64,000 nucleotides of DNA, taken from positions 3,855,119-3,919,118 of the forward strand of contig NZ_MQWB01000001.1 in the NCBI RefSeq assembly GCF_002257665.1. The letters run 5' to 3'. Source of the stretch: Rubricoccus marinus. GTDB taxonomy: Bacteria; Bacteroidota; Rhodothermia; Rhodothermales; Rubricoccaceae. Every line of letters starts with the position of its first letter. Position 1 is the first letter of the stretch. Below, piece by piece: positions 1 to 64,000 of this stretch. Both the position numbers and the translations under genes were made by a program. Under the pieces are notes generated by a model that saw only the letters and a program-made list of their open reading frames with translations, was not told the DNA's origin and did not search any database.

Positions 1-1
1 G

Positions 2-1888
2 GAGGGCGAGATCATCCTCTTTATCGACGAGATCCACACGCTCGTCGGCGCGGGTGGCGGCGACGGCGCGATGGACGCCGCCAACATCCTCAAGCCCGCG
101 CTCGCCAGAGGCGAACTCCGCGCGATCGGCGCGACGACGCTGGACGAGTACCAGAAGTACTTCGAGAAGGACAAGGCGCTGGAGCGCCGCTTCCAGATGG
201 TGCTTGTGGGCGAGCCCTCGGTCCCCGATACCATCGCGATCCTGCGCGGCATTCAGGACCGCTACGAGGTGCACCACGGCGTCCGCATCACCGACGGCGC
301 GATCGTCGCCGCGGCCGAACTGAGCGACCGCTACATCTCCAACCGCTTTCTTCCGGACAAGGCCATCGACCTCATCGACGAGGCCGCGAGCCGCCTGCGC
401 ATTGAGATCGACTCGACGCCAGAGGAACTCGATCAGGTGGAGCGCGAGATCCGCACGCAGGAGATCGCGCGAGAAGCCGTCAAGCGCGAGGGCGATGTGG
501 CGCAAGAGGCCGACATCACGCGCCGCCTGGCCGATCTGGAGGAGGAGCGCGACCGGCTCCGCGCCAAGTACGAGCAGGAGCGCGACCTGGTCACCATCAT
601 CAAGGAGGCCAAGGCGGGGATCGACGCGCTCAAGACCGAGGCCGCCGACCTGGAGCGCCACGGCGACTTCGGCCGCGTGGCCGAGATCCGCTACGGACAG
701 ATCCCGGAGCTGGAGACCCAGATCACCGAGGCCACAGGCAAGCTGGCCGAGGTGCAGGCCTCTGGCGCGATGCTCAAGGAGGAGGTCGACGCCGAGGACA
801 TCGCGGATGTGATCGCGCGGTCCACGGGCATTCCGGTGAGCCGGATGCTGGAGACCGAGAAGGAAAAGCTTCTCGGCATGGAAGAGGCGTTGGAGGCCCG
901 AGTGGTCGGTCAGCGCGAAGCGGTCGAGGCCGTGAGCAACGCCGTGCGCCGTGCGCGTGCGGGCTTGCAAGAGGCCAGCCGTCCGCTGGGCTCGTTCATC
1001 TTCCTGGGCACGACGGGCGTCGGCAAAACCGAACTCGCCAAGGCCCTCGCCGAGCAGCTGTTCGACGACGAAGGCGCGATCGTGCGGATCGACATGAGCG
1101 AGTACCAGGAGCGCCACACCGTCAGCCGCCTCATCGGCGCGCCTCCCGGCTACGTCGGCTACGACGAGGGCGGGCAGCTCACCGAGGCCGTCCGGCGCAA
1201 GCCGTACTCGGTCGTGCTTCTGGACGAGTTCGAGAAGGCGCACCCCGAGGTGTTCAACGTCCTCCTGCAAGTGCTCGATGACGGCCGCCTGACCGACTCC
1301 AAGGGCCGCACGGTCGACTTCACGAACACGCTCATCATCATGACGAGCAACCTGGGCTCCGACCTCATCAAGCGCAAGATGGAGACCGCCGAGGCCTCTG
1401 GCGAGGGCACGATGACGGAGAACGAGATGGAGACACTCCGGACCGAGCTGTTCGACCGGCTCAAAGGGCAGCTCCGCCCCGAGTTTCTCAACCGCGTGGA
1501 CGAGATCGTCGTCTTCCGCCCGCTCGGCCGCGAGCAGATCCGGCACATCGTCGAGATCCAGTTTGGCCGCACGAAGCAGATGGCGCAGCGCCAGGGCATC
1601 CACCTCGTCCTGACCGACGCGGCGAAGGACGAACTCGCGCGCGAGGGCTTCGACCCGGTCTTCGGCGCGCGCCCGCTCAAGCGCGTGCTGCAGCGTCAGG
1701 TGGCCAACAAGCTGGCCGAGCAGATCCTCGGCGGGCTCGTCCGCGAGGGCGACACGGTCGTCATCGACGCCGCCTCTGGCGGCGGCGTGTCGCTCTCGAC
1801 CGTCCCGGCGGGCGCGGCTGCGCCAGAGGCCTCTGGCGCAGCGGTGGACGCCAGAGGCGTGCCGCTGGCGCCTGCGGGCGAAGCGTAG
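2..1888 (+). CDS. clpB: ATP-dependent disaggregase ClpB, 5'-truncated by window edge
   Basis: Cytoplasmic AAA+ chaperone that extracts polypeptides from aggregates together with DnaK. The first 5' part lies outside the window. The visible 628 residues begin in the Walker B region of the first AAA+ domain ([16 protein letters not shown]). The coiled-coil middle domain follows at about residues 135-260. The second AAA+ domain has Walker [11 protein letters not shown] near residue 336 and Walker [13 protein letters not shown] near 405, then the ClpB D2-small domain. The C-terminal tail is A/G/P-rich and built largely from the genome's CGCCAGAGGC motif. The conserved ALARGEL segment (about 100-120) uses a rare AGA codon that creates the same motif. 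The TAG stop runs directly into another copy. Family assignment is certain. Confidence 0.97.
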
Positions 1889-2199
1889 CGCCAGAGGCCT
1901 CCCTAAACCGGGGCTTCCCAGATCGGTGTCATCGCGAGGAGCACAGCGACGCGGCGATCTGGTGGCCCGCGCTCGGCGTCACGAGATCGCCGCGCTGCGC
2001 TCGCGATGACACCGGCTAGGAGGCACCTCACTCTAGCCTCTCGCGCCAGAGGCTGGGCAGATCCCCAACAGGCAGGCGTGAGGCACTCTCAACTACGATT
2101 CGCGGCCTCTGGCGAGACAGACTCCGCCAGAGGCCGCAGTTCGTTTGCGGCGCCGTGGCGCCCGCTCAACCTCACGCGCGTACGTGCGTTGCAGGCCCC
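1889..2199. other. Gene-free spacer with repeats
   Basis: About 310 bp with no convincing gene. It holds one CGCCAGAGGC copy fused to the clpB stop codon, a 91-bp inverted-repeat element (1924-2014) and three more copies of the 10-mer between 2045 and 2140. I see no clear promoter for the next gene. Confidence 0.6.
1924..2014. repeat. Dispersed inverted-repeat element, GTCATCGCGAG family, copy A
   Basis: The ends are a perfect 15-bp inverted repeat, CGGTGTCATCGCGAG at 1924-1938 and its complement at 2000-2014. The interior (AGCGACGCGGCGATCTGG ... GAGATCGCCGCGCTGCGCT) also pairs loosely with itself. Related copies lie near 2651, 5762 and 19686. It encodes nothing evident. Confidence 0.75.
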
Positions 2200-2601
2200 A
2201 TGCCTCCGACCGACGACTCCTGGGACCTCCCACCAGACGGCCTCTTGCAGGGCCTCATGGACCGCCATGGCATCACGCGCGAGCAGGCCATCCGCCGCGT
2301 CGGGCTGGACCCCGGGCTGGTCTCGGAGAACGCCGACGACCTCGGCCTCGTGGCGTTTCGCACGCTCGCGGACGGTGCCCGCTTCCGGCTCCACGGAATG
2401 CTTTTCCGCAAGATGCTCCCGCGGGTACCACGTGGAAGCCGCCTCGCGGTAGACCCCGAGTACGACTATGACGTGGACCGCTCGCGGAAGCACCGGCGGC
2501 CCAACGCGAAGTCCGTGGAGCCCACGAGCGGGCGGCGCTACCGGATGATGTACGTCCGCCCCGGGCACCCCGTAGAGCCGGTGACGGGCCGGGCGCGCTA
2601 G
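2200..2601 (+). CDS. Hypothetical protein, 133 aa
   Basis: Not recognised. I chose the ATG at 2200 because the frame upstream of it is built of repeat-like sequence. The acidic N-terminus contains a possible short helix-turn-helix-like stretch (about residues 14-28, GLMDRHGITREQAIRRVGL). A segment resembling the small module F..L..G..FRL.G...RK follows at about residues 48-66, and the C-terminus is strongly basic. No signal peptide or membrane segment is seen. It stands alone between two repeat-rich spacers. It has the codon pattern of a real gene, but it could be a poorly conserved ORF. Confidence 0.5.
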   Translation: MPPTDDSWDLPPDGLLQGLMDRHGITREQAIRRVGLDPGLVSENADDLGLVAFRTLADGARFRLHGMLFRKMLPRVPRGSRLAVDPEYDYDVDRSRKHRRPNAKSVEPTSGRRYRMMYVRPGHPVEPVTGRAR

Positions 2602-2606
2602 ACGCG

Positions 2607-2624
2607 GCCTCTGGCGCCAGAGGC
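2607..2624. repeat. 18-bp palindrome GCCTCTGGCGCCAGAGGC
   Basis: Perfect copy of the highly iterated palindrome, five bases after the stop of the 133-aa gene. It is two CGCCAGAGGC 10-mers sharing a GGCGCC centre. It could form a hairpin in the transcript end, but no T-run follows. Confidence 0.9.
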
Positions 2625-2650
2625 GCGGGCGGGATCACAAGGGGAGCGCC

Positions 2651-2720
2651 CCGTGGCGACGATCTGGTGATCCAGCGCTCGGCGTCCCGGGATCGCCGCG
2701 CGTTGCTCGCGATGGCATCG
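2651..2720. repeat. GTCATCGCGAG family, degraded copy B
   Basis: GTGGCGACGATCTGG, GCGCTCGGCGTC, GGGATCGCCGCG and GCTCGCGATGGCAT follow in the same order as in copy A, but the left terminal arm is eroded. Identification rests on this shared order. Confidence 0.55.
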
Positions 2721-2743
2721 GTTTGGGTAGAGCATCATGCGTG

Positions 2744-2761
2744 GCCTCTGGCGCCAGAGGC
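2744..2761. repeat. 18-bp palindrome GCCTCTGGCGCCAGAGGC
   Basis: Perfect copy in the spacer upstream of the DUF1206 gene. It keeps the upstream frame open, which is why a longer but unlikely N-terminus could be drawn for that gene. Confidence 0.9.
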
Positions 2762-2838
2762 GTGGGGAAGCCGTCCGAAGCCTCCGGCGGGATCACAAGG
2801 GGAGTGGACCTGTACACCCTATCCCTCTCTCCCTCGCT

Positions 2839-3651
2839 ATGTCTACGCTCACTTCTCGCGCCTCGAACCGTCCTATGGAGACGGCCGGACGCATCGGCTA
2901 CGCCTTTAAGGGCGTGCTCTACGTTCTCCTCGGCGTGCTCGCCGTCCAGGCCGCCCTCAGCGGCGGTGACGCCGAAGGCCAGACCGGCGCCCTCCGTGCG
3001 GTCGCCGACAACTCGTTCGGCGGCATCCTGCTCGCGCTCCTCGCCGTTGGCCTGGGCGCGTACAGCCTCTGGCGCCTCGCGACGGCCATCCTCGATCCCG
3101 AGAACCACGGGACCGACGCCAGCGGCCTCGTGCATCGCGTCGGCTACTTCGCGAGCGCGGTGGCCTACGGCTACTTCGCGTTCGTGGCCGGGCGGCTGGT
3201 GTGGGGCAGCGGCGGCGGCGGCGAGGGCGGCGGCGCGTCCGAGCAGGCGCAGACGGCGTTCGGCCTGCCGGGCGGGCGCTGGCTCGTGGCGCTGGCGGCG
3301 TGCGCGCTCCTGGGTTTTGCCGCGCGAGAGGCCTACCGGGCCTACTCCGCGAAGTTCATGCAGGACCTCGCGCTCGACGGCATCGGGCAGGACCAGCGGC
3401 ACAACGTAGAGCGGCTGGGCCGCGCGGGCCTCGCGGCGCGGGCCGTCGTGTACGGCCTGCTCGGGGCGTCGCTGGCAGTGGCGGCGTGGCAGACGGACGC
3501 GAGCGAGGCGATGGGCCTGGACGCCGCGCTGGACTCGCTCCGCCAGGCTCCCTACGGCGTGTGGGTGCTCGCTGCGGTCGGCCTCGGGCTGGCGGCCTAC
3601 GGCCTCTACTGCGGCGTGATGGCGAAGTACAAGCGCATCGAGAACGCCTGA
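2839..3651 (+). CDS. DUF1206 family membrane protein, 270 aa
   Basis: Integral inner-membrane protein of unknown function. It has six hydrophobic segments in three pairs (about residues 18-42, 60-85, 100-125, 148-170, 195-215 and 238-262). Each pair begins with an R.GY/RAG...A.VY-type motif, the triplicated DUF1206 pattern. A Gly/Glu-rich linker (GSGGGGEGGG) lies after the third segment. I chose the ATG at 2839, following the spacer at the MSTLTSRASN start; the longer upstream frame consists of repeat sequence. The gene appears monocistronic and is convergent with the next lipoprotein gene. Family call is firm; function is unknown. Confidence 0.88.
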   Translation: MSTLTSRASNRPMETAGRIGYAFKGVLYVLLGVLAVQAALSGGDAEGQTGALRAVADNSFGGILLALLAVGLGAYSLWRLATAILDPENHGTDASGLVHRVGYFASAVAYGYFAFVAGRLVWGSGGGGEGGGASEQAQTAFGLPGGRWLVALAACALLGFAAREAYRAYSAKFMQDLALDGIGQDQRHNVERLGRAGLAARAVVYGLLGASLAVAAWQTDASEAMGLDAALDSLRQAPYGVWVLAAVGLGLAAYGLYCGVMAKYKRIENA

Positions 3652-3669
3652 GCCTCTGGCGCCAGAGGC
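3652..3669. repeat. 18-bp palindrome directly after a stop codon
   Basis: Perfect GCCTCTGGCGCCAGAGGC beginning at the base after the DUF1206 TGA stop, in the spacer between convergent genes. Confidence 0.9.
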
Positions 3670-3681
3670 GCTCTCCGCTCA

Positions 3682-3733
3682 GAAAAAGATGACGGCCTCT
3701 GGCAATTCTGTCCGTCAGAGGCCGCATCTGTTT
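3682..3733. terminator. Probable bidirectional terminator between convergent genes
   Basis: An A-run (AAAAA) precedes GATGACGGCCTCTGGC, and GTCAGAGGCCGCATC follows after a short loop, then TGTTT. The arms pair with one bulge and give U-rich tails on both strands. The stem is made of the iterated CTCTGG motif. Confidence 0.6.
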
Positions 3734-3741
3734 AGCAGAGG

Positions 3742-4371
3742 TTAGCGGCGTTCGGCGTGGATGGCGCCCACGGCGTCGATGTCCGCGCCCGGCGTAGAGC
3801 CGCCGCTGCCGCCCTGGTTCGGGTCGTCCGTCAGACGCACGAACCGGAAGCGGGCGCCGTCGGGGCCGCGACCTGCGATGTCAAGCGACGCCGACGATCC
3901 CTCGACGCGGCCGAGCGTGATGTAGTCGCGGCCGTCGACCGAGATCTCAACCGTCGTGGCCTCCACGTCAGGACCGATCTCGAAAATGGCGATGTCGTCG
4001 CCGGGGCCATCGTAGAGGATGTTGTTGGTGAACTCGAAGACGGCCACGCCGCCGGGCGTGAGCGTCACGTAGCACTCGTCACCCGAACGGCACCCGGTCT
4101 CGTAGTCCGGTGGGCCGACCGCCTGCCACGGGTCGAGGTAGGCCTCGTTGAGATCGGCTGTGGGGCTGAACCGGTCGACGCGGTCTGCGAAGGCGACGGC
4201 TCCGAGATCGAAGCGGACAGATTCGCCCTGCGACGTGTCGTACGTCCTCGGCGTGTCGTCGGAGGCAGGGAGCGGGCGGCCCGTGGCGTCGCCGATGGCG
4301 TCGCGAGCGACCTGCTCTACCTGGGCGCAGCCGCTGGCGAGAAGAGCGAGGAAGAGGAGGGAGAAACGCAT
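3742..4371 (-). CDS. Secreted lipoprotein, surface/sugar-binding-like fold, 209 aa
   Basis: The N-terminus MRFSLLFLALLASGCAQ is a lipoprotein signal with lipobox LASGC, so the mature protein should start at Cys15 and be membrane-anchored. The body has the pattern of a beta-sandwich seen in many bacterial surface proteins. It includes a DDIAIFEIGPDVEATTVEISVDG stretch (about 120-140), an FRFVRLTDDPN stretch and a terminal PGADIDAVGAI. Two cysteines near residues 95-100 may form a disulfide. It is convergent with the DUF1206 gene. Ligand and role are unknown. Confidence 0.75.
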   Translation of the reverse strand: MRFSLLFLALLASGCAQVEQVARDAIGDATGRPLPASDDTPRTYDTSQGESVRFDLGAVAFADRVDRFSPTADLNEAYLDPWQAVGPPDYETGCRSGDECYVTLTPGGVAVFEFTNNILYDGPGDDIAIFEIGPDVEATTVEISVDGRDYITLGRVEGSSASLDIAGRGPDGARFRFVRLTDDPNQGGSGGSTPGADIDAVGAIHAERR

Positions 4372-4564
4372 GGAGCTGGGGGAGATGTGGTGTCCCCTGT
4401 CTACAGGCCTCTAGCATGGATCCCGTCACCGTTCGCCAAGTCATTCGCTCACCCTCGCGCGGCCCTCGCGGCTCCGGAAAGCATCCTCTGATACAGCCTC
4501 TGACGCCAGAGGCCGTGCAGGACCGGTGTTTTGACGCGGGGCGGTCTGCGCGTACCCTCGCGAG

Positions 4565-5608
4565 ATGGACACATCCTTCTCCGAGCCACTTTTTATCGGC
4601 GGCACCGCCGTCGCCAGAGGCGAGCGCACGACCGTTCGCCTGCCCATCGCGCCGCTGTACACGCTCGCCGCGATGGCGATGCCCGTCCACGTGATCCGCG
4701 GCAAGAAGGACGGGCCGCGGCTGTTCATCTCCGCCGCCATCCACGGCGACGAGATCCTCGGCGTGGAGATCATCCGACGGCTGCTGGGGCTCAAGCTGCT
4801 CAAGCAGCTGCGCGGGACGCTTCTGGCGGTCCCGGTCGTGAACGTGTACGGCTACACCGCGCGCTCGCGCTACCTCCCGGACCGGCGCGACCTCAACCGC
4901 TCGTTCCCCGGCTCCGCCAGCGGCTCGATGGCCTCGCGGCTGGCGCACACGTTTATGTCCGAGGTGGTGACCAACAGCACGCACGGCATCGACCTCCACA
5001 CGGGCGCCGTCGACCGCACGAACCTCCCGCACGTCCGCGTCTCGCTGGACCAGGAGGACGCCGTCGAGATGGCGCACCAGTTCCGCGTGCCGCTCATCCT
5101 GCACTCCAACCTCCGCGACGGCTCGCTTCGCCAGACGGTCCTGGAGCAGGGCGTGCCGGTGCTGCTCTACGAGGCCGGCGAGGCGCTCCGCCTGGACGAG
5201 CGCGCGATTCGCATCGGCGTGCGCGGCGTCGTCTCCGTCATGCGCAACCTCGGCATGCTGCCCGCCATCCCGCCCACGCCCATCACCGCGCCGCTTCTGG
5301 CGCGGAGCAGCCGGTGGACGCGCGCGGAGGAGAGCGGCACGTTCCAGCTCACGCGCGGGATCGGCGCGCTGGTGGAGGAGGGCGAGCCCATCGGCACGAT
5401 CACGGCGCCGCTGGGCGAGACATCTATCCCGGTCCTCTCGCGCGACAGCGGCATCCTCATCGGCAAGACGCAGCTCCCGCTGGTCTACGAGGGCGAGGCG
5501 CTGTTCCACATCGCGCGGCTGGAAGAGCCAGACACGGCCGAGGAGCGCCTGACCACCTACGACGAGCGCCTCTCGGTCTGGGAAGAGCCCGTCGACGAGG
5601 ACCACTGA
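4565..5608 (+). CDS. Succinylglutamate desuccinylase/aspartoacylase family hydrolase
   Basis: Zinc-dependent carboxypeptidase-like deacylase of the AspA/AstE clan (M14-type fold), 347 aa and cytoplasmic. Visible zinc-site motifs are AAIHGDEILG (His and Glu at about residues 59-63) and the third ligand in HGIDLHTGAVDR near residue 142. The substrate-binding LPDRRDLNRSFPG lies at about 101-113. The C-terminal beta domain contains the GIGALVEEGEPIG lipoyl-like turn typical of this family. The substrate cannot be read from sequence; the family includes enzymes acting on N-acyl amino acids and ones linked to glutathione metabolism. ATG at 4565 gives a normal length. Confidence 0.9.
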   Translation: MDTSFSEPLFIGGTAVARGERTTVRLPIAPLYTLAAMAMPVHVIRGKKDGPRLFISAAIHGDEILGVEIIRRLLGLKLLKQLRGTLLAVPVVNVYGYTARSRYLPDRRDLNRSFPGSASGSMASRLAHTFMSEVVTNSTHGIDLHTGAVDRTNLPHVRVSLDQEDAVEMAHQFRVPLILHSNLRDGSLRQTVLEQGVPVLLYEAGEALRLDERAIRIGVRGVVSVMRNLGMLPAIPPTPITAPLLARSSRWTRAEESGTFQLTRGIGALVEEGEPIGTITAPLGETSIPVLSRDSGILIGKTQLPLVYEGEALFHIARLEEPDTAEERLTTYDERLSVWEEPVDEDH

Positions 5609-5694
5609 CCGGGAGGGATAAGGGATGGACACGCCTGTGCCCTCCTCACGTCCTCGCCAGGCCTTGTGACGACGAGTCGCGGCCTCTGGCGAGG

Positions 5695-5721
5695 CGGGGA
5701 CTGGGGACTAGGGACTGCGAG
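5695..5721. repeat. Short tandem GGGGACT-type units
   Basis: GGGGACTGGGGACTAGGGACT, three degenerate heptamer-like units in a row. They resemble in style the short tandemly repeated heptamers (STRR) of cyanobacteria. Similar units lie near 11601, 14478, 51140 and 61509. Confidence 0.55.
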
Positions 5722-5761
5722 GCTCCCGGCCCGCGGCCTCTGGCGTCAGAGGCGTAGACGC

Positions 5762-5907
5762 CCTAACAAATCCGGTTGTCATCGCGAGCGCCAGCGACGC
5801 GATCTCTTCCAGACGAGCGCGGAGTGACGGGATCGCCGCATCGTGGAGCCTGCCCAGAGCGCAGCCGAACGGGCTCCTCACGATGACGCCAACAGGGTTT
5901 TGTTAGG
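5762..5907. repeat. GTCATCGCGAG family, copy C, with outer TTTGTTAGG arms
   Basis: The outer arms CCTAACAAA (5762-5770) and TTTGTTAGG (5899-5907) enclose the inner arms GTTGTCATCGCGAG and CTCACGATGAC. The interior carries AGCGACGCGATCTCTTCCAGACGAGCGC and GGGATCGCCGCA, which match the interiors of copies A and D. It ends six bases from the stop of the VOC gene. Confidence 0.7.
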
Positions 5908-5912
5908 CGGTC

Positions 5913-6266
5913 TTAGGCGAGCGTCCACACGGCGAGCTCGTTGCCGCTGGGGTCGAGAAAATGGAAGCGGCGCCCGCCGGGAAAGCTGAAGATGGCCTTC
6001 GAGACGGTCCCGCCAGAGGCCTCGACCGCTTCCAGGCTGGCCTCCAGGTCGTCCGAGTAGAGGATCGCGAGGGCGCCGCCGCCAGAGGCCCGCGGGGCCT
6101 CGGTCTGCTCCATCCCGCCGACCTCGCGCTCCGCGCCTTGAATGCCGGCGTACGTCGGGCCGTAGTCGGTAAACGCCCAGCCAAAGGCGTCGGCGTAGAA
6201 CCGCTTGGCCTCGGCGAGGTCGCGGACGGTGAACTCGACGTAGTCGAGAGAATGGTGTGTGGGCAT
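5913..6266 (-). CDS. VOC family (glyoxalase/bleomycin-resistance fold) protein, 117 aa
   Basis: Small cytoplasmic metal-dependent dioxygenase/lyase-fold protein. The start ATG at 6266 begins MPTHHSLDYVEFTVRDL. The first beta-alpha-beta-beta-beta module covers about residues 6-50 with AKRFYADAFGWAFTDYG. The second covers about 62-117 and ends in FHFLDPSGNELAVWT, the usual VOC C-terminal motif with a Glu ligand candidate. The substrate is not predictable. The start was placed here because the frame upstream reads only repeat sequence. Confidence 0.85.
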   Translation of the reverse strand: MPTHHSLDYVEFTVRDLAEAKRFYADAFGWAFTDYGPTYAGIQGAEREVGGMEQTEAPRASGGGALAILYSDDLEASLEAVEASGGTVSKAIFSFPGGRRFHFLDPSGNELAVWTLA

Positions 6267-6301
6267 GGGCAACGGTCGGGGAGACAGCGAACCTACGCGC
6301 G

Positions 6302-6319
6302 GCCTCTGGCGCCAGAGGC
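6302..6319. repeat. 18-bp palindrome GCCTCTGGCGCCAGAGGC
   Basis: Perfect copy directly adjoining the stop codon of the minus-strand gene at 6320, so that gene's transcript ends in the potential hairpin. Confidence 0.9.
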
Positions 6320-6613
6320 TCAGCCCGCGCGGAGGTCGAACGTCGCGTGCGTGTGGGCCACCTCGCCGTCCACGCTCTGAAACGTGATGGAGCCGAGTGC
6401 TCCGGCGTCGCGCAGCGTGCGTCCGGCGTCGTCGCTCAGGCGGAGTGTCTGAACCAGCGAGCCGTCGGGCGCGAAGATGGAGAGGCGGAAGAGGGGCGCC
6501 TCTGGCGCCAGAGGCGCAGCGAGCGAGGCGGGAGCAGCGCAGCCAAGCGCGAGGACTCCAGCAGTGTGGCGGAGGGCGTCGCGCCGTGAGAGGAGACGGG
6601 GGCGGTCGGACAT
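6320..6613 (-). CDS. Small exported protein with Tat-like signal, 97 aa
   Basis: Unrecognised. The N-terminus MSDRPRLLSRRDALRHTAGVLALGCAAPASLAAPLAPEAP has a twin-arginine SRRDAL motif followed by a hydrophobic stretch, suggesting Tat export. The mature part (about residues 40-97) begins FRLSIFAPDGSLVQTLRLSDDAG and looks like a short beta domain. The iterated motif supplies the PLAPEA sequence at the signal/mature border. It lies head-to-tail with the VOC gene about 50 bp downstream. Confidence 0.6.
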   Translation of the reverse strand: MSDRPRLLSRRDALRHTAGVLALGCAAPASLAAPLAPEAPLFRLSIFAPDGSLVQTLRLSDDAGRTLRDAGALGSITFQSVDGEVAHTHATFDLRAG

Positions 6614-6865
6614 GTAAGGGGGCGTGGTGCCCTGTCCAATACGTCACCGCTGCGCTTACCGGGCCATGACCACGATGCCTGCGGGCCTCCGCGCCAGAGG
6701 CGGGCTCGGCACCGGCGGGCTGCCGAGGCCCCGGTTGGGCTCGGCGCGTCTAAAGGTGAGCGCGCGAGCCGCCGATAGGCAGTGCAGCCCCGTCTCTGCC
6801 CACACAGCCTACGAGCGGGGTGACCCACCACCACCCTCCGCATCCGCGCCTCTGGCGAGATCCGG

Positions 6866-8512
6866 ATGTCCCGTATGAACAGCTCGCGGCTCCCTAACAT
6901 CCATCAAAGCGTGTGGATAAGCGCTGCGCTCGGGGTGGGGATTGCGGCTCTTGGTACTCACGTGGAGGTTGTGGCGCAGGGAGGTCACGGCATCGCGGCG
7001 TGGGCGGCGGCACAGGCCGAAACCCCGCACTTGTGGGCGCTGGACGCGCTGCCTTTCGTGTTCGGGATGGCCGCGTTTGGGCTCCGCGCGCGGAGCCGTG
7101 CGTTCCGAGGGCACGCGCTCTGGTCGCTGACCGCCGCCTTGGTGCTCGTCTCCGTCTCCGCGTTCGCGTACGCGCTGGAAGAGGAGCGGCGGGCGGGCGC
7201 GCACCTGACCGCCGTCAACGAAAGCGGGTCCCTGCGGTACCGGAGCCTCCACGTCCCCGCGCTGATCCGCGAAGGGCAACCGTGGGAAGCCGCGCGGGAC
7301 AACTTTGAAGCCGTGCTGCAGCGGCTCACCACGCGCTATCCCCAGGCAGGCGTGGGGGTAGAGGCCCGGTGGCAGGTGTATGACCAGAGCCTCCGCGAGA
7401 CCGGGACGGTGGACTTCCAGGCCGTAGAGGCGCTCCGGTTGGCCGCCGACCGAATGACGGCGGCCATCGAGGCCGAAGGGCGCGTTCACTCGGACCGCGC
7501 CGCGCTCGGGTTCGTGGTGGGCCTGCTCGGCATGATGGTGTCCCTGGGGGTGGGCATCGCGATGCTGAACCGGATGGGCCGGATCCAGCGCAGCCTGGCC
7601 AAGAGCGAGCGGCAGTTCCGCGCCACGCTGGACAACGCGCCCATCGGCATGGCGATCGTGTCTCTGGAGGGCCGCTTTGTCAGCGTCAACCGGGCGCTCT
7701 GCGAGATGCTCGGCTACGACGAAGCGGACCTGATGGCCGCCGACTTTCAGACCATCACGCACCCGGGCGACCTGAACGCGGACCTCGAAAAGGTCCAGGG
7801 CCTTATCGACGGGCGCGAGACCTCGTACCGGATGGAAAAGCGGTACGTCGACGCCAGAGGCGAGACGGTCTGGGCCCAGTTGGACGTCTCCATCATCCGC
7901 GACGAGGCCGGGCGGCCCGTTCACTTCATCTCGCAGATCCAGGACGTCACGCAGGCCCGCGCCTCGACGCTCCAACTCCAGTACCTCGCCACGCACGACG
8001 CGCTTACGGGCCTGGCCAAGCGCGCCGTCCTCGCAGAGCGTGTCCAGGACGCCATCGATCTCCGCGCGCGCACGCCGTCGCACAGCTACGCGGTCCTCTT
8101 TATCGACCTCGACTCGTTCAAGGAGGTCAACGACACGTACGGCCACGCCATCGGGGACGAGCTTCTGGCGATGCTCGCCAAGCGGATTCTGAGGTGCGTG
8201 CGCGAGACCGACGTGGTGGCGCGCGTCGGCGGCGACGAGTTCGCCGTGCTGCTCAACGGAATGGTAGCGGAGGGGACGGCGGTGGAAATGGCGGAGCGGA
8301 TTCAGGGCGCCCTCGCGTCCCCCTTCGCGCTGACCGGCGGACTGCAGTTGTTCTCCGGCGCCAGCATCGGGGTCGCGCTCGGCGCCGACGCCTACCGCTC
8401 CTACGAGGACGTCCTCCACGACGCCGACCACGCGATGTACGCCTCGAAGGAGCGGCGGAAAGGCGGGGTCGCGGTTTACTCCGGGAGCGACTCGGGCCTC
8501 GCCGCCGTGTAG
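6866..8512 (+). CDS. Membrane PAS-GGDEF diguanylate cyclase, 548 aa
   Basis: Predicted to make cyclic di-GMP from GTP at the inner membrane. Hydrophobic segments at about residues 15-38, 50-68, 82-102 and 210-232 bracket an extracytoplasmic loop of about 100 residues. A PAS domain follows (about 248-370, with QFRATLDNAPIGMAIVSLEG). The GGDEF domain spans about 375-540. The active site reads RVGGDEFAV near residue 453. An RETD motif five residues before GGDEF is the classical RxxD inhibitory I-site, so product feedback is likely. No EAL domain. The gene is monocistronic in appearance. Confidence 0.93.
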   Translation: MSRMNSSRLPNIHQSVWISAALGVGIAALGTHVEVVAQGGHGIAAWAAAQAETPHLWALDALPFVFGMAAFGLRARSRAFRGHALWSLTAALVLVSVSAFAYALEEERRAGAHLTAVNESGSLRYRSLHVPALIREGQPWEAARDNFEAVLQRLTTRYPQAGVGVEARWQVYDQSLRETGTVDFQAVEALRLAADRMTAAIEAEGRVHSDRAALGFVVGLLGMMVSLGVGIAMLNRMGRIQRSLAKSERQFRATLDNAPIGMAIVSLEGRFVSVNRALCEMLGYDEADLMAADFQTITHPGDLNADLEKVQGLIDGRETSYRMEKRYVDARGETVWAQLDVSIIRDEAGRPVHFISQIQDVTQARASTLQLQYLATHDALTGLAKRAVLAERVQDAIDLRARTPSHSYAVLFIDLDSFKEVNDTYGHAIGDELLAMLAKRILRCVRETDVVARVGGDEFAVLLNGMVAEGTAVEMAERIQGALASPFALTGGLQLFSGASIGVALGADAYRSYEDVLHDADHAMYASKERRKGGVAVYSGSDSGLAAV

Positions 8513-8620
8513 GGGACGCAGCCGCCCGAAGCCCGCCCGAGGCTTCTGGCGCAGGGTTCACCTCTGCTGGAAGCCCAGCGCAGGCTCGCGCGTAGGCAGG
8601 CGCCCCTCCGTCCCGCTTCC

Positions 8621-9439
8621 GTGCGCCTTTTCGTCTTCGCCCTCGTTTTCGCGGCCATCCCCGGCTGCACCTGCAACCCCAACAGCGTCAACCGCGGCGA
8701 CCTCAACCTCGTCTCGCTGGACGACGAGTGGGAACTGGGCCGCCAACTCGCCGCCGAGGTCGACGCGCAGGTGGCGCCTCTGGCGGACGCCGAGGTAGAG
8801 GCGTACGCCGACGCGATGGGCGCCAGCCTCGTGGCTGAGACCGAGCTGTCCGACCGCGCGTGGACGTTTACGGTGATCGAGGACCCGGCGGTCAACGCGT
8901 TCGCGCTCCCGGGAGGGCACGTGTACATCCACAGCGGCCTTGTCGCGGCGGCGGAAAGCGAGGCGGAACTGGCGAGCGTGGTCGCGCACGAGGTGGCGCA
9001 CGTGGTGGCGCGGCACAGCACGGAGCGGATGGTGAAGGCGCAGGGACTGAGCGTCGTCGCGGGGCTCGTGCTGGGCGACGATCCCGGCATGATCCGCGAG
9101 ATCGTCGCCGAACTCATCGGGCAGGGTGTGCTGGCCCGGTTTTCGCGCACGGACGAGACCGAAGCCGACGCGCTCGGCCTCCGCTTTATGGCCGAGGCGG
9201 ACTACGACCCCGACGGCATGGCGGCCATGTTCGAGACGCTGCTCGCGCTGCGCCAGAGGCAGCCGGTGCTGTTCGAGCGCTGGTTCGGTACGCACCCGCT
9301 GAGCGAGGACCGCGTCGAAGCGGCTCGCGCTGGCGCGGCCGAGTGGGACGGCTCGGGCTGGGGCGGCGACCCGGCGCGCTTCGAGGCCGCCCGCCGGCGC
9401 GTGCTCGCGCGGACCCCAGCAGCGCCTCTGGCGATGTAG
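8621..9439 (+). CDS. M48 family zinc metalloprotease lipoprotein, 272 aa
   Basis: Periplasmic protease of the Ste24/BepA-like M48 type. It starts with GTG. The signal MRLFVFALVFAAIPGCTCN contains a lipobox (AIPGC) with Cys16. The catalytic motif HEVAH (in SVVAHEVAHVVARHS) is near residue 124, and the third zinc ligand is the Glu in DETEADALGLRFM near 183. It is shorter than BepA and lacks TPR repeats. The family is linked to outer-membrane protein quality control, which fits the beta-barrel genes nearby. The last codons are written in the iterated motif, whose partner lies just after the stop. Confidence 0.88.
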   Translation: MRLFVFALVFAAIPGCTCNPNSVNRGDLNLVSLDDEWELGRQLAAEVDAQVAPLADAEVEAYADAMGASLVAETELSDRAWTFTVIEDPAVNAFALPGGHVYIHSGLVAAAESEAELASVVAHEVAHVVARHSTERMVKAQGLSVVAGLVLGDDPGMIREIVAELIGQGVLARFSRTDETEADALGLRFMAEADYDPDGMAAMFETLLALRQRQPVLFERWFGTHPLSEDRVEAARAGAAEWDGSGWGGDPARFEAARRRVLARTPAAPLAM

Positions 9440-9466
9440 GCGTGCGCCAGAGGCCGGGCGTTTTTT
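9424..9466 (+). terminator. Motif-built terminator overlapping the stop codon
   Basis: GCCTCTGGCG (9424-9433) lies inside the last codons of the protease gene and its exact complement CGCCAGAGGC (9445-9454) lies just after the TAG. A run of six T follows at 9461-9466. A paired-motif hairpin plus U-tract is a convincing intrinsic terminator, and it shows one use for the repeated 10-mer. Confidence 0.7.
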
Positions 9467-9475
9467 GCCCCCGCC

Positions 9476-9507
9476 TTGCTTCTGCGCGCGCCGCTCTCTA
9501 CTCTTCG
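9476..9507 (+). promoter_or_regulatory. Candidate promoter of the asn leader
   Basis: TTGCTT at 9476-9481 and TACTCTTCG at 9499-9507, with 23 bp between the starts of the two elements. The second box resembles the Bacteroidota -7 element TAnnTTTG. It sits about 25 bp before the leader peptide start. Confidence 0.35.
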
Positions 9508-9529
9508 GGCGACTCCTTCCGCTCACGCC

Positions 9530-9607
9530 GTGACGCGCTTCACCTTCAACGCCAATCCCAATCCGGTCTCCGAGAGGAGTCGCGGGAGGTGGCGTGTAGA
9601 GGTCTAG
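9530..9607 (+). CDS. Putative asparagine leader peptide, 25 aa
   Basis: A GTG-started ORF beginning MTRFTFNANPNPV and ending at TAG 9605-9607. Three Asn codons fall within five residues (positions 7, 9 and 11). It precedes asnB and is followed at once by an intrinsic terminator. The Asn-codon segment ACGCCA (9549-9554) can pair with TGGCGT (9590-9595). The region around 9586-9594 can instead pair, imperfectly, with the left arm of the terminator. This is the layout of a classical amino-acid attenuator: ribosome stalling at uncharged tRNA-Asn would free the antiterminator. Function is inferred from layout only. Confidence 0.7.
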   Translation: MTRFTFNANPNPVSERSRGRWRVEV

Positions 9608-9630
9608 CAGACCCGAGTCCCCCATTCCCA

Positions 9631-9665
9631 AGCGGCCCCTCCACTTCCGGAGGGGCCGCTTTTTT
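9631..9665 (+). terminator. Attenuator terminator upstream of asnB
   Basis: A perfect 12-bp stem (AGCGGCCCCTCC at 9631-9642 with its complement at 9649-9660), a 6-nt loop and a T-run through 9665. It lies between the leader peptide and the asnB start, so it would abort asnB transcription unless an alternative pairing forms. Confidence 0.85.
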
Positions 9666-9697
9666 GTGCCCCGGCTTTCCGCCCGCCCCCGTTTGTC

Positions 9698-11362
9698 ATG
9701 TGCTCCATCCTCGGAATCCTCGACCTCCAGACGGACCCCGCCGATGCGCGGTCCACCGCCGTCCGCCTCTCCGGCCTCCAGCGCCACCGCGGCCCAGACT
9801 GGTCCGGCGTCTACGCGTCGGACACCGCCGTGCTCGCGCACGAGCGCCTCGCGATCGTCGACGTGATGGGCGGCGCGCAGCCGCTCCTCAACCCCGAGAA
9901 GACGCACGCGCTCGCCGTCAACGGCGAGATCTACAACCACCGCCTCTTGCGCCAGAGGCTGGAGCAGCCGTTCGCGTTCCAGACCGACTCGGACTGCGAG
10001 GTCATCCTCGCGCTCTACCGCGACCACGGCGCGGATTTCCTGGACGACCTGGTGGGCATCTTCGCGTTCGTGCTCGTCGACGAGACGCGCGGCCGCTACC
10101 TCATCGCGCGCGACCCGATGGGCGTGATGCCGCTCTACACCGGGCGCGACGCGGGAGGCACGCTCTACGTGGCCAGCGAGATGAAGGCGCTCGTGCCGGT
10201 CTGCGAGACCATCGAGACATTCCCGCCGGGGCACGTGTGGGACAGCGAGGTCGGCGAGCCGGTGCGGTACTATTCGCGCGATTGGATGGGCTACGACGCC
10301 GTCGCGGACAACTCCGCCGAGCCTCTGGCGGTGCGCGAGGCGCTGGAGGCCGCCGTCAAGCGCCAACTCATGACCGACGTGCCGTATGGCGTGCTCCTCT
10401 CGGGTGGGTTGGACTCGTCCATCATCGCCGCCACGGCCAAACGCTTCGCCGACCGGCGCATCGAGGCCGACGGTGCGCAAGAGGCCTGGTGGCCGCACCT
10501 CCACTCGTTCGCGATTGGCTTGGAGGGCAGCCCGGATCTGGAGGCGGCGCAGAAGGTGGCCGACCACATCGGGACCGAGCACCACGCCTTCCACTTCACC
10601 GTGCAGGAGGGCCTCGACGCGCTTTCGGACGTGGTGCGGCACCTCGAAACGTTTGACGTGACGACGATCCGCGCCGCCACACCGATGTACCTCATGGCGC
10701 GCCGCATCCGCGCGATGGGCATCAAGATGGTCCTCTCCGGCGAGGGCGCCGACGAGATCTTCGGTGGCTACCTCTACTTCCACAAAGCACCGGACGCGCG
10801 GGCCTTCCACGAGGAGACCGTCCGCAAGCTGGACCGCCTACACCTCTTCGACTGCCTCCGCGCCAACAAGGCGATGGCCGCATGGGGCATCGAAGCCCGC
10901 GTGCCGTTCCTGGATCAGGAGTTCCTCGACGTGGCCATGCGTGTGGCGCCAGAGGCCAAACGCCCGCACAGCGGTCGGATGGAAAAGCACCTCTTGCGCG
11001 AGGCGTTCGAGAGCGCACTTCCTGCGTCGGTCGCGTGGCGTCAGAAGGAGCAGTTCTCCGACGGCGTCGGCTACGCGTGGATCGACAGCCTCCGCGCCCA
11101 CGCCGACGCGCAGGTCTCCGACGCGGACTTCGCGGCCTCTGGCGAGCGCTTCCCCATCCACACGCCGGATACCAAGGAGGGCTACTTCTACCGCACGCTG
11201 TTCGAGTCCCACTTCCCGCTCGACACCTGCGCGCTCACCGTGCCCAGCGGAAAGTCGGTCGCGTGCAGCACGCCAGAGGCCCTTGCGTGGGACGCCTCGT
11301 TCGCGGACTCGGCAGACCCCTCGGGCCGCGCCGTAGCCGGGGTGCACGCCCAGGCGTACTGA
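9698..11362 (+). CDS. asnB: Asparagine synthase (glutamine-hydrolysing), AsnB
   Basis: Makes asparagine from aspartate, glutamine and ATP in the cytoplasm; 554 aa, the length of E. coli AsnB. The protein begins MCSILGI, with Cys2 the N-terminal amidotransferase nucleophile of the GATase II domain (about residues 1-195). The synthetase domain carries the PPi-loop LLSGGLDSS near residue 233 and a second catalytic stretch, LSGEGADEIFGGYLYF, near 347. The ATG at 9698 is fixed by Cys2. The leader ORF and terminator just upstream suggest control by asparaginyl-tRNA charging. The iterated motif appears in several surface-loop positions. Confidence 0.97.
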   Translation: MCSILGILDLQTDPADARSTAVRLSGLQRHRGPDWSGVYASDTAVLAHERLAIVDVMGGAQPLLNPEKTHALAVNGEIYNHRLLRQRLEQPFAFQTDSDCEVILALYRDHGADFLDDLVGIFAFVLVDETRGRYLIARDPMGVMPLYTGRDAGGTLYVASEMKALVPVCETIETFPPGHVWDSEVGEPVRYYSRDWMGYDAVADNSAEPLAVREALEAAVKRQLMTDVPYGVLLSGGLDSSIIAATAKRFADRRIEADGAQEAWWPHLHSFAIGLEGSPDLEAAQKVADHIGTEHHAFHFTVQEGLDALSDVVRHLETFDVTTIRAATPMYLMARRIRAMGIKMVLSGEGADEIFGGYLYFHKAPDARAFHEETVRKLDRLHLFDCLRANKAMAAWGIEARVPFLDQEFLDVAMRVAPEAKRPHSGRMEKHLLREAFESALPASVAWRQKEQFSDGVGYAWIDSLRAHADAQVSDADFAASGERFPIHTPDTKEGYFYRTLFESHFPLDTCALTVPSGKSVACSTPEALAWDASFADSADPSGRAVAGVHAQAY

Positions 11363-11430
11363 GGCCTCTGGCGCGGCTCTGCGGTCGGCTGCAACTACCC
11401 CCGCTTCGCTCGCCCTACGGTCGCGAAGCT

Positions 11431-11550
11431 GTCCCCCTCAACGAGGGGGACAATTCAGATTGGTACTTCGCTCAGCGCTCGGAGTGGATTGTCCCCCTTG
11501 GCAAGGGGGACAGGTCGGCCGCCGTGCAGGCGCGCCGACCGGGGGGTGAT
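11431..11550. repeat. GTCCCCCTT/AAGGGGGAC element, copy E
   Basis: Contains the hairpins GTCCCCCTC-AAC-GAGGGGGAC (11431-11451) and GTCCCCCTT-GGC-AAGGGGGAC (11491-11511). A third inverted repeat, GGTCGGC...GCCGACC, and a GGGGGGTGAT tail follow. Its right half matches copy F at 13799-13854 in the same orientation on the other side of acs. Confidence 0.7.
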
Positions 11551-11566
11551 CTATGCCTCACAAACC

Positions 11567-11584
11567 GCCTCTGGCGCCAGAGGC
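11567..11584. repeat. 18-bp palindrome GCCTCTGGCGCCAGAGGC
   Basis: Perfect copy between repeat element E and the stop of the minus-strand acs gene. Confidence 0.9.
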
Positions 11585-11618
11585 GAGCGCGACGCAGCTT
11601 TACCCAGTACCCAGTACC

Positions 11619-13637
11619 TCAGCCCATGTAGTCGCCGTCGTCCACCTCGGGGCGGTTGCGGCGGCCGGTGATGAGCTTGTCGACGACCTCCGCGTCCGCG
11701 AGCGTGGACGTGTCGCCGAGCGCGTCGTGCTCGTTGGTGGCAATCTTGCGGAGGATGCGGCGCATGATTTTGCCTGAGCGCGTCTTGGGCAGGCCCGCAA
11801 TCGCGAACTGGAGAAACTCCGGCGTCGCGATGGGGCCGATAACGGTGCGGACGTGCTGGCGAAGCTCGGCGCGGAGGTCCTCGTTGGGCGTGTAGCCCTC
11901 GCCGAGCGAGACGTAGGCGTAGATGCTCTGCCCCTTGATGTCGTGCGGAATGCCGACGACCGCGGCCTCCGCGACGGCCTCGTGCAAAACGAGCGCGCTC
12001 TCGACCTCGGCCGTGCCCATGCGGTGACCAGAGACGTTGATCACGTCGTCCACGCGGCCCGTAATCCAGTAGTAGCCGTCCTCGTCGCGCCGGCACCCGT
12101 CGCCGGTGAAGTACTTGCCCTCGTAGGCGGTGAAGTAGGTGTTGACGAAGCGCTCGTGGTTGCCGTAGACCGTCCGCGCCTGACTGGGCCAGGAGTCCGC
12201 GATGACCAGAATGCCCTCGGTCGGGCCGTCGAGGACCTCGCCAGAGGCCGCTTCCAAGACCTGGGGCTGGATGCCGAAAAACGGGAGCGTCGCGCTGCCC
12301 GGCTTCTGCGGGACCGCGCCGGGGAGCGGCGTGAGCATGATGCCGCCGGTCTCGGTCTGCCACCACGTGTCTACGATGGGGCAGCGCCCGTCGCCGACGG
12401 TTTCGTGGTACCAGCGCCACGCCTCCGGGTTGATGGGCTCGCCGACCGTCCCGAGAAGGCGGAGGCTCGCGCGAGAGGCCCGCGTGACGAGCGCGTCGCC
12501 CTGCGCCATGAGCGCGCGGATGGCCGTCGGCGCGGTGTAGAAGATGGTGACGCCGTGCTTGTCGACGACGTCCCAGAAGCGCCCGGCGTCGGGGAAGGTG
12601 GGGATGCCCTCGAAGAAGACCTGCGTGCAGCCGTTGATAAGCGGGCCGAACACGATGTAGCTGTGGCCGGTGATCCAGCCCACGTCGGCGGTGCACCAGA
12701 AGACGTCGTCCTCGTGGAGGTCGAAGACGTATTCGTGTGTCATCGACGTGTAGACGCAGTAGCCGCCCGTCGTGTGGACGACGCCCTTGGGCGTGCCGGT
12801 GCTGCCACTCGTGTAGAGGATGAACAGTGGGTCCTCGGCGTCCATGTGCGCGCACGGGCAGCCGCCAGAGGCCTCGGTGGTCTGTGCCTCTGGCGTGGCG
12901 TCGTGGAGCCACACGTCGCGGCTCTCGTGCCACTGGATGTTGCCGCCGGTGTTTTTCACCACGAGGACGTGGCGGACGGTCGGCCCGTCGGCGTCGGTCT
13001 TTTGCAGCGCGGCGTCCACGTTGGCCTTGAGCGCAATGGTCTTGCCGCCGCGGCGCCCCTGATCGGCCGTGATGACGAAGTCCGAGTCCGCGTCGCGAAT
13101 GCGACCCGCGATGGCCTCTGGCGAGAAGCCGCCGAAGATGACCGAGAAGACCGCCCCGATGCGCGCACACGCGAGCATGGCGTAGGCCGCCTCCGGGATC
13201 ATCGGCATGTAGATGGTGACGCGGTCGCCCTTTTTGACGCCGTGGTTCGTGAGAACGCAGGCCATCGTCTTGGTCTCGCGTAGCGCCTCGGCGTACGAGA
13301 TGTGGCGGGCCTCTTGCGTGTTCGGGTCGTCGGGCTCGAAGATGAACGCCGTCTTGTCGCCCTTCCCGGCGTCCACGTGGCGGTCGAGCGCGTTGTAGCA
13401 CGCGTTCGTCTTGCCGCCGGTGTACCAGCGGATGTGCACGTCGTCACTCGCGTAGCTCACGTCCTTGACGGTCGTGAACGGCTCAAACCAGTCGATGCGC
13501 TCGGCCTGCTCGCGCCAGAAGCCCTCGTTGTCCTCTACGGAGCGGGCGTACATCTCCTCGTACTCGGCCATGCTGCCGATGTGGGCGCGGGCGGCGAACT
13601 CTTGGGACGGCGGGTAGATGTCGGGGGCGTCGGACAC
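11619..13637 (-). CDS. acs: Acetyl-CoA synthetase
   Basis: AMP-forming ligase turning acetate, ATP and CoA into acetyl-CoA. I chose the GTG at 13637 ([10 protein letters not shown]...), giving 672 aa, close to the family's ~650. The longer ATG start at 13766 would add residues translated from repeat sequence. The adenylation P-loop [14 protein letters not shown] is near residue 275, WWQTETGG is near 425, and the C-terminal [10 protein letters not shown] contains the catalytic Lys that is acetylated in homologs. It lies in the same direction as the DUF779 and aldehyde dehydrogenase genes, consistent with acetaldehyde to acetate to acetyl-CoA. Confidence 0.96.
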
Positions 13638-13681
13638 GGAGCGGGGAGGTGTGAGGGAACGTGGAGGATAAAAGAAGGGCG

Positions 13682-13699
13682 GCCTCTGGCGCCAGAGGC
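13682..13699. repeat. 18-bp palindrome GCCTCTGGCGCCAGAGGC
   Basis: Perfect copy 45 bp upstream of the acs start, in the acs leader region. On the transcript it could form a hairpin close to the start codon. Confidence 0.9.
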
Positions 13700-13798
13700 G
13701 TGTGGTGGGGCGGCTTGTTGGGGACGGTGCTCGGCTGGCCTCCTCTGATTCGGGGGCGCAATTCACTCCGCGCGCTGCCTGAAGGATCAGATCTGAAT

Positions 13799-13854
13799 GG
13801 TCCCCTTAATGAGGGGGACAGGTTGACCGACGCCCAGGCGCGCAGACCGGGGTA
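13799..13854. repeat. GTCCCC/GGGGGAC element, copy F
   Basis: GGTCCCCTTAATGAGGGGGAC followed by AGGTTGACCGACGCCCAGG and CGCGCAGACCGGGG. It aligns with the right half of copy E, so acs is flanked by direct copies. Confidence 0.65.
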
Positions 13855-13914
13855 GCCGCGACCAACTTCAATGCTCACCAGAGGCCTCTGGCGGGATCGC
13901 GCCATTCTGACCAA

Positions 13915-13941
13915 GGGCACACCAGCGGTGTGCCCCTACGG
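13915..13941. repeat. GGGCACACC-AGC-GGTGTGCCC hairpin element
   Basis: A perfect 9-bp inverted repeat with a 3-bp loop, followed by CTACGG. A sibling with GGACACACC/GGTGTGTCC and the same CTACGG tail lies at 21818-21845. Confidence 0.7.
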
Positions 13942-13967
13942 ATGCGCGGGCGGTAGCCTACGGTGCC

Positions 13968-14345
13968 CTACGCGTCCACGCGCTCGACGGGCGTGAGTTG
14001 CTCGGCCTCCTCCTCGGTGTAGAGACGGGAGTCGATGAGGAAGCGCAACCCGAGCGGGATCTCGATCGAAAAGCTGGAGCCGCGGCCCGGCTTCACGTCG
14101 ACGGTGAGTTGGGTGTGCTTCCAGTACTCGAACTGGGAGCGCTCCATGTAGAACGGGACGCCGTGGATCTCGCCGAGCTTCACATCCGAGCGGCCGAGGC
14201 GGAAGTCGCCTTCGGCGTAGCACATCGGCGAGGAGCCGTCGCAGCATCCGCCGGACTGGTGGAACATGAGCGGGCCGTGCGTCTCGCGGAGCTGGTCGAT
14301 GACGGCTTCGGCCTCTGGCGTGACGAGGACTCGGGGGGTAGACAT
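13968..14345 (-). CDS. DUF779 family protein, 125 aa
   Basis: Small cytoplasmic protein of unknown biochemical role that is commonly encoded beside aldehyde dehydrogenases. The hallmark HQSGGCCDGSSPMCY (about residues 28-43) has three cysteines that could bind a metal. MERSQFEYWKHTQL follows near 67-80. The start ATG at 14345 gives MSTPRVLVTPEAEAVID. It lies about 165 bp after the aldehyde dehydrogenase stop in the same direction, so the two probably share a transcript. The sequence suggests an accessory role in aldehyde oxidation but does not prove one. Confidence 0.9.
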   Translation of the reverse strand: MSTPRVLVTPEAEAVIDQLRETHGPLMFHQSGGCCDGSSPMCYAEGDFRLGRSDVKLGEIHGVPFYMERSQFEYWKHTQLTVDVKPGRGSSFSIEIPLGLRFLIDSRLYTEEEAEQLTPVERVDA

Positions 14346-14399
14346 AGGAGGATGGGGGGAGTGGGCAGTCGCCAGTGGCAGAGAGGGACGATGAGGACG

Positions 14400-14417
14400 G
14401 CCTCTGGCGCCAGAGGC
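14400..14417. repeat. 18-bp palindrome GCCTCTGGCGCCAGAGGC
   Basis: Perfect copy in the spacer between the aldehyde dehydrogenase and DUF779 genes. Confidence 0.9.
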
Positions 14418-14509
14418 TGGAAAGGCCGCGCGAGCGCATATGGCGAGGGCCAGCGGGGTGTCCGGCTCTCGCCGTTCCCCACTGGCCCCTGCCTACTCGC
14501 TACTGGCTC

Positions 14510-16153
14510 CTAGAAAAAGCCGAGGGCGTCCTTCGAGTACGACACCAGCATGTTCTTGGTCTGCTGGTAGTGCGAGAGCATCATCTTGTGGTTCTCGCGC
14601 CCGATGCCGGACTTCTTGTAGCCACCGAACGCGGCGTGCGCCGGGTAGAGGTGGTAGCAGTTGACCCACACGCGGCCGCTCTCGATGGCGCGCGGCACTT
14701 GGTAGAGCTGGTGCGCGTCGCGCGTCCAGACGCCGGCACCCAGGCCGTAAAGAGTCTCGTTCGCGATCTCGATGGCCTCGGCCTCGTCCTTGAACGTGGT
14801 GACACTCACGACCGGCCCAAAAATCTCTTCCTGGAAGACGCGCATCGAGTTGTCGCCTTTGAAGATGGTCGGCTGGATGTAGAAGCCGCCGTCCGGGACG
14901 CCCGCGTAGCCGTCGCCAGAGGCGGAGCCTGCCCCGTCCCCCGAGACGGGGGCGCCGGCGTGGGCCGGGGTCTCGGGCGTGGGCGTGGCCGCGCTGTTGG
15001 GCGCGTTGGTGGAGTCGTTGCCGGCGACGGCCATGACGGGCTCGCCGTTGGACGCGACCGCGCCGCCGGCCAGAACCTCGGCGCCTTCCTCGCGGCCGAT
15101 CTTGATGTACTTCTGGATCTTCTCGTACTGGTCGTTGGACGCCTGCGCGCCGACCATCGTGTCGGAGTCCAGCGGGTTGCCCACCTTGATCTTGTTCACG
15201 CGCTCGACGAGTCGCTCGATGAACTTGTCGGCGATGGACTCCTGAACCAGGATGCGGCTCGGGCAGGTGCAGACCTCGCCCTGGTTGAGCGCGAACATCG
15301 CGGCGCCTTCCAGGCACTTGTCGAAAAAGGCGTCGTCCTCGTCCATGACGGACTCAAAGAACACGTTGGGGCTCTTGCCGCCTAGCTCCAGCGTCATCGG
15401 GATCAGGTTCTCGGACGCGTACTGCATGATGAGGCGGCCGGTCGTGGTCTCGCCGGTAAAGGCGATTTTCTTGATGCCCTCGTGCTGCGCCAGAGGCTTG
15501 CCGGCCTCGGGGCCGAATCCGTGGACCACGTTGAGCACGCCGGCAGGGAGCACGTCCTTGATGAGCTCGATCCACTCCATGATGCTCACCGGCGTCTGCT
15601 CGGCGGGCTTGAGGACCACGCAGTTGCCGGCCGCGAGGGCGGGCGCCAGCTTCCAGGCCGCCATGAGCAGCGGGAAGTTCCACGGGATGATCTGACCCAC
15701 GACGCCGAGCGGCTCGTGCAACTGGATGCTGACCGTCGTCTCGTCTAACTCGCTAATGCCGCCTTCCTGGGCGCGGATGACCGACGCGAAGTAGCGGTAG
15801 TGATCCACGACGAGCGGGAGGTCGGCCGCGAGCGTCTCGCGGATTGGTTTGCCGTTGTCAATCGTGTCCACGAGTGCGAGGTGCTCCAGGTTGTCCTCGG
15901 TGATCTGCGCGATCTTGAGGAGCATGTTGGCGCGCTCGGTGACCGACGTGTGCTTCCACGTCTCGTCGAACGCCTTCTGCGCGGCCTCGACGGCGTTGTC
16001 TACGTCCTTCTCGTTCGACCGGGCGACCTGGCAGAACGTCTTCCCGTCGATGGGGGACGGGTTGTCGAAGTACTGACCGTCCACAGGTTCGGCGTACTCA
16101 CCGCCGATGAAGTTGGGATACCGATCTTTAAAGGGGGGGCGCTCGTACAGCAT
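14510..16153 (-). CDS. NAD-dependent aldehyde dehydrogenase with low-complexity insert
   Basis: Oxidises aldehydes, probably acetaldehyde, to acids. Core motifs are [12 protein letters not shown] (catalytic Glu, about residue 262), [10 protein letters not shown] (about 240) and [11 protein letters not shown] with the catalytic Cys near 298. The protein is 547 aa, roughly 40 longer than close ExaC/AldA-type enzymes (about 505). The excess is one block at about residues 365-415, rich in A, S, G, P and T, just before [23 protein letters not shown] copy lies inside it. Neighbours are a DUF779 protein downstream, a divergent AraC regulator and acs, which together form an acetaldehyde-to-acetyl-CoA module. 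Confidence 0.94.
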
Positions 16154-16297
16154 GGCGGAGAGGAGGAAAGGGAGGAACAGGGGACCGTTGCGCCCGGCGG
16201 ACGTTGGTCTTTACTTGTCCTTCTAATTTCGGGAGCGCTTCCGGGGACTTCTATCTGGCGCCTCTCGATAAATCGCGGGATACTATCACACCCTCCC
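16154..16297. promoter_or_regulatory. Divergent promoter region, aldehyde dehydrogenase / AraC regulator
   Basis: 144 bp between divergent starts, notably more A+T-rich than its surroundings (for example TTTACTTGTCCTTCTAATTTCG and TCGATAAATCGCGGGATACT) and free of the iterated motif. The likely place for both promoters and for AraC-type operator half-sites. No clear operator repeat was identified. Confidence 0.5.
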
Positions 16298-17230
16298 ATG
16301 GAGCTCAGATCGTTCACGGACCACCTCGCGCGGATCGCGCAAGAGGCCCCCGCACAGGATCTCGTCGAGAACAAGGTGACGTTCGGCGCCGAGGGCGCCG
16401 CCTTCTCCGTGTACGACACCGTGCGGCCCGCCGAGCGCGTGCCTCTGGCGGCCGACAACCCGCTCTACTGCGGCATGGTGACGGGCAAAAAGGTGGTGCA
16501 CACCGCCAGAGGCGCGGCGATTCCGTTTTTGCCGCTGGAATCCCTCGTGGTCCCGACCGGCCACACCATCGAGATCGACTTCCCGGACGCGAGCGACGCG
16601 GCGCCGACAAAGTGCCTCACGATCGAGATCGACCGGGCGCGCGTTCGGCGCGTGGCGGAGCGGCTCAACGAGGCGGCGCCCCGCGCCGAGGCCTCTGGCG
16701 AGTGGACATACGACGACGACGCCGTGTGCCACTTTATGAACACGCCCGGCATCGAGCACACCGTGCACCAGTTGGTGGGGCTGTTCATGGAGGACGCGCC
16801 GGACAAAGACCTCTTGATCGACCTGGGAGTGCAGGAACTGGTGGTGCGGATGCTCCGGGTTGAGGCGCGCAAGCTGCTCTTGGAGGAGAGCGTTCTTCGC
16901 GCGTCGCGCCACGGCCTGGCGGCGGCGGCGGAGATGGCGAAGCGGCGCTTGCACGAGCCGCTGCGGGTTTCGGACTTGGCCGAGGCGGCGTGCATGAGCG
17001 AGCCGTCGTTCTATCGCGCCTTCCGCAACGAGTTCGGAATTACGCCGGTGGCCTACCTCACGCGGCTGCGCGTGGACCGGGCGCAGCGGCTACTGGCGAA
17101 CCCCGCGCGGAGCGTGACGGACGTGGCGGCGGCGGTCGGGTTCAACTCCGTCAGCCACTTTATCCGCGTCTACCGCGAGCACGTGGGCGAGACGCCCAAG
17201 CAAGACCAGCTCGCCCGCGCGGCGGCGTAG
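16298..17230 (+). CDS. AraC family transcriptional regulator, 310 aa
   Basis: DNA-binding regulator. The start ATG at 16298 is at MELRSFTDHL; the frame is open upstream, but that region belongs to the divergent promoter. An N-terminal AraC_N-type ligand-binding domain covers about residues 10-190. The C-terminal double helix-turn-helix spans about 205-305 and includes RVSDLAEAACMSEPSFYRAFRNEFG and SVTDVAAAVGFNSVSHFIRVYREHVG. Its divergent position makes the aldehyde dehydrogenase/DUF779 operon its likely target, probably as an aldehyde- or alcohol-responsive activator. The stop TAG runs into CGCCAGAGGC. Confidence 0.92.
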   Translation: MELRSFTDHLARIAQEAPAQDLVENKVTFGAEGAAFSVYDTVRPAERVPLAADNPLYCGMVTGKKVVHTARGAAIPFLPLESLVVPTGHTIEIDFPDASDAAPTKCLTIEIDRARVRRVAERLNEAAPRAEASGEWTYDDDAVCHFMNTPGIEHTVHQLVGLFMEDAPDKDLLIDLGVQELVVRMLRVEARKLLLEESVLRASRHGLAAAAEMAKRRLHEPLRVSDLAEAACMSEPSFYRAFRNEFGITPVAYLTRLRVDRAQRLLANPARSVTDVAAAVGFNSVSHFIRVYREHVGETPKQDQLARAAA

Positions 17231-17312
17231 CGCCAGAGGCATCTGGCGGAAGGCCCATCGTAGACTGGATTCCCTCTCCCGCGCGGTGCAGCCGTACGGA
17301 CGTTCCCCCGGC

Positions 17313-17723
17313 ATGGCCCAAACGCTCACCTGGCGCTATTCCCTGTTCGCGGCTCTGTGGCTAGTCGGCGTCGCGGCCCTCCTGTGGGCAGGGGCTCAGG
17401 GCGACGGGTACTCAACAGCCGTCCGGGGCGCGCAGACATCGTATCCGTGGGCAGGCGTGCTCACCATGGGCGCAATTTTGTCAGGCGAGGTGACCTTCTT
17501 TTACGCGATGCTTCGGCCGGAGAGCTACCGGCGTTCATGGGGCCGCGCGCTCGGCGCCGCGCTGGCAGGCGTCGTGTTGACCGTCGCTTTCGGCCTCGGC
17601 CTCATGCATTCGCCTCCCCACGTCTACGCTCACTGGCTGTGGGTGGCCGGAGCGACCGTGGCATTCTTGGCTCTGGCGGTCGCCTCGGCCGTTCGCGCCC
17701 GCATGTCACCGCCTCTGGCGTAG
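17313..17723 (+). CDS. Four-helix membrane protein, 136 aa
   Basis: Unrecognised inner-membrane protein. Hydrophobic segments lie at about residues 8-30, 45-65, 80-100 and 108-130, joined by short loops, with an RPESYRRSWG loop after the second. I prefer the ATG at 17313 over an in-frame GTG nine codons upstream (17286). It ends in the iterated motif (PPLA stop). The DUF3224 gene follows 27 bp later in the same direction, so they may be co-transcribed. No enzyme motif is visible. Confidence 0.65.
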   Translation: MAQTLTWRYSLFAALWLVGVAALLWAGAQGDGYSTAVRGAQTSYPWAGVLTMGAILSGEVTFFYAMLRPESYRRSWGRALGAALAGVVLTVAFGLGLMHSPPHVYAHWLWVAGATVAFLALAVASAVRARMSPPLA

Positions 17724-17750
17724 TCTCGGGCTCCACCCACCGCGCACGCC

Positions 17751-18158
17751 ATGACCGTCGTCTCCACCTTCGATGTCACCGGCTGGGACGCCACGCCGAC
17801 CGACACGCCAGAGGCGGGGCCGGACCTGAGCCGCGTCGCGCTCACCAAGACGTTCGCGGGGGACTTCGAGGGCACGTCCTCCGGCGAAGGCTTGTTCTGC
17901 GGCATGGGCGCGCCAGAGGCGGGCGCGGGCTACCTCGTGAGTGAGCGGCTTGCGGGCCGCATCGGAGAGCGCGAGGGGACGTTCGTGATCCAGCATGGCG
18001 GTCTGATGGGGCCGGAGGTCGCGCCGCACACGTTCGGAAACATCGTGCCGGGTTCGGGGACGGGCGCGCTGGCGGGAATCGCGGGCACGGTCCAGATCGC
18101 GCAGGCGGACGGGACGCACACGATGACACTGGAAGTCACGCTCCCGCCAGAGGCGTAG
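17751..18158 (+). CDS. DUF3224 family protein, 135 aa
   Basis: Small beta-barrel protein resembling the allene-oxide-cyclase-like DUF3224 family, of unknown function. Family features are the N-terminal FDVTGWDATP, SRVALTKTFAGDFEGTSSGEGLFC (about residues 27-50), GTFVIQHGGLM (about 76-86) and IVPGSGTGALAGIAGTVQI (about 97-115). No signal peptide, so probably cytoplasmic. The iterated motif occurs as PEA at three places, including the last residues before the stop. Confidence 0.86.
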   Translation: MTVVSTFDVTGWDATPTDTPEAGPDLSRVALTKTFAGDFEGTSSGEGLFCGMGAPEAGAGYLVSERLAGRIGEREGTFVIQHGGLMGPEVAPHTFGNIVPGSGTGALAGIAGTVQIAQADGTHTMTLEVTLPPEA

Positions 18159-18162
18159 CCCA

Positions 18163-18180
18163 GCCTCTGGCGCCAGAGGC
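18163..18180. repeat. 18-bp palindrome GCCTCTGGCGCCAGAGGC
   Basis: Perfect copy four bases after the DUF3224 stop and nine bases before the next start codon. Confidence 0.9.
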
Positions 18181-18189
18181 CCGATCCTC

Positions 18190-18747
18190 ATGCAGACCGT
18201 CACGACTGCCCACGTCCTCGGCCGGAAGGCGCTCCAGAAGGCCTGTGGCCAGGAGTGTGTGGACTGGGCCACGGCCATGTTGGTCGCCGGGCATGACGGC
18301 GAGGCGCTCGTGGAACTGGCCGGGATGAGCCCGCCCCACAACCACTTCGAGTTGGCGCCGCTGCGGGACCGCGCGCTGGTAGAGGTCGGGATGCCGGACC
18401 TCGGGCCGGGCCGTGCCATCGAGGCCTACGTCGCGGAGATCCTCCGGATGATGCTCGCCGGGAAGGCCGACCTCGGCGACACGCTGCGGGACCTGAAGGA
18501 CCTCTCGCTAGCGCACGATCACCCGCACGTCCTCCTGGACTTCTACCTCCTCTACCACGCCCGCGACACGCTTCGAGACCATGAGAAGCAGTACTACTGG
18601 GACGGTGCCACGCGAGAGACCATCGACGCGATCATCCTGAGCCGGGCCGCGGCGTTCGTGCACGAGGACCGCAGGGAAAGCGAGCGGCCTCTGGCGCCAG
18701 AGGCTGAGAAGGGACGTCTACCTTGCTGGACTCGTTTCCGGTCTCTG
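18190..18747 (+). CDS. Hypothetical ORF without its own stop, fused in frame to the next gene
   Basis: Unrecognised. Residues 1-165 look like a soluble alpha-helical protein (MQTVTTAHVLGRKALQ..., LRDRALVEVG, IEAYVAEILRMMLAGKADLGDTL, DHPHVLLDFYLLYHARDTLRDHE). After FVHEDRR the sequence turns to repeat-derived PLAPEA and then runs, with no stop codon, into the signal peptide of the downstream esterase at residue 187. The 18-bp palindrome at 18687-18704 sits exactly at this junction. Either the real stop was lost when the palindrome arose, or both are made as one polypeptide. The end given is the base before the esterase start. Confidence 0.55.
18687..18704. repeat. 18-bp palindrome at a gene-gene junction
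   Basis: Perfect GCCTCTGGCGCCAGAGGC, read in frame as PLAPEA between the hypothetical ORF and the esterase signal peptide. It replaces what should be an intergenic stop. Confidence 0.85.
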
Positions 18748-19617
18748 ATGTCTCGACTCCTGCTGCTCGCCGCCCTCGTGCTCACGCCGCTGGCGAGCGC
18801 CCTCGCGCAGACGGTCTCGGACCCCGAGACCGAGGCGTTCCGGCTGGCCGGCCCCTCTGGCGAGTACGACATCGAGGTCACGTTCCCGCCGGGCTACGAC
18901 CGCGCCAGAGGCGAGCCGCTTCCGACGCTCTACTACCTGGACGGCTGGCGCAACGCGGCGCTGGCGAAGGGGCTGCACCGGGTCGCGATGACGATCGCGC
19001 CGAGGGGCGGCACGCAGCCGGTCCGGCCGTTCTTGCTCGTCGGCGTCTCGACGGTAGGAGGCGAGGCGGCGTACCAGCGGGGCCGCAACAAAGACTACAC
19101 GCCCACACCCTTTGTCCCGCCGCGCGGGGTCACGTTCACGATGGGCGCGTCGGCTCGTTTGGATTCGGCCTCTACGGGCGGGGCGGAGGCGTTCTACGCC
19201 TTTCTGCGGGACCGCGTGATCCCCGAGGTGGAAGCGCGTTTCCCCTCCGATCCTGCGCAGCGCGCGCTTTCGGGCCACTCCTTTGGCGGGCTGTTCACCA
19301 CCTGGATGATGGAGAGCCACCCGGACCTGTTCGCGGACTACCTCGCGCTCTCGCCGTCGCTGTTCTGGGACCGCTCGTACCTCCTCGATGCCGCCTTCGC
19401 GGGCGCTCGCGCCAGAGGCGCGCGGGTGTTCCTCGGCGTCGGCGATGAGGAGCGGGGAGGGATCGGGGACCTGGCCGGGCGTGCCGAGCAACTCGCCGAA
19501 CGTTTCCGCGCGATGCCCGAGCTCACGGTCACGCTCCGCGTCTACGACGGCGCGGACCACCAGGGTGTCCTCGCGCCGGGCCTGTGGGACGGCATGATGG
19601 CGCTCTACGAGAGGTAG
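18748..19617 (+). CDS. Secreted alpha/beta hydrolase (esterase D / IroE-like), 289 aa
   Basis: Periplasmic or secreted serine esterase. The signal peptide MSRLLLLAALVLTPLASALAQ defines the start ATG at 18748 even though the frame is open for 186 codons upstream. Family features are YDIEVTFPPGYDRARGEPLPTLYYLDGW (about residues 37-66), the nucleophile elbow ALSGHSFGGLFT with Ser near 175, Asp/Glu in the GVGDEERGG region, and the terminal DGADHQGVLAPGLW with the catalytic His near 272. Relatives cleave ferric-siderophore esters or simple esters; the substrate here is unknown. The stop TAG overlaps a GCCTCTGGCG copy. Confidence 0.85.
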   Translation: MSRLLLLAALVLTPLASALAQTVSDPETEAFRLAGPSGEYDIEVTFPPGYDRARGEPLPTLYYLDGWRNAALAKGLHRVAMTIAPRGGTQPVRPFLLVGVSTVGGEAAYQRGRNKDYTPTPFVPPRGVTFTMGASARLDSASTGGAEAFYAFLRDRVIPEVEARFPSDPAQRALSGHSFGGLFTTWMMESHPDLFADYLALSPSLFWDRSYLLDAAFAGARARGARVFLGVGDEERGGIGDLAGRAEQLAERFRAMPELTVTLRVYDGADHQGVLAPGLWDGMMALYER

Positions 19618-19685
19618 CCTCTGGCGGGCCGCTCCGCGCCAGAGGCCATGATCTGCGGCGCTCGCGTAGTCGTCCTACCCGAACC

Positions 19686-19767
19686 GGTGTCATCGCGAGC
19701 TTCAGCGACGCGATCTCGTCTGGACAAGCGCCGAGGCACGAGGTCGCCGCGCTTCTCACGATGACAC
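19686..19767. repeat. GTCATCGCGAG family, copy D
   Basis: Arms GTGTCATCGCGAG (19686-19698) and CTCACGATGACAC (19755-19767), one mismatch, with the interior AGCGACGCGATCTCGTCTGGACAAGCGC ... GGTCGCCGCGCTT matching copies A and C. It lies between the esterase and the epimerase gene. Confidence 0.75.
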
Positions 19768-19790
19768 GCAAGAGGCATGGGAAATCGGCC

Positions 19791-20699
19791 TTAGTACGTC
19801 GCGAGGTACCCCAGGCTCTCGCCGTCGAACGCGGGCGAGGTCACGCCGAAGTCCTCGAAAAAGGCCGTCGGGTCGCACGTGTTGCCCTCCACCAGCATCT
19901 CGAACTGGGCGGGTGAAATGGGCAGCAGGCCCGCTTTGCCGAGCGTGTTAACGCCTAGCCGGGCCGCGAAGATGGGCACCGGCGCCGTCGGCTTGGGCTC
20001 GATGCCGCCGCCTCTGGCGATGCGCTTGAGCACCTCCGTGTACGGGATGCGCTCGTGGCCGGCCACGCAGTAGCTCTCGCCGCCAGAGGCCTCGCGCGTG
20101 ACCGCCGCGGCCATCGCGTCGGCGCAGGCCTGGACGTGGACGGGCTGGAGCTCGTAGTCACCCTTGCCGAAGACAGGCAGGACCGGGAACGGCTTGACGA
20201 GGGTCTCCCAGAGCCGCTTGGCGAACTCGGGGTTGTCAGGGCCGGGGTCTCCGAAGAGCGTGGATGGCCGGAAGACGACCAGATGCTCAAAGCCGACGCC
20301 TCTGGCGATCTCCTCCGCGCGCCACTTCGTGGTCTGGTACTCGCTCTTGCCGTCCAGCCGCGCGCCGTTCGCGCTCATGTGCACGAACCGCTCCACCCCC
20401 GCCTCTTTCGCCGCGTGCGCCACGTTGCGCGTGCCGTCCACGTGGATGGCCTCGAACGTCACGCCCTTCGACGGGCTCTCGTCGATGATGCCGACGAGGT
20501 GCACGACCGCGTCCACGCCCTCGAAGGCGCCTTTCAGCGAGCCCACATCGGTCACGTCGCCGTGGACGGTTTCGACGCCCTCGCGCGGGTCTGCCTCTGG
20601 CGAGCGCGAAAGCGCGCGGACGGTGTGGCCGGCCGCGAGCAGCGCGGGAACGAGGTGGGAGCCGACAAAGCCGCTGGCGCCGGTGACGAGGACGAGCAT
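19791..20699 (-). CDS. NAD(P)-binding epimerase/NDUFA9-like protein, 302 aa
   Basis: Extended short-chain dehydrogenase fold of the complex-I NDUFA9-like group. The Rossmann motif TGASGFVGSHLV is at residues 6-17. DVTDVGSLKGAFEGVDAVVHLVG is at about 49-71, and a catalytic-type YQTTKWRAEE with Tyr/Lys at about 121-130. The substrate is unknown; relatives bind NADPH or act on isoflavone- or sugar-like substrates. The start ATG at 20699 gives MLVLVTGASG. Three motif copies encode ASGG- and PEA-type loops. It is divergent from the DoxX gene. Confidence 0.88.
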   Translation of the reverse strand: MLVLVTGASGFVGSHLVPALLAAGHTVRALSRSPEADPREGVETVHGDVTDVGSLKGAFEGVDAVVHLVGIIDESPSKGVTFEAIHVDGTRNVAHAAKEAGVERFVHMSANGARLDGKSEYQTTKWRAEEIARGVGFEHLVVFRPSTLFGDPGPDNPEFAKRLWETLVKPFPVLPVFGKGDYELQPVHVQACADAMAAAVTREASGGESYCVAGHERIPYTEVLKRIARGGGIEPKPTAPVPIFAARLGVNTLGKAGLLPISPAQFEMLVEGNTCDPTAFFEDFGVTSPAFDGESLGYLATY

Positions 20700-20824
20700 G
20701 GGATCAGGGGAGAGGGGACGCCGTGGACGCCGACGCCCCGCCAGAGGCTCCCGCGCCTCTGGCGCCAGTGGCGCAACCTGCCGGAAGCCGCCGCGTAGCT
20801 TTCACTCCCGACTGAAAGTTCGCC

Positions 20825-21259
20825 ATGACGCACGCGCGCCTCCGCCTTTTCGCCCGCCTCGCGCTCGCCGCCGTCTGGCTCGTCGAAGGCGCCGTCCTCA
20901 AGGTCTGGCTCCGCGAGCCGACCGAACTCGCGATCGTCGCGGACTCCAGGTTGTGGGTCGTCTCGCCGGTCTGGACGCTTGTCGCCATCGGGTGGTTGGA
21001 GATCGCTGCGGGCGTCGTTTTGCTCAGCGGGTGGCGCGAGAGGCCAGCCGTGCTCGTCACCACGCTCGCGATGTTCGCCATCACTGCCGGCGTCGTCTGG
21101 ACCGATCCGACGACGCTCCTGGCGCCGCTGACGGGCGTGTTCAAGAACGGCGCTCTCGCGGTCTGCGCGACCGTTGTCTGGACGCTTTCCGACGCGCCCG
21201 CGCGCGCTCGTCTCGCCAGAGGCTCGCGTGGTCTCCGGCGCCGGCCTCTGGCGGCATGA
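20825..21259 (+). CDS. DoxX-like membrane protein, 144 aa
   Basis: Small inner-membrane protein with four hydrophobic segments (about residues 8-28, 50-72, 76-94 and 98-122) in the DoxX-like arrangement (LARLALAAVWLVEGAVLK..., VAIGWLEIAAGVVLLSGW). The C-terminus is Arg-rich (LARGSRGLRRRP) and made of motif sequence. The stop codon overlaps the next gene's ATG (ATGA at 21256-21259), so it is translationally coupled to the DinB-type protein. Biochemical role unknown. Confidence 0.8.
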   Translation: MTHARLRLFARLALAAVWLVEGAVLKVWLREPTELAIVADSRLWVVSPVWTLVAIGWLEIAAGVVLLSGWRERPAVLVTTLAMFAITAGVVWTDPTTLLAPLTGVFKNGALAVCATVVWTLSDAPARARLARGSRGLRRRPLAA

Positions 21260-21750
21260 CCGCGCTCGTTGCCCTGGAGTCGCACCGTCTCGCGCTCGTC
21301 GCGCGGCTGGACGCGCTCGCGCCAGAGACCGTCCACGCGCGCCCGGCCTCTGGCGGCTGGAGCCTGGCGCAGATCGTGGAGCACCTGTACCGGATCGATC
21401 GGGGGGTGAAGCTGGACGGGGAGCGGGCGTCCGCGCCGGTGCGGCTCACGAGCGGCGCACGGCGCCGCGTGCTCTCGGGCATCCTCGCGCTGCCGCTGCG
21501 GATCCCGGCGCCTCCAGGTGCCGGCCCCATCCTGCCCGGCCCCGCCCCGGACTACGCTGCCACGCGCGACGCCTGGGCCGACCTCCGGGGCCTCTGGCGC
21601 CAGAGGTTGCCGTCGGTCCCGCCAGAGGCCGTCGCGTTCTGGCACCCGATGTTCGGGCCGTTTGTGACAGGGGACGCCTTTGCGTTTCTCCTCGCACATC
21701 ACCGGCACCACGACGCGCAGGTGGAGCGCACGCTCGCGGCCGTCCGGTAG
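21256..21750 (+). CDS. DinB/YfiT-like four-helix protein, 164 aa
   Basis: Putative metal-dependent enzyme of the DinB superfamily. ASGGWSLAQIVEHLYRIDRG (about residues 30-49) contains the first metal-ligand His, and FAFLLAHHRHHDAQVERTLAA (about 142-162) contains the other two in the HxxHH-type C-terminal helix. The start ATG overlaps the DoxX stop. The 18-bp palindrome is read inside this protein as GLWRQR (about 112-117), a third reading frame compared with its use in other proteins. Partner or substrate thiol unknown. Confidence 0.82.
   Translation: MTALVALESHRLALVARLDALAPETVHARPASGGWSLAQIVEHLYRIDRGVKLDGERASAPVRLTSGARRRVLSGILALPLRIPAPPGAGPILPGPAPDYAATRDAWADLRGLWRQRLPSVPPEAVAFWHPMFGPFVTGDAFAFLLAHHRHHDAQVERTLAAVR
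21590..21606. repeat. Iterated palindrome inside a coding region, LWRQR frame
   Basis: 17 of 18 bases of GCCTCTGGCGCCAGAGGC within the DinB-like gene, translated as G-LWRQR. It shows the element is tolerated in this frame within a real protein. Confidence 0.8.
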
Positions 21751-21817
21751 CGCCGGAGGCCTCTGGCGGATGGCGGAGGACGCAGGCCTCGGACGGCGCC
21801 GAGACATTCCGGGGAGT

Positions 21818-21845
21818 GGACACACCAGCGGTGTGTCCCTACGGG
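21818..21845. repeat. GGACACACC-AGC-GGTGTGTCC hairpin element
   Basis: A perfect 9-bp inverted repeat with AGC loop followed by CTACGGG. It is the sibling of 13915-13941, with compensated base changes in the stem (GGG/CCC to GGA/TCC). Confidence 0.7.
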
Positions 21846-21900
21846 ACCGGTTCGGGAGGGACCGCGCGTGGCCCCGCCCCTGGCGCCAGAGGCCGGCGCT

Positions 21901-23061
21901 CTACTGGCCGGGGCTGTTTCCTTCCGCCGCCTCGTCCCAGTTCTCGATCATCTGGATCACCGCGTCCGCGATCTCGTGCTGATCCACGGTCCCGACGGTC
22001 TCGCCGCGCTTGAAGATGTGCGCGCGGCCGCGGCCGAGGCTTACGCCAAGATCCGCGCCAGCGGCCTCGCCGGGTCCGTTGACGGCGCAGCCCATCAGCG
22101 CCACGCTCAAATCCTTGTCGAAGCCTCTGGCGGCGACGGCCTCCTCCACCTCGTCCACGACCGAGAAGAGGTCACCTGCCAGGCGCCCACACGTGGGGCA
22201 CGCGATAACGTTGACGCCGGGGCGGCCCAGGCGGAGGCTTTTGAGGATCTGGTGCCCCACGCGGACCTCGTTGACCGAGTCCGCCGCGAGGCTCACGCGG
22301 ATCGTGTCGCCGATGCCGTCCGCGAGCAGAGAGCCGATACCGATGCTGCTCTTGATAGGGCCGGTCTTGAGGCTCCCGCTTTCGGTCACGCCGAGGTGCA
22401 GCGGGTAGTCCGTCGCCTCCGCCAGAAGCCGGTAGCTCTGGATCATGAAGTACACGTCCGAGTGCTTGACCGAGATCACGATGTCCTCGAAGCCGACGCG
22501 CGTGCACGCCTCCACGTGGCGCATCGCGCTCTCGAACAGCGCCTCGGGGCGCGGGTAGCCGTACTTGTCCAGGATGTCCTTTTCCAGCGAGCCGCCGTTG
22601 ACGCCGATGCGGATGGGCGTGCCGCGCTCCTTGGCCGCCAGCAGCACCTCGCGCTCCCACTCCGGCTTGCCGATGTTGCCGGGGTTGATGCGCACCTTGG
22701 CCACGCCCGCCTCCAGCGCCTTCAGCGCGTACTTGTGGTTGAAGTGGATATCGGCCACGATGGGGACCGTCGCGCCGTGGACGATGTCCTTCAGCGCCTC
22801 GGCGTCCTCCGGGCGCGGGACCGCGACGCGCACCACGTCCGCACCCGCGTCGGCCAGCTCCTTGATCTCCGCGAGGCAGTTCTCGACGTCGTGCGTCTTG
22901 CCCGTGGTCATGCTCTGGACCGTGATCGGGGCGCCGCCGCCGATCTTCAGCTCGCGCGGCTCGCCGTCCACGGCGTAGCGCAACGTGACCTGACGGCTGT
23001 GACGGCGCGGGCGGACAGGCGCCTGAGCAGCCTGGGTGGATTCTTCCTGAGAGCGTTCCAT
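21901..23061 (-). CDS. ispG: 4-hydroxy-3-methylbut-2-enyl diphosphate synthase IspG
   Basis: Iron-sulfur enzyme of the MEP isoprenoid pathway, converting methylerythritol cyclodiphosphate to HMBPP. 386 aa, the usual short bacterial form. N-terminal TIM barrel with ITVQSMTTGKTHD (about residues 46-58), VRVAVPRPEDAEAL, and ADIHFNHKYAL near 103. The C-terminal cluster domain has Cys ligands in CPTCGR near 291 and in LMGCAVNGPGEA near 330. A start at 23061 adds about 25 basic residues before the conserved core; a later start is possible. Confidence 0.97.
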   Translation of the reverse strand: MERSQEESTQAAQAPVRPRRHSRQVTLRYAVDGEPRELKIGGGAPITVQSMTTGKTHDVENCLAEIKELADAGADVVRVAVPRPEDAEALKDIVHGATVPIVADIHFNHKYALKALEAGVAKVRINPGNIGKPEWEREVLLAAKERGTPIRIGVNGGSLEKDILDKYGYPRPEALFESAMRHVEACTRVGFEDIVISVKHSDVYFMIQSYRLLAEATDYPLHLGVTESGSLKTGPIKSSIGIGSLLADGIGDTIRVSLAADSVNEVRVGHQILKSLRLGRPGVNVIACPTCGRLAGDLFSVVDEVEEAVAARGFDKDLSVALMGCAVNGPGEAAGADLGVSLGRGRAHIFKRGETVGTVDQHEIADAVIQMIENWDEAAEGNSPGQ

Positions 23062-23141
23062 ACGGTCGGGGTTCGGATCGCGGAAGACTACGGCCGGACG
23101 TTCTGCGGGTTCGCCGCGCGCCGGGACGATTGCGCGAATCT

Positions 23142-23159
23142 GCCTCTGGCGCCAGAGGC
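23142..23159. repeat. 18-bp palindrome GCCTCTGGCGCCAGAGGC
   Basis: Perfect copy in the divergent spacer between ispG and the phospholipase D-family gene. Confidence 0.9.
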
Positions 23160-23309
23160 CGCCCCCGGCAGGGGAGCCTGGTGCGCCGGCCTGCGCGTGC
23201 AGCTACGCTCTGGAGCGGAACGCCGCTGGGACGGAACGCGGCCGTCCCTTTCGGCGCCAGAGGCGAACCCGCAGGCCCTCCGCGCTCCCAAACGCCGATA
23301 GCTTACACG

Positions 23310-24587
23310 ATGAAGCACAAGCGCATCTGGGTGGTCACCGCCGCCGTCATCATCACGGCTTTTGGCGTCGTGATCGCCCTCAACTTCGCCGGGCCCGCGC
23401 GGCAGGTGGAGCGCCGGATCGGGCACCGGTATCCGCTGGACAGCCCGCAGTTCACGCGCGAGATGGGCGTGCTGCTCGGGCCCGGCATCCTGGGCGGAAA
23501 CAGCGTGGAAGCGCTCCAGAACGGCGACGAGATCTTCCCGGCCATGCTCGCCGCCATCGACAGCGCCGAGACGACCATCACGTTCGAGACCTACATCTAC
23601 TGGTCCGGCGAGATCGGCGACCGGTTTTCCCGGGCCCTCGCGCGGAAGGCCCGCGAGGGCGTCGCCGTCAAGGTCCTGCTGGACTGGGTCGGCTCCGCGA
23701 AGATGGACGGCGCGATCTTGGACTCCCTCCGGGCCTCTGGCGCGAGCGTGGAGCAGTACCGGCCGCTGGCGTGGTACACGCTCTCGCGGCTGAACAACCG
23801 CACGCACCGCAAGCTCCTCGTCGTGGACGGAAGGGTGGGCTTTACCGGCGGCGTCGGCATCGCCGACGTGTGGACGGGCGACGCGCAGGACCCCGAGCAC
23901 TGGCGTGACATCCACTTCCGCGTGGAAGGGCCGGTGGTGGGCCAGCTCCAGGCGGCCTTTATGGACAACTGGATCGAGACGACCGGCGAGGTCCTCAACG
24001 GGCCGGACTACTTCCCCCCGCTGGAGAGCACCGGCGGCGTCCCGGCGCAGATGTTTACCAGCTCGCCCGCCGGCGGCAGCGATAGCATGCGGCTGATGTA
24101 CCTCATGGCCATCGCCGCTGCGGAGAGGACGCTGGACCTCAACGCGGCCTACTTCGTCCCGGACCAGCTCATCCTGGGCGCGCTCGTGGCGGCGCAGGAG
24201 CGCGGCGTGCGGGTCCGCATCCTCGTGCCCGGCGAGCACCTGGACTCCGAACTCGTCGCGCTCTCTTCCAAGCGTAGCTGGGGCCCGCTTCTCCAGGCGG
24301 GCGTCGCCATCGCGGAGTACGAGCCCACGATGATCCACACCAAGATGCTCATCATCGACGGCGAGATGGTCTCGGTCGGCTCCACCAACTTCGACATCCG
24401 CTCGTTCGAGCTCAACGACGAGGCCAGCCTCAACCTCTACGACCGGGACTTCGCGCAGGCGATGACGGAGGTGTTCGAGGCCGATTTCGCCCAGGGCCGC
24501 GCGTACACCTACGCGATGTGGGAGAACCGCCCCTGGGGCGAGAAGTTTGCCGAGACCGTTCTGATCCCGATCAAGTCCCAACTCTAG
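23310..24587 (+). CDS. Phospholipase D-family cardiolipin synthase, 425 aa
   Basis: Probably condenses phosphatidylglycerol into cardiolipin at the inner membrane. One N-terminal transmembrane helix (about residues 6-26) precedes two catalytic HKD motifs, HRKLLVVDGRVGFTGG near 163 and HTKMLIIDGEMVSVGSTNFD near 341, the ClsA/ClsB-like pattern. I chose the ATG at 23310; the 60 extra upstream in-frame codons are repeat-like. The last base of the TAG stop is the first base of an 18-bp palindrome. Other phospholipase D-type activities are possible. Confidence 0.9.
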   Translation: MKHKRIWVVTAAVIITAFGVVIALNFAGPARQVERRIGHRYPLDSPQFTREMGVLLGPGILGGNSVEALQNGDEIFPAMLAAIDSAETTITFETYIYWSGEIGDRFSRALARKAREGVAVKVLLDWVGSAKMDGAILDSLRASGASVEQYRPLAWYTLSRLNNRTHRKLLVVDGRVGFTGGVGIADVWTGDAQDPEHWRDIHFRVEGPVVGQLQAAFMDNWIETTGEVLNGPDYFPPLESTGGVPAQMFTSSPAGGSDSMRLMYLMAIAAAERTLDLNAAYFVPDQLILGALVAAQERGVRVRILVPGEHLDSELVALSSKRSWGPLLQAGVAIAEYEPTMIHTKMLIIDGEMVSVGSTNFDIRSFELNDEASLNLYDRDFAQAMTEVFEADFAQGRAYTYAMWENRPWGEKFAETVLIPIKSQL

Positions 24588-24604
24588 CCTCTGGCGCCAG
24601 AGGC
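24587..24604. repeat. 18-bp palindrome sharing a base with a stop codon
   Basis: TAG stop (24585-24587) and GCCTCTGGCGCCAGAGGC overlap by the G. The start of the next gene follows within 20 bp. Confidence 0.9.
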
Positions 24605-24621
24605 CAGCGTACCCCTTGGCG

Positions 24622-25584
24622 ATGCCCACGCTTCTCGTCTGCCTTTCCACCGACCAACTCGCCGACCTCGGCCGCGTCCGGGAGATCGCGAGCGGCTACG
24701 ACGTGGTCCGGGCCACAGGCGAGCGTGTCCGAGACGTGCTGAAGGACGCCGAGATCGCCCTCGGATTCCCCCCGCCCGCTCTCGTCGCGGAGGCGCCGCG
24801 GCTGCGGTGGCTCCAGTCGTGGAGCGCCGGGCTGGACTGGTTGGTAGAGCACGAGGACTTCTACCCCGCCGCGCACCCGGACCTCGTGGTGACGAGCGCG
24901 TCGGGCATCCACGCGGTACCCATCGGCGAGCACGTGCTCGCCGTCCTGCTCGCGTTCTCGCGCCGGCTGCCTCTGGCGCTGCGCGATCAGCGCGCAAAGC
25001 GGTGGGGCGGGAGCGAGGACTACGACGGCGTGTTCGAGTGGCTCTGCAAGCGGCTCGTGATGGTCGGCGCCGGCTCCATCGGTGAGCGCGTGATCGAGCT
25101 TGCGGGCGCGCTCGGCATGTCCGCCGTCGCCGTCCGCGCCAGCGGCGCCGAGACGCCCGGCGCCCTCCGCACGGTCACGCCAGAGGCCATGGCGGGCGAG
25201 CTCGCCGAGGCCGACGCCGTTGTGGCGGCGCTGCCCTTGACCGACGCGACCTACCGGATGCTGGACGCCGAGACGTTTGGCGCGCTCAAGCCCGGCGCCC
25301 TTTTCGTCAACGTCGGGCGGGGCGAGACCGTGGACCAGTACGACTTGGTGGAGGCGCTCCGCTCCGGGCAGATCGGTGCCGCCGCGCTCGACGTGTTCGA
25401 CGACGAGCCGCTTCCGGCGTCGTCTCCGCTGTGGGAGATGGACAACGTGATCCTCACTCCGCACGTCGCCGGCGACTCGCCGCAGTACGCCCGGCGCGCG
25501 CTCGCCCTTTTCGCCGACAACCTCCGCTCCTGGCGTGCCGGCGACGAGCTCCGCAACCGCGTGGACCTGGCGGCGGGCTACTAG
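24622..25584 (+). CDS. D-2-hydroxyacid dehydrogenase family protein, 320 aa
   Basis: NAD(P)-dependent reductase of 2-keto acids. The nucleotide-binding GxGxxG (VGAGSIGERVIELA) is near residue 150. The catalytic Arg lies in FVNVGRGETVDQ near 230, the Glu in DVFDDEPLP near 258, and the His in ILTPHVAGDSP near 276. ATG at 24622 is preferred to the TTG at 24616. The short form with a degenerate N-terminal domain (LGFPPPALVAEAPRLRWLQSWSAGLDW) matches glyoxylate/hydroxypyruvate-reductase-like members. Substrate uncertain. The stop TAG is followed directly by CGCCAGAGGC. Confidence 0.88.
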   Translation: MPTLLVCLSTDQLADLGRVREIASGYDVVRATGERVRDVLKDAEIALGFPPPALVAEAPRLRWLQSWSAGLDWLVEHEDFYPAAHPDLVVTSASGIHAVPIGEHVLAVLLAFSRRLPLALRDQRAKRWGGSEDYDGVFEWLCKRLVMVGAGSIGERVIELAGALGMSAVAVRASGAETPGALRTVTPEAMAGELAEADAVVAALPLTDATYRMLDAETFGALKPGALFVNVGRGETVDQYDLVEALRSGQIGAAALDVFDDEPLPASSPLWEMDNVILTPHVAGDSPQYARRALALFADNLRSWRAGDELRNRVDLAAGY

Positions 25585-25612
25585 CGCCAGAGGCCTCTGG
25601 CGCTTTGCGCCG

Positions 25613-26548
25613 CTACCCGTGCAGGGCGCCGAGGTACACCATGTAGCCCGCGTAGCCGGCGATGAGCACGCCCGCCTCCGCGCGCACGAGGCGGCGGCCG
25701 GAGAGCATCATCGGGACGAGGATGAGCACGAACGCGCCCATGACGGCGACATCGAGCGGCTGGAGGCCCGGGACCACGATGGGGCGGACCAGCGCCGCCA
25801 CGCCGAGGATGCCGAGCAGGTTGAAAAGGTTGGACCCGATCACGTTGCCCACGGCGATGGAGCCCTCGCCGCGCCACGCCGCCACAACCGACGTCGCGAG
25901 CTCGGGCAAGCTCGTGCCCAGCGCCACGACGGTAAGCCCGATCACGGCGTTGGAAACGCCCGCGGCCTCGGCGAGCGCCGTCGCGGCGCCGACGAACAGG
26001 TCCGCGCCCACCACCAGCCCGGCCAGCCCGAGGACCACGAACAGCGCGTCGCGCCACGCGGGGCCTCTGGCGCCAGAGGCAATCTCGGGGGCGGCGCCCT
26101 CGCGGCGGGCGAGCGTGAGGCTCCACGCGAGGTAGGCAAACAGGGCCGCGAGGAGGAACGCGCCCTCCCAGGCGCTGGCCTGCCGGTCCAGCAGGAACAC
26201 CGCCGCGAGCGCCGTCGCGGCGAGCAGGGCCGGGAGGTCGCGGCGGAGCACGGAGCGGTCGGAGGCGATGGGCCGCACGAGAACGGCGATCCCGAGGATG
26301 AGCCCCACGTTCGCGATGTTGGAGCCGACCACGTTGCCCACGGCGATCCCGCCGGCGCCCGCCAGCGTCGCCTGCACGCTGACTACGAGTTCCGGCGCGC
26401 TCGTCCCGAACGCGACAACCGTGAGGCCCACGATAAGCGGCGAGAGGCCGAACCGGAGCGCCAGCGCAGACGCGCCACGCACGAGCCCGCTCGCGGCCAC
26501 CATCAGAAGCGCGAGACCGCCTGCCAGCGTGAGGAGATGGAGAGCCAT
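25613..26548 (-). CDS. Calcium/sodium:cation exchanger (CaCA family), 311 aa
   Basis: Inner-membrane antiporter, YrbG-like, with about ten transmembrane helices in two inverted halves. Each half has the ion-binding signature: VVAFGTSAPELVVSV with GNVVGSNIANVGLILG (about residues 40-85), and VVALGTSLPELATSV with GNVIGSNLFNLLGILG (about 205-260). I chose the start ATG at 26548 (MALHLLTLAGG). The loop between halves contains ASGARG, a full 18-bp palindrome read in frame. Ion specificity (Ca2+ with Na+, H+ or K+) is inferred from family only. Confidence 0.92.
   Translation of the reverse strand: MALHLLTLAGGLALLMVAASGLVRGASALALRFGLSPLIVGLTVVAFGTSAPELVVSVQATLAGAGGIAVGNVVGSNIANVGLILGIAVLVRPIASDRSVLRRDLPALLAATALAAVFLLDRQASAWEGAFLLAALFAYLAWSLTLARREGAAPEIASGARGPAWRDALFVVLGLAGLVVGADLFVGAATALAEAAGVSNAVIGLTVVALGTSLPELATSVVAAWRGEGSIAVGNVIGSNLFNLLGILGVAALVRPIVVPGLQPLDVAVMGAFVLILVPMMLSGRRLVRAEAGVLIAGYAGYMVYLGALHG
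26063..26080. repeat. Iterated palindrome inside a coding region, ASGARG frame
   Basis: Perfect GCCTCTGGCGCCAGAGGC in the cytoplasmic loop region of the exchanger gene, translated as ASGARG. Confidence 0.85.
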
Positions 26549-26742
26549 CGGAGGAGGGGAAAAGGTGCCGTCCAACCCCCGCGTTTCCATCCGGCTCCGT
26601 CCACCGGAAGCGGAAGAGAAAGTTCACGCGCGGCCTCTGGCGCCAGAGGCCCGAGCCCGCCTGCGCGATCTACCGGGGAGCGCTGGTCTGCTCTCGCGAG
26701 AGGCGGCGTATGTCTAGGCAGATGCTAGCCCCCCCGAACGCC

Positions 26743-27684
26743 ATGCGACGCCTCGCCCTCCTGCCTCTGGCGGCCCTCGCCGCGTGCTCCTCGTTTAGCA
26801 GCCCGTGCGAGAACATCAACGCGGCTCAGGACGAGCCTGCCTTTCGGACGTGCGCCTTTGCCGGCTCGGTGGATGAGGACGGCGCGTTCACGCGGGAAGA
26901 TGGCGCCCCCGTCGCGTTCTCGGCCCCCGCACCGGCGGTCACGGAAGGCGCGTTTCCAGACGGGTCCGAGATCCGCGACGACATGTGGGTAGCGTCCGGC
27001 GAGGCGCCCCCGCCCCCCCTCGACAGCTCGCGTTGGGTCTCCACCTCCGCCCTCGCGCCAGAGGCCAATCGCTTCGCCCTCGCCATGCGGACGGACGGCA
27101 CCGTGCGCGTCCGCAGTTCCAGCGGCCAGCCTCTGGCGATCGTCCGCGTCGCCGAGGGAGAAGACGCCATCGCCGCGCGGAAGGGCGTGGCGGGCTGGCC
27201 CAACCGCGCCACGTTTCTCGCCTTTTCACCCGATGGCGCGACGCTCTACGGAACCGACGCCCAGGGGAACGTCACCGGCTGGGACGCCGCCTCTGGCGAG
27301 GCGCTGTGGAGCGGCACGGCCCCGCTGGACCACGACGGGCGGGACGGCCGCGCCGTGAGGCCCGACGAGATCCGGCAGCTCGCCGTTTCAGACGACGGCG
27401 CGCGCGTGGCCGTCGCGACCACCGCGGGCGCGTTCGTGTGGGACGCCGCCTCTGGCGAGAGGCTAGCCTCGTGGGCGATCCCCCGGACCAAGACCTCTGT
27501 CGTCGGCGTCGGCTTCGCGCCGGGCGGGGACCACGTGGCCGTGATGTCTAGCGGCCGATATGTGCCCCCCACCGTCCGCTATTCCAGCTTCGACGAGAAC
27601 GGCGAGCGCACGGGGATGGCGGAGCGGGCAGACTTCGAAGGCTACCAGAGGGCGCCCACCGTTTTCCTGATGGCGATGCCGTAG
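26743..27684 (+). CDS. WD40-like lipoprotein, 313 aa
   Basis: Envelope protein with lipoprotein signal MRRLALLPLAALAACSSFSS (lipobox LAAC, Cys16). I chose the ATG at 26743. The C-terminal half (about residues 140-300) has propeller-like repeats: FLAFSPDGATLYGTDAQGNVTGWDAASGE, LAVSDDGARVAVATTAGAFVWDAASGE and VGFAPGGDHVAVMS. These resemble WD40/quinoprotein blades, though only three to four are clear. The ASGE turns of the blades are encoded by the iterated motif. No enzyme motif; possibly a scaffold or partial propeller. Confidence 0.75.
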   Translation: MRRLALLPLAALAACSSFSSPCENINAAQDEPAFRTCAFAGSVDEDGAFTREDGAPVAFSAPAPAVTEGAFPDGSEIRDDMWVASGEAPPPPLDSSRWVSTSALAPEANRFALAMRTDGTVRVRSSSGQPLAIVRVAEGEDAIAARKGVAGWPNRATFLAFSPDGATLYGTDAQGNVTGWDAASGEALWSGTAPLDHDGRDGRAVRPDEIRQLAVSDDGARVAVATTAGAFVWDAASGERLASWAIPRTKTSVVGVGFAPGGDHVAVMSSGRYVPPTVRYSSFDENGERTGMAERADFEGYQRAPTVFLMAMP

Positions 27685-27725
27685 CGCCGAGCCGTTGGGC
27701 GCCAGAGGCCTCTGGCGCCAGAGGC

Positions 27726-29762
27726 TCAGTCCTCGAGCGGCGTGCGGAACAGGTCCGCCGAGGCTGCGAATTGCTCCGCCTCGGCCACCATCACGAGCCG
27801 GTCGCCGGCCTCCACCTGAAACTCGCCCGCCGGGTTGCCGATGGTCTGGCGCCCGCGGCGGACGGCCATGACCGTGATGCCGTGCCTCTGGCGGAGCGAG
27901 AGGTCCGCGAGCGACCGCCCGGCCGCAGGCGCGCCCTCCCGCACCGCGACCGCGCGCGTGTGCAGGCCTTCCTCGTCCAGCCCCTGGAGCACCATGAGGT
28001 GCGCTTCTTGGATGGAGCCCCGGAGCACGCCGTAGTCGTCCTGGCGCACGGCCGAGACCTGCCGCTCGATCTCGTCCTTGGGCACGAGGTACGCGCCGAG
28101 AACCTGCGAGAACAGCCGGACCGTGGTCTCCAACTCCTCTGGAACGACGACGTCGGCGCCGGCGCGAGTAAGCGTTTCGACGTCGGTCGTGAACCGCGTC
28201 CGCGCGATGATCTGGAGCGTCGGGTTGAGGTGCCGCGCGACCGACACGATGCGCCGCGTGGCGTCGCGGTCGTTGATGGCGACGACGAGCAGCTTGGCGC
28301 GGTCGGCGCCGAGGCTGAGCAGGATGGGCTCGCGCGAGGCGTCCCCGTAGACGACAGGGATGTCGTCCTCCCGCGCCTCTTGGAGGCTCCGCGCGTTCAT
28401 GTCGCTAACCGCGAACGGGATGCCCACGTCGGCCAGCACGCGCGCGAGCCGCCGCCCCGCCGGGCCGTAGCCGATGACGACGGTGTGGTCCGCGAGGCCC
28501 ACGCCGTGGCCGTGGCCTCCGCCAGAGGCCGCCTCCGCCTCTGGCGCCGCGCCGTCGGTCGCGGTCTCCATGCGCCGGCCGAGCGCCGCCAGCCGCGGCG
28601 CCGTCGCGATGAGCAGCGGCGTGAGGATCATCAGCACGACGGTCACGGCGATCAGGCCCTGGCTGCCCGTCTCGCCCAGCGCCAGAGGCGTCAGGCCGAC
28701 CGACGCGCCCTCCAGCGCGAGCACGAACGAGAACTCGCCGACCTGCCCGAGCGCGAGCCCGCCCGCCAGCGCCACGCCTATCGGGTAGCCGATCACCCGC
28801 GCGCCGATGGCCGCGATGACGCCCTTGAGCAGGAGCACGCCCGCCGCCGCCAGAAGCACCCAGCCCAGGTTCTGCACCAGGAACGCCGGGTCCAGCAGCA
28901 TCCCGACCGAGAGGAAGAACGCGGCGGTGAACAGCGTCTGGAGCGGGAGCACCTCGCTCAGCGCGTGCTCGGCGTAGTCGCTCTCGGAGACCAGGAGGCC
29001 CGCCAGGAACGCGCCCAGCGCGATGCTCACGCCCGCCAGGCTCGCGGCCCAGCCCACGCCCAGGCAGATCGCCGCGACGGCGAGCAGAAACAGCTCGGTC
29101 CGGCGCGTCTTCGCGATGCGGTCCAAGAACCACGGCACGATCTGCCGCGCGCCCACGAGGACCGCCACGATCACGAGCGCCGCCTTGCCCAGCGCCCACG
29201 CGATGCCGAGGCCCGTCCCGCCCTCGCCCGCGAGGATCGGGATGAGCAGCGCCATGACCACGATGATGATGTCCTGGAAAAGCAGCATCGCTAGCGCGAT
29301 CCGCCCGACCGGCGTGTCGGACTCGGCGCGCTCCGCCAGCACCTTCAGCACGATCGCCGTGGACGACATCGCGACGAGAAAGCCCGTAAAGACCGACGCT
29401 CCAAACGGCACGCCGAGCGCGAGCGCGATCCCGGCCACGGCCGCAATCGTCAGCCCCACCTGCACGCCGCCGCCTAGGAAGATGGGCCGCGCCAGCCGCG
29501 CCATCTCCTTGAGCGAGAACTCCACGCCGATGGAGAACAAGAGCAGGATCACGCCCACCTCGGCGATCTGCTGCACCAGTTCCAGGTCCGTTACCAGCCC
29601 CAGCGCATTCGGCCCCACGGCCACGCCCGCGAGCAAGAACCCCGCGATCGGCACGAGCCGCACTTTGTAGCACAGGTACGCTACGAGGACGCCAGCGGCG
29701 AACAGCGCGGCGAGCTCTCCCACGAACGGGAGCGGGGCGGCGGCGAGAGGGAAGGACAGCAC
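27726..29762 (-). CDS. CPA2 monovalent cation:proton antiporter with TrkA domains
   Basis: KefB/YbaL-like potassium/proton exchanger, about 678 aa. The membrane domain (about residues 10-385) has some twelve hydrophobic helices, with VGPNALGLVTDLELVQQIAEVGVILLLFSIGVEFSL early in it. A TrkA-N Rossmann domain follows (about 420-540, VVIGYGPAGRRLARVLADVG), then a TrkA-C domain (about 590-675). I favour the GTG at 29762; an ATG at 29822 would add 20 Arg/Pro-rich residues. The nucleotide-binding domain suggests gating by NAD(H), as known in the family. The linker between membrane and TrkA parts contains two motif copies. Confidence 0.9.
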   Translation of the reverse strand: MLSFPLAAAPLPFVGELAALFAAGVLVAYLCYKVRLVPIAGFLLAGVAVGPNALGLVTDLELVQQIAEVGVILLLFSIGVEFSLKEMARLARPIFLGGGVQVGLTIAAVAGIALALGVPFGASVFTGFLVAMSSTAIVLKVLAERAESDTPVGRIALAMLLFQDIIIVVMALLIPILAGEGGTGLGIAWALGKAALVIVAVLVGARQIVPWFLDRIAKTRRTELFLLAVAAICLGVGWAASLAGVSIALGAFLAGLLVSESDYAEHALSEVLPLQTLFTAAFFLSVGMLLDPAFLVQNLGWVLLAAAGVLLLKGVIAAIGARVIGYPIGVALAGGLALGQVGEFSFVLALEGASVGLTPLALGETGSQGLIAVTVVLMILTPLLIATAPRLAALGRRMETATDGAAPEAEAASGGGHGHGVGLADHTVVIGYGPAGRRLARVLADVGIPFAVSDMNARSLQEAREDDIPVVYGDASREPILLSLGADRAKLLVVAINDRDATRRIVSVARHLNPTLQIIARTRFTTDVETLTRAGADVVVPEELETTVRLFSQVLGAYLVPKDEIERQVSAVRQDDYGVLRGSIQEAHLMVLQGLDEEGLHTRAVAVREGAPAAGRSLADLSLRQRHGITVMAVRRGRQTIGNPAGEFQVEAGDRLVMVAEAEQFAASADLFRTPLED

Positions 29763-29945
29763 AGAAGCAGGGCGAGAGGGACCGCAGGGTACCGCCCGCC
29801 TCTGGCGCGGTGCCCGCCCCACGGGAGGTTCATGCCCTCCGGCGGCCGCGCTCCGCCAGAGGCCTCTGGCGAAGAGCGGGTTCCATGGCTAGACGCTGCG
29901 CAAACAGCGGCTCCGCCTCTGGCGCCAGAGGCGAGGGGTGGTGCG

Positions 29946-30935
29946 TTACGCCTTGGCGTCGCGCAGAGCCTCGATCAGCGGCGGCAGGACGGCGTGGAGG
30001 TCGCCCACGATGCCGTAGGTCGCCACGTCGAAGATGGGCGCGTCGGCGTCTTTGTTGATGGCGACGATGGTGCGGCTGCCCGTCATGCCCGCGACGTGCT
30101 GGATGGCGCCGGAGATGCCGACGGCGAAGTAGAGGTCCGGCGCGACGACCTTCCCGGTCTGCCCGATCTGCGCCTCTGGCGGGAACAGGCCCATCTCCAC
30201 GACCGCGCGGCTCGCGCCGATGGCGGCGCCCGTCACGTCGGCGAGTTGCTGGACGAGGTCGCGGCCCGCCTCGTCACGCACGCCACGTCCGGCGGCGACG
30301 ACGACGGTCGCGTCGGAGAGGTCCACGCCACCCCCAGCCGCGCTGACGACCTCGCGGAGCGTCTGCTTGAGGCTACTCGCGTCGGTCGCGAGTGCGATGT
30401 CGATGACTTCGGGCGCCCCGGCGCCAGAGGCCTCCTCTGCTGTGTAGGAGCCCGCTCGGACGGAGACGAGGACCGGCGCGCCCTCTGGCGCCTCGGCCTC
30501 CACGTCGGCGCGGAACTTGGCAGCCATCACGGGGCGTGTGGCGCTCACGCCAGAGGCGGTCGCGGAAAATGCAGAGACGTCCGGCAGCGCGGGCGCGCCC
30601 AGCCGCTGCGCGAGTGCGCCGATGACATCCTTGACGCCCTCCGTACTGGGGAAGACGACGATCTCGGGCTCGGCCTCGCGGATGACCTGTTCCAGCGCGT
30701 CCACGACGGGCGCGTTGAGCGGCTGCTCGAAGGCGGCGTCGCTGACGGCGTAGACCGTCTCGGCGCCGTACGCGCCCAGGCTCTCAGCCACGCCAGAGGC
30801 CTCTGGCGCAACGACGGAGGCGGCGCAGGTCCAGCCGTTCTCGGTGGCGATCTGGCGGGCGCGGGTCAGCGCCTCCAGCGCGGTGCGGTTGGGCGTGCCA
30901 CCGGAGACGGGGACGTGGGTGAGGATCGTCGGCAT
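29946..30935 (-). CDS. etfA: Electron transfer flavoprotein alpha subunit
   Basis: Passes electrons from acyl-CoA and other dehydrogenases to the quinone pool as an EtfAB heterodimer. 329 aa from ATG 30935 ([13 protein letters not shown]). The N-terminal domain covers about residues 1-190. The C-terminal FAD domain has [11 protein letters not shown] (about 217-227), [41 protein letters not shown] (about 243-283) and the terminal [15 protein letters not shown]. It lies 86 bp downstream of etfB in the same direction. A motif pair makes VAPEASG in a loop near residue 45. Confidence 0.95.
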
Positions 30936-30938
30936 AGT

Positions 30939-31016
30939 GGGTACAGGGTGCGGAGTACGGGGTACGCGACGGCCGGTACGTTCAACGCCGTACCCGGCAC
31001 CCTGTACCTCGTACCC
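30939..31016. repeat. GGGTAC-rich hairpin between etfB and etfA
   Basis: GGTACAGGGTGC (30940-30951) pairs perfectly with GCACCCTGTACC (30997-31008). Inside it GGGTACG pairs with CGTACCC. The spacer is full of GTAC units. As mRNA it would form a long stem within the etf transcript, possibly tuning processing or the expression ratio. Confidence 0.65.
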
Positions 31017-31021
31017 AAAAC

Positions 31022-31768
31022 TCAGATGGCGCGGGCTTCGTCGGCGAGCAGGCGGACGAGTTCGCGGGCGACCGCTGCGGGCTCGTCGCCGTCGACGGTT
31101 TTGCCGGGCTCGCGCGAGGGCGGGTTCGCGTATCCGGTGGTCTTCACGCGCACGCCAGAGGCCTCGACGGCCTTCGTCTCGACGGGCTTGCGCTTGCTCG
31201 CCATGATCCCCTTGAGGTTGGGGATGCGCGGGTCGTTCATGTCGTTGGAGCACGTCACCAAGCCCGGCGTGGGCAGCGCGATGACCTCCTGCCCCTTGTC
31301 ACCCTGGCGCGTCACGACGAGCGTGTCGGCCTCTTGCGCGAGACCGACGGCGTTGGTGACGTACGGCAGGGCGAGCGCCTCGGCGAGCATGCCGCCGACG
31401 AGCCCAGCGTCGGTGTCCTGCGACTGCTTGCCGAGGAGAACTGCGTCGTGGCCGCCGTCGCGCAAGTGGTCCGCCAGAAGCCGGACGACGGCGGCGGAGT
31501 CCAACTCGGCGTCGGTCACGAGGTGCGTGCCGCTGTCGGCGCCCATCGCGAGGGCCTTGCGGATGGTCTCGGATGCCTTCTCGGGGCCCACGAGGACGAC
31601 GTCAACCTCGCCGCCAGAGGCCTCCTTCAGCACGAGTGCGGCCTCGACGGCGCTCGCGGCGTAGGCATCGAGCACGACGCGCCCGGCGTCGAGCACGAGC
31701 TGGCCGTCGCGCACCTGGGAGGGAGCGGCGACGTCGGGGACCTGGTTGATGCAGACGGCGAAGCGCAT
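31022..31768 (-). CDS. etfB: Electron transfer flavoprotein beta subunit
   Basis: AMP-binding partner of EtfA, 248 aa, start ATG at 31768 (MRFAVCINQVPDV). It has DAYAASAVEAALVLKE (about residues 34-49), ALAMGADSGTHLVTD (about 72-86), LLGKQSQDTDAGLVGGMLAEAL (about 110-131) and the signature ending with NDMNDPRIPNLKGIMASKRKPV (about 174-195). First gene of the etfBA pair. The recognition-loop region is normal. Two motif copies encode EASGG and EASGV. Confidence 0.95.
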   Translation of the reverse strand: MRFAVCINQVPDVAAPSQVRDGQLVLDAGRVVLDAYAASAVEAALVLKEASGGEVDVVLVGPEKASETIRKALAMGADSGTHLVTDAELDSAAVVRLLADHLRDGGHDAVLLGKQSQDTDAGLVGGMLAEALALPYVTNAVGLAQEADTLVVTRQGDKGQEVIALPTPGLVTCSNDMNDPRIPNLKGIMASKRKPVETKAVEASGVRVKTTGYANPPSREPGKTVDGDEPAAVARELVRLLADEARAI

Positions 31769-31857
31769 CGGAGTTCTAAGCGTGTGGGGCCGTGATGGTA
31801 CCGAGGCGCGGGTGTTTCCGCCACGAAAACAGTGTGGCCTCTGGCGCCAGAGGCGCC

Positions 31858-32577
31858 TTAGCGGCGGTACAGGACAAGCGTCTCGCCACCGCCAGGTGTC
31901 TGGATTTTCGCGCTTGCGTCGTGCAGATCCAGACGCGAAACCCGAAAGAGCGTCGTGACCGATCCGCTCGCGGGGTCCTCGAACTCCGTCTCGTACACCA
32001 GCAGGTATGGCCCGAGCACGCGGTACGCCAGAGGATCGCCGTATCCAACGAGGACGGTGCCGTCGGCGCGGAAACGGAACGGGAGGTCGAAGACGACGCC
32101 GGCGTTGTCGGTCATCTCCACCGTGATCCAGTCGCCGAGAAGCGCCTCTGGCGGGTCTAGCGCCGCTGCGCGCGCATAGACGCTGCCGGTCCGCACGCCG
32201 AGAGGATCCGTCTGGCCGATGACCAGCGAGTCGTTCAGAACGTCGATGTGGACGGACACGCCGTCTTCCGTGGCCAGCGAGTCACCGCGGAGCTGGTAGG
32301 GCACCGTTGACTCGGAGCCCTGCAAATCTCCTTTGTTCCAGTTCAGCGCCGTGGTCGTGATCGTGGAGTCGGTGATCGCGAAGTGCAGGTAGAGCGTCGC
32401 GAACGCCGGGCCTCCGTCTTCGGCCACGATCTGTTGGCCGTGCTCGTCATAGACGGTGTGGGCCACGCTGTCCGCGCTGGCCCAGTCGCCCACGATCTGC
32501 TCCGCCAGAGACACATTTTGGCCTCTGACGCCAGAGGTCGTGAGAAGGAGGGCGGTCAGGATCAGGAGCGTGCGCAT
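31858..32577 (-). CDS. Secreted hypothetical protein, 239 aa
   Basis: Not recognised. A signal peptide MRTLLILTALLLTTSGVRGQ with likely cleavage after GVRG is followed by a beta-rich protein with two similar halves. One half begins IVGDWASADSVAHTVYDE (about residue 29), the other LLGDWITVEMTDNAG (about 145). This is the GxW-type opening of lipocalin-like DUF domains, so it may be a two-domain lipocalin-like periplasmic protein. The iterated motif encodes PPEA near 140. It lies upstream of etfB in the same direction but is separated from it by a palindrome. Confidence 0.65.
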   Translation of the reverse strand: MRTLLILTALLLTTSGVRGQNVSLAEQIVGDWASADSVAHTVYDEHGQQIVAEDGGPAFATLYLHFAITDSTITTTALNWNKGDLQGSESTVPYQLRGDSLATEDGVSVHIDVLNDSLVIGQTDPLGVRTGSVYARAAALDPPEALLGDWITVEMTDNAGVVFDLPFRFRADGTVLVGYGDPLAYRVLGPYLLVYETEFEDPASGSVTTLFRVSRLDLHDASAKIQTPGGGETLVLYRR

Positions 32578-32640
32578 CGCCAGAGGCTACGCACGGAGCG
32601 CGGCGTTGGTGTGCCGCCAGAGGCCTCTGGCGCGACGGCT

Positions 32641-33690
32641 CTAGCGGAGGGGCAGCGAAGCGGTGCTGACCCAGAACGGCGCGTACGGGTTGACGAGGCG
32701 GCCGTCTACGTCAGGCTTTTGCGGGACGCCGGGCCTCGGGCGGCTGCTGGTGAACAGCAGGGCGTCGCCGCCGGGCAGGAGTTCAGGCGAGCCCTCGCCG
32801 CTGGCGGAGTTCACGCCCGGTCCGAGGTTGACGGGCTCTGTCCACGTCCCATCGTCTCGCCGGGTGGATGCGTACAGGTCAGAGCCGCCCAGACCACCGG
32901 GACGCGTGGAGGCGAAGATCAGCGTCCGGCCGTCCGCGAGAAAGACGCCGCCAGACTCGTCGTACCGCGAGTTCACGGGGGCAGGGAGCAGCTCCGGCGC
33001 CGAGAGGCCGTTCTCGTCAGAGGCCGCGAGGTACAGGTCGCGTCCGCCGCCGCCGTCGTCGCGCCGCTCGGTCCAGAACAGCAGCGAGCCGTCGGGCGCA
33101 ATGCGCGGGCCGGTCTCGTTGTGGACGTAGCCGATGCGGAGGTTCTCGGCCGTCTTGGGCCGGTTCACGTCGGGTGCGTCAACGGGCTCCAACGGCGTCC
33201 ACTGAACCGTCCCGTTGGGGGCGTCGGGGAGGCGGCGCCCCCGCCAGAGGTCGAAGTCGGCCGTCTGTAGCGAGTCCGCAACGCCGGTGTGGCCCGCGTG
33301 AGGCTTCGCGAACGAGAGCCAGAACGACTGCCCGTCCGGTGCCACATGCGGCCAGTCCACGCGCCACCCCACGGTCTCGGCGACCGGCGCCAGAGGCGTC
33401 CACGCGCCGTCCACGAACCGGCTGGTCACGAGCCGCTGCATGGTGCGCGGCGACGGCTGGTCCCACACAACGGCGTACATCGTTCGGCGGTCGGGCGTGA
33501 GCGTGGCCGTGAGCGCCCAGGTGTTCGCGGCAAACAGGCCGGGCAGGAAGGGCTCGGCGCGGGCGGGCGGGGTCCCGAGCGAGACGGTGTCCGCGGGCAC
33601 CTCGCCAGAGGCGACCGGCGCGGTCTCTGGCGAAGGCTGGCAACCGGAGGTGAGGAGCAGCGCCGCGAGGAGCAGGGAGACGACAGACAT
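32641..33690 (-). CDS. PD40/TolB-like beta-propeller lipoprotein, 349 aa
   Basis: Envelope lipoprotein with signal MSVVSLLLAALLLTSGCQPS (lipobox LTSGC, Cys17). The mature protein has WD40-like beta-propeller (PD40) repeats. Clear ones are WPHVAPDGQSFWLSFAKP (about 113-130), GPRIAPDGSLLFWTERRDDGGGGRDLYLA (about 194-222), GGVFLADGRTLIFASTRPGGLGGSDLYAS (about 246-274) and GSPELLPGGDALLFTSSRP. The D-x-L-Y/F-x-A pattern is typical of peptidoglycan-associated PD40 proteins in Bacteroidota. Role unknown, probably structural or binding. Confidence 0.85.
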   Translation of the reverse strand: MSVVSLLLAALLLTSGCQPSPETAPVASGEVPADTVSLGTPPARAEPFLPGLFAANTWALTATLTPDRRTMYAVVWDQPSPRTMQRLVTSRFVDGAWTPLAPVAETVGWRVDWPHVAPDGQSFWLSFAKPHAGHTGVADSLQTADFDLWRGRRLPDAPNGTVQWTPLEPVDAPDVNRPKTAENLRIGYVHNETGPRIAPDGSLLFWTERRDDGGGGRDLYLAASDENGLSAPELLPAPVNSRYDESGGVFLADGRTLIFASTRPGGLGGSDLYASTRRDDGTWTEPVNLGPGVNSASGEGSPELLPGGDALLFTSSRPRPGVPQKPDVDGRLVNPYAPFWVSTASLPLR

Positions 33691-33893
33691 CGGAGAGGCG
33701 AGAGGTGCGATGCCAGGATCTCACCCATCCGGCCGCACCACAACTGCGATGCGGCGAGCGGAGACACCGCACCGCCGGACGGCTCTACCGCACGGCGAGA
33801 CGTGGCCTCTGGCGGGAGAGCCGTCGCCTCGCCGGAGGCGACGGACCCTTCGCGCATGTCGCCAGAGGCCTCTGGCACGCTTCGCCTCTGGCG

Positions 33894-36764
<2,871 letters not shown>

Positions 36765-36884
36765 TCTCAGGCGAGGCAGCAGGTGGAGAGGGAGGCTACG
36801 CCCACCCGCCGAACAGTGCCCCCGCCTCACAACCTTTTCGCCTCTGGCGCGGGTGCGCCAGAGGCCCGGTGGCTTCTCGCGGAG

Positions 36885-38867
36885 CTACGGCGTCTCCACC
36901 TTGGCGAACCACACGTCGCGCGTGCGGCCGCTGCCTGCGCGGAAGCCCGTTACAGCGCCCGAGTCGTCGCGTTCGAAATCGACCGTCGCGATGGGGAAGC
37001 CGCCGGTGAAGTCGTCCCCGGTGCTGTGGGCCAGCGTGACCGGCTCCTCGAAGCGGCGGTGGACCAGGTGCAGCTCGTCGCCGTCCACCTCGACAGTGTA
37101 GAACGTCTCCATCTCCTCGCTGAAGTAGCGGCCGGCGTAGTCCGCCAGAGGCGCGGGCTCGGCGGCCTCGTCGGGCAGGCGCGTGGCGGGGTGGTCGCCG
37201 CCCTGGTGGAGCGTGATCGTCGGGACGGTGCCGTCGTCGGCGACGTTGAACGTCACGCTTGCGGGCACCACGCGGAGCTCGAAGGTCTCGGCGGAGATGG
37301 GGAAGATCTCGACCTCGGACTGGCCGGTGGCCTGGGTGAAGTAGCGGCCGTCCTCGCGGCGGAAGGTGAGGATAAAGCCGGGCATCTCCTCCAACTCGTA
37401 TCGCCCCGCGTAGGCGTCGAACGTCTCGGGGTCGAAGCTCTCCGGGTCGAAGTCCTCGCCAGAGGCCGCTGGCGCGTCGGCCTCGTCCTCTGGCGTGAAG
37501 TGGTCGGCGAAGAAGGCGTTTGCGACCTGCGCCACTGCGTTGGGAATGCTTGGCGTGTTGCTGAGCACGATGATTCCGCTCTCGATGTCCGGCATGTAGC
37601 CGAAGTCCGAGCGGTGCGCCATGTCGGCGCCGCCGTGCTGGAAGCGCCGCTGCCCGCGCACCTCATCGATAAAGAGGCCAAAGCCGTAGTCCGTCGTGTC
37701 GCCAGAGGCCAGCACGTACGGCGTCGTCATCTGCGCGATGACGCGCTCGCCGCCGAGGCGGGCCGTGCGGTAGTTGTCCATCCACTTCGCGAGGTCGGGC
37801 GCGGTGGAGTAGATGCCGCCGGCGCCCATCGCGCCGCCGAGGTCCGGCACCTCGTCCCAGCCGCCTCCTTCGGCGGCGGTGTAGCCGCTGGCGCGGCCGG
37901 GGATGATCGTCGTGGGCGATTCGCGGACGTAGGTGTTCTCCATGCCGAGCGGGAGGAAGACGTTGGCGCGCATCCAGTCCGGGAAGCTCTCCTCCGTCAC
38001 GCGCTCCACGACCGTCGCCAGAAGCGCGAAGGCGGTGTTGTTGTAGTTCCACTCGGTTCCCGGCGTGTTCTGCAACTCGGTCTGGCGCTGGACGAGCGAG
38101 ATGATCTCGTGGCGCTCGATCGCCAAGGGGGCCACGCCGCTCATCGCGAGGGCGTTGAGGAACTCGCGGTAGCCGCTCGTGTGGGTGAGGAGGTGGCGGA
38201 TGGTGACCGTCGCGCCGAGGTCCGGGAGTTCGGGGATGTGCGCGCGGATGTCGTCGTCCAGGCCCAGCTCGCCCCGCTCCGCCAGAAGCGCGATCGCGAA
38301 GGCGGTGAACTGCTTCGACGTGGAGCCGATGTTGGTCGGCGTGTCCAGCGTGTACGGGATGCCGTAGGTAAGGCTCGCCATGCCGTACGGCTTCGCAAAG
38401 ACCAGCTCGCCGCGCTCCACGATTGCGACGACCACGCCGGGCGAGTCGTCGCTGTCGAGCACGGCGTACTGCTGGTCCACAATGGCCTCTGGCGCCGTGG
38501 CCACGGGCTCGGAGCGGAGGATCTCCAGCGCGTAGGTGCCCTTGGCGTTCTCGAACGGCGTGACGGTGATCGTGTAGACGCCAGAGGCCTCACTCACGAA
38601 CTGGAACGGGTCGGTGCCTCTGGCGGACTCGTCGAACTCGCCGACGGCCTCGCCGTCCGGTCCGGTGACGGTCACGACAACGTCGGCGTCGACCTGCACG
38701 GCGCGGCCGAGCACGAACTGGTCGGCGTCGAGCGCGAGGGTGTAGGCGTCCGAGTCGCCAGAGGCGGTGGTGCCCTCGGCGGGCTGGCCAGGCACGAGGG
38801 CCTCTTGCGCGGCTGCGCCGCCAGAGGCGAGCGCGAGGAGGAGGGCGAGGGTGTAGCGAGGCGTCAT
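36885..38867 (-). CDS. Secreted serine hydrolase, beta-lactamase class C / Pab87-like, 660 aa
   Basis: Periplasmic or secreted hydrolase. The signal peptide MTPRYTLALLLALASGGAAAQ is followed by a PPC-like beta domain (about residues 25-110, YTLALDADQFVLG ... GVYTITVTPFEN). The serine beta-lactamase-like domain spans about 120-480, with nucleophile motif GSTSKQFTAF (SxxK) near 178 and a WNYNNTAF Tyr-x-Asn motif near 275. A C-terminal beta domain (about 490-655) begins EYAGRYELEEMPGF-like and resembles the lipocalin-like tail of Pab87-type peptidases. Substrate unknown: D-amino peptides, esters or peptidoglycan fragments. Confidence 0.87.
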   Translation of the reverse strand: MTPRYTLALLLALASGGAAAQEALVPGQPAEGTTASGDSDAYTLALDADQFVLGRAVQVDADVVVTVTGPDGEAVGEFDESARGTDPFQFVSEASGVYTITVTPFENAKGTYALEILRSEPVATAPEAIVDQQYAVLDSDDSPGVVVAIVERGELVFAKPYGMASLTYGIPYTLDTPTNIGSTSKQFTAFAIALLAERGELGLDDDIRAHIPELPDLGATVTIRHLLTHTSGYREFLNALAMSGVAPLAIERHEIISLVQRQTELQNTPGTEWNYNNTAFALLATVVERVTEESFPDWMRANVFLPLGMENTYVRESPTTIIPGRASGYTAAEGGGWDEVPDLGGAMGAGGIYSTAPDLAKWMDNYRTARLGGERVIAQMTTPYVLASGDTTDYGFGLFIDEVRGQRRFQHGGADMAHRSDFGYMPDIESGIIVLSNTPSIPNAVAQVANAFFADHFTPEDEADAPAASGEDFDPESFDPETFDAYAGRYELEEMPGFILTFRREDGRYFTQATGQSEVEIFPISAETFELRVVPASVTFNVADDGTVPTITLHQGGDHPATRLPDEAAEPAPLADYAGRYFSEEMETFYTVEVDGDELHLVHRRFEEPVTLAHSTGDDFTGGFPIATVDFERDDSGAVTGFRAGSGRTRDVWFAKVETP

Positions 38868-38963
38868 GTGGGGTGAGGAAGAGTCCGGCCTCTGTTCGGA
38901 TGCGCGGCCCCGATGTTTCGCCCGCGGCGCTCGGGAACGCCGCCAGTTTCATCGTCGCTCCGC

Positions 38964-38994
38964 TTGGAAGCCGTCCGGCGCGCTCGGTACCTTG
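38964..38994 (+). promoter_or_regulatory. Candidate promoter of tRNA-Lys
   Basis: TTGGAA (38964-38969) and TACCTTG (38988-38994), 24 bp between element starts, the second box like the Bacteroidota TAnnTTTG. The start of transcription would fall at or next to the first tRNA base. Spacing and boxes resemble the candidate at 9476-9507. Confidence 0.35.
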
Positions 38995-38999
38995 CTGGT

Positions 39000-39073
39000 G
39001 CCCCTATAGCTCAGTTGGTTAGAGCAGCGGACTCTTAATCCGCGTGTCGCTGGTTCGAATCCAGCTGGGGGCA
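39000..39073 (+). tRNA. tRNA-Lys (anticodon CTT)
   Basis: A full cloverleaf. The acceptor GCCCCTA pairs with TGGGGGC (one G-U), the D-arm is in AGCTCAGTTGGTTAGAGC, the anticodon stem GCGGA/TCCGC holds loop CTCTTAA with anticodon CTT, and the T-arm is GCTGG-TTCGAAT-CCAGC. Discriminator A73. The 3' CCA is not encoded (genomic CAC follows). It is followed 8 bp later by a strong terminator. Confidence 0.97.
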
Positions 39074-39080
39074 CACAGGA

Positions 39081-39118
39081 AAGGCCTCTGGCGCAACCGC
39101 CAGAGGCCTTCTTTTTTT
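39081..39118 (+). terminator. Strong intrinsic terminator made from paired motif copies
   Basis: AAGGCCTCTGGCG (39081-39093), loop CAAC and CGCCAGAGGCCTT (39098-39110) form a perfect 13-bp stem, then C and seven T. It serves the tRNA-Lys transcript. The plus-strand A-tract before the stem is short, so use by clpP from the other side is less sure. Confidence 0.9.
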
Positions 39119-39134
39119 GGGCATGCGCCAGAGG

Positions 39135-39866
39135 CTACACGTCGTCGACGGTCTCGTCGATCTGGTCGTCGAGGTCCTTGGCGGGCTCGCCGTGGCCTGG
39201 CCCGAGGACGACGTCGATCAGGCCGAACTCCTTGGCCTCGACGGGGCTCATGAAGTTGTCCCGGTCCGTCCGCTCCTCGATGGTCTCGACGGTCTGGCCG
39301 GTGTGGTGCGCGAGGACCTCGTTGAGGCGCTGCTTGATGTAGAGGATCTCCTTGGCCTGGATCTCGATGTCCGAGGCCTGGCCCTGCGCGCCAGAGGACG
39401 GCTGGTGGATCATGATGCGGGAGTTGGGGAGCGCCGCGCGCTTGCCCTTCGCGCCGCCGGCCAGGAAGACGGAGCCCATGCTCGCCGCGAGGCCGACGCA
39501 GATCGTCGCCACGTCGGGCTTGACGAACTGCATGGTGTCGTAGACGGCCATGCCGGAGTACACCGCGCCGCCGGGCGAGTTGATGTACAGGTTGATGTCC
39601 TTGTCCGGGTCGTCAGCGGCGAGGAAGAGCAGCTGGGCAACGGCGAGGTTGGCCGTCTGGTCGTTGACCTGCGTGCCGAAGAGGACGATGCGGTCCTTGA
39701 GCAGGCGCGAGAAGATGTCGAACGAGCGCTCGCCGCGCGTCGTCTGCTCGATCACCATCGGCACGAGCGCGTTGATGGGCGCGGCCTCTTGCGGGCCGGA
39801 GTAGATGCCGCCGGGCAGGCTCGTGATGCCTTTGGCGAAGGTGACGAAGTCGCTGATCTGGGACAT
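39135..39866 (-). CDS. clpP: ATP-dependent Clp protease proteolytic subunit
   Basis: Serine protease ring subunit that degrades proteins unfolded by ClpX/ClpA. 243 aa from ATG 39866 ([13 protein letters not shown]); the frame is open upstream but not gene-like. The catalytic Ser is in [19 protein letters not shown] near residue 120, the His in [14 protein letters not shown] near 145, and the Asp in [21 protein letters not shown] near 194. The N-terminus is about 25 residues longer than typical ClpP and the C-terminal tail is acidic. It stands downstream of a tRNA gene on the opposite strand. Confidence 0.95.
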
Positions 39867-40087
39867 TTTCGGGGTCGGGTGTGTCGGTGACAAGTTCGCG
39901 TCCTCGCACCCGGCGCGCCGCGCCACGGTTCCGAAACCGCGCGACGGGGAGATTCGGCCAGGGAAGGGGACCAGACGGGTGCCCACGGCGCCGTCCATTC
40001 GCCAGCCCGCGCCTCTGGCGGCTCCCTGCGCCTCTGGCGCCAGAGGCGCGCGTGCAACCGGGAGCGGGCGCGGCGCGTCCCGGCACG

Positions 40088-41974
40088 ATGCACGCTGATC
40101 GCCTCCCCGACCTCCTCCAGCGGCTCGACCGCCATGCCGCCTCGCTGCGGCAGACGAGCCTCCGCTTTTCCCGCCTCCGCCTCGCGGCCGCCCTCGGCGG
40201 CATCGGCCTCGCGCTGGCGCTTGGCGGGACGGTCGGGCCTCTAGCGGGCTGGCTCACCGCGCTGGGCACGATCCTCGTGTTCAGTGTCCTCGTGCGCTTC
40301 CACGACCGCGTGGAGGTGGCGCTCAAGCGGAACCGGCTCTGGCGGACGCTTCAGGCGCGGCACCTCGCGCGCGTGACGTTGGACTGGGACGCGCTCGGCC
40401 CGGCGCCGGCGCCCGCGCCGCCCGGCCACGCGTTCGCGTCGGACCTGGACGTGGTGGGGCCGCGCTCGCTTTTGCACCTGCTGGACACGACGGGGACGGC
40501 GGGCGCCCGCACCCGCCTCCGCGGCTGGCTCCTGGCGTCCGTCCCCGACGCCGACGCGGGGCGCCTCCGCCAGCGCCGCGTCCGCGCCCTCGTGCCGCGC
40601 CGCCGTTTGCGCGACCGCCTCGCGCTGCTCGCCCATACCGCCAGCGGCTCGGCCGACGCGCGCTGGAGCGACGCGTCGCTCCGGACCTGGCTGGACGCGC
40701 CAGAGGCCGACGGCTCCGTCCGCACCTGGGCGCTCGTGCTGGGCTCGCTCGCCGCGCTAACGGCGATCCTCATCGTGATCGCGATTATCGGTGGCCCGTC
40801 GCTGTGGGGCTACTCGTTCGTGGTGTACCTGCTGCTGTACGTCTCGCGCTACGCGGCCTTTTCCGAGGTCTTCGACCGCGCCTACGACTTGCAGCACGGG
40901 CTTGCGCAGATCGCGCCGATGCTGGACTTCGCGGAGGCGGACGGAGCGCGCCGCGACCCCGACCTCGCGCCGTTGTGGGAGCCTCTGGCGGGCGAGAGCG
41001 CGCCGAGCCGGCACCTCAAGCGGCTGGACCGGATCGCGTCGGCCGCGGCGGTGACGCGCAACGACGTGGGCCGCGTGGTCATCAACGCGATCCTGCCCTA
41101 CGACCTGCTGCTCACGCTCGCGCTGAACCGGCTGCGGACGGAATTCGCGCGCCTGCTCCCGCCGTGGCTGGACGCCGTCTACGAGATCGAGGCGCTGGGC
41201 GCGCTCGCCGCCGCCTATGACTTCCGCCGCGAGGCCACCGCGTTCCCCGACCTCTCGCCTCTGGCGCCAGAGGCCTCGGGCGCGCCGCCGCTTTTCCGTG
41301 CGGCCGATCTCCGGCACCCGCTCCTGCCGCTCGGCGGAGCGCGTGGCAACGAGATTGAGCTAGGCGCGGGGGAGGTCATCCTCGTGACCGGCTCCAACAT
41401 GTCGGGCAAGAGCACCTTTCTCCGCTCCATCGGCGTGGCGAGCGTGCTGGGATGGGCCGGCGGGCCCGTCTGGGCCGAGTCGGCATCGTTGCGGCCGCTG
41501 CGGCCGTTCGCGTCCATGCGCATCGGCGACGTGCTCCAGGAAGGCCTCTCCACCTTCTACGCCGAAGTCAAGCGCCTCAAGGCGCTGCTGGACTCCGTCG
41601 AGACGCCCGCGGATCGGCGTCCGGGGCAGGTGCCGGCCTCTGGCGAGAGCGCGGAGGCCGTGCCGTCGCTCGTGCTGATCGACGAGATGCTGCGCGGCAC
41701 GAACAATCGCGAGCGGCTGGCGGGTGCGCAAGCCATCGTGCGGGCGCTCGCGGGCGCTCACGCCACGTCTCTCGTCGCCACGCACGACCTCGCGCTGGCG
41801 GATCTGGAGCAGGAGGACGCGCGCGTCAGCAACGCGCACTTCCGCGAGGAGGCCGAGGGCGACCGCCTCGCCTTCGATTACCTCTTGCGTCCCGGCCCGT
41901 GCCCCACCACGAACGCGCTCATCATCATGCACCGCGCGGGCCTGCCGGTGGTGCTGGAGCCCGCGACGGGATAA
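40088..41974 (+). CDS. Membrane-anchored MutS-family ATPase, 628 aa
   Basis: MutS-like protein without the mismatch-recognition domain. Four hydrophobic segments lie in the N-terminal half, two at about residues 30-75 and two at about 218-260, suggesting membrane attachment. A MutS core-like helical part follows (about 130-400). The ATPase has Walker [17 protein letters not shown] near 433 and Walker [17 protein letters not shown] near 528, then the HDLALADLE and terminal [14 protein letters not shown] parts. Similar transmembrane MutS relatives are known in Bacteroidota but their role is unclear. The PLAPEA motif (41257-41274) sits in the core-ATPase linker. Confidence 0.85.
41257..41274. 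repeat. Iterated palindrome inside a coding region, PLAPEA frame
   Basis: Perfect GCCTCTGGCGCCAGAGGC within the MutS-like gene, translated as PLAPEA in a linker just before the ATPase domain. Confidence 0.85.
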
Positions 41975-42003
41975 GAGGGGAGGCGCCAGAGGCGCCCGGA
42001 TCA

Positions 42004-42025
42004 TAGCCTCTGGCGCCAGAGGCTA
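42004..42025. repeat. 22-bp palindrome supplying a stop codon
   Basis: TAG, then CCTCTGGCGCCAGAGG, then CTA: a perfect 22-bp palindrome. Its right end (CTA on the plus strand) is the stop codon of the minus-strand lipase-like gene. It lies between convergent genes and may be a bidirectional terminator. Confidence 0.85.
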
Positions 42026-42727
42026 CTGGTCCCCCTCTGCTTCGCACCCTGCCGTCGCGCCTGTTCGGAGAAAGCAGGCGGTCATCCGCGCCACGGACGG
42101 CTTCGTCATGATGAACGTGTGGCCGGACGCCACCACAACGTGCTCGGCCTCGCCCTCAAGGTGGCTTTCCTCCAGGCTCACCTTGCCGTCGCGGTCTCCC
42201 GCGATGACGGCGATCTCGACGGCCTCTGGCGGGGGCATCGCCGCGACGGTGCTGTTCTCGGTCTTGAGTTCGGTGATCGGCCGCAGCATCCAGCCGACCC
42301 ATTTCGAGAGCCGGTCGGCGGTCTCGGAGCCTTGGTTCGGCGGTGCCATCATGACCACGCGGCCCAGGTGCTCGGGCCGCTCGTCCTCAATCAACTGCCG
42401 CACCACGATCCCGCCCAGACTGTGCGTCACGAAGTGCACCTGTGCGGGCGGGTTCGCCTCCGTCTCGCGCTCTAGAACGGCGTTCAGGTCTCCCGCGATG
42501 GTCTCGATGTCCGGACCAAAGCTGTCGTAGCCGTAGTTGAGCGTGCGGAAGCCCTGCTGGCGGAGGCGAAGCTCCATCGGCACCATGGAGAACTGGCTGC
42601 GGCCCATGCCGTGCACGAGGACGACCAACTCGCGCGGGGCCTCTGGCGCGAGGCCGCGCGGCGCGCAGCCGCTGAGGGCGAGCGCGAGAAGCGCGACGGA
42701 AAGAACGCGGATTCGGGGGCGGGTCAT
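42023..42727 (-). CDS. Lipase-like alpha/beta hydrolase lipoprotein, 234 aa
   Basis: Envelope hydrolase. The signal MTRPRIRVLSVALLALALSGCAP has lipobox ALSGC (Cys21); I chose ATG 42727. Motifs are ELVVLVHGMGRSQFSM (oxyanion region, about residues 32-47), THSLGGIVVRQLI with nucleophile Ser near 100, and a C-terminal SGHTFIMTKPSV with the catalytic His near 208. This is the pattern of DUF676/PGAP1-like serine esterases. Substrate unknown. Convergent with the MutS-like gene. Confidence 0.85.
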   Translation of the reverse strand: MTRPRIRVLSVALLALALSGCAPRGLAPEAPRELVVLVHGMGRSQFSMVPMELRLRQQGFRTLNYGYDSFGPDIETIAGDLNAVLERETEANPPAQVHFVTHSLGGIVVRQLIEDERPEHLGRVVMMAPPNQGSETADRLSKWVGWMLRPITELKTENSTVAAMPPPEAVEIAVIAGDRDGKVSLEESHLEGEAEHVVVASGHTFIMTKPSVARMTACFLRTGATAGCEAEGDQ

Positions 42728-42784
42728 AACGGGAAGAATAGCCTCTGGCGTCACGGGCCTTTGGCGCCAGAGGCCTAAACGGAA

Positions 42785-42814
42785 CGCGCCCGTCTACCGA
42801 AGCAGACGGGCGCG
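42785..42814 (-). terminator. Terminator hairpin after trigger factor
   Basis: CGCGCCCGTCT (42785-42795) and AGACGGGCGCG (42804-42814), a perfect 11-bp stem, followed on the minus strand by TTCCGTTT. It lies just past the trigger-factor stop. Similar CGCGCCCG-based hairpins follow atpC and DUF4870. Confidence 0.7.
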
Positions 42815-42846
42815 GGTTGCGGTCGCCAGAGGCGGCGCGTGTCCGC

Positions 42847-44181
42847 CTACTCGCCAGAGGTCTTCTCGGCCTCCAGGTCCTCGCGGCTCTTCTCTACGAT
42901 CTCGAAGCGCTTGCCGAGCGACTCGAAGACGCGCTGGTTGAGAAGGTGGTCGCCCATCTGCTGCATCATCTGCGGCTGCTGGGTAAAGAAGCCCTTCATC
43001 ATCTCGATGTCGCCGTCCTCGCCCGCGATGCGTGCAAACTCGGCGTCGAAGTCCTCGTTCGTGACTTCCAGGCCTTCCTCTTCCACGAGCTTGTCCTTGA
43101 CGAGCAACCAGCGGACCTGCTTTTCAGCCTGCTCGCGGTTCTGCTCGCGGAACGCCTCCACGTCGAAGCCGGCGGGGAGCTGCTTGTTGGGCTGCTTCTC
43201 GCGGATCTCTTCCAGCGAGGCGTCCAGGGCGGCGTCGCTCAGGACTTCGGGGATGGCGAAGGGGTGCGCGTCCACGAACGCCTCCACCATCTTGGACTCC
43301 ATGTTCTGGCGCGCGCGGCGGTTCCAGTTCTCCTCCAGCTCGTTGCGGGCCTCCTCGCGGAGCCCGTCCACGGTCTCCTGCTTGCCGGAGGTGTGCTCCT
43401 TGACCCACTCGTCGGTCATCTCGGGGATGTCGCGGCGCTGCACGGTCTGGACCGTGATCTGGTAGCGGTCCACGTGCTCGTCGTGGTCCAGCTCCTCGTC
43501 CTCCTCGTGCTCGTGGGGGAACTCGACGATGAACTCGTCGCCAGAGGTTTTGCCGATCAGGCCGTCCTTGAGCTCGGGGCGGAGGTCGGGGTTGGCGAGG
43601 ACGATCTGCGCGTCGCTCTGCTTCGGGCCGGAGGGCTCGTCCTCGGCGTTGACGGGCTGGATGTCCACAATGGCGACGTGGTCGGCGGTCAGCGCCGTGC
43701 CTTCGGGCTCGTCTTCGAGCGTGGCCGCGAGGTCGCGGCGGCGCTCCAGGTCGGCCTCGATGTCCTCGTCGGTGAACGTCCGCACGAGGCGCGTGACCGG
43801 CACGCCGCTCATCTCGGCGAGCTCGAACTGCGGCTTGACGCCGAAGCGGACTTCCGCCTTCAGCTCCGCGTCCTTGTCGTCCACGTCGAAGTCCATGTCC
43901 ACCAGACGCGGCTGGCCGATGGGGTCGTAGGACTCGTTCTCCACGACGGCCGTCCGGTAGGCCTCGCCGATGGCCGCCTCGGCGACCTGCACGGCGACCT
44001 GCTGGCCCACCATCTTGCGGACGACGCCCATGGGCACCTTGCCGGGGCGGAAGCCCTTGAGGCTGATCTGGGCGCGCTCTTTCTTGAGCGCATCGGTGAT
44101 CTGTTCCTGGATCTCGTCGGTCGGGACGACGATGTCGAGGGCGTAATCGACCTCGGAGAGTTCGCGGACGTCGGTCTGCAT
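42847..44181 (-). CDS. tig: Trigger factor (peptidyl-prolyl isomerase chaperone)
   Basis: Ribosome-bound chaperone, 444 aa, start ATG 44181 (MQTDVRELSEVDYALDIVV). The N-terminal ribosome-binding signature is the FRPGKVPMGVVRKMVG stretch (about residues 42-58). The central FKBP-like domain is about 150-235. The C-terminal chaperone arms are highly charged and helical (about 245-435). An EFPHEHEEDEELDHDEHVD acidic insert lies in the FKBP-like part. The usual tig-clpP-clpX linkage is absent here, although clpP lies about 3 kb away. Confidence 0.93.
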   Translation of the reverse strand: MQTDVRELSEVDYALDIVVPTDEIQEQITDALKKERAQISLKGFRPGKVPMGVVRKMVGQQVAVQVAEAAIGEAYRTAVVENESYDPIGQPRLVDMDFDVDDKDAELKAEVRFGVKPQFELAEMSGVPVTRLVRTFTDEDIEADLERRRDLAATLEDEPEGTALTADHVAIVDIQPVNAEDEPSGPKQSDAQIVLANPDLRPELKDGLIGKTSGDEFIVEFPHEHEEDEELDHDEHVDRYQITVQTVQRRDIPEMTDEWVKEHTSGKQETVDGLREEARNELEENWNRRARQNMESKMVEAFVDAHPFAIPEVLSDAALDASLEEIREKQPNKQLPAGFDVEAFREQNREQAEKQVRWLLVKDKLVEEEGLEVTNEDFDAEFARIAGEDGDIEMMKGFFTQQPQMMQQMGDHLLNQRVFESLGKRFEIVEKSREDLEAEKTSGE

Positions 44182-44407
44182 CGGTTTCGGCGCGGGGTGT
44201 TTAAGCACAGAGGCGCGGCCCGCTGAGGAGCCACGCCCGTGGTACCGAAAAACTAGGGGATAGGATCTCGCCCGGCGGTGAGGATGCCGGGAATCGGGCC
44301 TCTGGCGAGAGGGAGGGGCCGCTGGCGCCAGAGGCCGCTGCAGCGCGGCGCGCGCGGGCTCCGTACGGGGAGGGACACCCTTCCGGCGCGGCCCCGCGCC
44401 TCCGCAC

Positions 44408-45640
44408 ATGCGACTCCTCCTCGCCCTCTTCCTCCTCGCGCCGCTGGCGGCGTGCGACCTCGCCGGAGAGGACGCGCCCCAGGACCCCACGCCCATCGCG
44501 CTCTCGCCTCTGGCGAAAGACCTCGTGGACCAGGGCAACAGCTTCGGCGTGGCGCTTTTCGCCGAAACCGCCGCCGAGGACGACGGCAACCTCATGCTCT
44601 CGCCGCTGAGCGCGAGCGTGGCGCTGACGATGCTGATGAACGGCGCCTCTGGCGACACCTATGACCAGATCCACGCGATGCTCGGGCTCGCGCCAGAGGC
44701 CGACCTGGACGCCGTCAACGCGGCCTACGCCGATCTCCGCGAGCAACTCCTGGAGGCCGATCCCGACGTGCAGTTCACGCTCGCCAACGCCCTGTTCCAC
44801 AACTCGAACGTCACCGACGGCTTCCCGCTGGAGGCGCCGTTCCTCGCCGCGCTGCGCGGCCCGTTCGAGGCGCGCGTGGACGGCCTGGACTTTTTCGCGC
44901 CAGAGGCGCTCAGGACGATCAACGGCTGGGCCGCGGACCAGACCAACGACCGCGTCGAGACCGTGCTGAGCGAGTTGGACCCGGACCTCGTGCTGCTGCT
45001 CATGAACGCGCTCTACTTCAAGGGCGACTGGTCCACGCCGTTCAAAGAGGAGAACACGCGGCCCGCCGCGTTCACGCTCGCCTCTGGCGAGACCGTGCAG
45101 GCGCCGACGATGCACGGCGGCGTGCAGGCGCTCTTGGCCTCTGGCGACGGCTACACCGCGCTGGAGATGCCCTACGGCCGCCGCAACTTCTCAATGGTGG
45201 TCCTCACGCCAGAGGCGGGCTCGCTCGCGGATTTCGGCGCCGCGCTCCGCGGCGGCCTCTGGCGCGACGCGACGGCGGCCCTGGACGCGCAAGAGGTCTT
45301 CTACAAGGTGGACGTGGCGCTCCCGCGCTTCTCCTTCGAGACCGACAAGACACTCAACGGTACGCTGGAGGCGCTGGGCATGACCGACGCCTTCGGGCCG
45401 CGGGCGGACCTCTCGCGCATCCAGGCGCAACTCTCGATGGTGGTCAGCTTCGTGAAGCAGAACACGTTCGTGGAGGTCAACGAGGAGGGGACGGAAGCCG
45501 CGGCCGTGACGACGGTCGGCGTGACGGCGACCTCGCTCGGCCCGCAGTTCTCCGCCGACCGGCCGTTCGTGTTCGCCATCCGCGAGCGCACGACGAACAC
45601 GCTCCTCTTTATCGGGCAGGTCGCCGATCCCACCTCGTGA
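44408..45640 (+). CDS. Bacterial serpin lipoprotein, 410 aa
   Basis: Serine-protease inhibitor fold. The signal MRLLLALFLLAPLAACDLAG has a lipobox (LAAC, Cys16), so it is probably surface- or periplasm-anchored. The serpin body has NLMLSPLSASVALTMLMNGASGDTYDQI (about residues 60-87), LLMNALYFKGDWSTPF (about 197-212) and a hinge TFVEVNEEGTEAAAVTTVGVT (about 353-373) whose small residues fit an inhibitory serpin. The C-terminal DRPFVFAIRERTTNTLLFIGQV is canonical. The P1 residue cannot be fixed by eye (Thr/Ser/Leu region). Motif copies encode ASGD, APEA and LWRD loops. Confidence 0.92.
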   Translation: MRLLLALFLLAPLAACDLAGEDAPQDPTPIALSPLAKDLVDQGNSFGVALFAETAAEDDGNLMLSPLSASVALTMLMNGASGDTYDQIHAMLGLAPEADLDAVNAAYADLREQLLEADPDVQFTLANALFHNSNVTDGFPLEAPFLAALRGPFEARVDGLDFFAPEALRTINGWAADQTNDRVETVLSELDPDLVLLLMNALYFKGDWSTPFKEENTRPAAFTLASGETVQAPTMHGGVQALLASGDGYTALEMPYGRRNFSMVVLTPEAGSLADFGAALRGGLWRDATAALDAQEVFYKVDVALPRFSFETDKTLNGTLEALGMTDAFGPRADLSRIQAQLSMVVSFVKQNTFVEVNEEGTEAAAVTTVGVTATSLGPQFSADRPFVFAIRERTTNTLLFIGQVADPTS

Positions 45641-45714
45641 GCCGGTTCCGCCAGAGGCCGCTGGGGACATCCCAGCGCCTCGCCTCGCTTCTGGCGCGCC
45701 CCTAGGTTGCGCGC

Positions 45715-46257
45715 GTGCCCACCGAGCGAGATCTCATCCACGGCTGCAAGCAGCAGCACCCCCCGAGCCAGGAGGCGTTGTACCGCCTCTACTGGTCGTT
45801 CGCCATGTCCGTCGCCCTCCGCTACGCCGCCTCTCGCGAGGACGCCCTCGAAGTCGCCCACGACGCGTTCGTCAAGGCGTTCGGCGCGATGGGCGATGTG
45901 GACCCGGGGCGGCCGTTCAAGCCGTGGTTCCGCCAGATCCTCGTCCGCTGCGCCATCGACCAGCACCGCTCCACGCGCCGTCACTACGCCACGCTCGCGC
46001 CCTCGGACGATCCGCCAGAGGCGCCGGTCCACGCCGATCAACTCGGCGCGCTGGAGACGGGTGAGATCCTCCAGCTTCTAGCGGAGTTGAGCGAGCCGCA
46101 GCGGGCCGTCTTCAACCTCTACGAAGTGGAGGGCTACTCGCACGACGAGATCGCGGGCCTCCTCGGCATCGCCGTCGGCACGTCGCGTTCGCACCTCACG
46201 CGCGCCCGCGCTCGGCTCCAGGCGCTCTACCACCACCACATCGGGACGCTCTCATGA
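45715..46257 (+). CDS. ECF-type RNA polymerase sigma factor, 180 aa
   Basis: Alternative sigma factor. GTG start at 45715. Region 2 covers about residues 20-92 (ALYRLYWSFAMSVALRYAASREDALEVAHDAFVKAF ... FKPWFRQILVRCAIDQHRS). Region 4 covers about 118-170 (LLAELSEPQRAVFNLYEVEGYSHDEIAGLLGIAVGTSRSHLTRARARLQ). The stop overlaps the next gene's start (ATGA at 46254), so the partner membrane protein is translationally coupled, the common sigma/anti-sigma layout. Preceded by a TAGGTTGC box about 10 bp before the start, possibly a -7 element of a leaderless or short-leader transcript. Confidence 0.93.
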   Translation: MPTERDLIHGCKQQHPPSQEALYRLYWSFAMSVALRYAASREDALEVAHDAFVKAFGAMGDVDPGRPFKPWFRQILVRCAIDQHRSTRRHYATLAPSDDPPEAPVHADQLGALETGEILQLLAELSEPQRAVFNLYEVEGYSHDEIAGLLGIAVGTSRSHLTRARARLQALYHHHIGTLS

Positions 46258-47639
46258 CCGACTTCGACGACCGTTTCGCGGACCGCGTGCGCGAGGCGTT
46301 CGACGCCTACGAGGAGCCCGTGGACGAGGCCGCGTGGGCGCGCACAAAAGCCGCACTCGCCTCTGGCGCCTCCGAGACGGGGCCGGCTGCCGTGCCCGTC
46401 GCCTCTGGCGCCGCACCGCGCCGTGCGGGGGACCGCTCGGCGGCCGCGCAACGCCCGCGTCGCGCGGTCTGGATCGGCGCCGCCGCGCTCGCCGCACTGA
46501 TCCTGGCCGCTGGCGTCTGGACCGCCCGCCCCGGCCTCGCGCCAGAGGCCGAGGCGCCGGCCGTCGCCGTGGCGCAGCAGGAACCGGAGCCCGCGGCGGA
46601 CGACCTCGCGCCAGAGGCCAGCGATTCCACCGAGCCTGCTTTCGCCGATCCTGCGCCCGCCTCTGGCGAGAGCGCTGCGGCGGTGGCGCCAGAGGCCTCG
46701 CGTGCGGCCCGCGGTCTCGCGCCGCGCCGTTCGGCCGCGCCTGTGGCCCCAGGTCCTGTTTCTCCCCGCACCCCAGCGCTTGCTCCTGAGCAGGCGGCCG
46801 GTATGGACGCGTCAGAGGTAGCCGTTGCGCTACCGCTTGTGAGAGAGGGCGCGGACGTGTCGCAAGAGGCCTCGGGCGCGAGACTTTCGCCAGAGGATGA
46901 GGATTTTTCTGTGGTGTCCCTGCCTTCCATCGTTGTCGCAGTGCCCAAGCCGGAGGTAAAAGTGGATCGGCTTGACGGGCCACTCCCTATGCGTCGCGTC
47001 TCGGAGGGGTTGAGCGTGACGGTGGCGTCTACGTCTGCACTCTCCGGCGGACAGTTTGCCGAAGGGCTGGGAGGCTCGGTGGGCGTCGTGCAGGAGTTCG
47101 CCGTCGCCAGAGGCCTCTCCGTCTCGGGCGGCGCACTCGCGGCGTACAACCGCTTCACCGTGGAGCCGAGCGGGAACGCGGCGCCTCTGGCGTTCCGGGA
47201 CATCGCCGCGGACCCCTCGCTCTCGGTGAGCGTGCCGAGCCGGACGGAGTTCTCGACGCTCGCGCTGGAAATTCCGCTGGACGTGGGACTGGACGTGTTC
47301 CGCGCTGCCGGAGGCCGTGTCGGCGTTTCGGCCGGCGTGACCTCGGCGGTCTACCTCGCGCAGACGTTCCGGGAAGAGGGGCGGACGTACTCGGCTGGCG
47401 TGTCCAGCCCGAGCGGCGACGTTGCGACGTTCGAGGCGCAGGCGTACACCGCGAGCGACTCCCCGGGCCCGCTCAGCCGCATAGACCTAGCGCGGCAGCT
47501 CAACCTCGGGCTCCGCTTCACGTCCGACCGCTCGCCTCTGGCGGTGGAGGGCTACACGCGGCTCCCGCTCGGCGGGCTGACGTCGCAGGACCTGGACCTC
47601 ACGACGGTCGGCGTGCGGCTCCGCATCGCGCTCCGCTAG
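46254..47639 (+). CDS. Anti-sigma-like TM protein with C-terminal beta-barrel-like domain, 461 aa
   Basis: The N-terminus (MTDFDDRFADRVREAFDAYEEPVDEAAWARTKAAL, about residues 1-36) resembles the short cytosolic sigma-binding helix region seen in Bacteroidota ECF partners. One transmembrane helix lies at about 73-93. A long Ala/Pro/Glu-rich linker (about 95-215) is strongly built of APEA/ASGE motif units. The last 230 residues alternate like an outer-membrane beta-barrel (SVGVVQEFAVARGLSVSGGALAAYNRF ... LTTVGVRLRIALR). It is coupled to the sigma factor. Function as a regulator that senses envelope state is inferred. Its TAG stop is part of a 22-bp palindrome. Confidence 0.75.
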   Translation: MTDFDDRFADRVREAFDAYEEPVDEAAWARTKAALASGASETGPAAVPVASGAAPRRAGDRSAAAQRPRRAVWIGAAALAALILAAGVWTARPGLAPEAEAPAVAVAQQEPEPAADDLAPEASDSTEPAFADPAPASGESAAAVAPEASRAARGLAPRRSAAPVAPGPVSPRTPALAPEQAAGMDASEVAVALPLVREGADVSQEASGARLSPEDEDFSVVSLPSIVVAVPKPEVKVDRLDGPLPMRRVSEGLSVTVASTSALSGGQFAEGLGGSVGVVQEFAVARGLSVSGGALAAYNRFTVEPSGNAAPLAFRDIAADPSLSVSVPSRTEFSTLALEIPLDVGLDVFRAAGGRVGVSAGVTSAVYLAQTFREEGRTYSAGVSSPSGDVATFEAQAYTASDSPGPLSRIDLARQLNLGLRFTSDRSPLAVEGYTRLPLGGLTSQDLDLTTVGVRLRIALR

Positions 47640-47658
47640 CCTCTGGCGCCAGAGGCTA
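47637..47658. repeat. 22-bp palindrome giving stop codons to both convergent genes
   Basis: TAG, then CCTCTGGCGCCAGAGG, then CTA. The left TAG (47637-47639) stops the plus-strand barrel gene. The right CTA (47656-47658) is the TAG stop of the minus-strand 1158-residue protein. The two coding regions are only 16 bp apart. Probably also a bidirectional termination hairpin. Confidence 0.95.
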
Positions 47659-50600
47659 GAAGTCCACGCCGAAGGAGAAGTACACGCGGTTCTCCCCGAA
47701 CTGGCGACCGTCGAAGGGCCACGCCCAGTCCACGCGGACGGGGTAGCCGAAGACGAGCGTGCGCAAGCCCACACCAGTCCCGATCAGGATGTCGTCGAAC
47801 TCGCGCCGCGCGGGCTCGGTCACGTTGCCCTGCTCGTCGGTCTCGGCCGGGACGTCGCGCCACACGTCCAGCCCGCCAGAGGCGATAAAGCCGGCGTCCA
47901 CGAAGCCGACCGTCTGGATGTTGTACAACGGCGCGAGCGGGATCGGGCCGGGGAGCAGCGCCGCCACGAGCGGCACGCGCGCCTCCAGGTTGGCGAGCGC
48001 GAACGAGTTGCCTTCAGCCTCGGAGTAGCCGTAACCGCGCAGCGGCAAGACGGGCGTCGCGAACATGAAGTCGTCCGGGTTGCGGACGGGCAGGCTGTTA
48101 AACGTGGGGTTGAGCCAGTTCTGCACGCCAGAGGCGTAGAAACGCTGGGGATCTGGGCCCAGCGAGACGCCGGAGCTGGCGCGGAGCGCGAACGCGTAGC
48201 CGGGACCGACGGACCAGTAGCGGCGGGCATCTACGAGCGCCGTCGCAAAGCTCACGTCGGGGCCAGGTGAGCCTGAAACGGACGCGGCGTAGCGCGTGCC
48301 GGAGCGTGGGCCGAGAAAGCCCGGGACGGTCGCATCGCGCGTGTAGGACAGTTGCGGCAGCGCGAAGACACGTCTCCGCGGCTGCGTGCCGATATCCGAA
48401 AGGTCCGCGAGCGAAACGCCGATGATGCCGACTTCGGCGTCCACGCGGCTGAACTTGCTGAGCGGGTAGCTGGCCTCCGCCGTGACGCCGTAGTTGCGGT
48501 AGCGGTAGACGGTCCGGTCGCGGAAGTCCGGGAGCTCTCGTGCGAGGTGGAAGGCGCGCACGCCCCAATCGGTCCGGCCGCGGAGGTTGGCGTAGGAGAG
48601 CAGGTAGTCCGAGTTGCGGAGGTCCAGGACAAGGTTCGTCGCGAGCCCGATGCGGTGCTCCCCGAGCACGTCGGAAAACAGCATCTGCGTCACGCTCTGC
48701 ACGCCGAACACGGTGTCGTAGGCGCCAGCGGCGTACACGATGTCGGGCGAGAAGCGGAGCTTGTAGCGGCGCACGCGGAGACTGCCGTCGGGGTCCAGGT
48801 TGTCCTCTGGCGCGAAAGCGTCCGTCGCCGTCTCGAACTGAGCCTCGGCGGCCTGGTCGAACCCCTCGCCAAAGGTGTAGTCCCGGTAGCTGACCGTCGC
48901 CACGTCGAACGTGTCCGTGCTCGCGATGAGGTCCGGCTCGGGCCTCTGGCGCAGCGAGTCGCGGCGGGCAAGCGTGACCGCGATCAGCGAGTCGATGTTG
49001 GTGCCGATGGGCACGCCGGCGCGGTCGAGAACGTCGGGGTCGAAGTCCGCGAGGTCGGGCATCGGGAAGGCCTCGGGGCGCGTGCCCGGCTCGCGCGGCG
49101 GCCGTCCGTCGGCGGCGTCGCGGAGGATGGGGTTGCGCTCGCGGTTGCTCTGCGCGGCGATCTGGAGCGCGGGCGCGTTCTCGTCCGTCGTGCCCAGGCG
49201 GCGTTGCGCCCAGATCGTCGGCGCGAGCGTTTCGGGCAGGTCCTTGCGCGCCAGAGGCTCGCGGAGCAGGTACACGCTGGGCAGCCCGCGGTCTAGCGCG
49301 AGGACCACCGCGCGCGTGCCGTCGGCGGAGACGCTGAGGTCGGTGAAGCCGGTCTGGACGTTGCTCAGCGGGCGGTGGCCGCCTCCGGGCTCCAGGGCGT
49401 AGAGGTTGGGGACGCCGTTCTCGTCGGAGAGGAAGAGGATGGCCTCGCCAGAGGCCTCTGGCGAGGCGGGAGCGAGGTCCTCTCCGAACACCATGTCGGC
49501 ACCCGAGGCTTCTGGCGCCAGAGGCTCAGGGAGTGGAGCCGCCGCGACGGGCGTCTGCGCGACGCGGGCGTGCGTCTGATCCCAGACCGGATCGCTCGTC
49601 AAGCGCTCGACCCGGCCGGGGCTCGCGACCTCGATGCGGTAGATGTCAAAAGCGCCGCGCCCGAGGGTGCGCGTGTCGAAGGTGCGGCTTTCGGCGCCAG
49701 AGGCGGTGACCTGGCCGGTGACGAGCTGGCCCGCGCGGTCGGAGTGGAAGACGAGGGCCGTCCCATCGGGCGTCCACGCGGGGGCGTGGTCGGCGTAGAG
49801 GTCGCGCGTGAGGTTCGTCGTCTCGCCAGAGGCGATGTCAACGATCCACAGGTCGGAGTGGGCCCCGGCAGTGCCTTCGAAGGCGAGGCGCGCGCCGTCC
49901 GGGCTCCACGCAACGGCCTGGATCGCATCCACGCCGGTCGGCCGTACGATCTCGCTCGCGCCAGAGGCCACGTCGACAAGCGCGATGGCGTCGGTCGCGC
50001 CGCTCTTGACGGCGACGGCGAGGCGCTGCCCGTCGGGGCTCCACGCCATGCCGGGCGTGAGGATGCGCAGGCTCTCAAAGCGCGGGTTGTCCTGCGCGTC
50101 CAGCACCTTTCGCAGGTTGGGCGAGCCGGCGGTCTCGGCCACCATCACATCGAACAGGCCGTCGCTCGTAGCGACGTACGCCACCTTGTCGCCCTGCGGC
50201 GAGAGAACGGGGCTCGCGTGGTAGCCCGCGCCGCCGCGCTCGCGCGTCGCCAGAGGCCGGGCCACGTCGCGGATGGCCTCTCGCGCGGCGACCTCAGGGA
50301 AGTAGACGGCTTTGAGCGTGCGGTGCCAGCGCTCGGAAAGCTCGTTGAGGGACAGGCCTGTGGCCCGGCGCACGGCGCCCGGCACGTTGCGCTGAAGGCG
50401 GACGCGCTCCAGGATCTCGGTGACCTTTTCCTGCCCGTACTCCTCGGCCACGAAGTCCCACACGCCCTGCCCGCCGCGATAGGCGAAGTAGCCGCTGAGG
50501 CGCGGGATGGGCGCGAGGTTGTCCTCCAAGACGGCGTCGCGGAGGTACATGTCCGAGTTGGTATCCCAGCCCTGCGCGCTGTATTCCGCGAGGCCCTCGT

Positions 50601-51132
50601 TGAACCACAACGGAATGGGGAAGCGAAGCCCGCGCTGCAAGAGGCTTTGGACGCTCCCGCCGTAGAACACGTCGTTGACAACCGCGTGGACGAGTTCGTG
50701 GTGGATCACACGCCGGAAGTCCCGCCAATCGCCCGTAAAGGGGATCGCGATGCGGTTCTTGTACAGCTCCGTCACGCCGCCGATGCCCTCGGCGTAGTCC
50801 GGAAGCTGCACCGCGTTCGTGACCGCGAAGTCGTTGTGCGAGGGGTAGACGAGAAAGGTGACGCGCTTGGCGAGGTCGTAGTTGAACGTCTCGGCGACCT
50901 CGCGATAGGCCTCCTCGGCGGCCTCGGCGGTAAACGCCGCGAGCACTTCGCCCGAGCCGGGCGCGTGGTCCCGCTCGAAGAAGTACACGTCGAAGTGCTC
51001 GCTCTGCACGTAGCGCCACGCGGGCGCGTCGTACTGCACGCGGTTCTTGCCGAAGGCGAAGTACTGCGCGCTCGCCTCTGGCGCCAGAGGCACGAGCGCG
51101 GCGAGCGCGAGCAGGGCGAGGCGGCGGAGCAT
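47656..51132 (-). CDS. Peptidase-MA / TolB-propeller / BamA-like barrel protein, 1158 aa
   Basis: Large outer-membrane protein with three parts. The signal peptide MLRRLALLALAALVPLAPEASAQ itself contains the PLAPEA motif. The N-terminal metalloprotease-like domain has HHELVHAVVND (HExxH, near residue 141) and WFNEGLAEYSAQGWD with the third ligand Glu near 183. The middle (about 310-700) has TolB/PD40 propeller repeats such as GMAWSPDGQRLAVAV, AVAWSPDGARLAFEG and APAWTPDGTALVFHSD. The C-terminal 350-400 residues are beta-rich, surface-antigen/Omp85-like, ending EFDDILIGTGVGLRTLVFGYPVRVDWAWPFDG...FSFGVDF with a terminal Phe. Start ATG 51132. Confidence 0.88.
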   Translation of the reverse strand: MLRRLALLALAALVPLAPEASAQYFAFGKNRVQYDAPAWRYVQSEHFDVYFFERDHAPGSGEVLAAFTAEAAEEAYREVAETFNYDLAKRVTFLVYPSHNDFAVTNAVQLPDYAEGIGGVTELYKNRIAIPFTGDWRDFRRVIHHELVHAVVNDVFYGGSVQSLLQRGLRFPIPLWFNEGLAEYSAQGWDTNSDMYLRDAVLEDNLAPIPRLSGYFAYRGGQGVWDFVAEEYGQEKVTEILERVRLQRNVPGAVRRATGLSLNELSERWHRTLKAVYFPEVAAREAIRDVARPLATRERGGAGYHASPVLSPQGDKVAYVATSDGLFDVMVAETAGSPNLRKVLDAQDNPRFESLRILTPGMAWSPDGQRLAVAVKSGATDAIALVDVASGASEIVRPTGVDAIQAVAWSPDGARLAFEGTAGAHSDLWIVDIASGETTNLTRDLYADHAPAWTPDGTALVFHSDRAGQLVTGQVTASGAESRTFDTRTLGRGAFDIYRIEVASPGRVERLTSDPVWDQTHARVAQTPVAAAPLPEPLAPEASGADMVFGEDLAPASPEASGEAILFLSDENGVPNLYALEPGGGHRPLSNVQTGFTDLSVSADGTRAVVLALDRGLPSVYLLREPLARKDLPETLAPTIWAQRRLGTTDENAPALQIAAQSNRERNPILRDAADGRPPREPGTRPEAFPMPDLADFDPDVLDRAGVPIGTNIDSLIAVTLARRDSLRQRPEPDLIASTDTFDVATVSYRDYTFGEGFDQAAEAQFETATDAFAPEDNLDPDGSLRVRRYKLRFSPDIVYAAGAYDTVFGVQSVTQMLFSDVLGEHRIGLATNLVLDLRNSDYLLSYANLRGRTDWGVRAFHLARELPDFRDRTVYRYRNYGVTAEASYPLSKFSRVDAEVGIIGVSLADLSDIGTQPRRRVFALPQLSYTRDATVPGFLGPRSGTRYAASVSGSPGPDVSFATALVDARRYWSVGPGYAFALRASSGVSLGPDPQRFYASGVQNWLNPTFNSLPVRNPDDFMFATPVLPLRGYGYSEAEGNSFALANLEARVPLVAALLPGPIPLAPLYNIQTVGFVDAGFIASGGLDVWRDVPAETDEQGNVTEPARREFDDILIGTGVGLRTLVFGYPVRVDWAWPFDGRQFGENRVYFSFGVDF

Positions 51133-51135
51133 GGC

Positions 51136-51180
51136 GGGGCCAGTAGGCAGTGGGGAGCGGCCAGTGGGGAGCAGGGCTCC
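51136..51180. repeat. CAGTGGGGAG-type degenerate tandem units
   Basis: CCAGTAGGCAGTGGGGAG then CGGCCAGTGGGGAGC just upstream of the 1158-residue protein's start. The same style of unit is inverted at 14478-14515 after the aldehyde dehydrogenase. Reminiscent of short tandemly repeated heptamers. Confidence 0.5.
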
Positions 51181-51342
51181 AGCGCCAGAGGCCTGCTGCA
51201 CGATAGGGTGGGCCCAACGCAGCGGCAAGGCGAATGCGTGCGGCCTTTGGCGCCCAATAGTCCCCCAACGAAAACCGCCTCTGGCGAGATGCCACCGGGC
51301 ACCATCGACAGAGGCGGAGCGAAACGGCGCGGACGCCAGGGA

Positions 51343-52650
51343 CTAGAACCCGCCCTCGAAGGCGTCCAGCGTGGGCATGTCCTCTTCCACGTGCGTCGGC
51401 GGCTCGGCGGGTGCGTAGGCCTCCCAGATTTCCTCGATCGCTCCGGCTAGCTCGGCGAGGTCTTCCTCGGTGTGGAGCGCGGAGAGGCTGATGCGGAAGC
51501 GCTGCTCGCTCGCGGGCACAACAGGCGCCTCCACGTGATTGACGAACAGGCCGCGGTCGTGGAACGCGTGCGCCATCGCGCGCACGTCGGCGCCGAGTGG
51601 GGCGGGGAGCGAGAAGATCGGCGTCACGCCAGAGGCCTCGAAGCCCATGCCCTGGAGCGTCTCGGCAAAGTTCGCCGCGTGGTCCATCAGGCGCGTGTGG
51701 ATCTCGGGCTCGCTCTCCAGCACGTCCAGGCCCGCGATGACGGCGGCGCACACGGCGGAGGAGAGCGACGCGCTGAAGACGTGCGCCCGCGAGAAGTACC
51801 GGAGGTATTCCACGATGTCTCGGTTGGCCGCGATAAAGCCGCCGGAGACCGCGAATGACTTGGAGAACGTGCCGACGATGACGTCCACCTCCTTCGCCAC
51901 GTCGAACATCGCGACGGTCCCGCGGCCGTTCGGCCCGGTCACGCCCGTTCCGTGCGCGTCGTCCACGATGAGCATCGCGTCGTGCTTGGTGCAGGTCTCA
52001 GCCACGCGGTCCAAACGCGCGACGTCTCCCGTCATGGAGTACACGCCCTCCACGCTTACGAACACATCGCGGTAGTCGCCGCGGACCTCGGCGAGCGTGG
52101 CGTCCAGCGCGCGGAGGTCCCGGTGGGGGAACGTGCGGCCCGGCACCTTGCCCAGCTTCAACCCGTCGATAAACGACGCGTGGCTGTGCGCGTCGTAGAC
52201 CGCGAAGTCCTTGGAGGAGGGGAGGGCACTCATCAGGCCGACGTTGGCCGAGTAGCCGGTTCCGTAGAGGAGGGCCGCTTCCTGACCTTCGAGAGCAGCC
52301 AGCCGGTCCTGAAGCTCGCGCTGGAGCGGGCCGTGCCCGTTGAGCGCAGGGGGGCCGCCCACGCCTACTCCATACGTCGCGACCGCCTCCTGCACGCGCT
52401 TGACCACGACCGGGTGCGTCGCGAAGCCGAGGTAGTTGTTCGCGCCGAACATCCGCATCGGCCGGACCTCACCGGAGTAGTCGCGGACGGTGACCTCGCG
52501 GTCGGTTTCGGTCAGGACGTGGCGGTATTGGAGTCCGTCGATGTTTGCCGCGCGGTCTTCTCGGATGCGGTGAGCAAAGGTCGAGGTGCGTTTGGTGACC
52601 CCGTACTGGGTCCGGATGCGAAGCAAATCGCGATACGTCAGGGCGCTCAC
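51343..52650 (-). CDS. Alpha-oxoamine synthase family PLP enzyme, 435 aa
   Basis: Aminotransferase-fold enzyme joining an amino acid to an acyl-CoA, as in 8-amino-7-oxononanoate synthase, 2-amino-3-ketobutyrate ligase or serine palmitoyltransferase. Start GTG 52650 (VSALTYRDLLRIRTQYG). Motifs are NNYLGFATHP (about residues 70-79), DAHSHASFIDG (about 152), VSVEGVYSMTGDVARL (about 195), VDDAHGTGVTG with PLP Asp/His near 226, and the Schiff-base Lys in VGTFSKSFAVSGGF near 257. The N-terminal 45-residue extension and acidic C-terminal tail resemble the serine-palmitoyltransferase-like branch in Bacteroidota. Exact substrate uncertain. Confidence 0.88.
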   Translation of the reverse strand: MSALTYRDLLRIRTQYGVTKRTSTFAHRIREDRAANIDGLQYRHVLTETDREVTVRDYSGEVRPMRMFGANNYLGFATHPVVVKRVQEAVATYGVGVGGPPALNGHGPLQRELQDRLAALEGQEAALLYGTGYSANVGLMSALPSSKDFAVYDAHSHASFIDGLKLGKVPGRTFPHRDLRALDATLAEVRGDYRDVFVSVEGVYSMTGDVARLDRVAETCTKHDAMLIVDDAHGTGVTGPNGRGTVAMFDVAKEVDVIVGTFSKSFAVSGGFIAANRDIVEYLRYFSRAHVFSASLSSAVCAAVIAGLDVLESEPEIHTRLMDHAANFAETLQGMGFEASGVTPIFSLPAPLGADVRAMAHAFHDRGLFVNHVEAPVVPASEQRFRISLSALHTEEDLAELAGAIEEIWEAYAPAEPPTHVEEDMPTLDAFEGGF

Positions 52651-52900
52651 GGCGTGGTGTGGTGGGAATAGGGAGACGCTTCTGTATGCCCGGAAGGCCA
52701 ATCAAAGCATCCGTAATGGCTTCGCTTCGTTGCGCAGCAGTTCTGCGGCAGCAATGCTCGGAGGCGCTCATGCGTCGCCTCCCTCGAGCCGCCCAACGAC
52801 GGCTCAGCCAATCTTAAGCGCGGACACTTCGGGTGCCCCCTAAGCAAACACATTTTGACGCAAGCGGCATGTAATACACATCCACAACCGTCATATTTCT

Positions 52901-54229
52901 TCACCCAGCCTCCCTAATCCACCTGCCCAAGTCTTTAAAAGATGCCTTTTTGCCTGTCATCAAGATTCCCACGCGGTAGATCCGCGCCGCGAGCCACACC
53001 GCCCCGACAAAGCTTACGCCGAGCAGTGCCAGTGACGCGAGGACCTGCCACAGCGGGACGTCCGTGACCGCCATCCGAACCACCATAAGAATGGGCGAGG
53101 AGAGCGGGAACAGCGAGAGCGCCACCGCCAGAGGCGCCTCCGGCTGGTCCACCACGTAGGGCAGGAAGAGCAGCGGCACGATGATGGGGATGATGACCGG
53201 CACCTGGAGGCTCTGGGCGTCGGCCTCCGTGTCCACCATGCTGCCGACGGCCGCGAACAGGCTCGCGAAGAGGAGGTAGCCGCCGAGGAAGAAGAGCACG
53301 AACGCGACGAGGAGCCCCGGCGAGAGCACGGCCGCGATCGCAGCCGGGTCGAACGGGGCCTCTGGCGCGGCGGCGATCCCGCCGGCCGGCATCGCGCCCG
53401 TGGGGGACGCGCCAGAGGCGACGGCCTCGGGCCCGAGCACGAGGGCGAGGAGCGGTCCGGCAGCAGCGCTGATTCCGGCTAGGAGGACGCCCCACGAGAT
53501 CAGCTGCACAAGCCCGACCGCGCCGATACCGACCACCTTGCCCATGAGGAGGTCGAACGGGCGCACGCTGGAGATCACGACCTCGACGATGCGGTTGGTC
53601 TTCTCCTCGATCACGCCGCGCATTACCATCGCGCCGTAAAGCAGGACGGCGACGTACACGAGCAGCCCGAGCACGTTAGCAATGAGGAAACCGATCTCGG
53701 CGCCGCCCGCGGCGTCCCCGGCGTCGCTTACGGTCACGAAGTCCAGCCGCGTGGGCGCGTCCAGCACGTCGAGCACGGCCTCTGGCGCGCCGGCGATCCG
53801 GGCGCGCTCGGCGCGGACGGCGCTGCGGACGGAGCCGCGGAGCTCGGCTTGGAGCGTGAGCCCGCCGCCAGAGGTGGAGAGGTAGCGCGCCGAGGCCTCG
53901 CCGGTCAGCAGCCCTTCGGGGAGGATGAGCAGCGCCGCGAGGTCACCGCGGAGGACGCGGGCGCGCAGACTGTCCTCTGGCGCCTCGGTGCGCGAGAAGA
54001 CCACGCCCTCCGGTGCGTCCGCGCTGAGGGCTTCCGCGAGCCGGTTGGTGCCGTCAATGACGGCTACCTCGCGCGCCTCGTCCGGGCCGTCCGCGAACGC
54101 GATGGCGACAACGGGCACGATGACGACGGCCAGCATGAGGACGGGCGCGAGGACCGTCGTGGCGGCAAACCACTTGGAGCGCACGCGGCGCAAAAACTCG
54201 CTGCGGGCGACGAGAGCAATCGGGGACAT
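52901..54229 (-). CDS. ABC-2 type exporter permease (NatB-like), 442 aa
   Basis: Membrane subunit of an ABC exporter. A first transmembrane helix at about residues 20-48 is followed by a roughly 130-residue extracytoplasmic domain. Five more helices come after it (about 180-205, 222-250, 290-325, 340-360 and 395-415). The MSPIALVARSEFLRRVRSKWF start is typical of NatB-like permeases. An FDPAAIAAVLSPGLLVAFVLFFLGGYLLFASLFAAVGSMVDTEADAQSLQVPVIIP region is the ABC-2 signature stretch. The ATPase gene lies 75 bp upstream in the same direction. Substrate unknown; NatAB exports Na+. Confidence 0.9.
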   Translation of the reverse strand: MSPIALVARSEFLRRVRSKWFAATTVLAPVLMLAVVIVPVVAIAFADGPDEAREVAVIDGTNRLAEALSADAPEGVVFSRTEAPEDSLRARVLRGDLAALLILPEGLLTGEASARYLSTSGGGLTLQAELRGSVRSAVRAERARIAGAPEAVLDVLDAPTRLDFVTVSDAGDAAGGAEIGFLIANVLGLLVYVAVLLYGAMVMRGVIEEKTNRIVEVVISSVRPFDLLMGKVVGIGAVGLVQLISWGVLLAGISAAAGPLLALVLGPEAVASGASPTGAMPAGGIAAAPEAPFDPAAIAAVLSPGLLVAFVLFFLGGYLLFASLFAAVGSMVDTEADAQSLQVPVIIPIIVPLLFLPYVVDQPEAPLAVALSLFPLSSPILMVVRMAVTDVPLWQVLASLALLGVSFVGAVWLAARIYRVGILMTGKKASFKDLGRWIREAG

Positions 54230-54304
54230 CTCAAAAGGGGAAAGGCCTCTGGCGAGGGCGCGTGGGGCGTCGCCGTGAGCGCCAGAGGCGAGCAGGGAGC
54301 CGCC

Positions 54305-55234
54305 TCAGGCGGCGGGAGCGTTGTCCATGCCGCCAACGGCCTGGCGGAAGATCTCCGCCAGAGGCGGCTCGTGGAGCTCGAAGCGGTCCACGTCGGCGGA
54401 GCCGTCGAGCGCGGCGCGTAGCACGTCGCTGGGGGCCGTGCCGCTGGCGAGGCGCAGCATGGCGGCGGAGTGCGTGCGCGAGAGAACGCTAACGGCGCCA
54501 GAGGCCGAGAGCGCGTCTAGAAAGGCGCCGTCGCCGTCCCAGTGCAACGAGGCGGTGTCCTTGCCGAACTGCCGCTTGACATCGCGCAGCGAGCCAGAGA
54601 GGAGCACGCGGCCTCTGGCGATCAGGCAGAGGTCGTCACAGAGCTGCTCCACCTGCTCCATGCGGTGACTCGCGAACAGAACCGTCCGGCCGTCCGAGCG
54701 AAGCTCGGCGACGGTCTCCTGGAGAAGGTCGGCGTTGATGGGGTCGAGCCCACTAAACGGCTCGTCGAGGATGACGAGGTCCGGGCCGTGCATGACCGTC
54801 GCGACGAACTGGACCTTTTGCTGCATCCCCTTGGAGAGCTCCTCCACCTTTTTGCCATACCAACTGGCCGCGTCGAAGCGCTCCAGCCACTCGCGGGCGG
54901 AGCGCTCGGCGTCCCCCGCGCTCATGCCTTTAAGCCGCGCGAGGTAGACGAGCTGCTCGCCGACCTTCATCTTGCGGTACAGGCCGCGCTCCTCGGGGAG
55001 GTAGCCCATCCGCTTCTGCGTGGCGGCGCTGACGGGCTCGCCGCCGAGCGTCACGGTCCCGGAGTCCGGCGACGTGATGTGCGCGATCATCCGGATCGTC
55101 GAGGTCTTGCCCGCCCCGTTGGGGCCGAGCAGCCCGAAGAGCCGGCCCGGCTCGGCGGTGAATGAGACGCCGTCAACGGCCAGCGTTTGACCGTAGCGTT
55201 TGGTCACGTTTTCGAGACGCAGCACGGGGTCCAT
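54305..55234 (-). CDS. ABC exporter ATP-binding subunit (NatA-like), 309 aa
   Basis: ATPase partner of the downstream permease. Walker A LLGPNGAGKTSTIRMI (about residues 34-49), Q-loop region RMGYLPEERGLYRKM (about 75-89), signature VEELSKGMQQKVQF (about 130-143), Walker B DLVILDEPFSGLDP (about 152-165) and switch His in LFASHRMEQ (about 186). The C-terminal 80-residue extension after residue 225 is the usual DUF4162-like tail of drug or Na+ exporters. First gene of a two-gene operon. Confidence 0.93.
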   Translation of the reverse strand: MDPVLRLENVTKRYGQTLAVDGVSFTAEPGRLFGLLGPNGAGKTSTIRMIAHITSPDSGTVTLGGEPVSAATQKRMGYLPEERGLYRKMKVGEQLVYLARLKGMSAGDAERSAREWLERFDAASWYGKKVEELSKGMQQKVQFVATVMHGPDLVILDEPFSGLDPINADLLQETVAELRSDGRTVLFASHRMEQVEQLCDDLCLIARGRVLLSGSLRDVKRQFGKDTASLHWDGDGAFLDALSASGAVSVLSRTHSAAMLRLASGTAPSDVLRAALDGSADVDRFELHEPPLAEIFRQAVGGMDNAPAA

Positions 55235-55341
55235 TTAAGATTGGGGGAGGCGAGGAACGGTCTGGGGCGTACGGTTTCCAACCTCTGGCGCGCACGCCAG
55301 AGGCCCCGCAAGCTAGCGGCGCCTCCCTTTCCCCTCCCGTC

Positions 55342-55977
55342 ATGCCCCGATTCCGCCCCTCTTTCCTCGCTCTGGCTCTGGTGGCCTTCCTCTCCGCCGG
55401 CTGCGACACCGCCAACGATGACGACATCTTCGGCGAGTTCCGCGCCGATGTAACGGTGGATGGTGCGCGTGAGAACGCGCAGGACGACGACAACGAGACC
55501 GAGGAGGGCCGCCTCAAAGGCGAGGCCGTGTACACCGTTGTCGAGACCGAGCACGGCCAGGAGTTCGTCCTCGGCTTGTTCGTCGGCGACCTCTTCGATA
55601 GCCAGTACGACGAGTACCAGTTCATCTCTTTCCGCCGGAAAGGAGGCGTCCCGGGCGTTGGCGCGTACGCGGTGGAGGAGGACCCGCAGCGCTCCGGCGT
55701 GACCGCCAGCTACGCGAACGTGTTGGACGCGGACGAGTCCGATCTCAGCCTCGCCGAAGACGAGCGCGCCAGAGGCCCGCTGCTCTACGGCGTCGATGGC
55801 ACGCTCGTGATCACCGAGGTCGATCCCGTCGGGGTCGTTTCCGGCAGCTTCCGCTTCGATGCGCGCGGCATCCAGGTGCAGAACACGAGCCGCTTCGTGG
55901 ACGGCACCGCTGACGGCGAGTTCGTCGCGCGGTACGAGCGCCCGAGCCTGCTCCTCGGCCGCGGCCTGAACCTCTAG
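55342..55977 (+). CDS. Hypothetical lipoprotein, 211 aa
   Basis: Not recognised. The signal MPRFRPSFLALALVAFLSAGCDTAND has lipobox LSAGC (Cys21), then a very acidic stretch (DDDIFGEF..., ENAQDDDNETEEG). A beta-rich body follows with VYTVVETEHGQEFVLGLFVGDLFDSQYDEYQFISFRRKG (about residues 70-108) and GTLVITEVDPVGVVSGSFRFDARG (about 155-178), reminiscent of DUF6252-type Bacteroidota lipoproteins. ATG 55342 is fixed by the signal peptide. The stop TAG is followed directly by CGCCAGAGGC. Confidence 0.72.
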   Translation: MPRFRPSFLALALVAFLSAGCDTANDDDIFGEFRADVTVDGARENAQDDDNETEEGRLKGEAVYTVVETEHGQEFVLGLFVGDLFDSQYDEYQFISFRRKGGVPGVGAYAVEEDPQRSGVTASYANVLDADESDLSLAEDERARGPLLYGVDGTLVITEVDPVGVVSGSFRFDARGIQVQNTSRFVDGTADGEFVARYERPSLLLGRGLNL

Positions 55978-56080
55978 CGCCAGAGGCCTCTGGCGCGCAC
56001 TCACCTTGTAGAGGCGTGCCGCGCGTTCGACCGCGGTGTACAGGAAGAGGACGCTGGCCCTAAACCTCTGTCGCCAGAGG

Positions 56081-56374
56081 CTACAGTAGCTCGGCGCGGT
56101 CGTCCGGGATGGGCAGGACGTAGCGGCGCGCGAGCGCTTCCTCGTGGACGCCAAACATACCTGTCCCGCGGAAGTTGACGAGCACGTGCTGCTCCGTTTC
56201 CGCGACCACCTCGCCGATCCCGTAGTACGACGGCGCGGGCCCGTAGTAGACCAGCTCGCCGCGATGCACCTCGCTTTCTCGCGCGCGCCGGTAGTAGGGC
56301 GGCACGACGGGGAGGAGCTCCAGCCGGTAGGGCGGGCGCGGGTTCGGGAACGAGGTGCTGGGAGGGGCTTCCAT
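56081..56374 (-). CDS. Hypothetical protein, 97 aa
   Basis: Unrecognised small soluble protein, start ATG 56374 (MEAPPSTSFPNPRPPYRL). The central stretch VHRGELVYYGPAPSYYGIGEVVAETEQHVLVNFRGTGMFGVHEEALARRYV looks like an SH3-like or CAP-Gly-like small beta-barrel (G..V.Y.....GIG.V.......VNF.G). It is divergent from the DUF4290-like gene with 120 bp between starts. Supported by regular codon use and a plausible fold; function unknown. Confidence 0.6.
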   Translation of the reverse strand: MEAPPSTSFPNPRPPYRLELLPVVPPYYRRARESEVHRGELVYYGPAPSYYGIGEVVAETEQHVLVNFRGTGMFGVHEEALARRYVLPIPDDRAELL

Positions 56375-56494
56375 CAGGTCTGAAGACAGGCCGAGCCCGC
56401 CGTGAACTGGCGAGCCCGCTTCGGAGTATACGCCGTGCTCCCATCCAGGTCCCCGCCATCGAACGCCTCTGGCGGCCCGTTCAGCCCCGCTTTT

Positions 56495-56773
56495 ATGCAG
56501 TACGATCGCCGCATCATCGACCGCCAAGTCGGCCGCAACGCCCAGCTTTTCGCCGAGGCGATCTCCGACCTCAGCACCGCTGAGGAGCGGTTCCCGTACC
56601 TCCGCATCCTCGTCTCCCTGGTGGAGAACGCGCATCCGGAGTGGAACCAGGCCCCGCAGAAAGACACCCAGATCGCGGAGCTGGTGTACCACCTCAGCGA
56701 TAAGTCGCTGGACACCGACGAGATCGCGGCGATCGTCCGTGTGCGCGACGAGGAGCGCGGCATCAACGCATGA
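56495..56773 (+). CDS. DUF4290-like protein, 92 aa
   Basis: Small helical protein resembling the DUF4290 family, which is essentially confined to Bacteroidota and relatives. Start ATG 56495 (MQYDRRIIDRQVGRNAQLFAEAI). The NAQLFAEAISDLSTAEERFPYLRILVSLVENAHPEW core and a C-terminal IAAIVRVRDEERG follow; the family is usually longer. Role unknown. The stop overlaps the next gene's start (ATGA, 56770), indicating translational coupling. The family call is by pattern and should be treated as likely rather than sure. Confidence 0.7.
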   Translation: MQYDRRIIDRQVGRNAQLFAEAISDLSTAEERFPYLRILVSLVENAHPEWNQAPQKDTQIAELVYHLSDKSLDTDEIAAIVRVRDEERGINA

Positions 56774-57177
56774 GCGCGCCGCGCCGGCCGGCCTCTGGCG
56801 ATCCCGGATCAGGGTTCGGGACAGGCGCCAGCGCGCTGAAGTCCTGGCTTCGGAACCACCCCGACGCTGCGGGTCCGGGAGGGCGCGGGGATGGGCAGGC
56901 GAAGACACTGGCCGTGGCCGGCGTGCTCTGGTTCTGCGCCACGCTCGCAATCGCGGGCATCCTCGCCGCGGTCACGACGCTCGCCTCTGGCGAGACCGCG
57001 ACCTACGCGGCTGATGTGGACTGGGGGCGGCTCGGCGTGTGGATCGCCGTCTGGCTGGCCGTTCTGAACGTGCCCGTCTGGGTGCTGGCGTGGCGCCGCT
57101 CGCGTCGGTCCTCTGGCGCCTCCAGCTCGGGGCCTCGCTCTGGCGCGCGGGAGGCGGGGCGCGAGAGGCTGAACTGA
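56770..57177 (+). CDS. Hypothetical two-helix membrane protein, 135 aa
   Basis: Unrecognised. The Gly/Pro-rich N-terminus (about 1-45) is followed by two hydrophobic helices (about residues 48-72 and 86-108) and a Ser/Arg/Gly-rich C-terminus. Both the termini and the interhelical ASGE loop contain iterated-motif codons. Translationally coupled to the DUF4290-like gene and convergent with ruvC. Membrane location is the only inference. Confidence 0.6.
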   Translation: MSAPRRPASGDPGSGFGTGASALKSWLRNHPDAAGPGGRGDGQAKTLAVAGVLWFCATLAIAGILAAVTTLASGETATYAADVDWGRLGVWIAVWLAVLNVPVWVLAWRRSRRSSGASSSGPRSGAREAGRERLN

Positions 57178-57187
57178 CCCGCGGCGC

Positions 57188-57769
57188 TCAGCGCAGCCGT
57201 TCGGGGTTTTGCTCGATAAAGTCCGACCACGAGCGCACGCGGCCGGTCTTGCGGCCCGCGCCAGAGGCGGCTTTCGCGCTCCCGCCCGGCGCTGGCGGCC
57301 CGGTGTGGCGCCGCGCGGCGTGGCACAGCGCGATGGCGAGCGCGTCGTGCGCGTCCTCGCTGTACGTCTCGGTAAGCGCCAGCCTCTGGCGGACCATGTA
57401 CGTCACCTGGTCCTTCGTGGCGCGTCCGTTGCCGACGACGGCCTTTTTGATCTCGGCGGGCGCGTACTGCGCGACGGGCACCTCGCGGTGCATCGCCGCG
57501 AGCATCACGGCCGCTTGCGCGCGCCCCAGCTTGAGCATCGCCTGCGCGTTCTTCCCCATGAACGGGAGCTCGACGGCCAACTCGTCGGGGTTGTACGCGT
57601 CGATGGCTTCCAGAACGCCCTCGTAAATCCGCTGGAGGCGGATCGTGTGGTCCAGGTCGCCGCTCATGTGGATGGTGCTCGCGCCCAGCGCCCGCTCGCG
57701 GCTGCCCTCGACGGTCACCGTCCCGAGGCCGGTGTGCCGAGTGCCGGGGTCGACGCCGAGAACGATCAT
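57188..57769 (-). CDS. ruvC: Holliday junction resolvase RuvC
   Basis: Endonuclease that cuts Holliday junctions with RuvAB. 193 aa from ATG 57769 (MIVLGVDPGTRHTGLG). Catalytic acidic residues are Asp7 in the first strand, Glu in ELAVELPFMGKN near 69, and Asp residues in SEDAHDALAIALCHA near 142-145. The C-terminal 40 residues (KAASGAGRKTGRVRSW...) are a basic extension beyond the usual 165-175. No ruvA or ruvB is adjacent. It lies 104 bp after the YebC gene in the same direction. Confidence 0.96.
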   Translation of the reverse strand: MIVLGVDPGTRHTGLGTVTVEGSRERALGASTIHMSGDLDHTIRLQRIYEGVLEAIDAYNPDELAVELPFMGKNAQAMLKLGRAQAAVMLAAMHREVPVAQYAPAEIKKAVVGNGRATKDQVTYMVRQRLALTETYSEDAHDALAIALCHAARRHTGPPAPGGSAKAASGAGRKTGRVRSWSDFIEQNPERLR

Positions 57770-57873
57770 TGCGGAGACAGTGCTGGGGAAGGGTAGAGGC
57801 GCGGGGGCGGCCTCTGGCGCCAGAGGCCGAAGGGAATACCGGGCGTGGGGCACCCCCGATCTCTTCCCGGTCC

Positions 57874-58632
57874 CTACGAGAGCGAGGCGAGCGTTTCGTC
57901 GGTCATCTCCAGCGTGGAGTAGACGGCCTGGATGTCCTGGTGCTCGTCGAGCGCTTCGAGAAGGCGGAGGACTTTGGCGGCGTCCTCTGGCGCGAGGGCC
58001 GTGGTCGTCGTCGGGATCTGCTGAAGGCTGGCCTCTGAGGGCTCGATCCCCGCATCGGCGAGCGCGGCCTGCACGTCGCCGAACGCCTCGGTAGGAGCCT
58101 CAACGACGAAGACGGGCGCGCCGTCCTCGCTTTCGTCTTTGCGTAGATCCTCGGCGCCGGCGTCGGCGACGAGGAGGAACAGGTCCTCCTCGGTCAGGTC
58201 GGCGGCGGGGATCTCGAAGATGGCTTTCTGATCGAACAGGAACGCGACCGATCCCGAGGTGCCCATGTTGCCGCCCGCTTTGGAGAACAGGCTCCGCACG
58301 TCCGCGACCGTCCGGTTCGTGTTGTCTGTCAGCGCGTCCACGTACACCGCGATGCCGTTTGGCCCGTAGCCCTCGTAGCTCAGCTCCTCGTAATCCGCGC
58401 CCTCGATCTCACCGGTCCCGCGCTTGATCGCGCGCTCGATGTTGTCCTTGGGCATGTTCTCCGCCTTCGCCTTGTCGACGAACAGCGCGAGTCGGGGGTT
58501 CATGTCCGGATCGCCGCCATCGCGGGCGGCCACCATCATGTCGCGCGTGATGCGCGCCCACACCTTGCTGCGGCGGGCGTCCGCGACGCCCTTCTTCCGC
58601 TTGATCTTCGACCACTTGTTGTGCCCGGCCAT
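57874..58632 (-). CDS. YebC/PmpR/TACO1-type translation or regulatory protein, 252 aa
   Basis: Conserved cytoplasmic protein starting MAGHNKWSKIKRKKGVADARRSKVWARITRDM at ATG 58632, a signature of the family. AIKRGTGEIEGADYEELSYEGYGPNGIAVYVDALTDNTNRTVADVR lies at about 75-120 and GGNMGTSGSVAFLFDQKAIFEI at about 127-148. Members are described both as transcription regulators and, for some, as factors easing ribosome passage through proline stretches. Linked to ruvC as in many bacteria. The DALAPEDAAKVLRL segment uses the motif. Confidence 0.95.
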   Translation of the reverse strand: MAGHNKWSKIKRKKGVADARRSKVWARITRDMMVAARDGGDPDMNPRLALFVDKAKAENMPKDNIERAIKRGTGEIEGADYEELSYEGYGPNGIAVYVDALTDNTNRTVADVRSLFSKAGGNMGTSGSVAFLFDQKAIFEIPAADLTEEDLFLLVADAGAEDLRKDESEDGAPVFVVEAPTEAFGDVQAALADAGIEPSEASLQQIPTTTTALAPEDAAKVLRLLEALDEHQDIQAVYSTLEMTDETLASLS

Positions 58633-58706
58633 ACCTGTACCGTCTGTTTGCGGCAAGGTACGGCGGCCTGGGGCGGCATCGCGCCGCCAGAGGCCTCTGG
58701 CGCGGC

Positions 58707-58811
58707 CTACGCGCCCACGAGCACGCGCATGACCAGAACCACGAGCATGGGAACGGTCACGCCGAGAAGCGCGAGCAGAGTCAGGAGGTCGTCGCGGGCG
58801 GGGCTGGTCAT
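58707..58811 (-). CDS. Putative small single-helix membrane protein, 34 aa
   Basis: ATG at 58811, product beginning MTSPARDDLLTLLALLGVTV and continuing as one hydrophobic helix to VLVGA. Its start codon overlaps the stop of a 25-aa upstream ORF (ATGA), the usual sign of translational coupling. It is too short for standard calling. Such mini-proteins often attach to larger membrane complexes, but no partner is evident here. Confidence 0.5.
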   Translation of the reverse strand: MTSPARDDLLTLLALLGVTVPMLVVLVMRVLVGA

Positions 58812-58885
58812 GGCGAGACGCTCAGGGCCACGACCGTCACCAAGATGACGAGGCTTGCGAGGGCGGTAAGGAAACGGTCGGACAT
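58808..58885 (-). CDS. Putative small single-helix membrane protein, 25 aa
   Basis: ATG at 58885, product MSDRFLTALASLVILVTVVA followed by LSVSP. A charged N-terminus and one hydrophobic helix, similar in build to the next ORF. It overlaps that ORF by four bases. The pair lies between yebC and the aldolase-like gene. Confidence 0.5.
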   Translation of the reverse strand: MSDRFLTALASLVILVTVVALSVSP

Positions 58886-59024
58886 GGGAGCGTGCGGGGC
58901 AGTGCACAACGCCTGTACAGAGCTGTGCCGCCGAGCGCCTCTTGCGTTTGGCGTCTCCTCCGGGAACGATTCCGTGCCTCTGGCGCGGTCGCCAGGGGCT
59001 GCGTCTCCGCTGCCTTCGACGGGC

Positions 59025-60179
59025 TTACCGCGCGACGGTCGTCCACGTATCGCCCACCTCGTCACCGTCCAAGACGTGGAGCTCGCGCTGCGTCGCCACG
59101 GCCACGCAGGCGTGGTTGGGCACGAGCATGACCGGGTCGCCGACGTCGTAGATGGAGCCACCGGGCGTGTCTACCCATCCGTGCTCCTCGCTGAGCGCGC
59201 TTACCGTCGCGTGCGGGTGGAGGATCATCTTCTGGCGGCTGTACAGGACGGTCCCGAAGCCTCTGGCGCCGGGGAACGTGTCGGCGGTGAGCGTTTTCTT
59301 GCCGGCGTCTGTGATGACGCGTTCGGTCCCGTCGTCGAAGCGCTGCTTGGAGACGACCGTCCCAATACAAGACAGCGCGCAGTCCTGCAGCGTCGCGGCG
59401 CCGAGCGCGACCTGCATCGCATCGTGGAAAACGTACGTGCCGGGCCGGATCTCGGTGATGCGGAAGCCGGCCTCTTCACGGTTGCTAAAGCGCGAGACGC
59501 CCGGCGTGGAGCCGACCGAGAGTTCGGCGGTCGCGGGGTCTAGAAAGCCGCCGCTGGCGAGCACGCCTGCAAGGGCCAGCACGCGGTCGCGCTCGGACTC
59601 CATCGCGCGGAGCAGGGCGTCGCCGGGCGTTTCCCCTTCCTCGGGTCCGGCGTAGGCGTCGCCGCCGTGCGAGAGCAGGCCGACGAGGCGGACGCCAGAG
59701 GCGTCCCGGACCTGCGTGGCGAGCGCGAGCGCGGCCTCGTCGTCGTCCCAGCCCACGCCGCAGCGTCCGTAGCCGGCATCGACCTCCATGAGCACGTCCA
59801 CCTCCGGGCCGCTCGCGAAGGCCTCCGACGCGAGACGGACGCCTTCGGCGGAGTCCACGCTGAACGAGATCCTCGTGCCGCCAGAGGCGAGCGCCTGCAG
59901 CCGCTCCAGCTTCTGCGGCCCCACGATGGGCGTCGCAAGCCGGATGTCGTCGAACCCCGCCTCGGCGAACGCCTCGGCCTCGTCCACGGTCGCGACGGTG
60001 ATGCCTCTGGCGCCGCGCTCTACCTGGAGCCGCGCGAGGTCCGGCGATTTGTGCGTTTTGACGTGCGGGCGCAGCGCGACCTCCATCGCGTCGGCGCGGG
60101 CCTGCATGGCGTCCAGGTTGGCGTGCAACCGCGCGCGATCGATGAGGAGGGCGGGCGTGGGGAGATCAGAGAGCAGCAT
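59025..60179 (-). CDS. D-threonine aldolase / DSD1-type PLP enzyme, 384 aa
   Basis: Alanine-racemase-fold type III PLP enzyme that is also metal-dependent in the D-threonine aldolase family. Start ATG 60179 (MLLSDLPTPALLIDRARLHANL). The PLP Lys is in LRPHVKTHKSPDLARLQ near residue 41-44. The barrel has DVLMEVDAGYGRCGVGWDD (about 126-144) and LVGLLSHGGDAYAGPE (about 165-180). The C-terminal domain has DGTERVITDAGKKTL, SEEHGWVD with His, and VMLVPNHACVAV with His and Cys metal ligands near 355. D-serine dehydratase and D-threonine aldolase share this signature. Confidence 0.9.
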   Translation of the reverse strand: MLLSDLPTPALLIDRARLHANLDAMQARADAMEVALRPHVKTHKSPDLARLQVERGARGITVATVDEAEAFAEAGFDDIRLATPIVGPQKLERLQALASGGTRISFSVDSAEGVRLASEAFASGPEVDVLMEVDAGYGRCGVGWDDDEAALALATQVRDASGVRLVGLLSHGGDAYAGPEEGETPGDALLRAMESERDRVLALAGVLASGGFLDPATAELSVGSTPGVSRFSNREEAGFRITEIRPGTYVFHDAMQVALGAATLQDCALSCIGTVVSKQRFDDGTERVITDAGKKTLTADTFPGARGFGTVLYSRQKMILHPHATVSALSEEHGWVDTPGGSIYDVGDPVMLVPNHACVAVATQRELHVLDGDEVGDTWTTVAR

Positions 60180-60219
60180 GTCGCCAGAGGCAGAGGGGAG
60201 GATGCCAACGTTACACAGC

Positions 60220-60250
60220 CGCGCCCGGCTCCGCAGAGGAGCCGGGCGCG
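60220..60250. terminator. Perfect 13-bp hairpin after the DUF4870 gene
   Basis: CGCGCCCGGCTCC (60220-60232), loop GCAGA and GGAGCCGGGCGCG (60238-60250). No T-run is present on either side, so termination is less certain than for the CGTTT-tailed relatives after tig and atpC. Confidence 0.5.
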
Positions 60251-60297
60251 AGAATGGGGCCGCCAGAGGCGCGGGCCGCTGAGGCCTCTGGCGGACT

Positions 60298-60705
60298 CTA
60301 CTTCACGAGGCGGAGCGTGTACGGGTACTCGTACCACTCGCCATCGAGCGCGCGCACTGCGGCGATCACGCCGTAGATCACCGAGCCGACCGCGACACCG
60401 AGCATGGTGAGCAAGCCGAGGCCGAACACGATGATGAGCGGGATCGAGATCAGGACGGCGAGGAGCGTCGAGAGGTGGAAGTTGATCGCCTCCTTTGCGT
60501 GGAACGCCGCGAAATCGGACTCGTCACGCTTGAGGAAGTAGATGATGATCGGCACGATCAGGCCGACGCCGATAAGCGGGGAGAGGTGCGCCATCGCCGA
60601 AATCGTCCGGTCGCTCTGCTGGACATCGTCGTCATAGAACTCGCGGCCGTAGGTGTCGAACTCGTCGAACTCTTCGGGGCGGGCGGTAGAGGGGCGGGCT
60701 TCCAT
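60298..60705 (-). CDS. DUF4870 family membrane protein, 135 aa
   Basis: Small Tic20/DUF4870-type membrane protein. The soluble acidic N-terminus (about residues 1-33) precedes AMAHLSPLIGVGLIVPIIIYFLKRDESDFAAFHAKEAINFHLSTLLAVLISIPLIIVFGLGLLTMLGVAVGSVIYGVIAAVRA, with three to four hydrophobic helices and the family's FHAKEAINF motif. Role unknown. Just upstream on the same strand lie a strong terminator hairpin and a structured region (60802-60899), so it may sit behind a leader RNA. Confidence 0.87.
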   Translation of the reverse strand: MEARPSTARPEEFDEFDTYGREFYDDDVQQSDRTISAMAHLSPLIGVGLIVPIIIYFLKRDESDFAAFHAKEAINFHLSTLLAVLISIPLIIVFGLGLLTMLGVAVGSVIYGVIAAVRALDGEWYEYPYTLRLVK

Positions 60706-60801
60706 GGGGGGGGAGGTCGGAACGTCGCCTCTCTACGCGAGCCACCCCGCGAGGGTTACGCCTCTGGCGCCAGAGGCCCCGACCGATTCGCCCAAACAAG
60801 A

Positions 60802-60833
60802 GAGCGCCCGACAGGGGGGGCTGTCGGACGCTC
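60802..60833 (-). terminator. Terminator-like hairpin upstream of DUF4870
   Basis: On the plus strand GAGCGCCCGACAG (60802-60814), six G, and CTGTCGGACGCTC (60821-60833) pair over 13 bp with one mismatch. On the minus strand TCTTGTTT follows. It would end a transcript coming from the structured segment just to its right. Confidence 0.65.
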
Positions 60834-60899
60834 GGGTGTCGGGGAGCATAGTGTGCTATGCGAGGGCGGCGGTTGCAAAGCACGCTCAACCCGACACCC
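60834..60899 (-). ncRNA. Candidate structured RNA or leader
   Basis: Outer stem GGGTGTCGGG (60834-60843) with CCCGACACCC (60890-60899). Inside it is a perfect small hairpin GCATAG-TGTG-CTATGC (60846-60861) and a G/C-rich arm. It is followed on the minus strand by the terminator at 60802-60833. It could be a small RNA of roughly 100 nt or a regulatory leader of the DUF4870 gene. No known family was recognised. Confidence 0.4.
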
Positions 60900-61036
60900 C
60901 CAAGGTACCGGCGCCAGAGGCGGTGTCGGTGGGCGTTCGGTGAAGAAGTGGGGGCATGTGAGCCTCTGGCGCCGGCACCCACGCGCAGGCCGCGCCGAGA
61001 CCCTGCTGGCCTCTGGTGCCAGAGGCCCAAACGACA

Positions 61037-61067
61037 CGCGCCCGGCGTCGTGAGGACGCCGGGCGCG
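61037..61067 (-). terminator. Terminator hairpin of the atpDC operon
   Basis: CGCGCCCGGCGTC (61037-61049), loop GTGAG and GACGCCGGGCGCG (61055-61067), a perfect 13-bp stem, followed on the minus strand by TGTCGTTT. Same CGCGCCCG base and CGTTT tail as the trigger-factor terminator. Confidence 0.75.
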
Positions 61068-61102
61068 GGGATCTGTCAGCCGCCAGAGGCGGGCGGGCCG
61101 TT

Positions 61103-61507
61103 CTAGACGGTGCCCATCGAGGTCCGGAGGCGGTTGCGGGCGCGGTCCAACTCGGCCTGTGCGGCCTCGCGCTCCTCGCCCGTGGCCTCGGCGAGCCGCT
61201 GGCGTGCGCGGTCCTCAGCTTCCTTGGCCCGCTGCGTGTCGATCTCCGAGGTCGGCTCGGCCGTCTCGGCAAGCATGATCACGCGGTTGTCCAGCACTTC
61301 GACGAAGCCGCCAGAGGTCGCGATGGTCACGCGCTCGCCAGAGGTCGTGGTCACGATGGTCTGGCCGACGCCCGTGGCTGCGAGCATGGGCGCGTGGTTG
61401 ACGCGCACCTCGAAGGCGCCCTCAATGCCGGGGGCGCGGAACGAGCGGGCCTCGCCGCGAAACGCGGTCCGGTCCGGGGAGACGACTTCGACGAGGAGGG
61501 AGGCCAT
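61103..61507 (-). CDS. atpC: F1 ATP synthase epsilon subunit
   Basis: Rotor subunit of ATP synthase, 134 aa, start ATG 61507 (MASLLVEVVSPDRTAFRGEARSFRAPGIEGAFEVRVNHAPML). The N-terminal beta-sandwich covers about residues 1-85 with the conserved GxFEVRVNHAPML stretch. The C-terminal helical hairpin covers about 90-134 and is rich in Arg, Ala and Glu. About 95 bp downstream of atpD in the same operon. The other atp genes are not in the window, so the operon is split. Confidence 0.95.
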   Translation of the reverse strand: MASLLVEVVSPDRTAFRGEARSFRAPGIEGAFEVRVNHAPMLAATGVGQTIVTTTSGERVTIATSGGFVEVLDNRVIMLAETAEPTSEIDTQRAKEAEDRARQRLAEATGEEREAAQAELDRARNRLRTSMGTV

Positions 61508-61508
61508 G

Positions 61509-61545
61509 TCTTTGGGACTAGGTGTGGGGGACTAGGGGCTGGAAG
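61509..61545. repeat. GGGGACTAG-type units between atpD and atpC
   Basis: GGGACTAGGTGTGGGGGACTAGGGGCTGG, two units of the GGGACTAG type in the atpDC spacer. They resemble the stretch at 5695-5721. Confidence 0.5.
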
Positions 61546-61602
61546 CCTCTGGCGGGACGGCGCGAGCCGGTCCACATTCCGGGAGTCTCCAGCCCCGAGC
61601 CG

Positions 61603-64000
<2,398 letters not shown>

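Follow-up and report, generated by a model that had tools for sequence, protein, structure and literature searches.

The standard examples of classical attenuation involve Trp, His, Thr, Leu, Ile/Val, and Phe. The DNA upstream of the asparagine synthase gene asnB of Rubricoccus marinus raises the question of whether asparagine may be read in the same way. R. marinus SG-29T is a marine member of the Rhodothermales with a genome of 4,430,441 bases in 15 scaffolds (PMC5609423). In the 64-kb stretch analyzed here (the window), the original prediction had placed a 25-codon leader open reading frame (ORF) with three Asn codons in five positions, followed by a 12-bp terminator with a U-run, ahead of asnB, and had read them as an attenuator for asparagine. 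Both elements were found (the stem having 13 bp), and sequence comparison supports the reading, with leader, protector hairpin, and terminator kept in six genomes; the region very probably acts as a classical, ribosome-mediated attenuator of transcription and senses Asn-tRNA(Asn). The features of the locus are as follows.

8621 to 9439, same strand as asnB: M48-type protease gene, upstream of the asnB leader
9424 to 9468, + strand: inverted repeat resembling a terminator, where the M48 protease gene ends (by eye and terminator scan)
9476 to 9504, + strand: sigma70-like promoter, TTGCTT (9476 to 9481), 17-nt spacer, TACTCT (9499 to 9504) (by eye)
9530 to 9607, + strand: leader peptide ORF MTRFTFNANPNPVSERSRGRWRVEV, GTG at 9530, 25 codons, TAG at 9605 to 9607
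9543 to 9602, + strand: protector (1:2) hairpin with the Asn codons in its 5' arm (RNAalifold consensus and pair counts)
9548 to 9562, + strand: control codons AAC (9548 to 9550), AAT (9554 to 9556), and AAT (9560 to 9562), which are leader codons 7, 9, and 11
9573 to 9583, + strand: core of region 2, predicted left strand of the antiterminator, pairing with the terminator left arm (9632 to 9642)
9600 to 9612, + strand: small hairpin, GGTCT-AGC-AGACC, spanning the stop codon of the leader and capping the predicted antiterminator
9630 to 9666, + strand: intrinsic terminator (regions 3:4) with U-run, 13 bp, conserved in six genomes
9698 to 11362, + strand: asnB, asparagine synthase B (glutamine hydrolyzing; NF006949), putative regulated gene

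We infer that the leader is translated, that ribosomes stall on it, and that read-through is controlled. With ample asparagine, the ribosome would pass the Asn codons as far as the stop codon of the leader, the 3:4 terminator would form, and RNA polymerase would halt short of asnB. Under a shortage of charged tRNA(Asn), the ribosome would stall at the AAC/AAT codons (9548 to 9562) and mask the 5' arm of the protector; the freed region 2 (9573 to 9583) could then pair with the terminator left arm (9632 to 9642), blocking the terminator, and asnB would be transcribed.

AsnB scores 884.9 bits against NF006949 asparagine synthase B (cutoff, 499). Transcription is predicted to start near 9511; the promoter at 9476 to 9504 was not reported by a consensus scanner at its threshold, and homologous promoters (TTGACA/C/G, 17 to 18 nt, TACTCT/TATCGT/TATCCT) lie 5' of the leader in each of the five relatives. 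An in-frame TTG upstream of the leader GTG offers an alternative start, which would give 43 amino acids. The terminator stem (AAGCGGCCCCTCC/GGAGGGGCCGCTT, 13 bp, GC rich, 9630 to 9661, with the T-run continuing to 9666) is the longest among six terminator-like matches in the 10 kb scanned. Its location between two same-strand genes would also suit a terminator that ends the upstream transcription unit, or one that is constitutive and partial, the ORF before asnB then being there by chance; to this reading we give almost no credence. The M48 protease gene ends in a terminator-like repeat of its own (9424 to 9468), which separates it from the asnB leader and is followed by the promoter-like site, and the leader is conserved in relatives. 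At least three Asn codons were found in only 3 of 127,972 five-codon windows (six frames, 64 kb); because such windows are very rare and the same layout recurs at asnB in six genomes, chance clustering of Asn codons is unlikely.

The same region also holds copies of a dispersed decamer, CGCCAGAGGC/GCCTCTGGCG, present 248 times in the 64 kb (0.78 expected) and 14,176 times genome-wide (reversed-sequence control, 61), or about once per 310 bases. It lies within and between genes on both strands (for example, at 9424 to 9433, 9445 to 9454, 11567 to 11584, 13682 to 13699, and 39084 to 39107) and occurs 24 times as an 18-bp palindrome, GCCTCTGGCGCCAGAGGC; some inverted pairs resemble terminators. 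Ten relatives carry only 6 to 99 copies each (99 in a genome of the same genus), and the decamer is apparently specific to the species R. marinus. It resembles cyanobacterial HIP1 or a DNA-uptake sequence, and its abundance may surprise more than the attenuator. A second dispersed hairpin repeat (TGTCCCCCTC..GAGGGGGACA) was seen at 11430 to 11452, 11490 to 11512, and 13798 to 13820, with a 58-nt extended form at 11487 to 11544 and 13795 to 13852; these repeats flank an acetate-CoA ligase gene.

The comparison among relatives carries most of the argument. A close asnB was found in 24 Rhodothermales genomes, and the layout of promoter, Asn-rich leader, terminator, and asnB was present in all six that have the asnB subtype at ≥77% identity. 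These are five Rubricoccaceae (family f1), namely R. marinus (G000), G001 (same genus as R. marinus), G004, G006, and G008 (Rubrivirga sp. SW42617_bin_3), and one genome of another family (G017). The leaders of the relatives are MTRILNNANRNPVSWRRRECRRALV (G004), MSLSINLVNRNLGSSGRRDRWRA (G006), MIRNLTNANRNPVSRRRRESRRALV (G008), MIHLAPNANRNPLSGRRRDCVWVRV (G001), and MLSLNVNNVNPNPAPRGVAEPGAR (G017). Each of the six has 3 to 5 Asn codons within its first 12 codons, and the protector, the alternative antiterminator pairing, and the terminator are predicted at every locus. Comparing asnB relatives had been proposed as a check, and those carrying this asnB retain the terminator, the Asn codons, and a covarying stem that overlies these codons. 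The peptide 3' of the Asn codons is unconserved (G017 is in another frame there) and the RNA pairing is kept, as would be expected if only the codons of the peptide mattered.

A structured and conserved leader could also be an untranslated one that binds a metabolite (a riboswitch with an asparagine aptamer) or a protein, and such a ligand might work through the hairpins described here. We consider this extremely unlikely: conservation within the ORF is highest at the in-frame Asn codons, a stop codon closes the ORF in 6/6 genomes, and Rfam at gathering scores gave no match for the window region or four homologous asnB loci (nor for four trpE loci and one hisG locus, described below). A T-box covariance model likewise gave no match at its gathering score or in a relaxed search of 9450 to 9720.

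The distribution of the putative attenuator is narrow. A covariance model built from the six loci found only these at E ≤ 5e-21 in 113 genomes of the order, with the next-best match at 7e-7 (about 14 orders of magnitude weaker), and no further loci in 395 genomes drawn from the phylum. The best of the weak matches elsewhere (L137; G007 C1:252382) lies beside unrelated genes, and these were taken as terminator-only. No Asn leader of the right architecture was found in families f5 and f2 of the order, whose asnB genes are more distant, or at 79 further asnB orthologues, mostly gammaproteobacterial; candidates in Alteromonas (L109) and Vibrio (L129) were rejected, as they overlap the end of the preceding gene, before the apparent terminator of that gene. 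No Asn leaders were found 5' of asnS in 12 genomes.

RNAalifold on the six loci returned two conserved elements, a 19-pair protector hairpin and the terminator. The protector consists of helices 9543 to 9547/9598 to 9602, 9550 to 9553/9591 to 9594, and 9558 to 9571/9576 to 9589, so the predicted pairing of ACGCCA (9549 to 9554) with TGGCGT (9590 to 9595) is real and forms part of a longer conserved hairpin (9543 to 9602). Across the six genomes, double-sided changes were counted in 6 of the 19 protector pairs and in three terminator pairs; these nine were reached by 1 of 500 shuffles, and 93.2% of cells were paired in the two elements together (47 to 57% in slid controls). The idea that region 2 can instead pair with the terminator left arm held in part: an antiterminator is predicted in all six genomes, and its left strand had been misplaced, the best competitor for the left arm being GAGGAGTCGC (about 9574 to 9583), with the strand first proposed lying some 15 nt too far downstream. 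The antiterminator pairing (80% of cells paired in six genomes, versus 41 to 73% when slid) has mismatches and zero compensatory changes of its own; the lack of such changes is unsurprising because the strand must also fit the terminator.

Folding was modeled with the ribosome masking the leader to about 12 nt beyond the start of an Asn codon and with region 4 not yet made. With the ribosome on any Asn codon, the terminator left arm was predicted to pair with region 2 in 6/6 genomes (mean probability, 0.79 to 0.96); the apical hairpin (9600 to 9612) was predicted when the ribosome is parked on the Asn codons, and similar ones were predicted in relatives. With no ribosome, the predictions for the window, G006, and G008 favor the leader hairpin and a freer left arm (0.45 to 0.59), and those for G001, G004, and G017 still favor the antiterminator (0.79 to 0.90), so that poor initiation may also give read-through. 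The latter predictions would accord with a coupling sensor that has no amino acid specificity, in which any slow or absent translation of the leader gives read-through and the Asn codons are incidental. Such a sensor is very unlikely, since 3 to 5 Asn codons are kept before an asparagine synthase and the peptide has otherwise diverged (with the frame of G017 shifted downstream), and a stall at the conserved Arg/AGG stretch would mask region 2 and favor termination. Folding-energy tests were set aside as support for the hairpins, being mostly uninformative at such high GC content: the leader hairpin was not deeper than in synonymous-codon shuffles (P = 0.14 to 0.89), and the antiterminator was deeper only in some genomes (P = 0.012 to 0.58). 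The case for an asparagine-sensing attenuator is a comparative one, drawn from only six loci (five from a single family), and is not based on folding depth.

Codon choice bears on what the proposed attenuator may sense. Codon usage was counted in the long coding sequences of the 64-kb window, where AAT makes up 8 of 298 Asn codons (2.7%). It makes up 15 of 22 in the six leaders, and the last two control codons are AAT in every one; the 32 Asn codons of the six asnB genes are all AAC (0/32 AAT). The AsnB proteins have 3 to 7 Asn per 554 residues (six genomes), a low content that would fit an enzyme needed when asparagine is short. Retention of AAT possibly reflects slower wobble decoding or an unpaired control segment. 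Asparaginyl-tRNA synthetase (AsnRS) was found in 12/12 genomes tested, so charged tRNA(Asn) can follow free asparagine. The queuosine-inserting enzyme Tgt is also encoded, and since AAU is nearly absent from window genes and presumably wobble decoded at a queuosine-modifiable tRNA position, the switch may sense AAU decoding or queuosine. That the attenuator is tuned by codon choice, so that it reports not only asparagine supply but also slow decoding of AAU or the state of queuosine modification of tRNA(Asn), is a tentative suggestion that we hold to be rather unlikely; the rare AAT codons offer a clean test case for whether codon identity tunes attenuation.

Other leaders of this kind occur in the family. 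A Trp-rich leader precedes trpE in R. marinus (MTTDTLRAWTWWHPASAMGAQSRHA) and in relatives (VWPWWHP, LWWHP), followed in each case by a terminator-like hairpin and U-run (L163, L164, L165, and L166; motifs WTWWHP, VWPWWHP, and LWWHP); L163 is separated from the downstream trpE match by about 240 nt. Judged from sequence, the trpE leaders of R. marinus and its relatives are apparent Trp attenuators. A His-rich leader, MTLRRHHHHHAHLGLPADVVRAVASAR (L173), followed by a terminator, lies about 176 nt upstream of a hisG match in one genome (G001). R. marinus itself lacked matches to hisG and leuA and had none of the ilvB type above the cutoff, all three being present in G001; provided that the draft assembly is complete, it is probably auxotrophic for His and the branched-chain amino acids. 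Like the asnB leader, the Trp and His leaders (L163 to L166 and L173) are short, rich in the matching amino acid, and followed by a terminator-like hairpin; they differ in that amino acid and have no evident sequence relation to the asnB leader. With Trp, His, and Asn leaders in one family, classical attenuation looks like a general tool of the lineage, and together they suggest that ribosome and polymerase are coupled in the Rhodothermales as tightly as such switches need.

Among known systems, the trp attenuator of Escherichia coli (trpL) and its kin in Proteobacteria and Actinobacteria are closest, sharing a leader peptide with clustered control codons, the 1:2 and 3:4 pairings and, as predicted here, the 2:3 pairing of the protector/antiterminator/terminator scheme (PMC1183508), and a biosynthetic gene downstream. 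Unlike trpL, the asnB leader has asparagine codons, mostly the rare AAT, belongs to a different phylum, has a longer tail after the control codons, and places its stop codon within the apex of the predicted antiterminator. As in the his, thr, ilv, leu, and phe attenuators, the control codon specifies the product of the regulated enzyme; unlike those leaders, it has only 3 to 5 control codons in 12. The attenuated operons given in PMC1183508 do not include one for asparagine, which is also unmentioned in a survey of Actinobacteria (PMC1262725), and an open-literature search, incomplete in coverage and with priority possible elsewhere, returned no asparagine-specific attenuator and no report joining asnB, attenuation, leader peptide, and asparagine. 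The Asn-specific T-boxes of Firmicutes, reported to control an Asn transporter and, in a few of these bacteria, asnS (PMC2494555), sense tRNA(Asn) charging, as is proposed for the asnB attenuator; a T-box reads uncharged tRNA directly, whereas the asnB leader is a putatively translated ORF without a T-box match. Before its own finding in Firmicutes, a 2010 survey knew leader systems of this kind only from Proteobacteria and Actinobacteria (PMC2965389). The asnB leader would thus be a trp/his-type switch in a lineage for which there is little documentation of this type of control, and an asparagine-specific attenuator would add an amino acid to the classical set.
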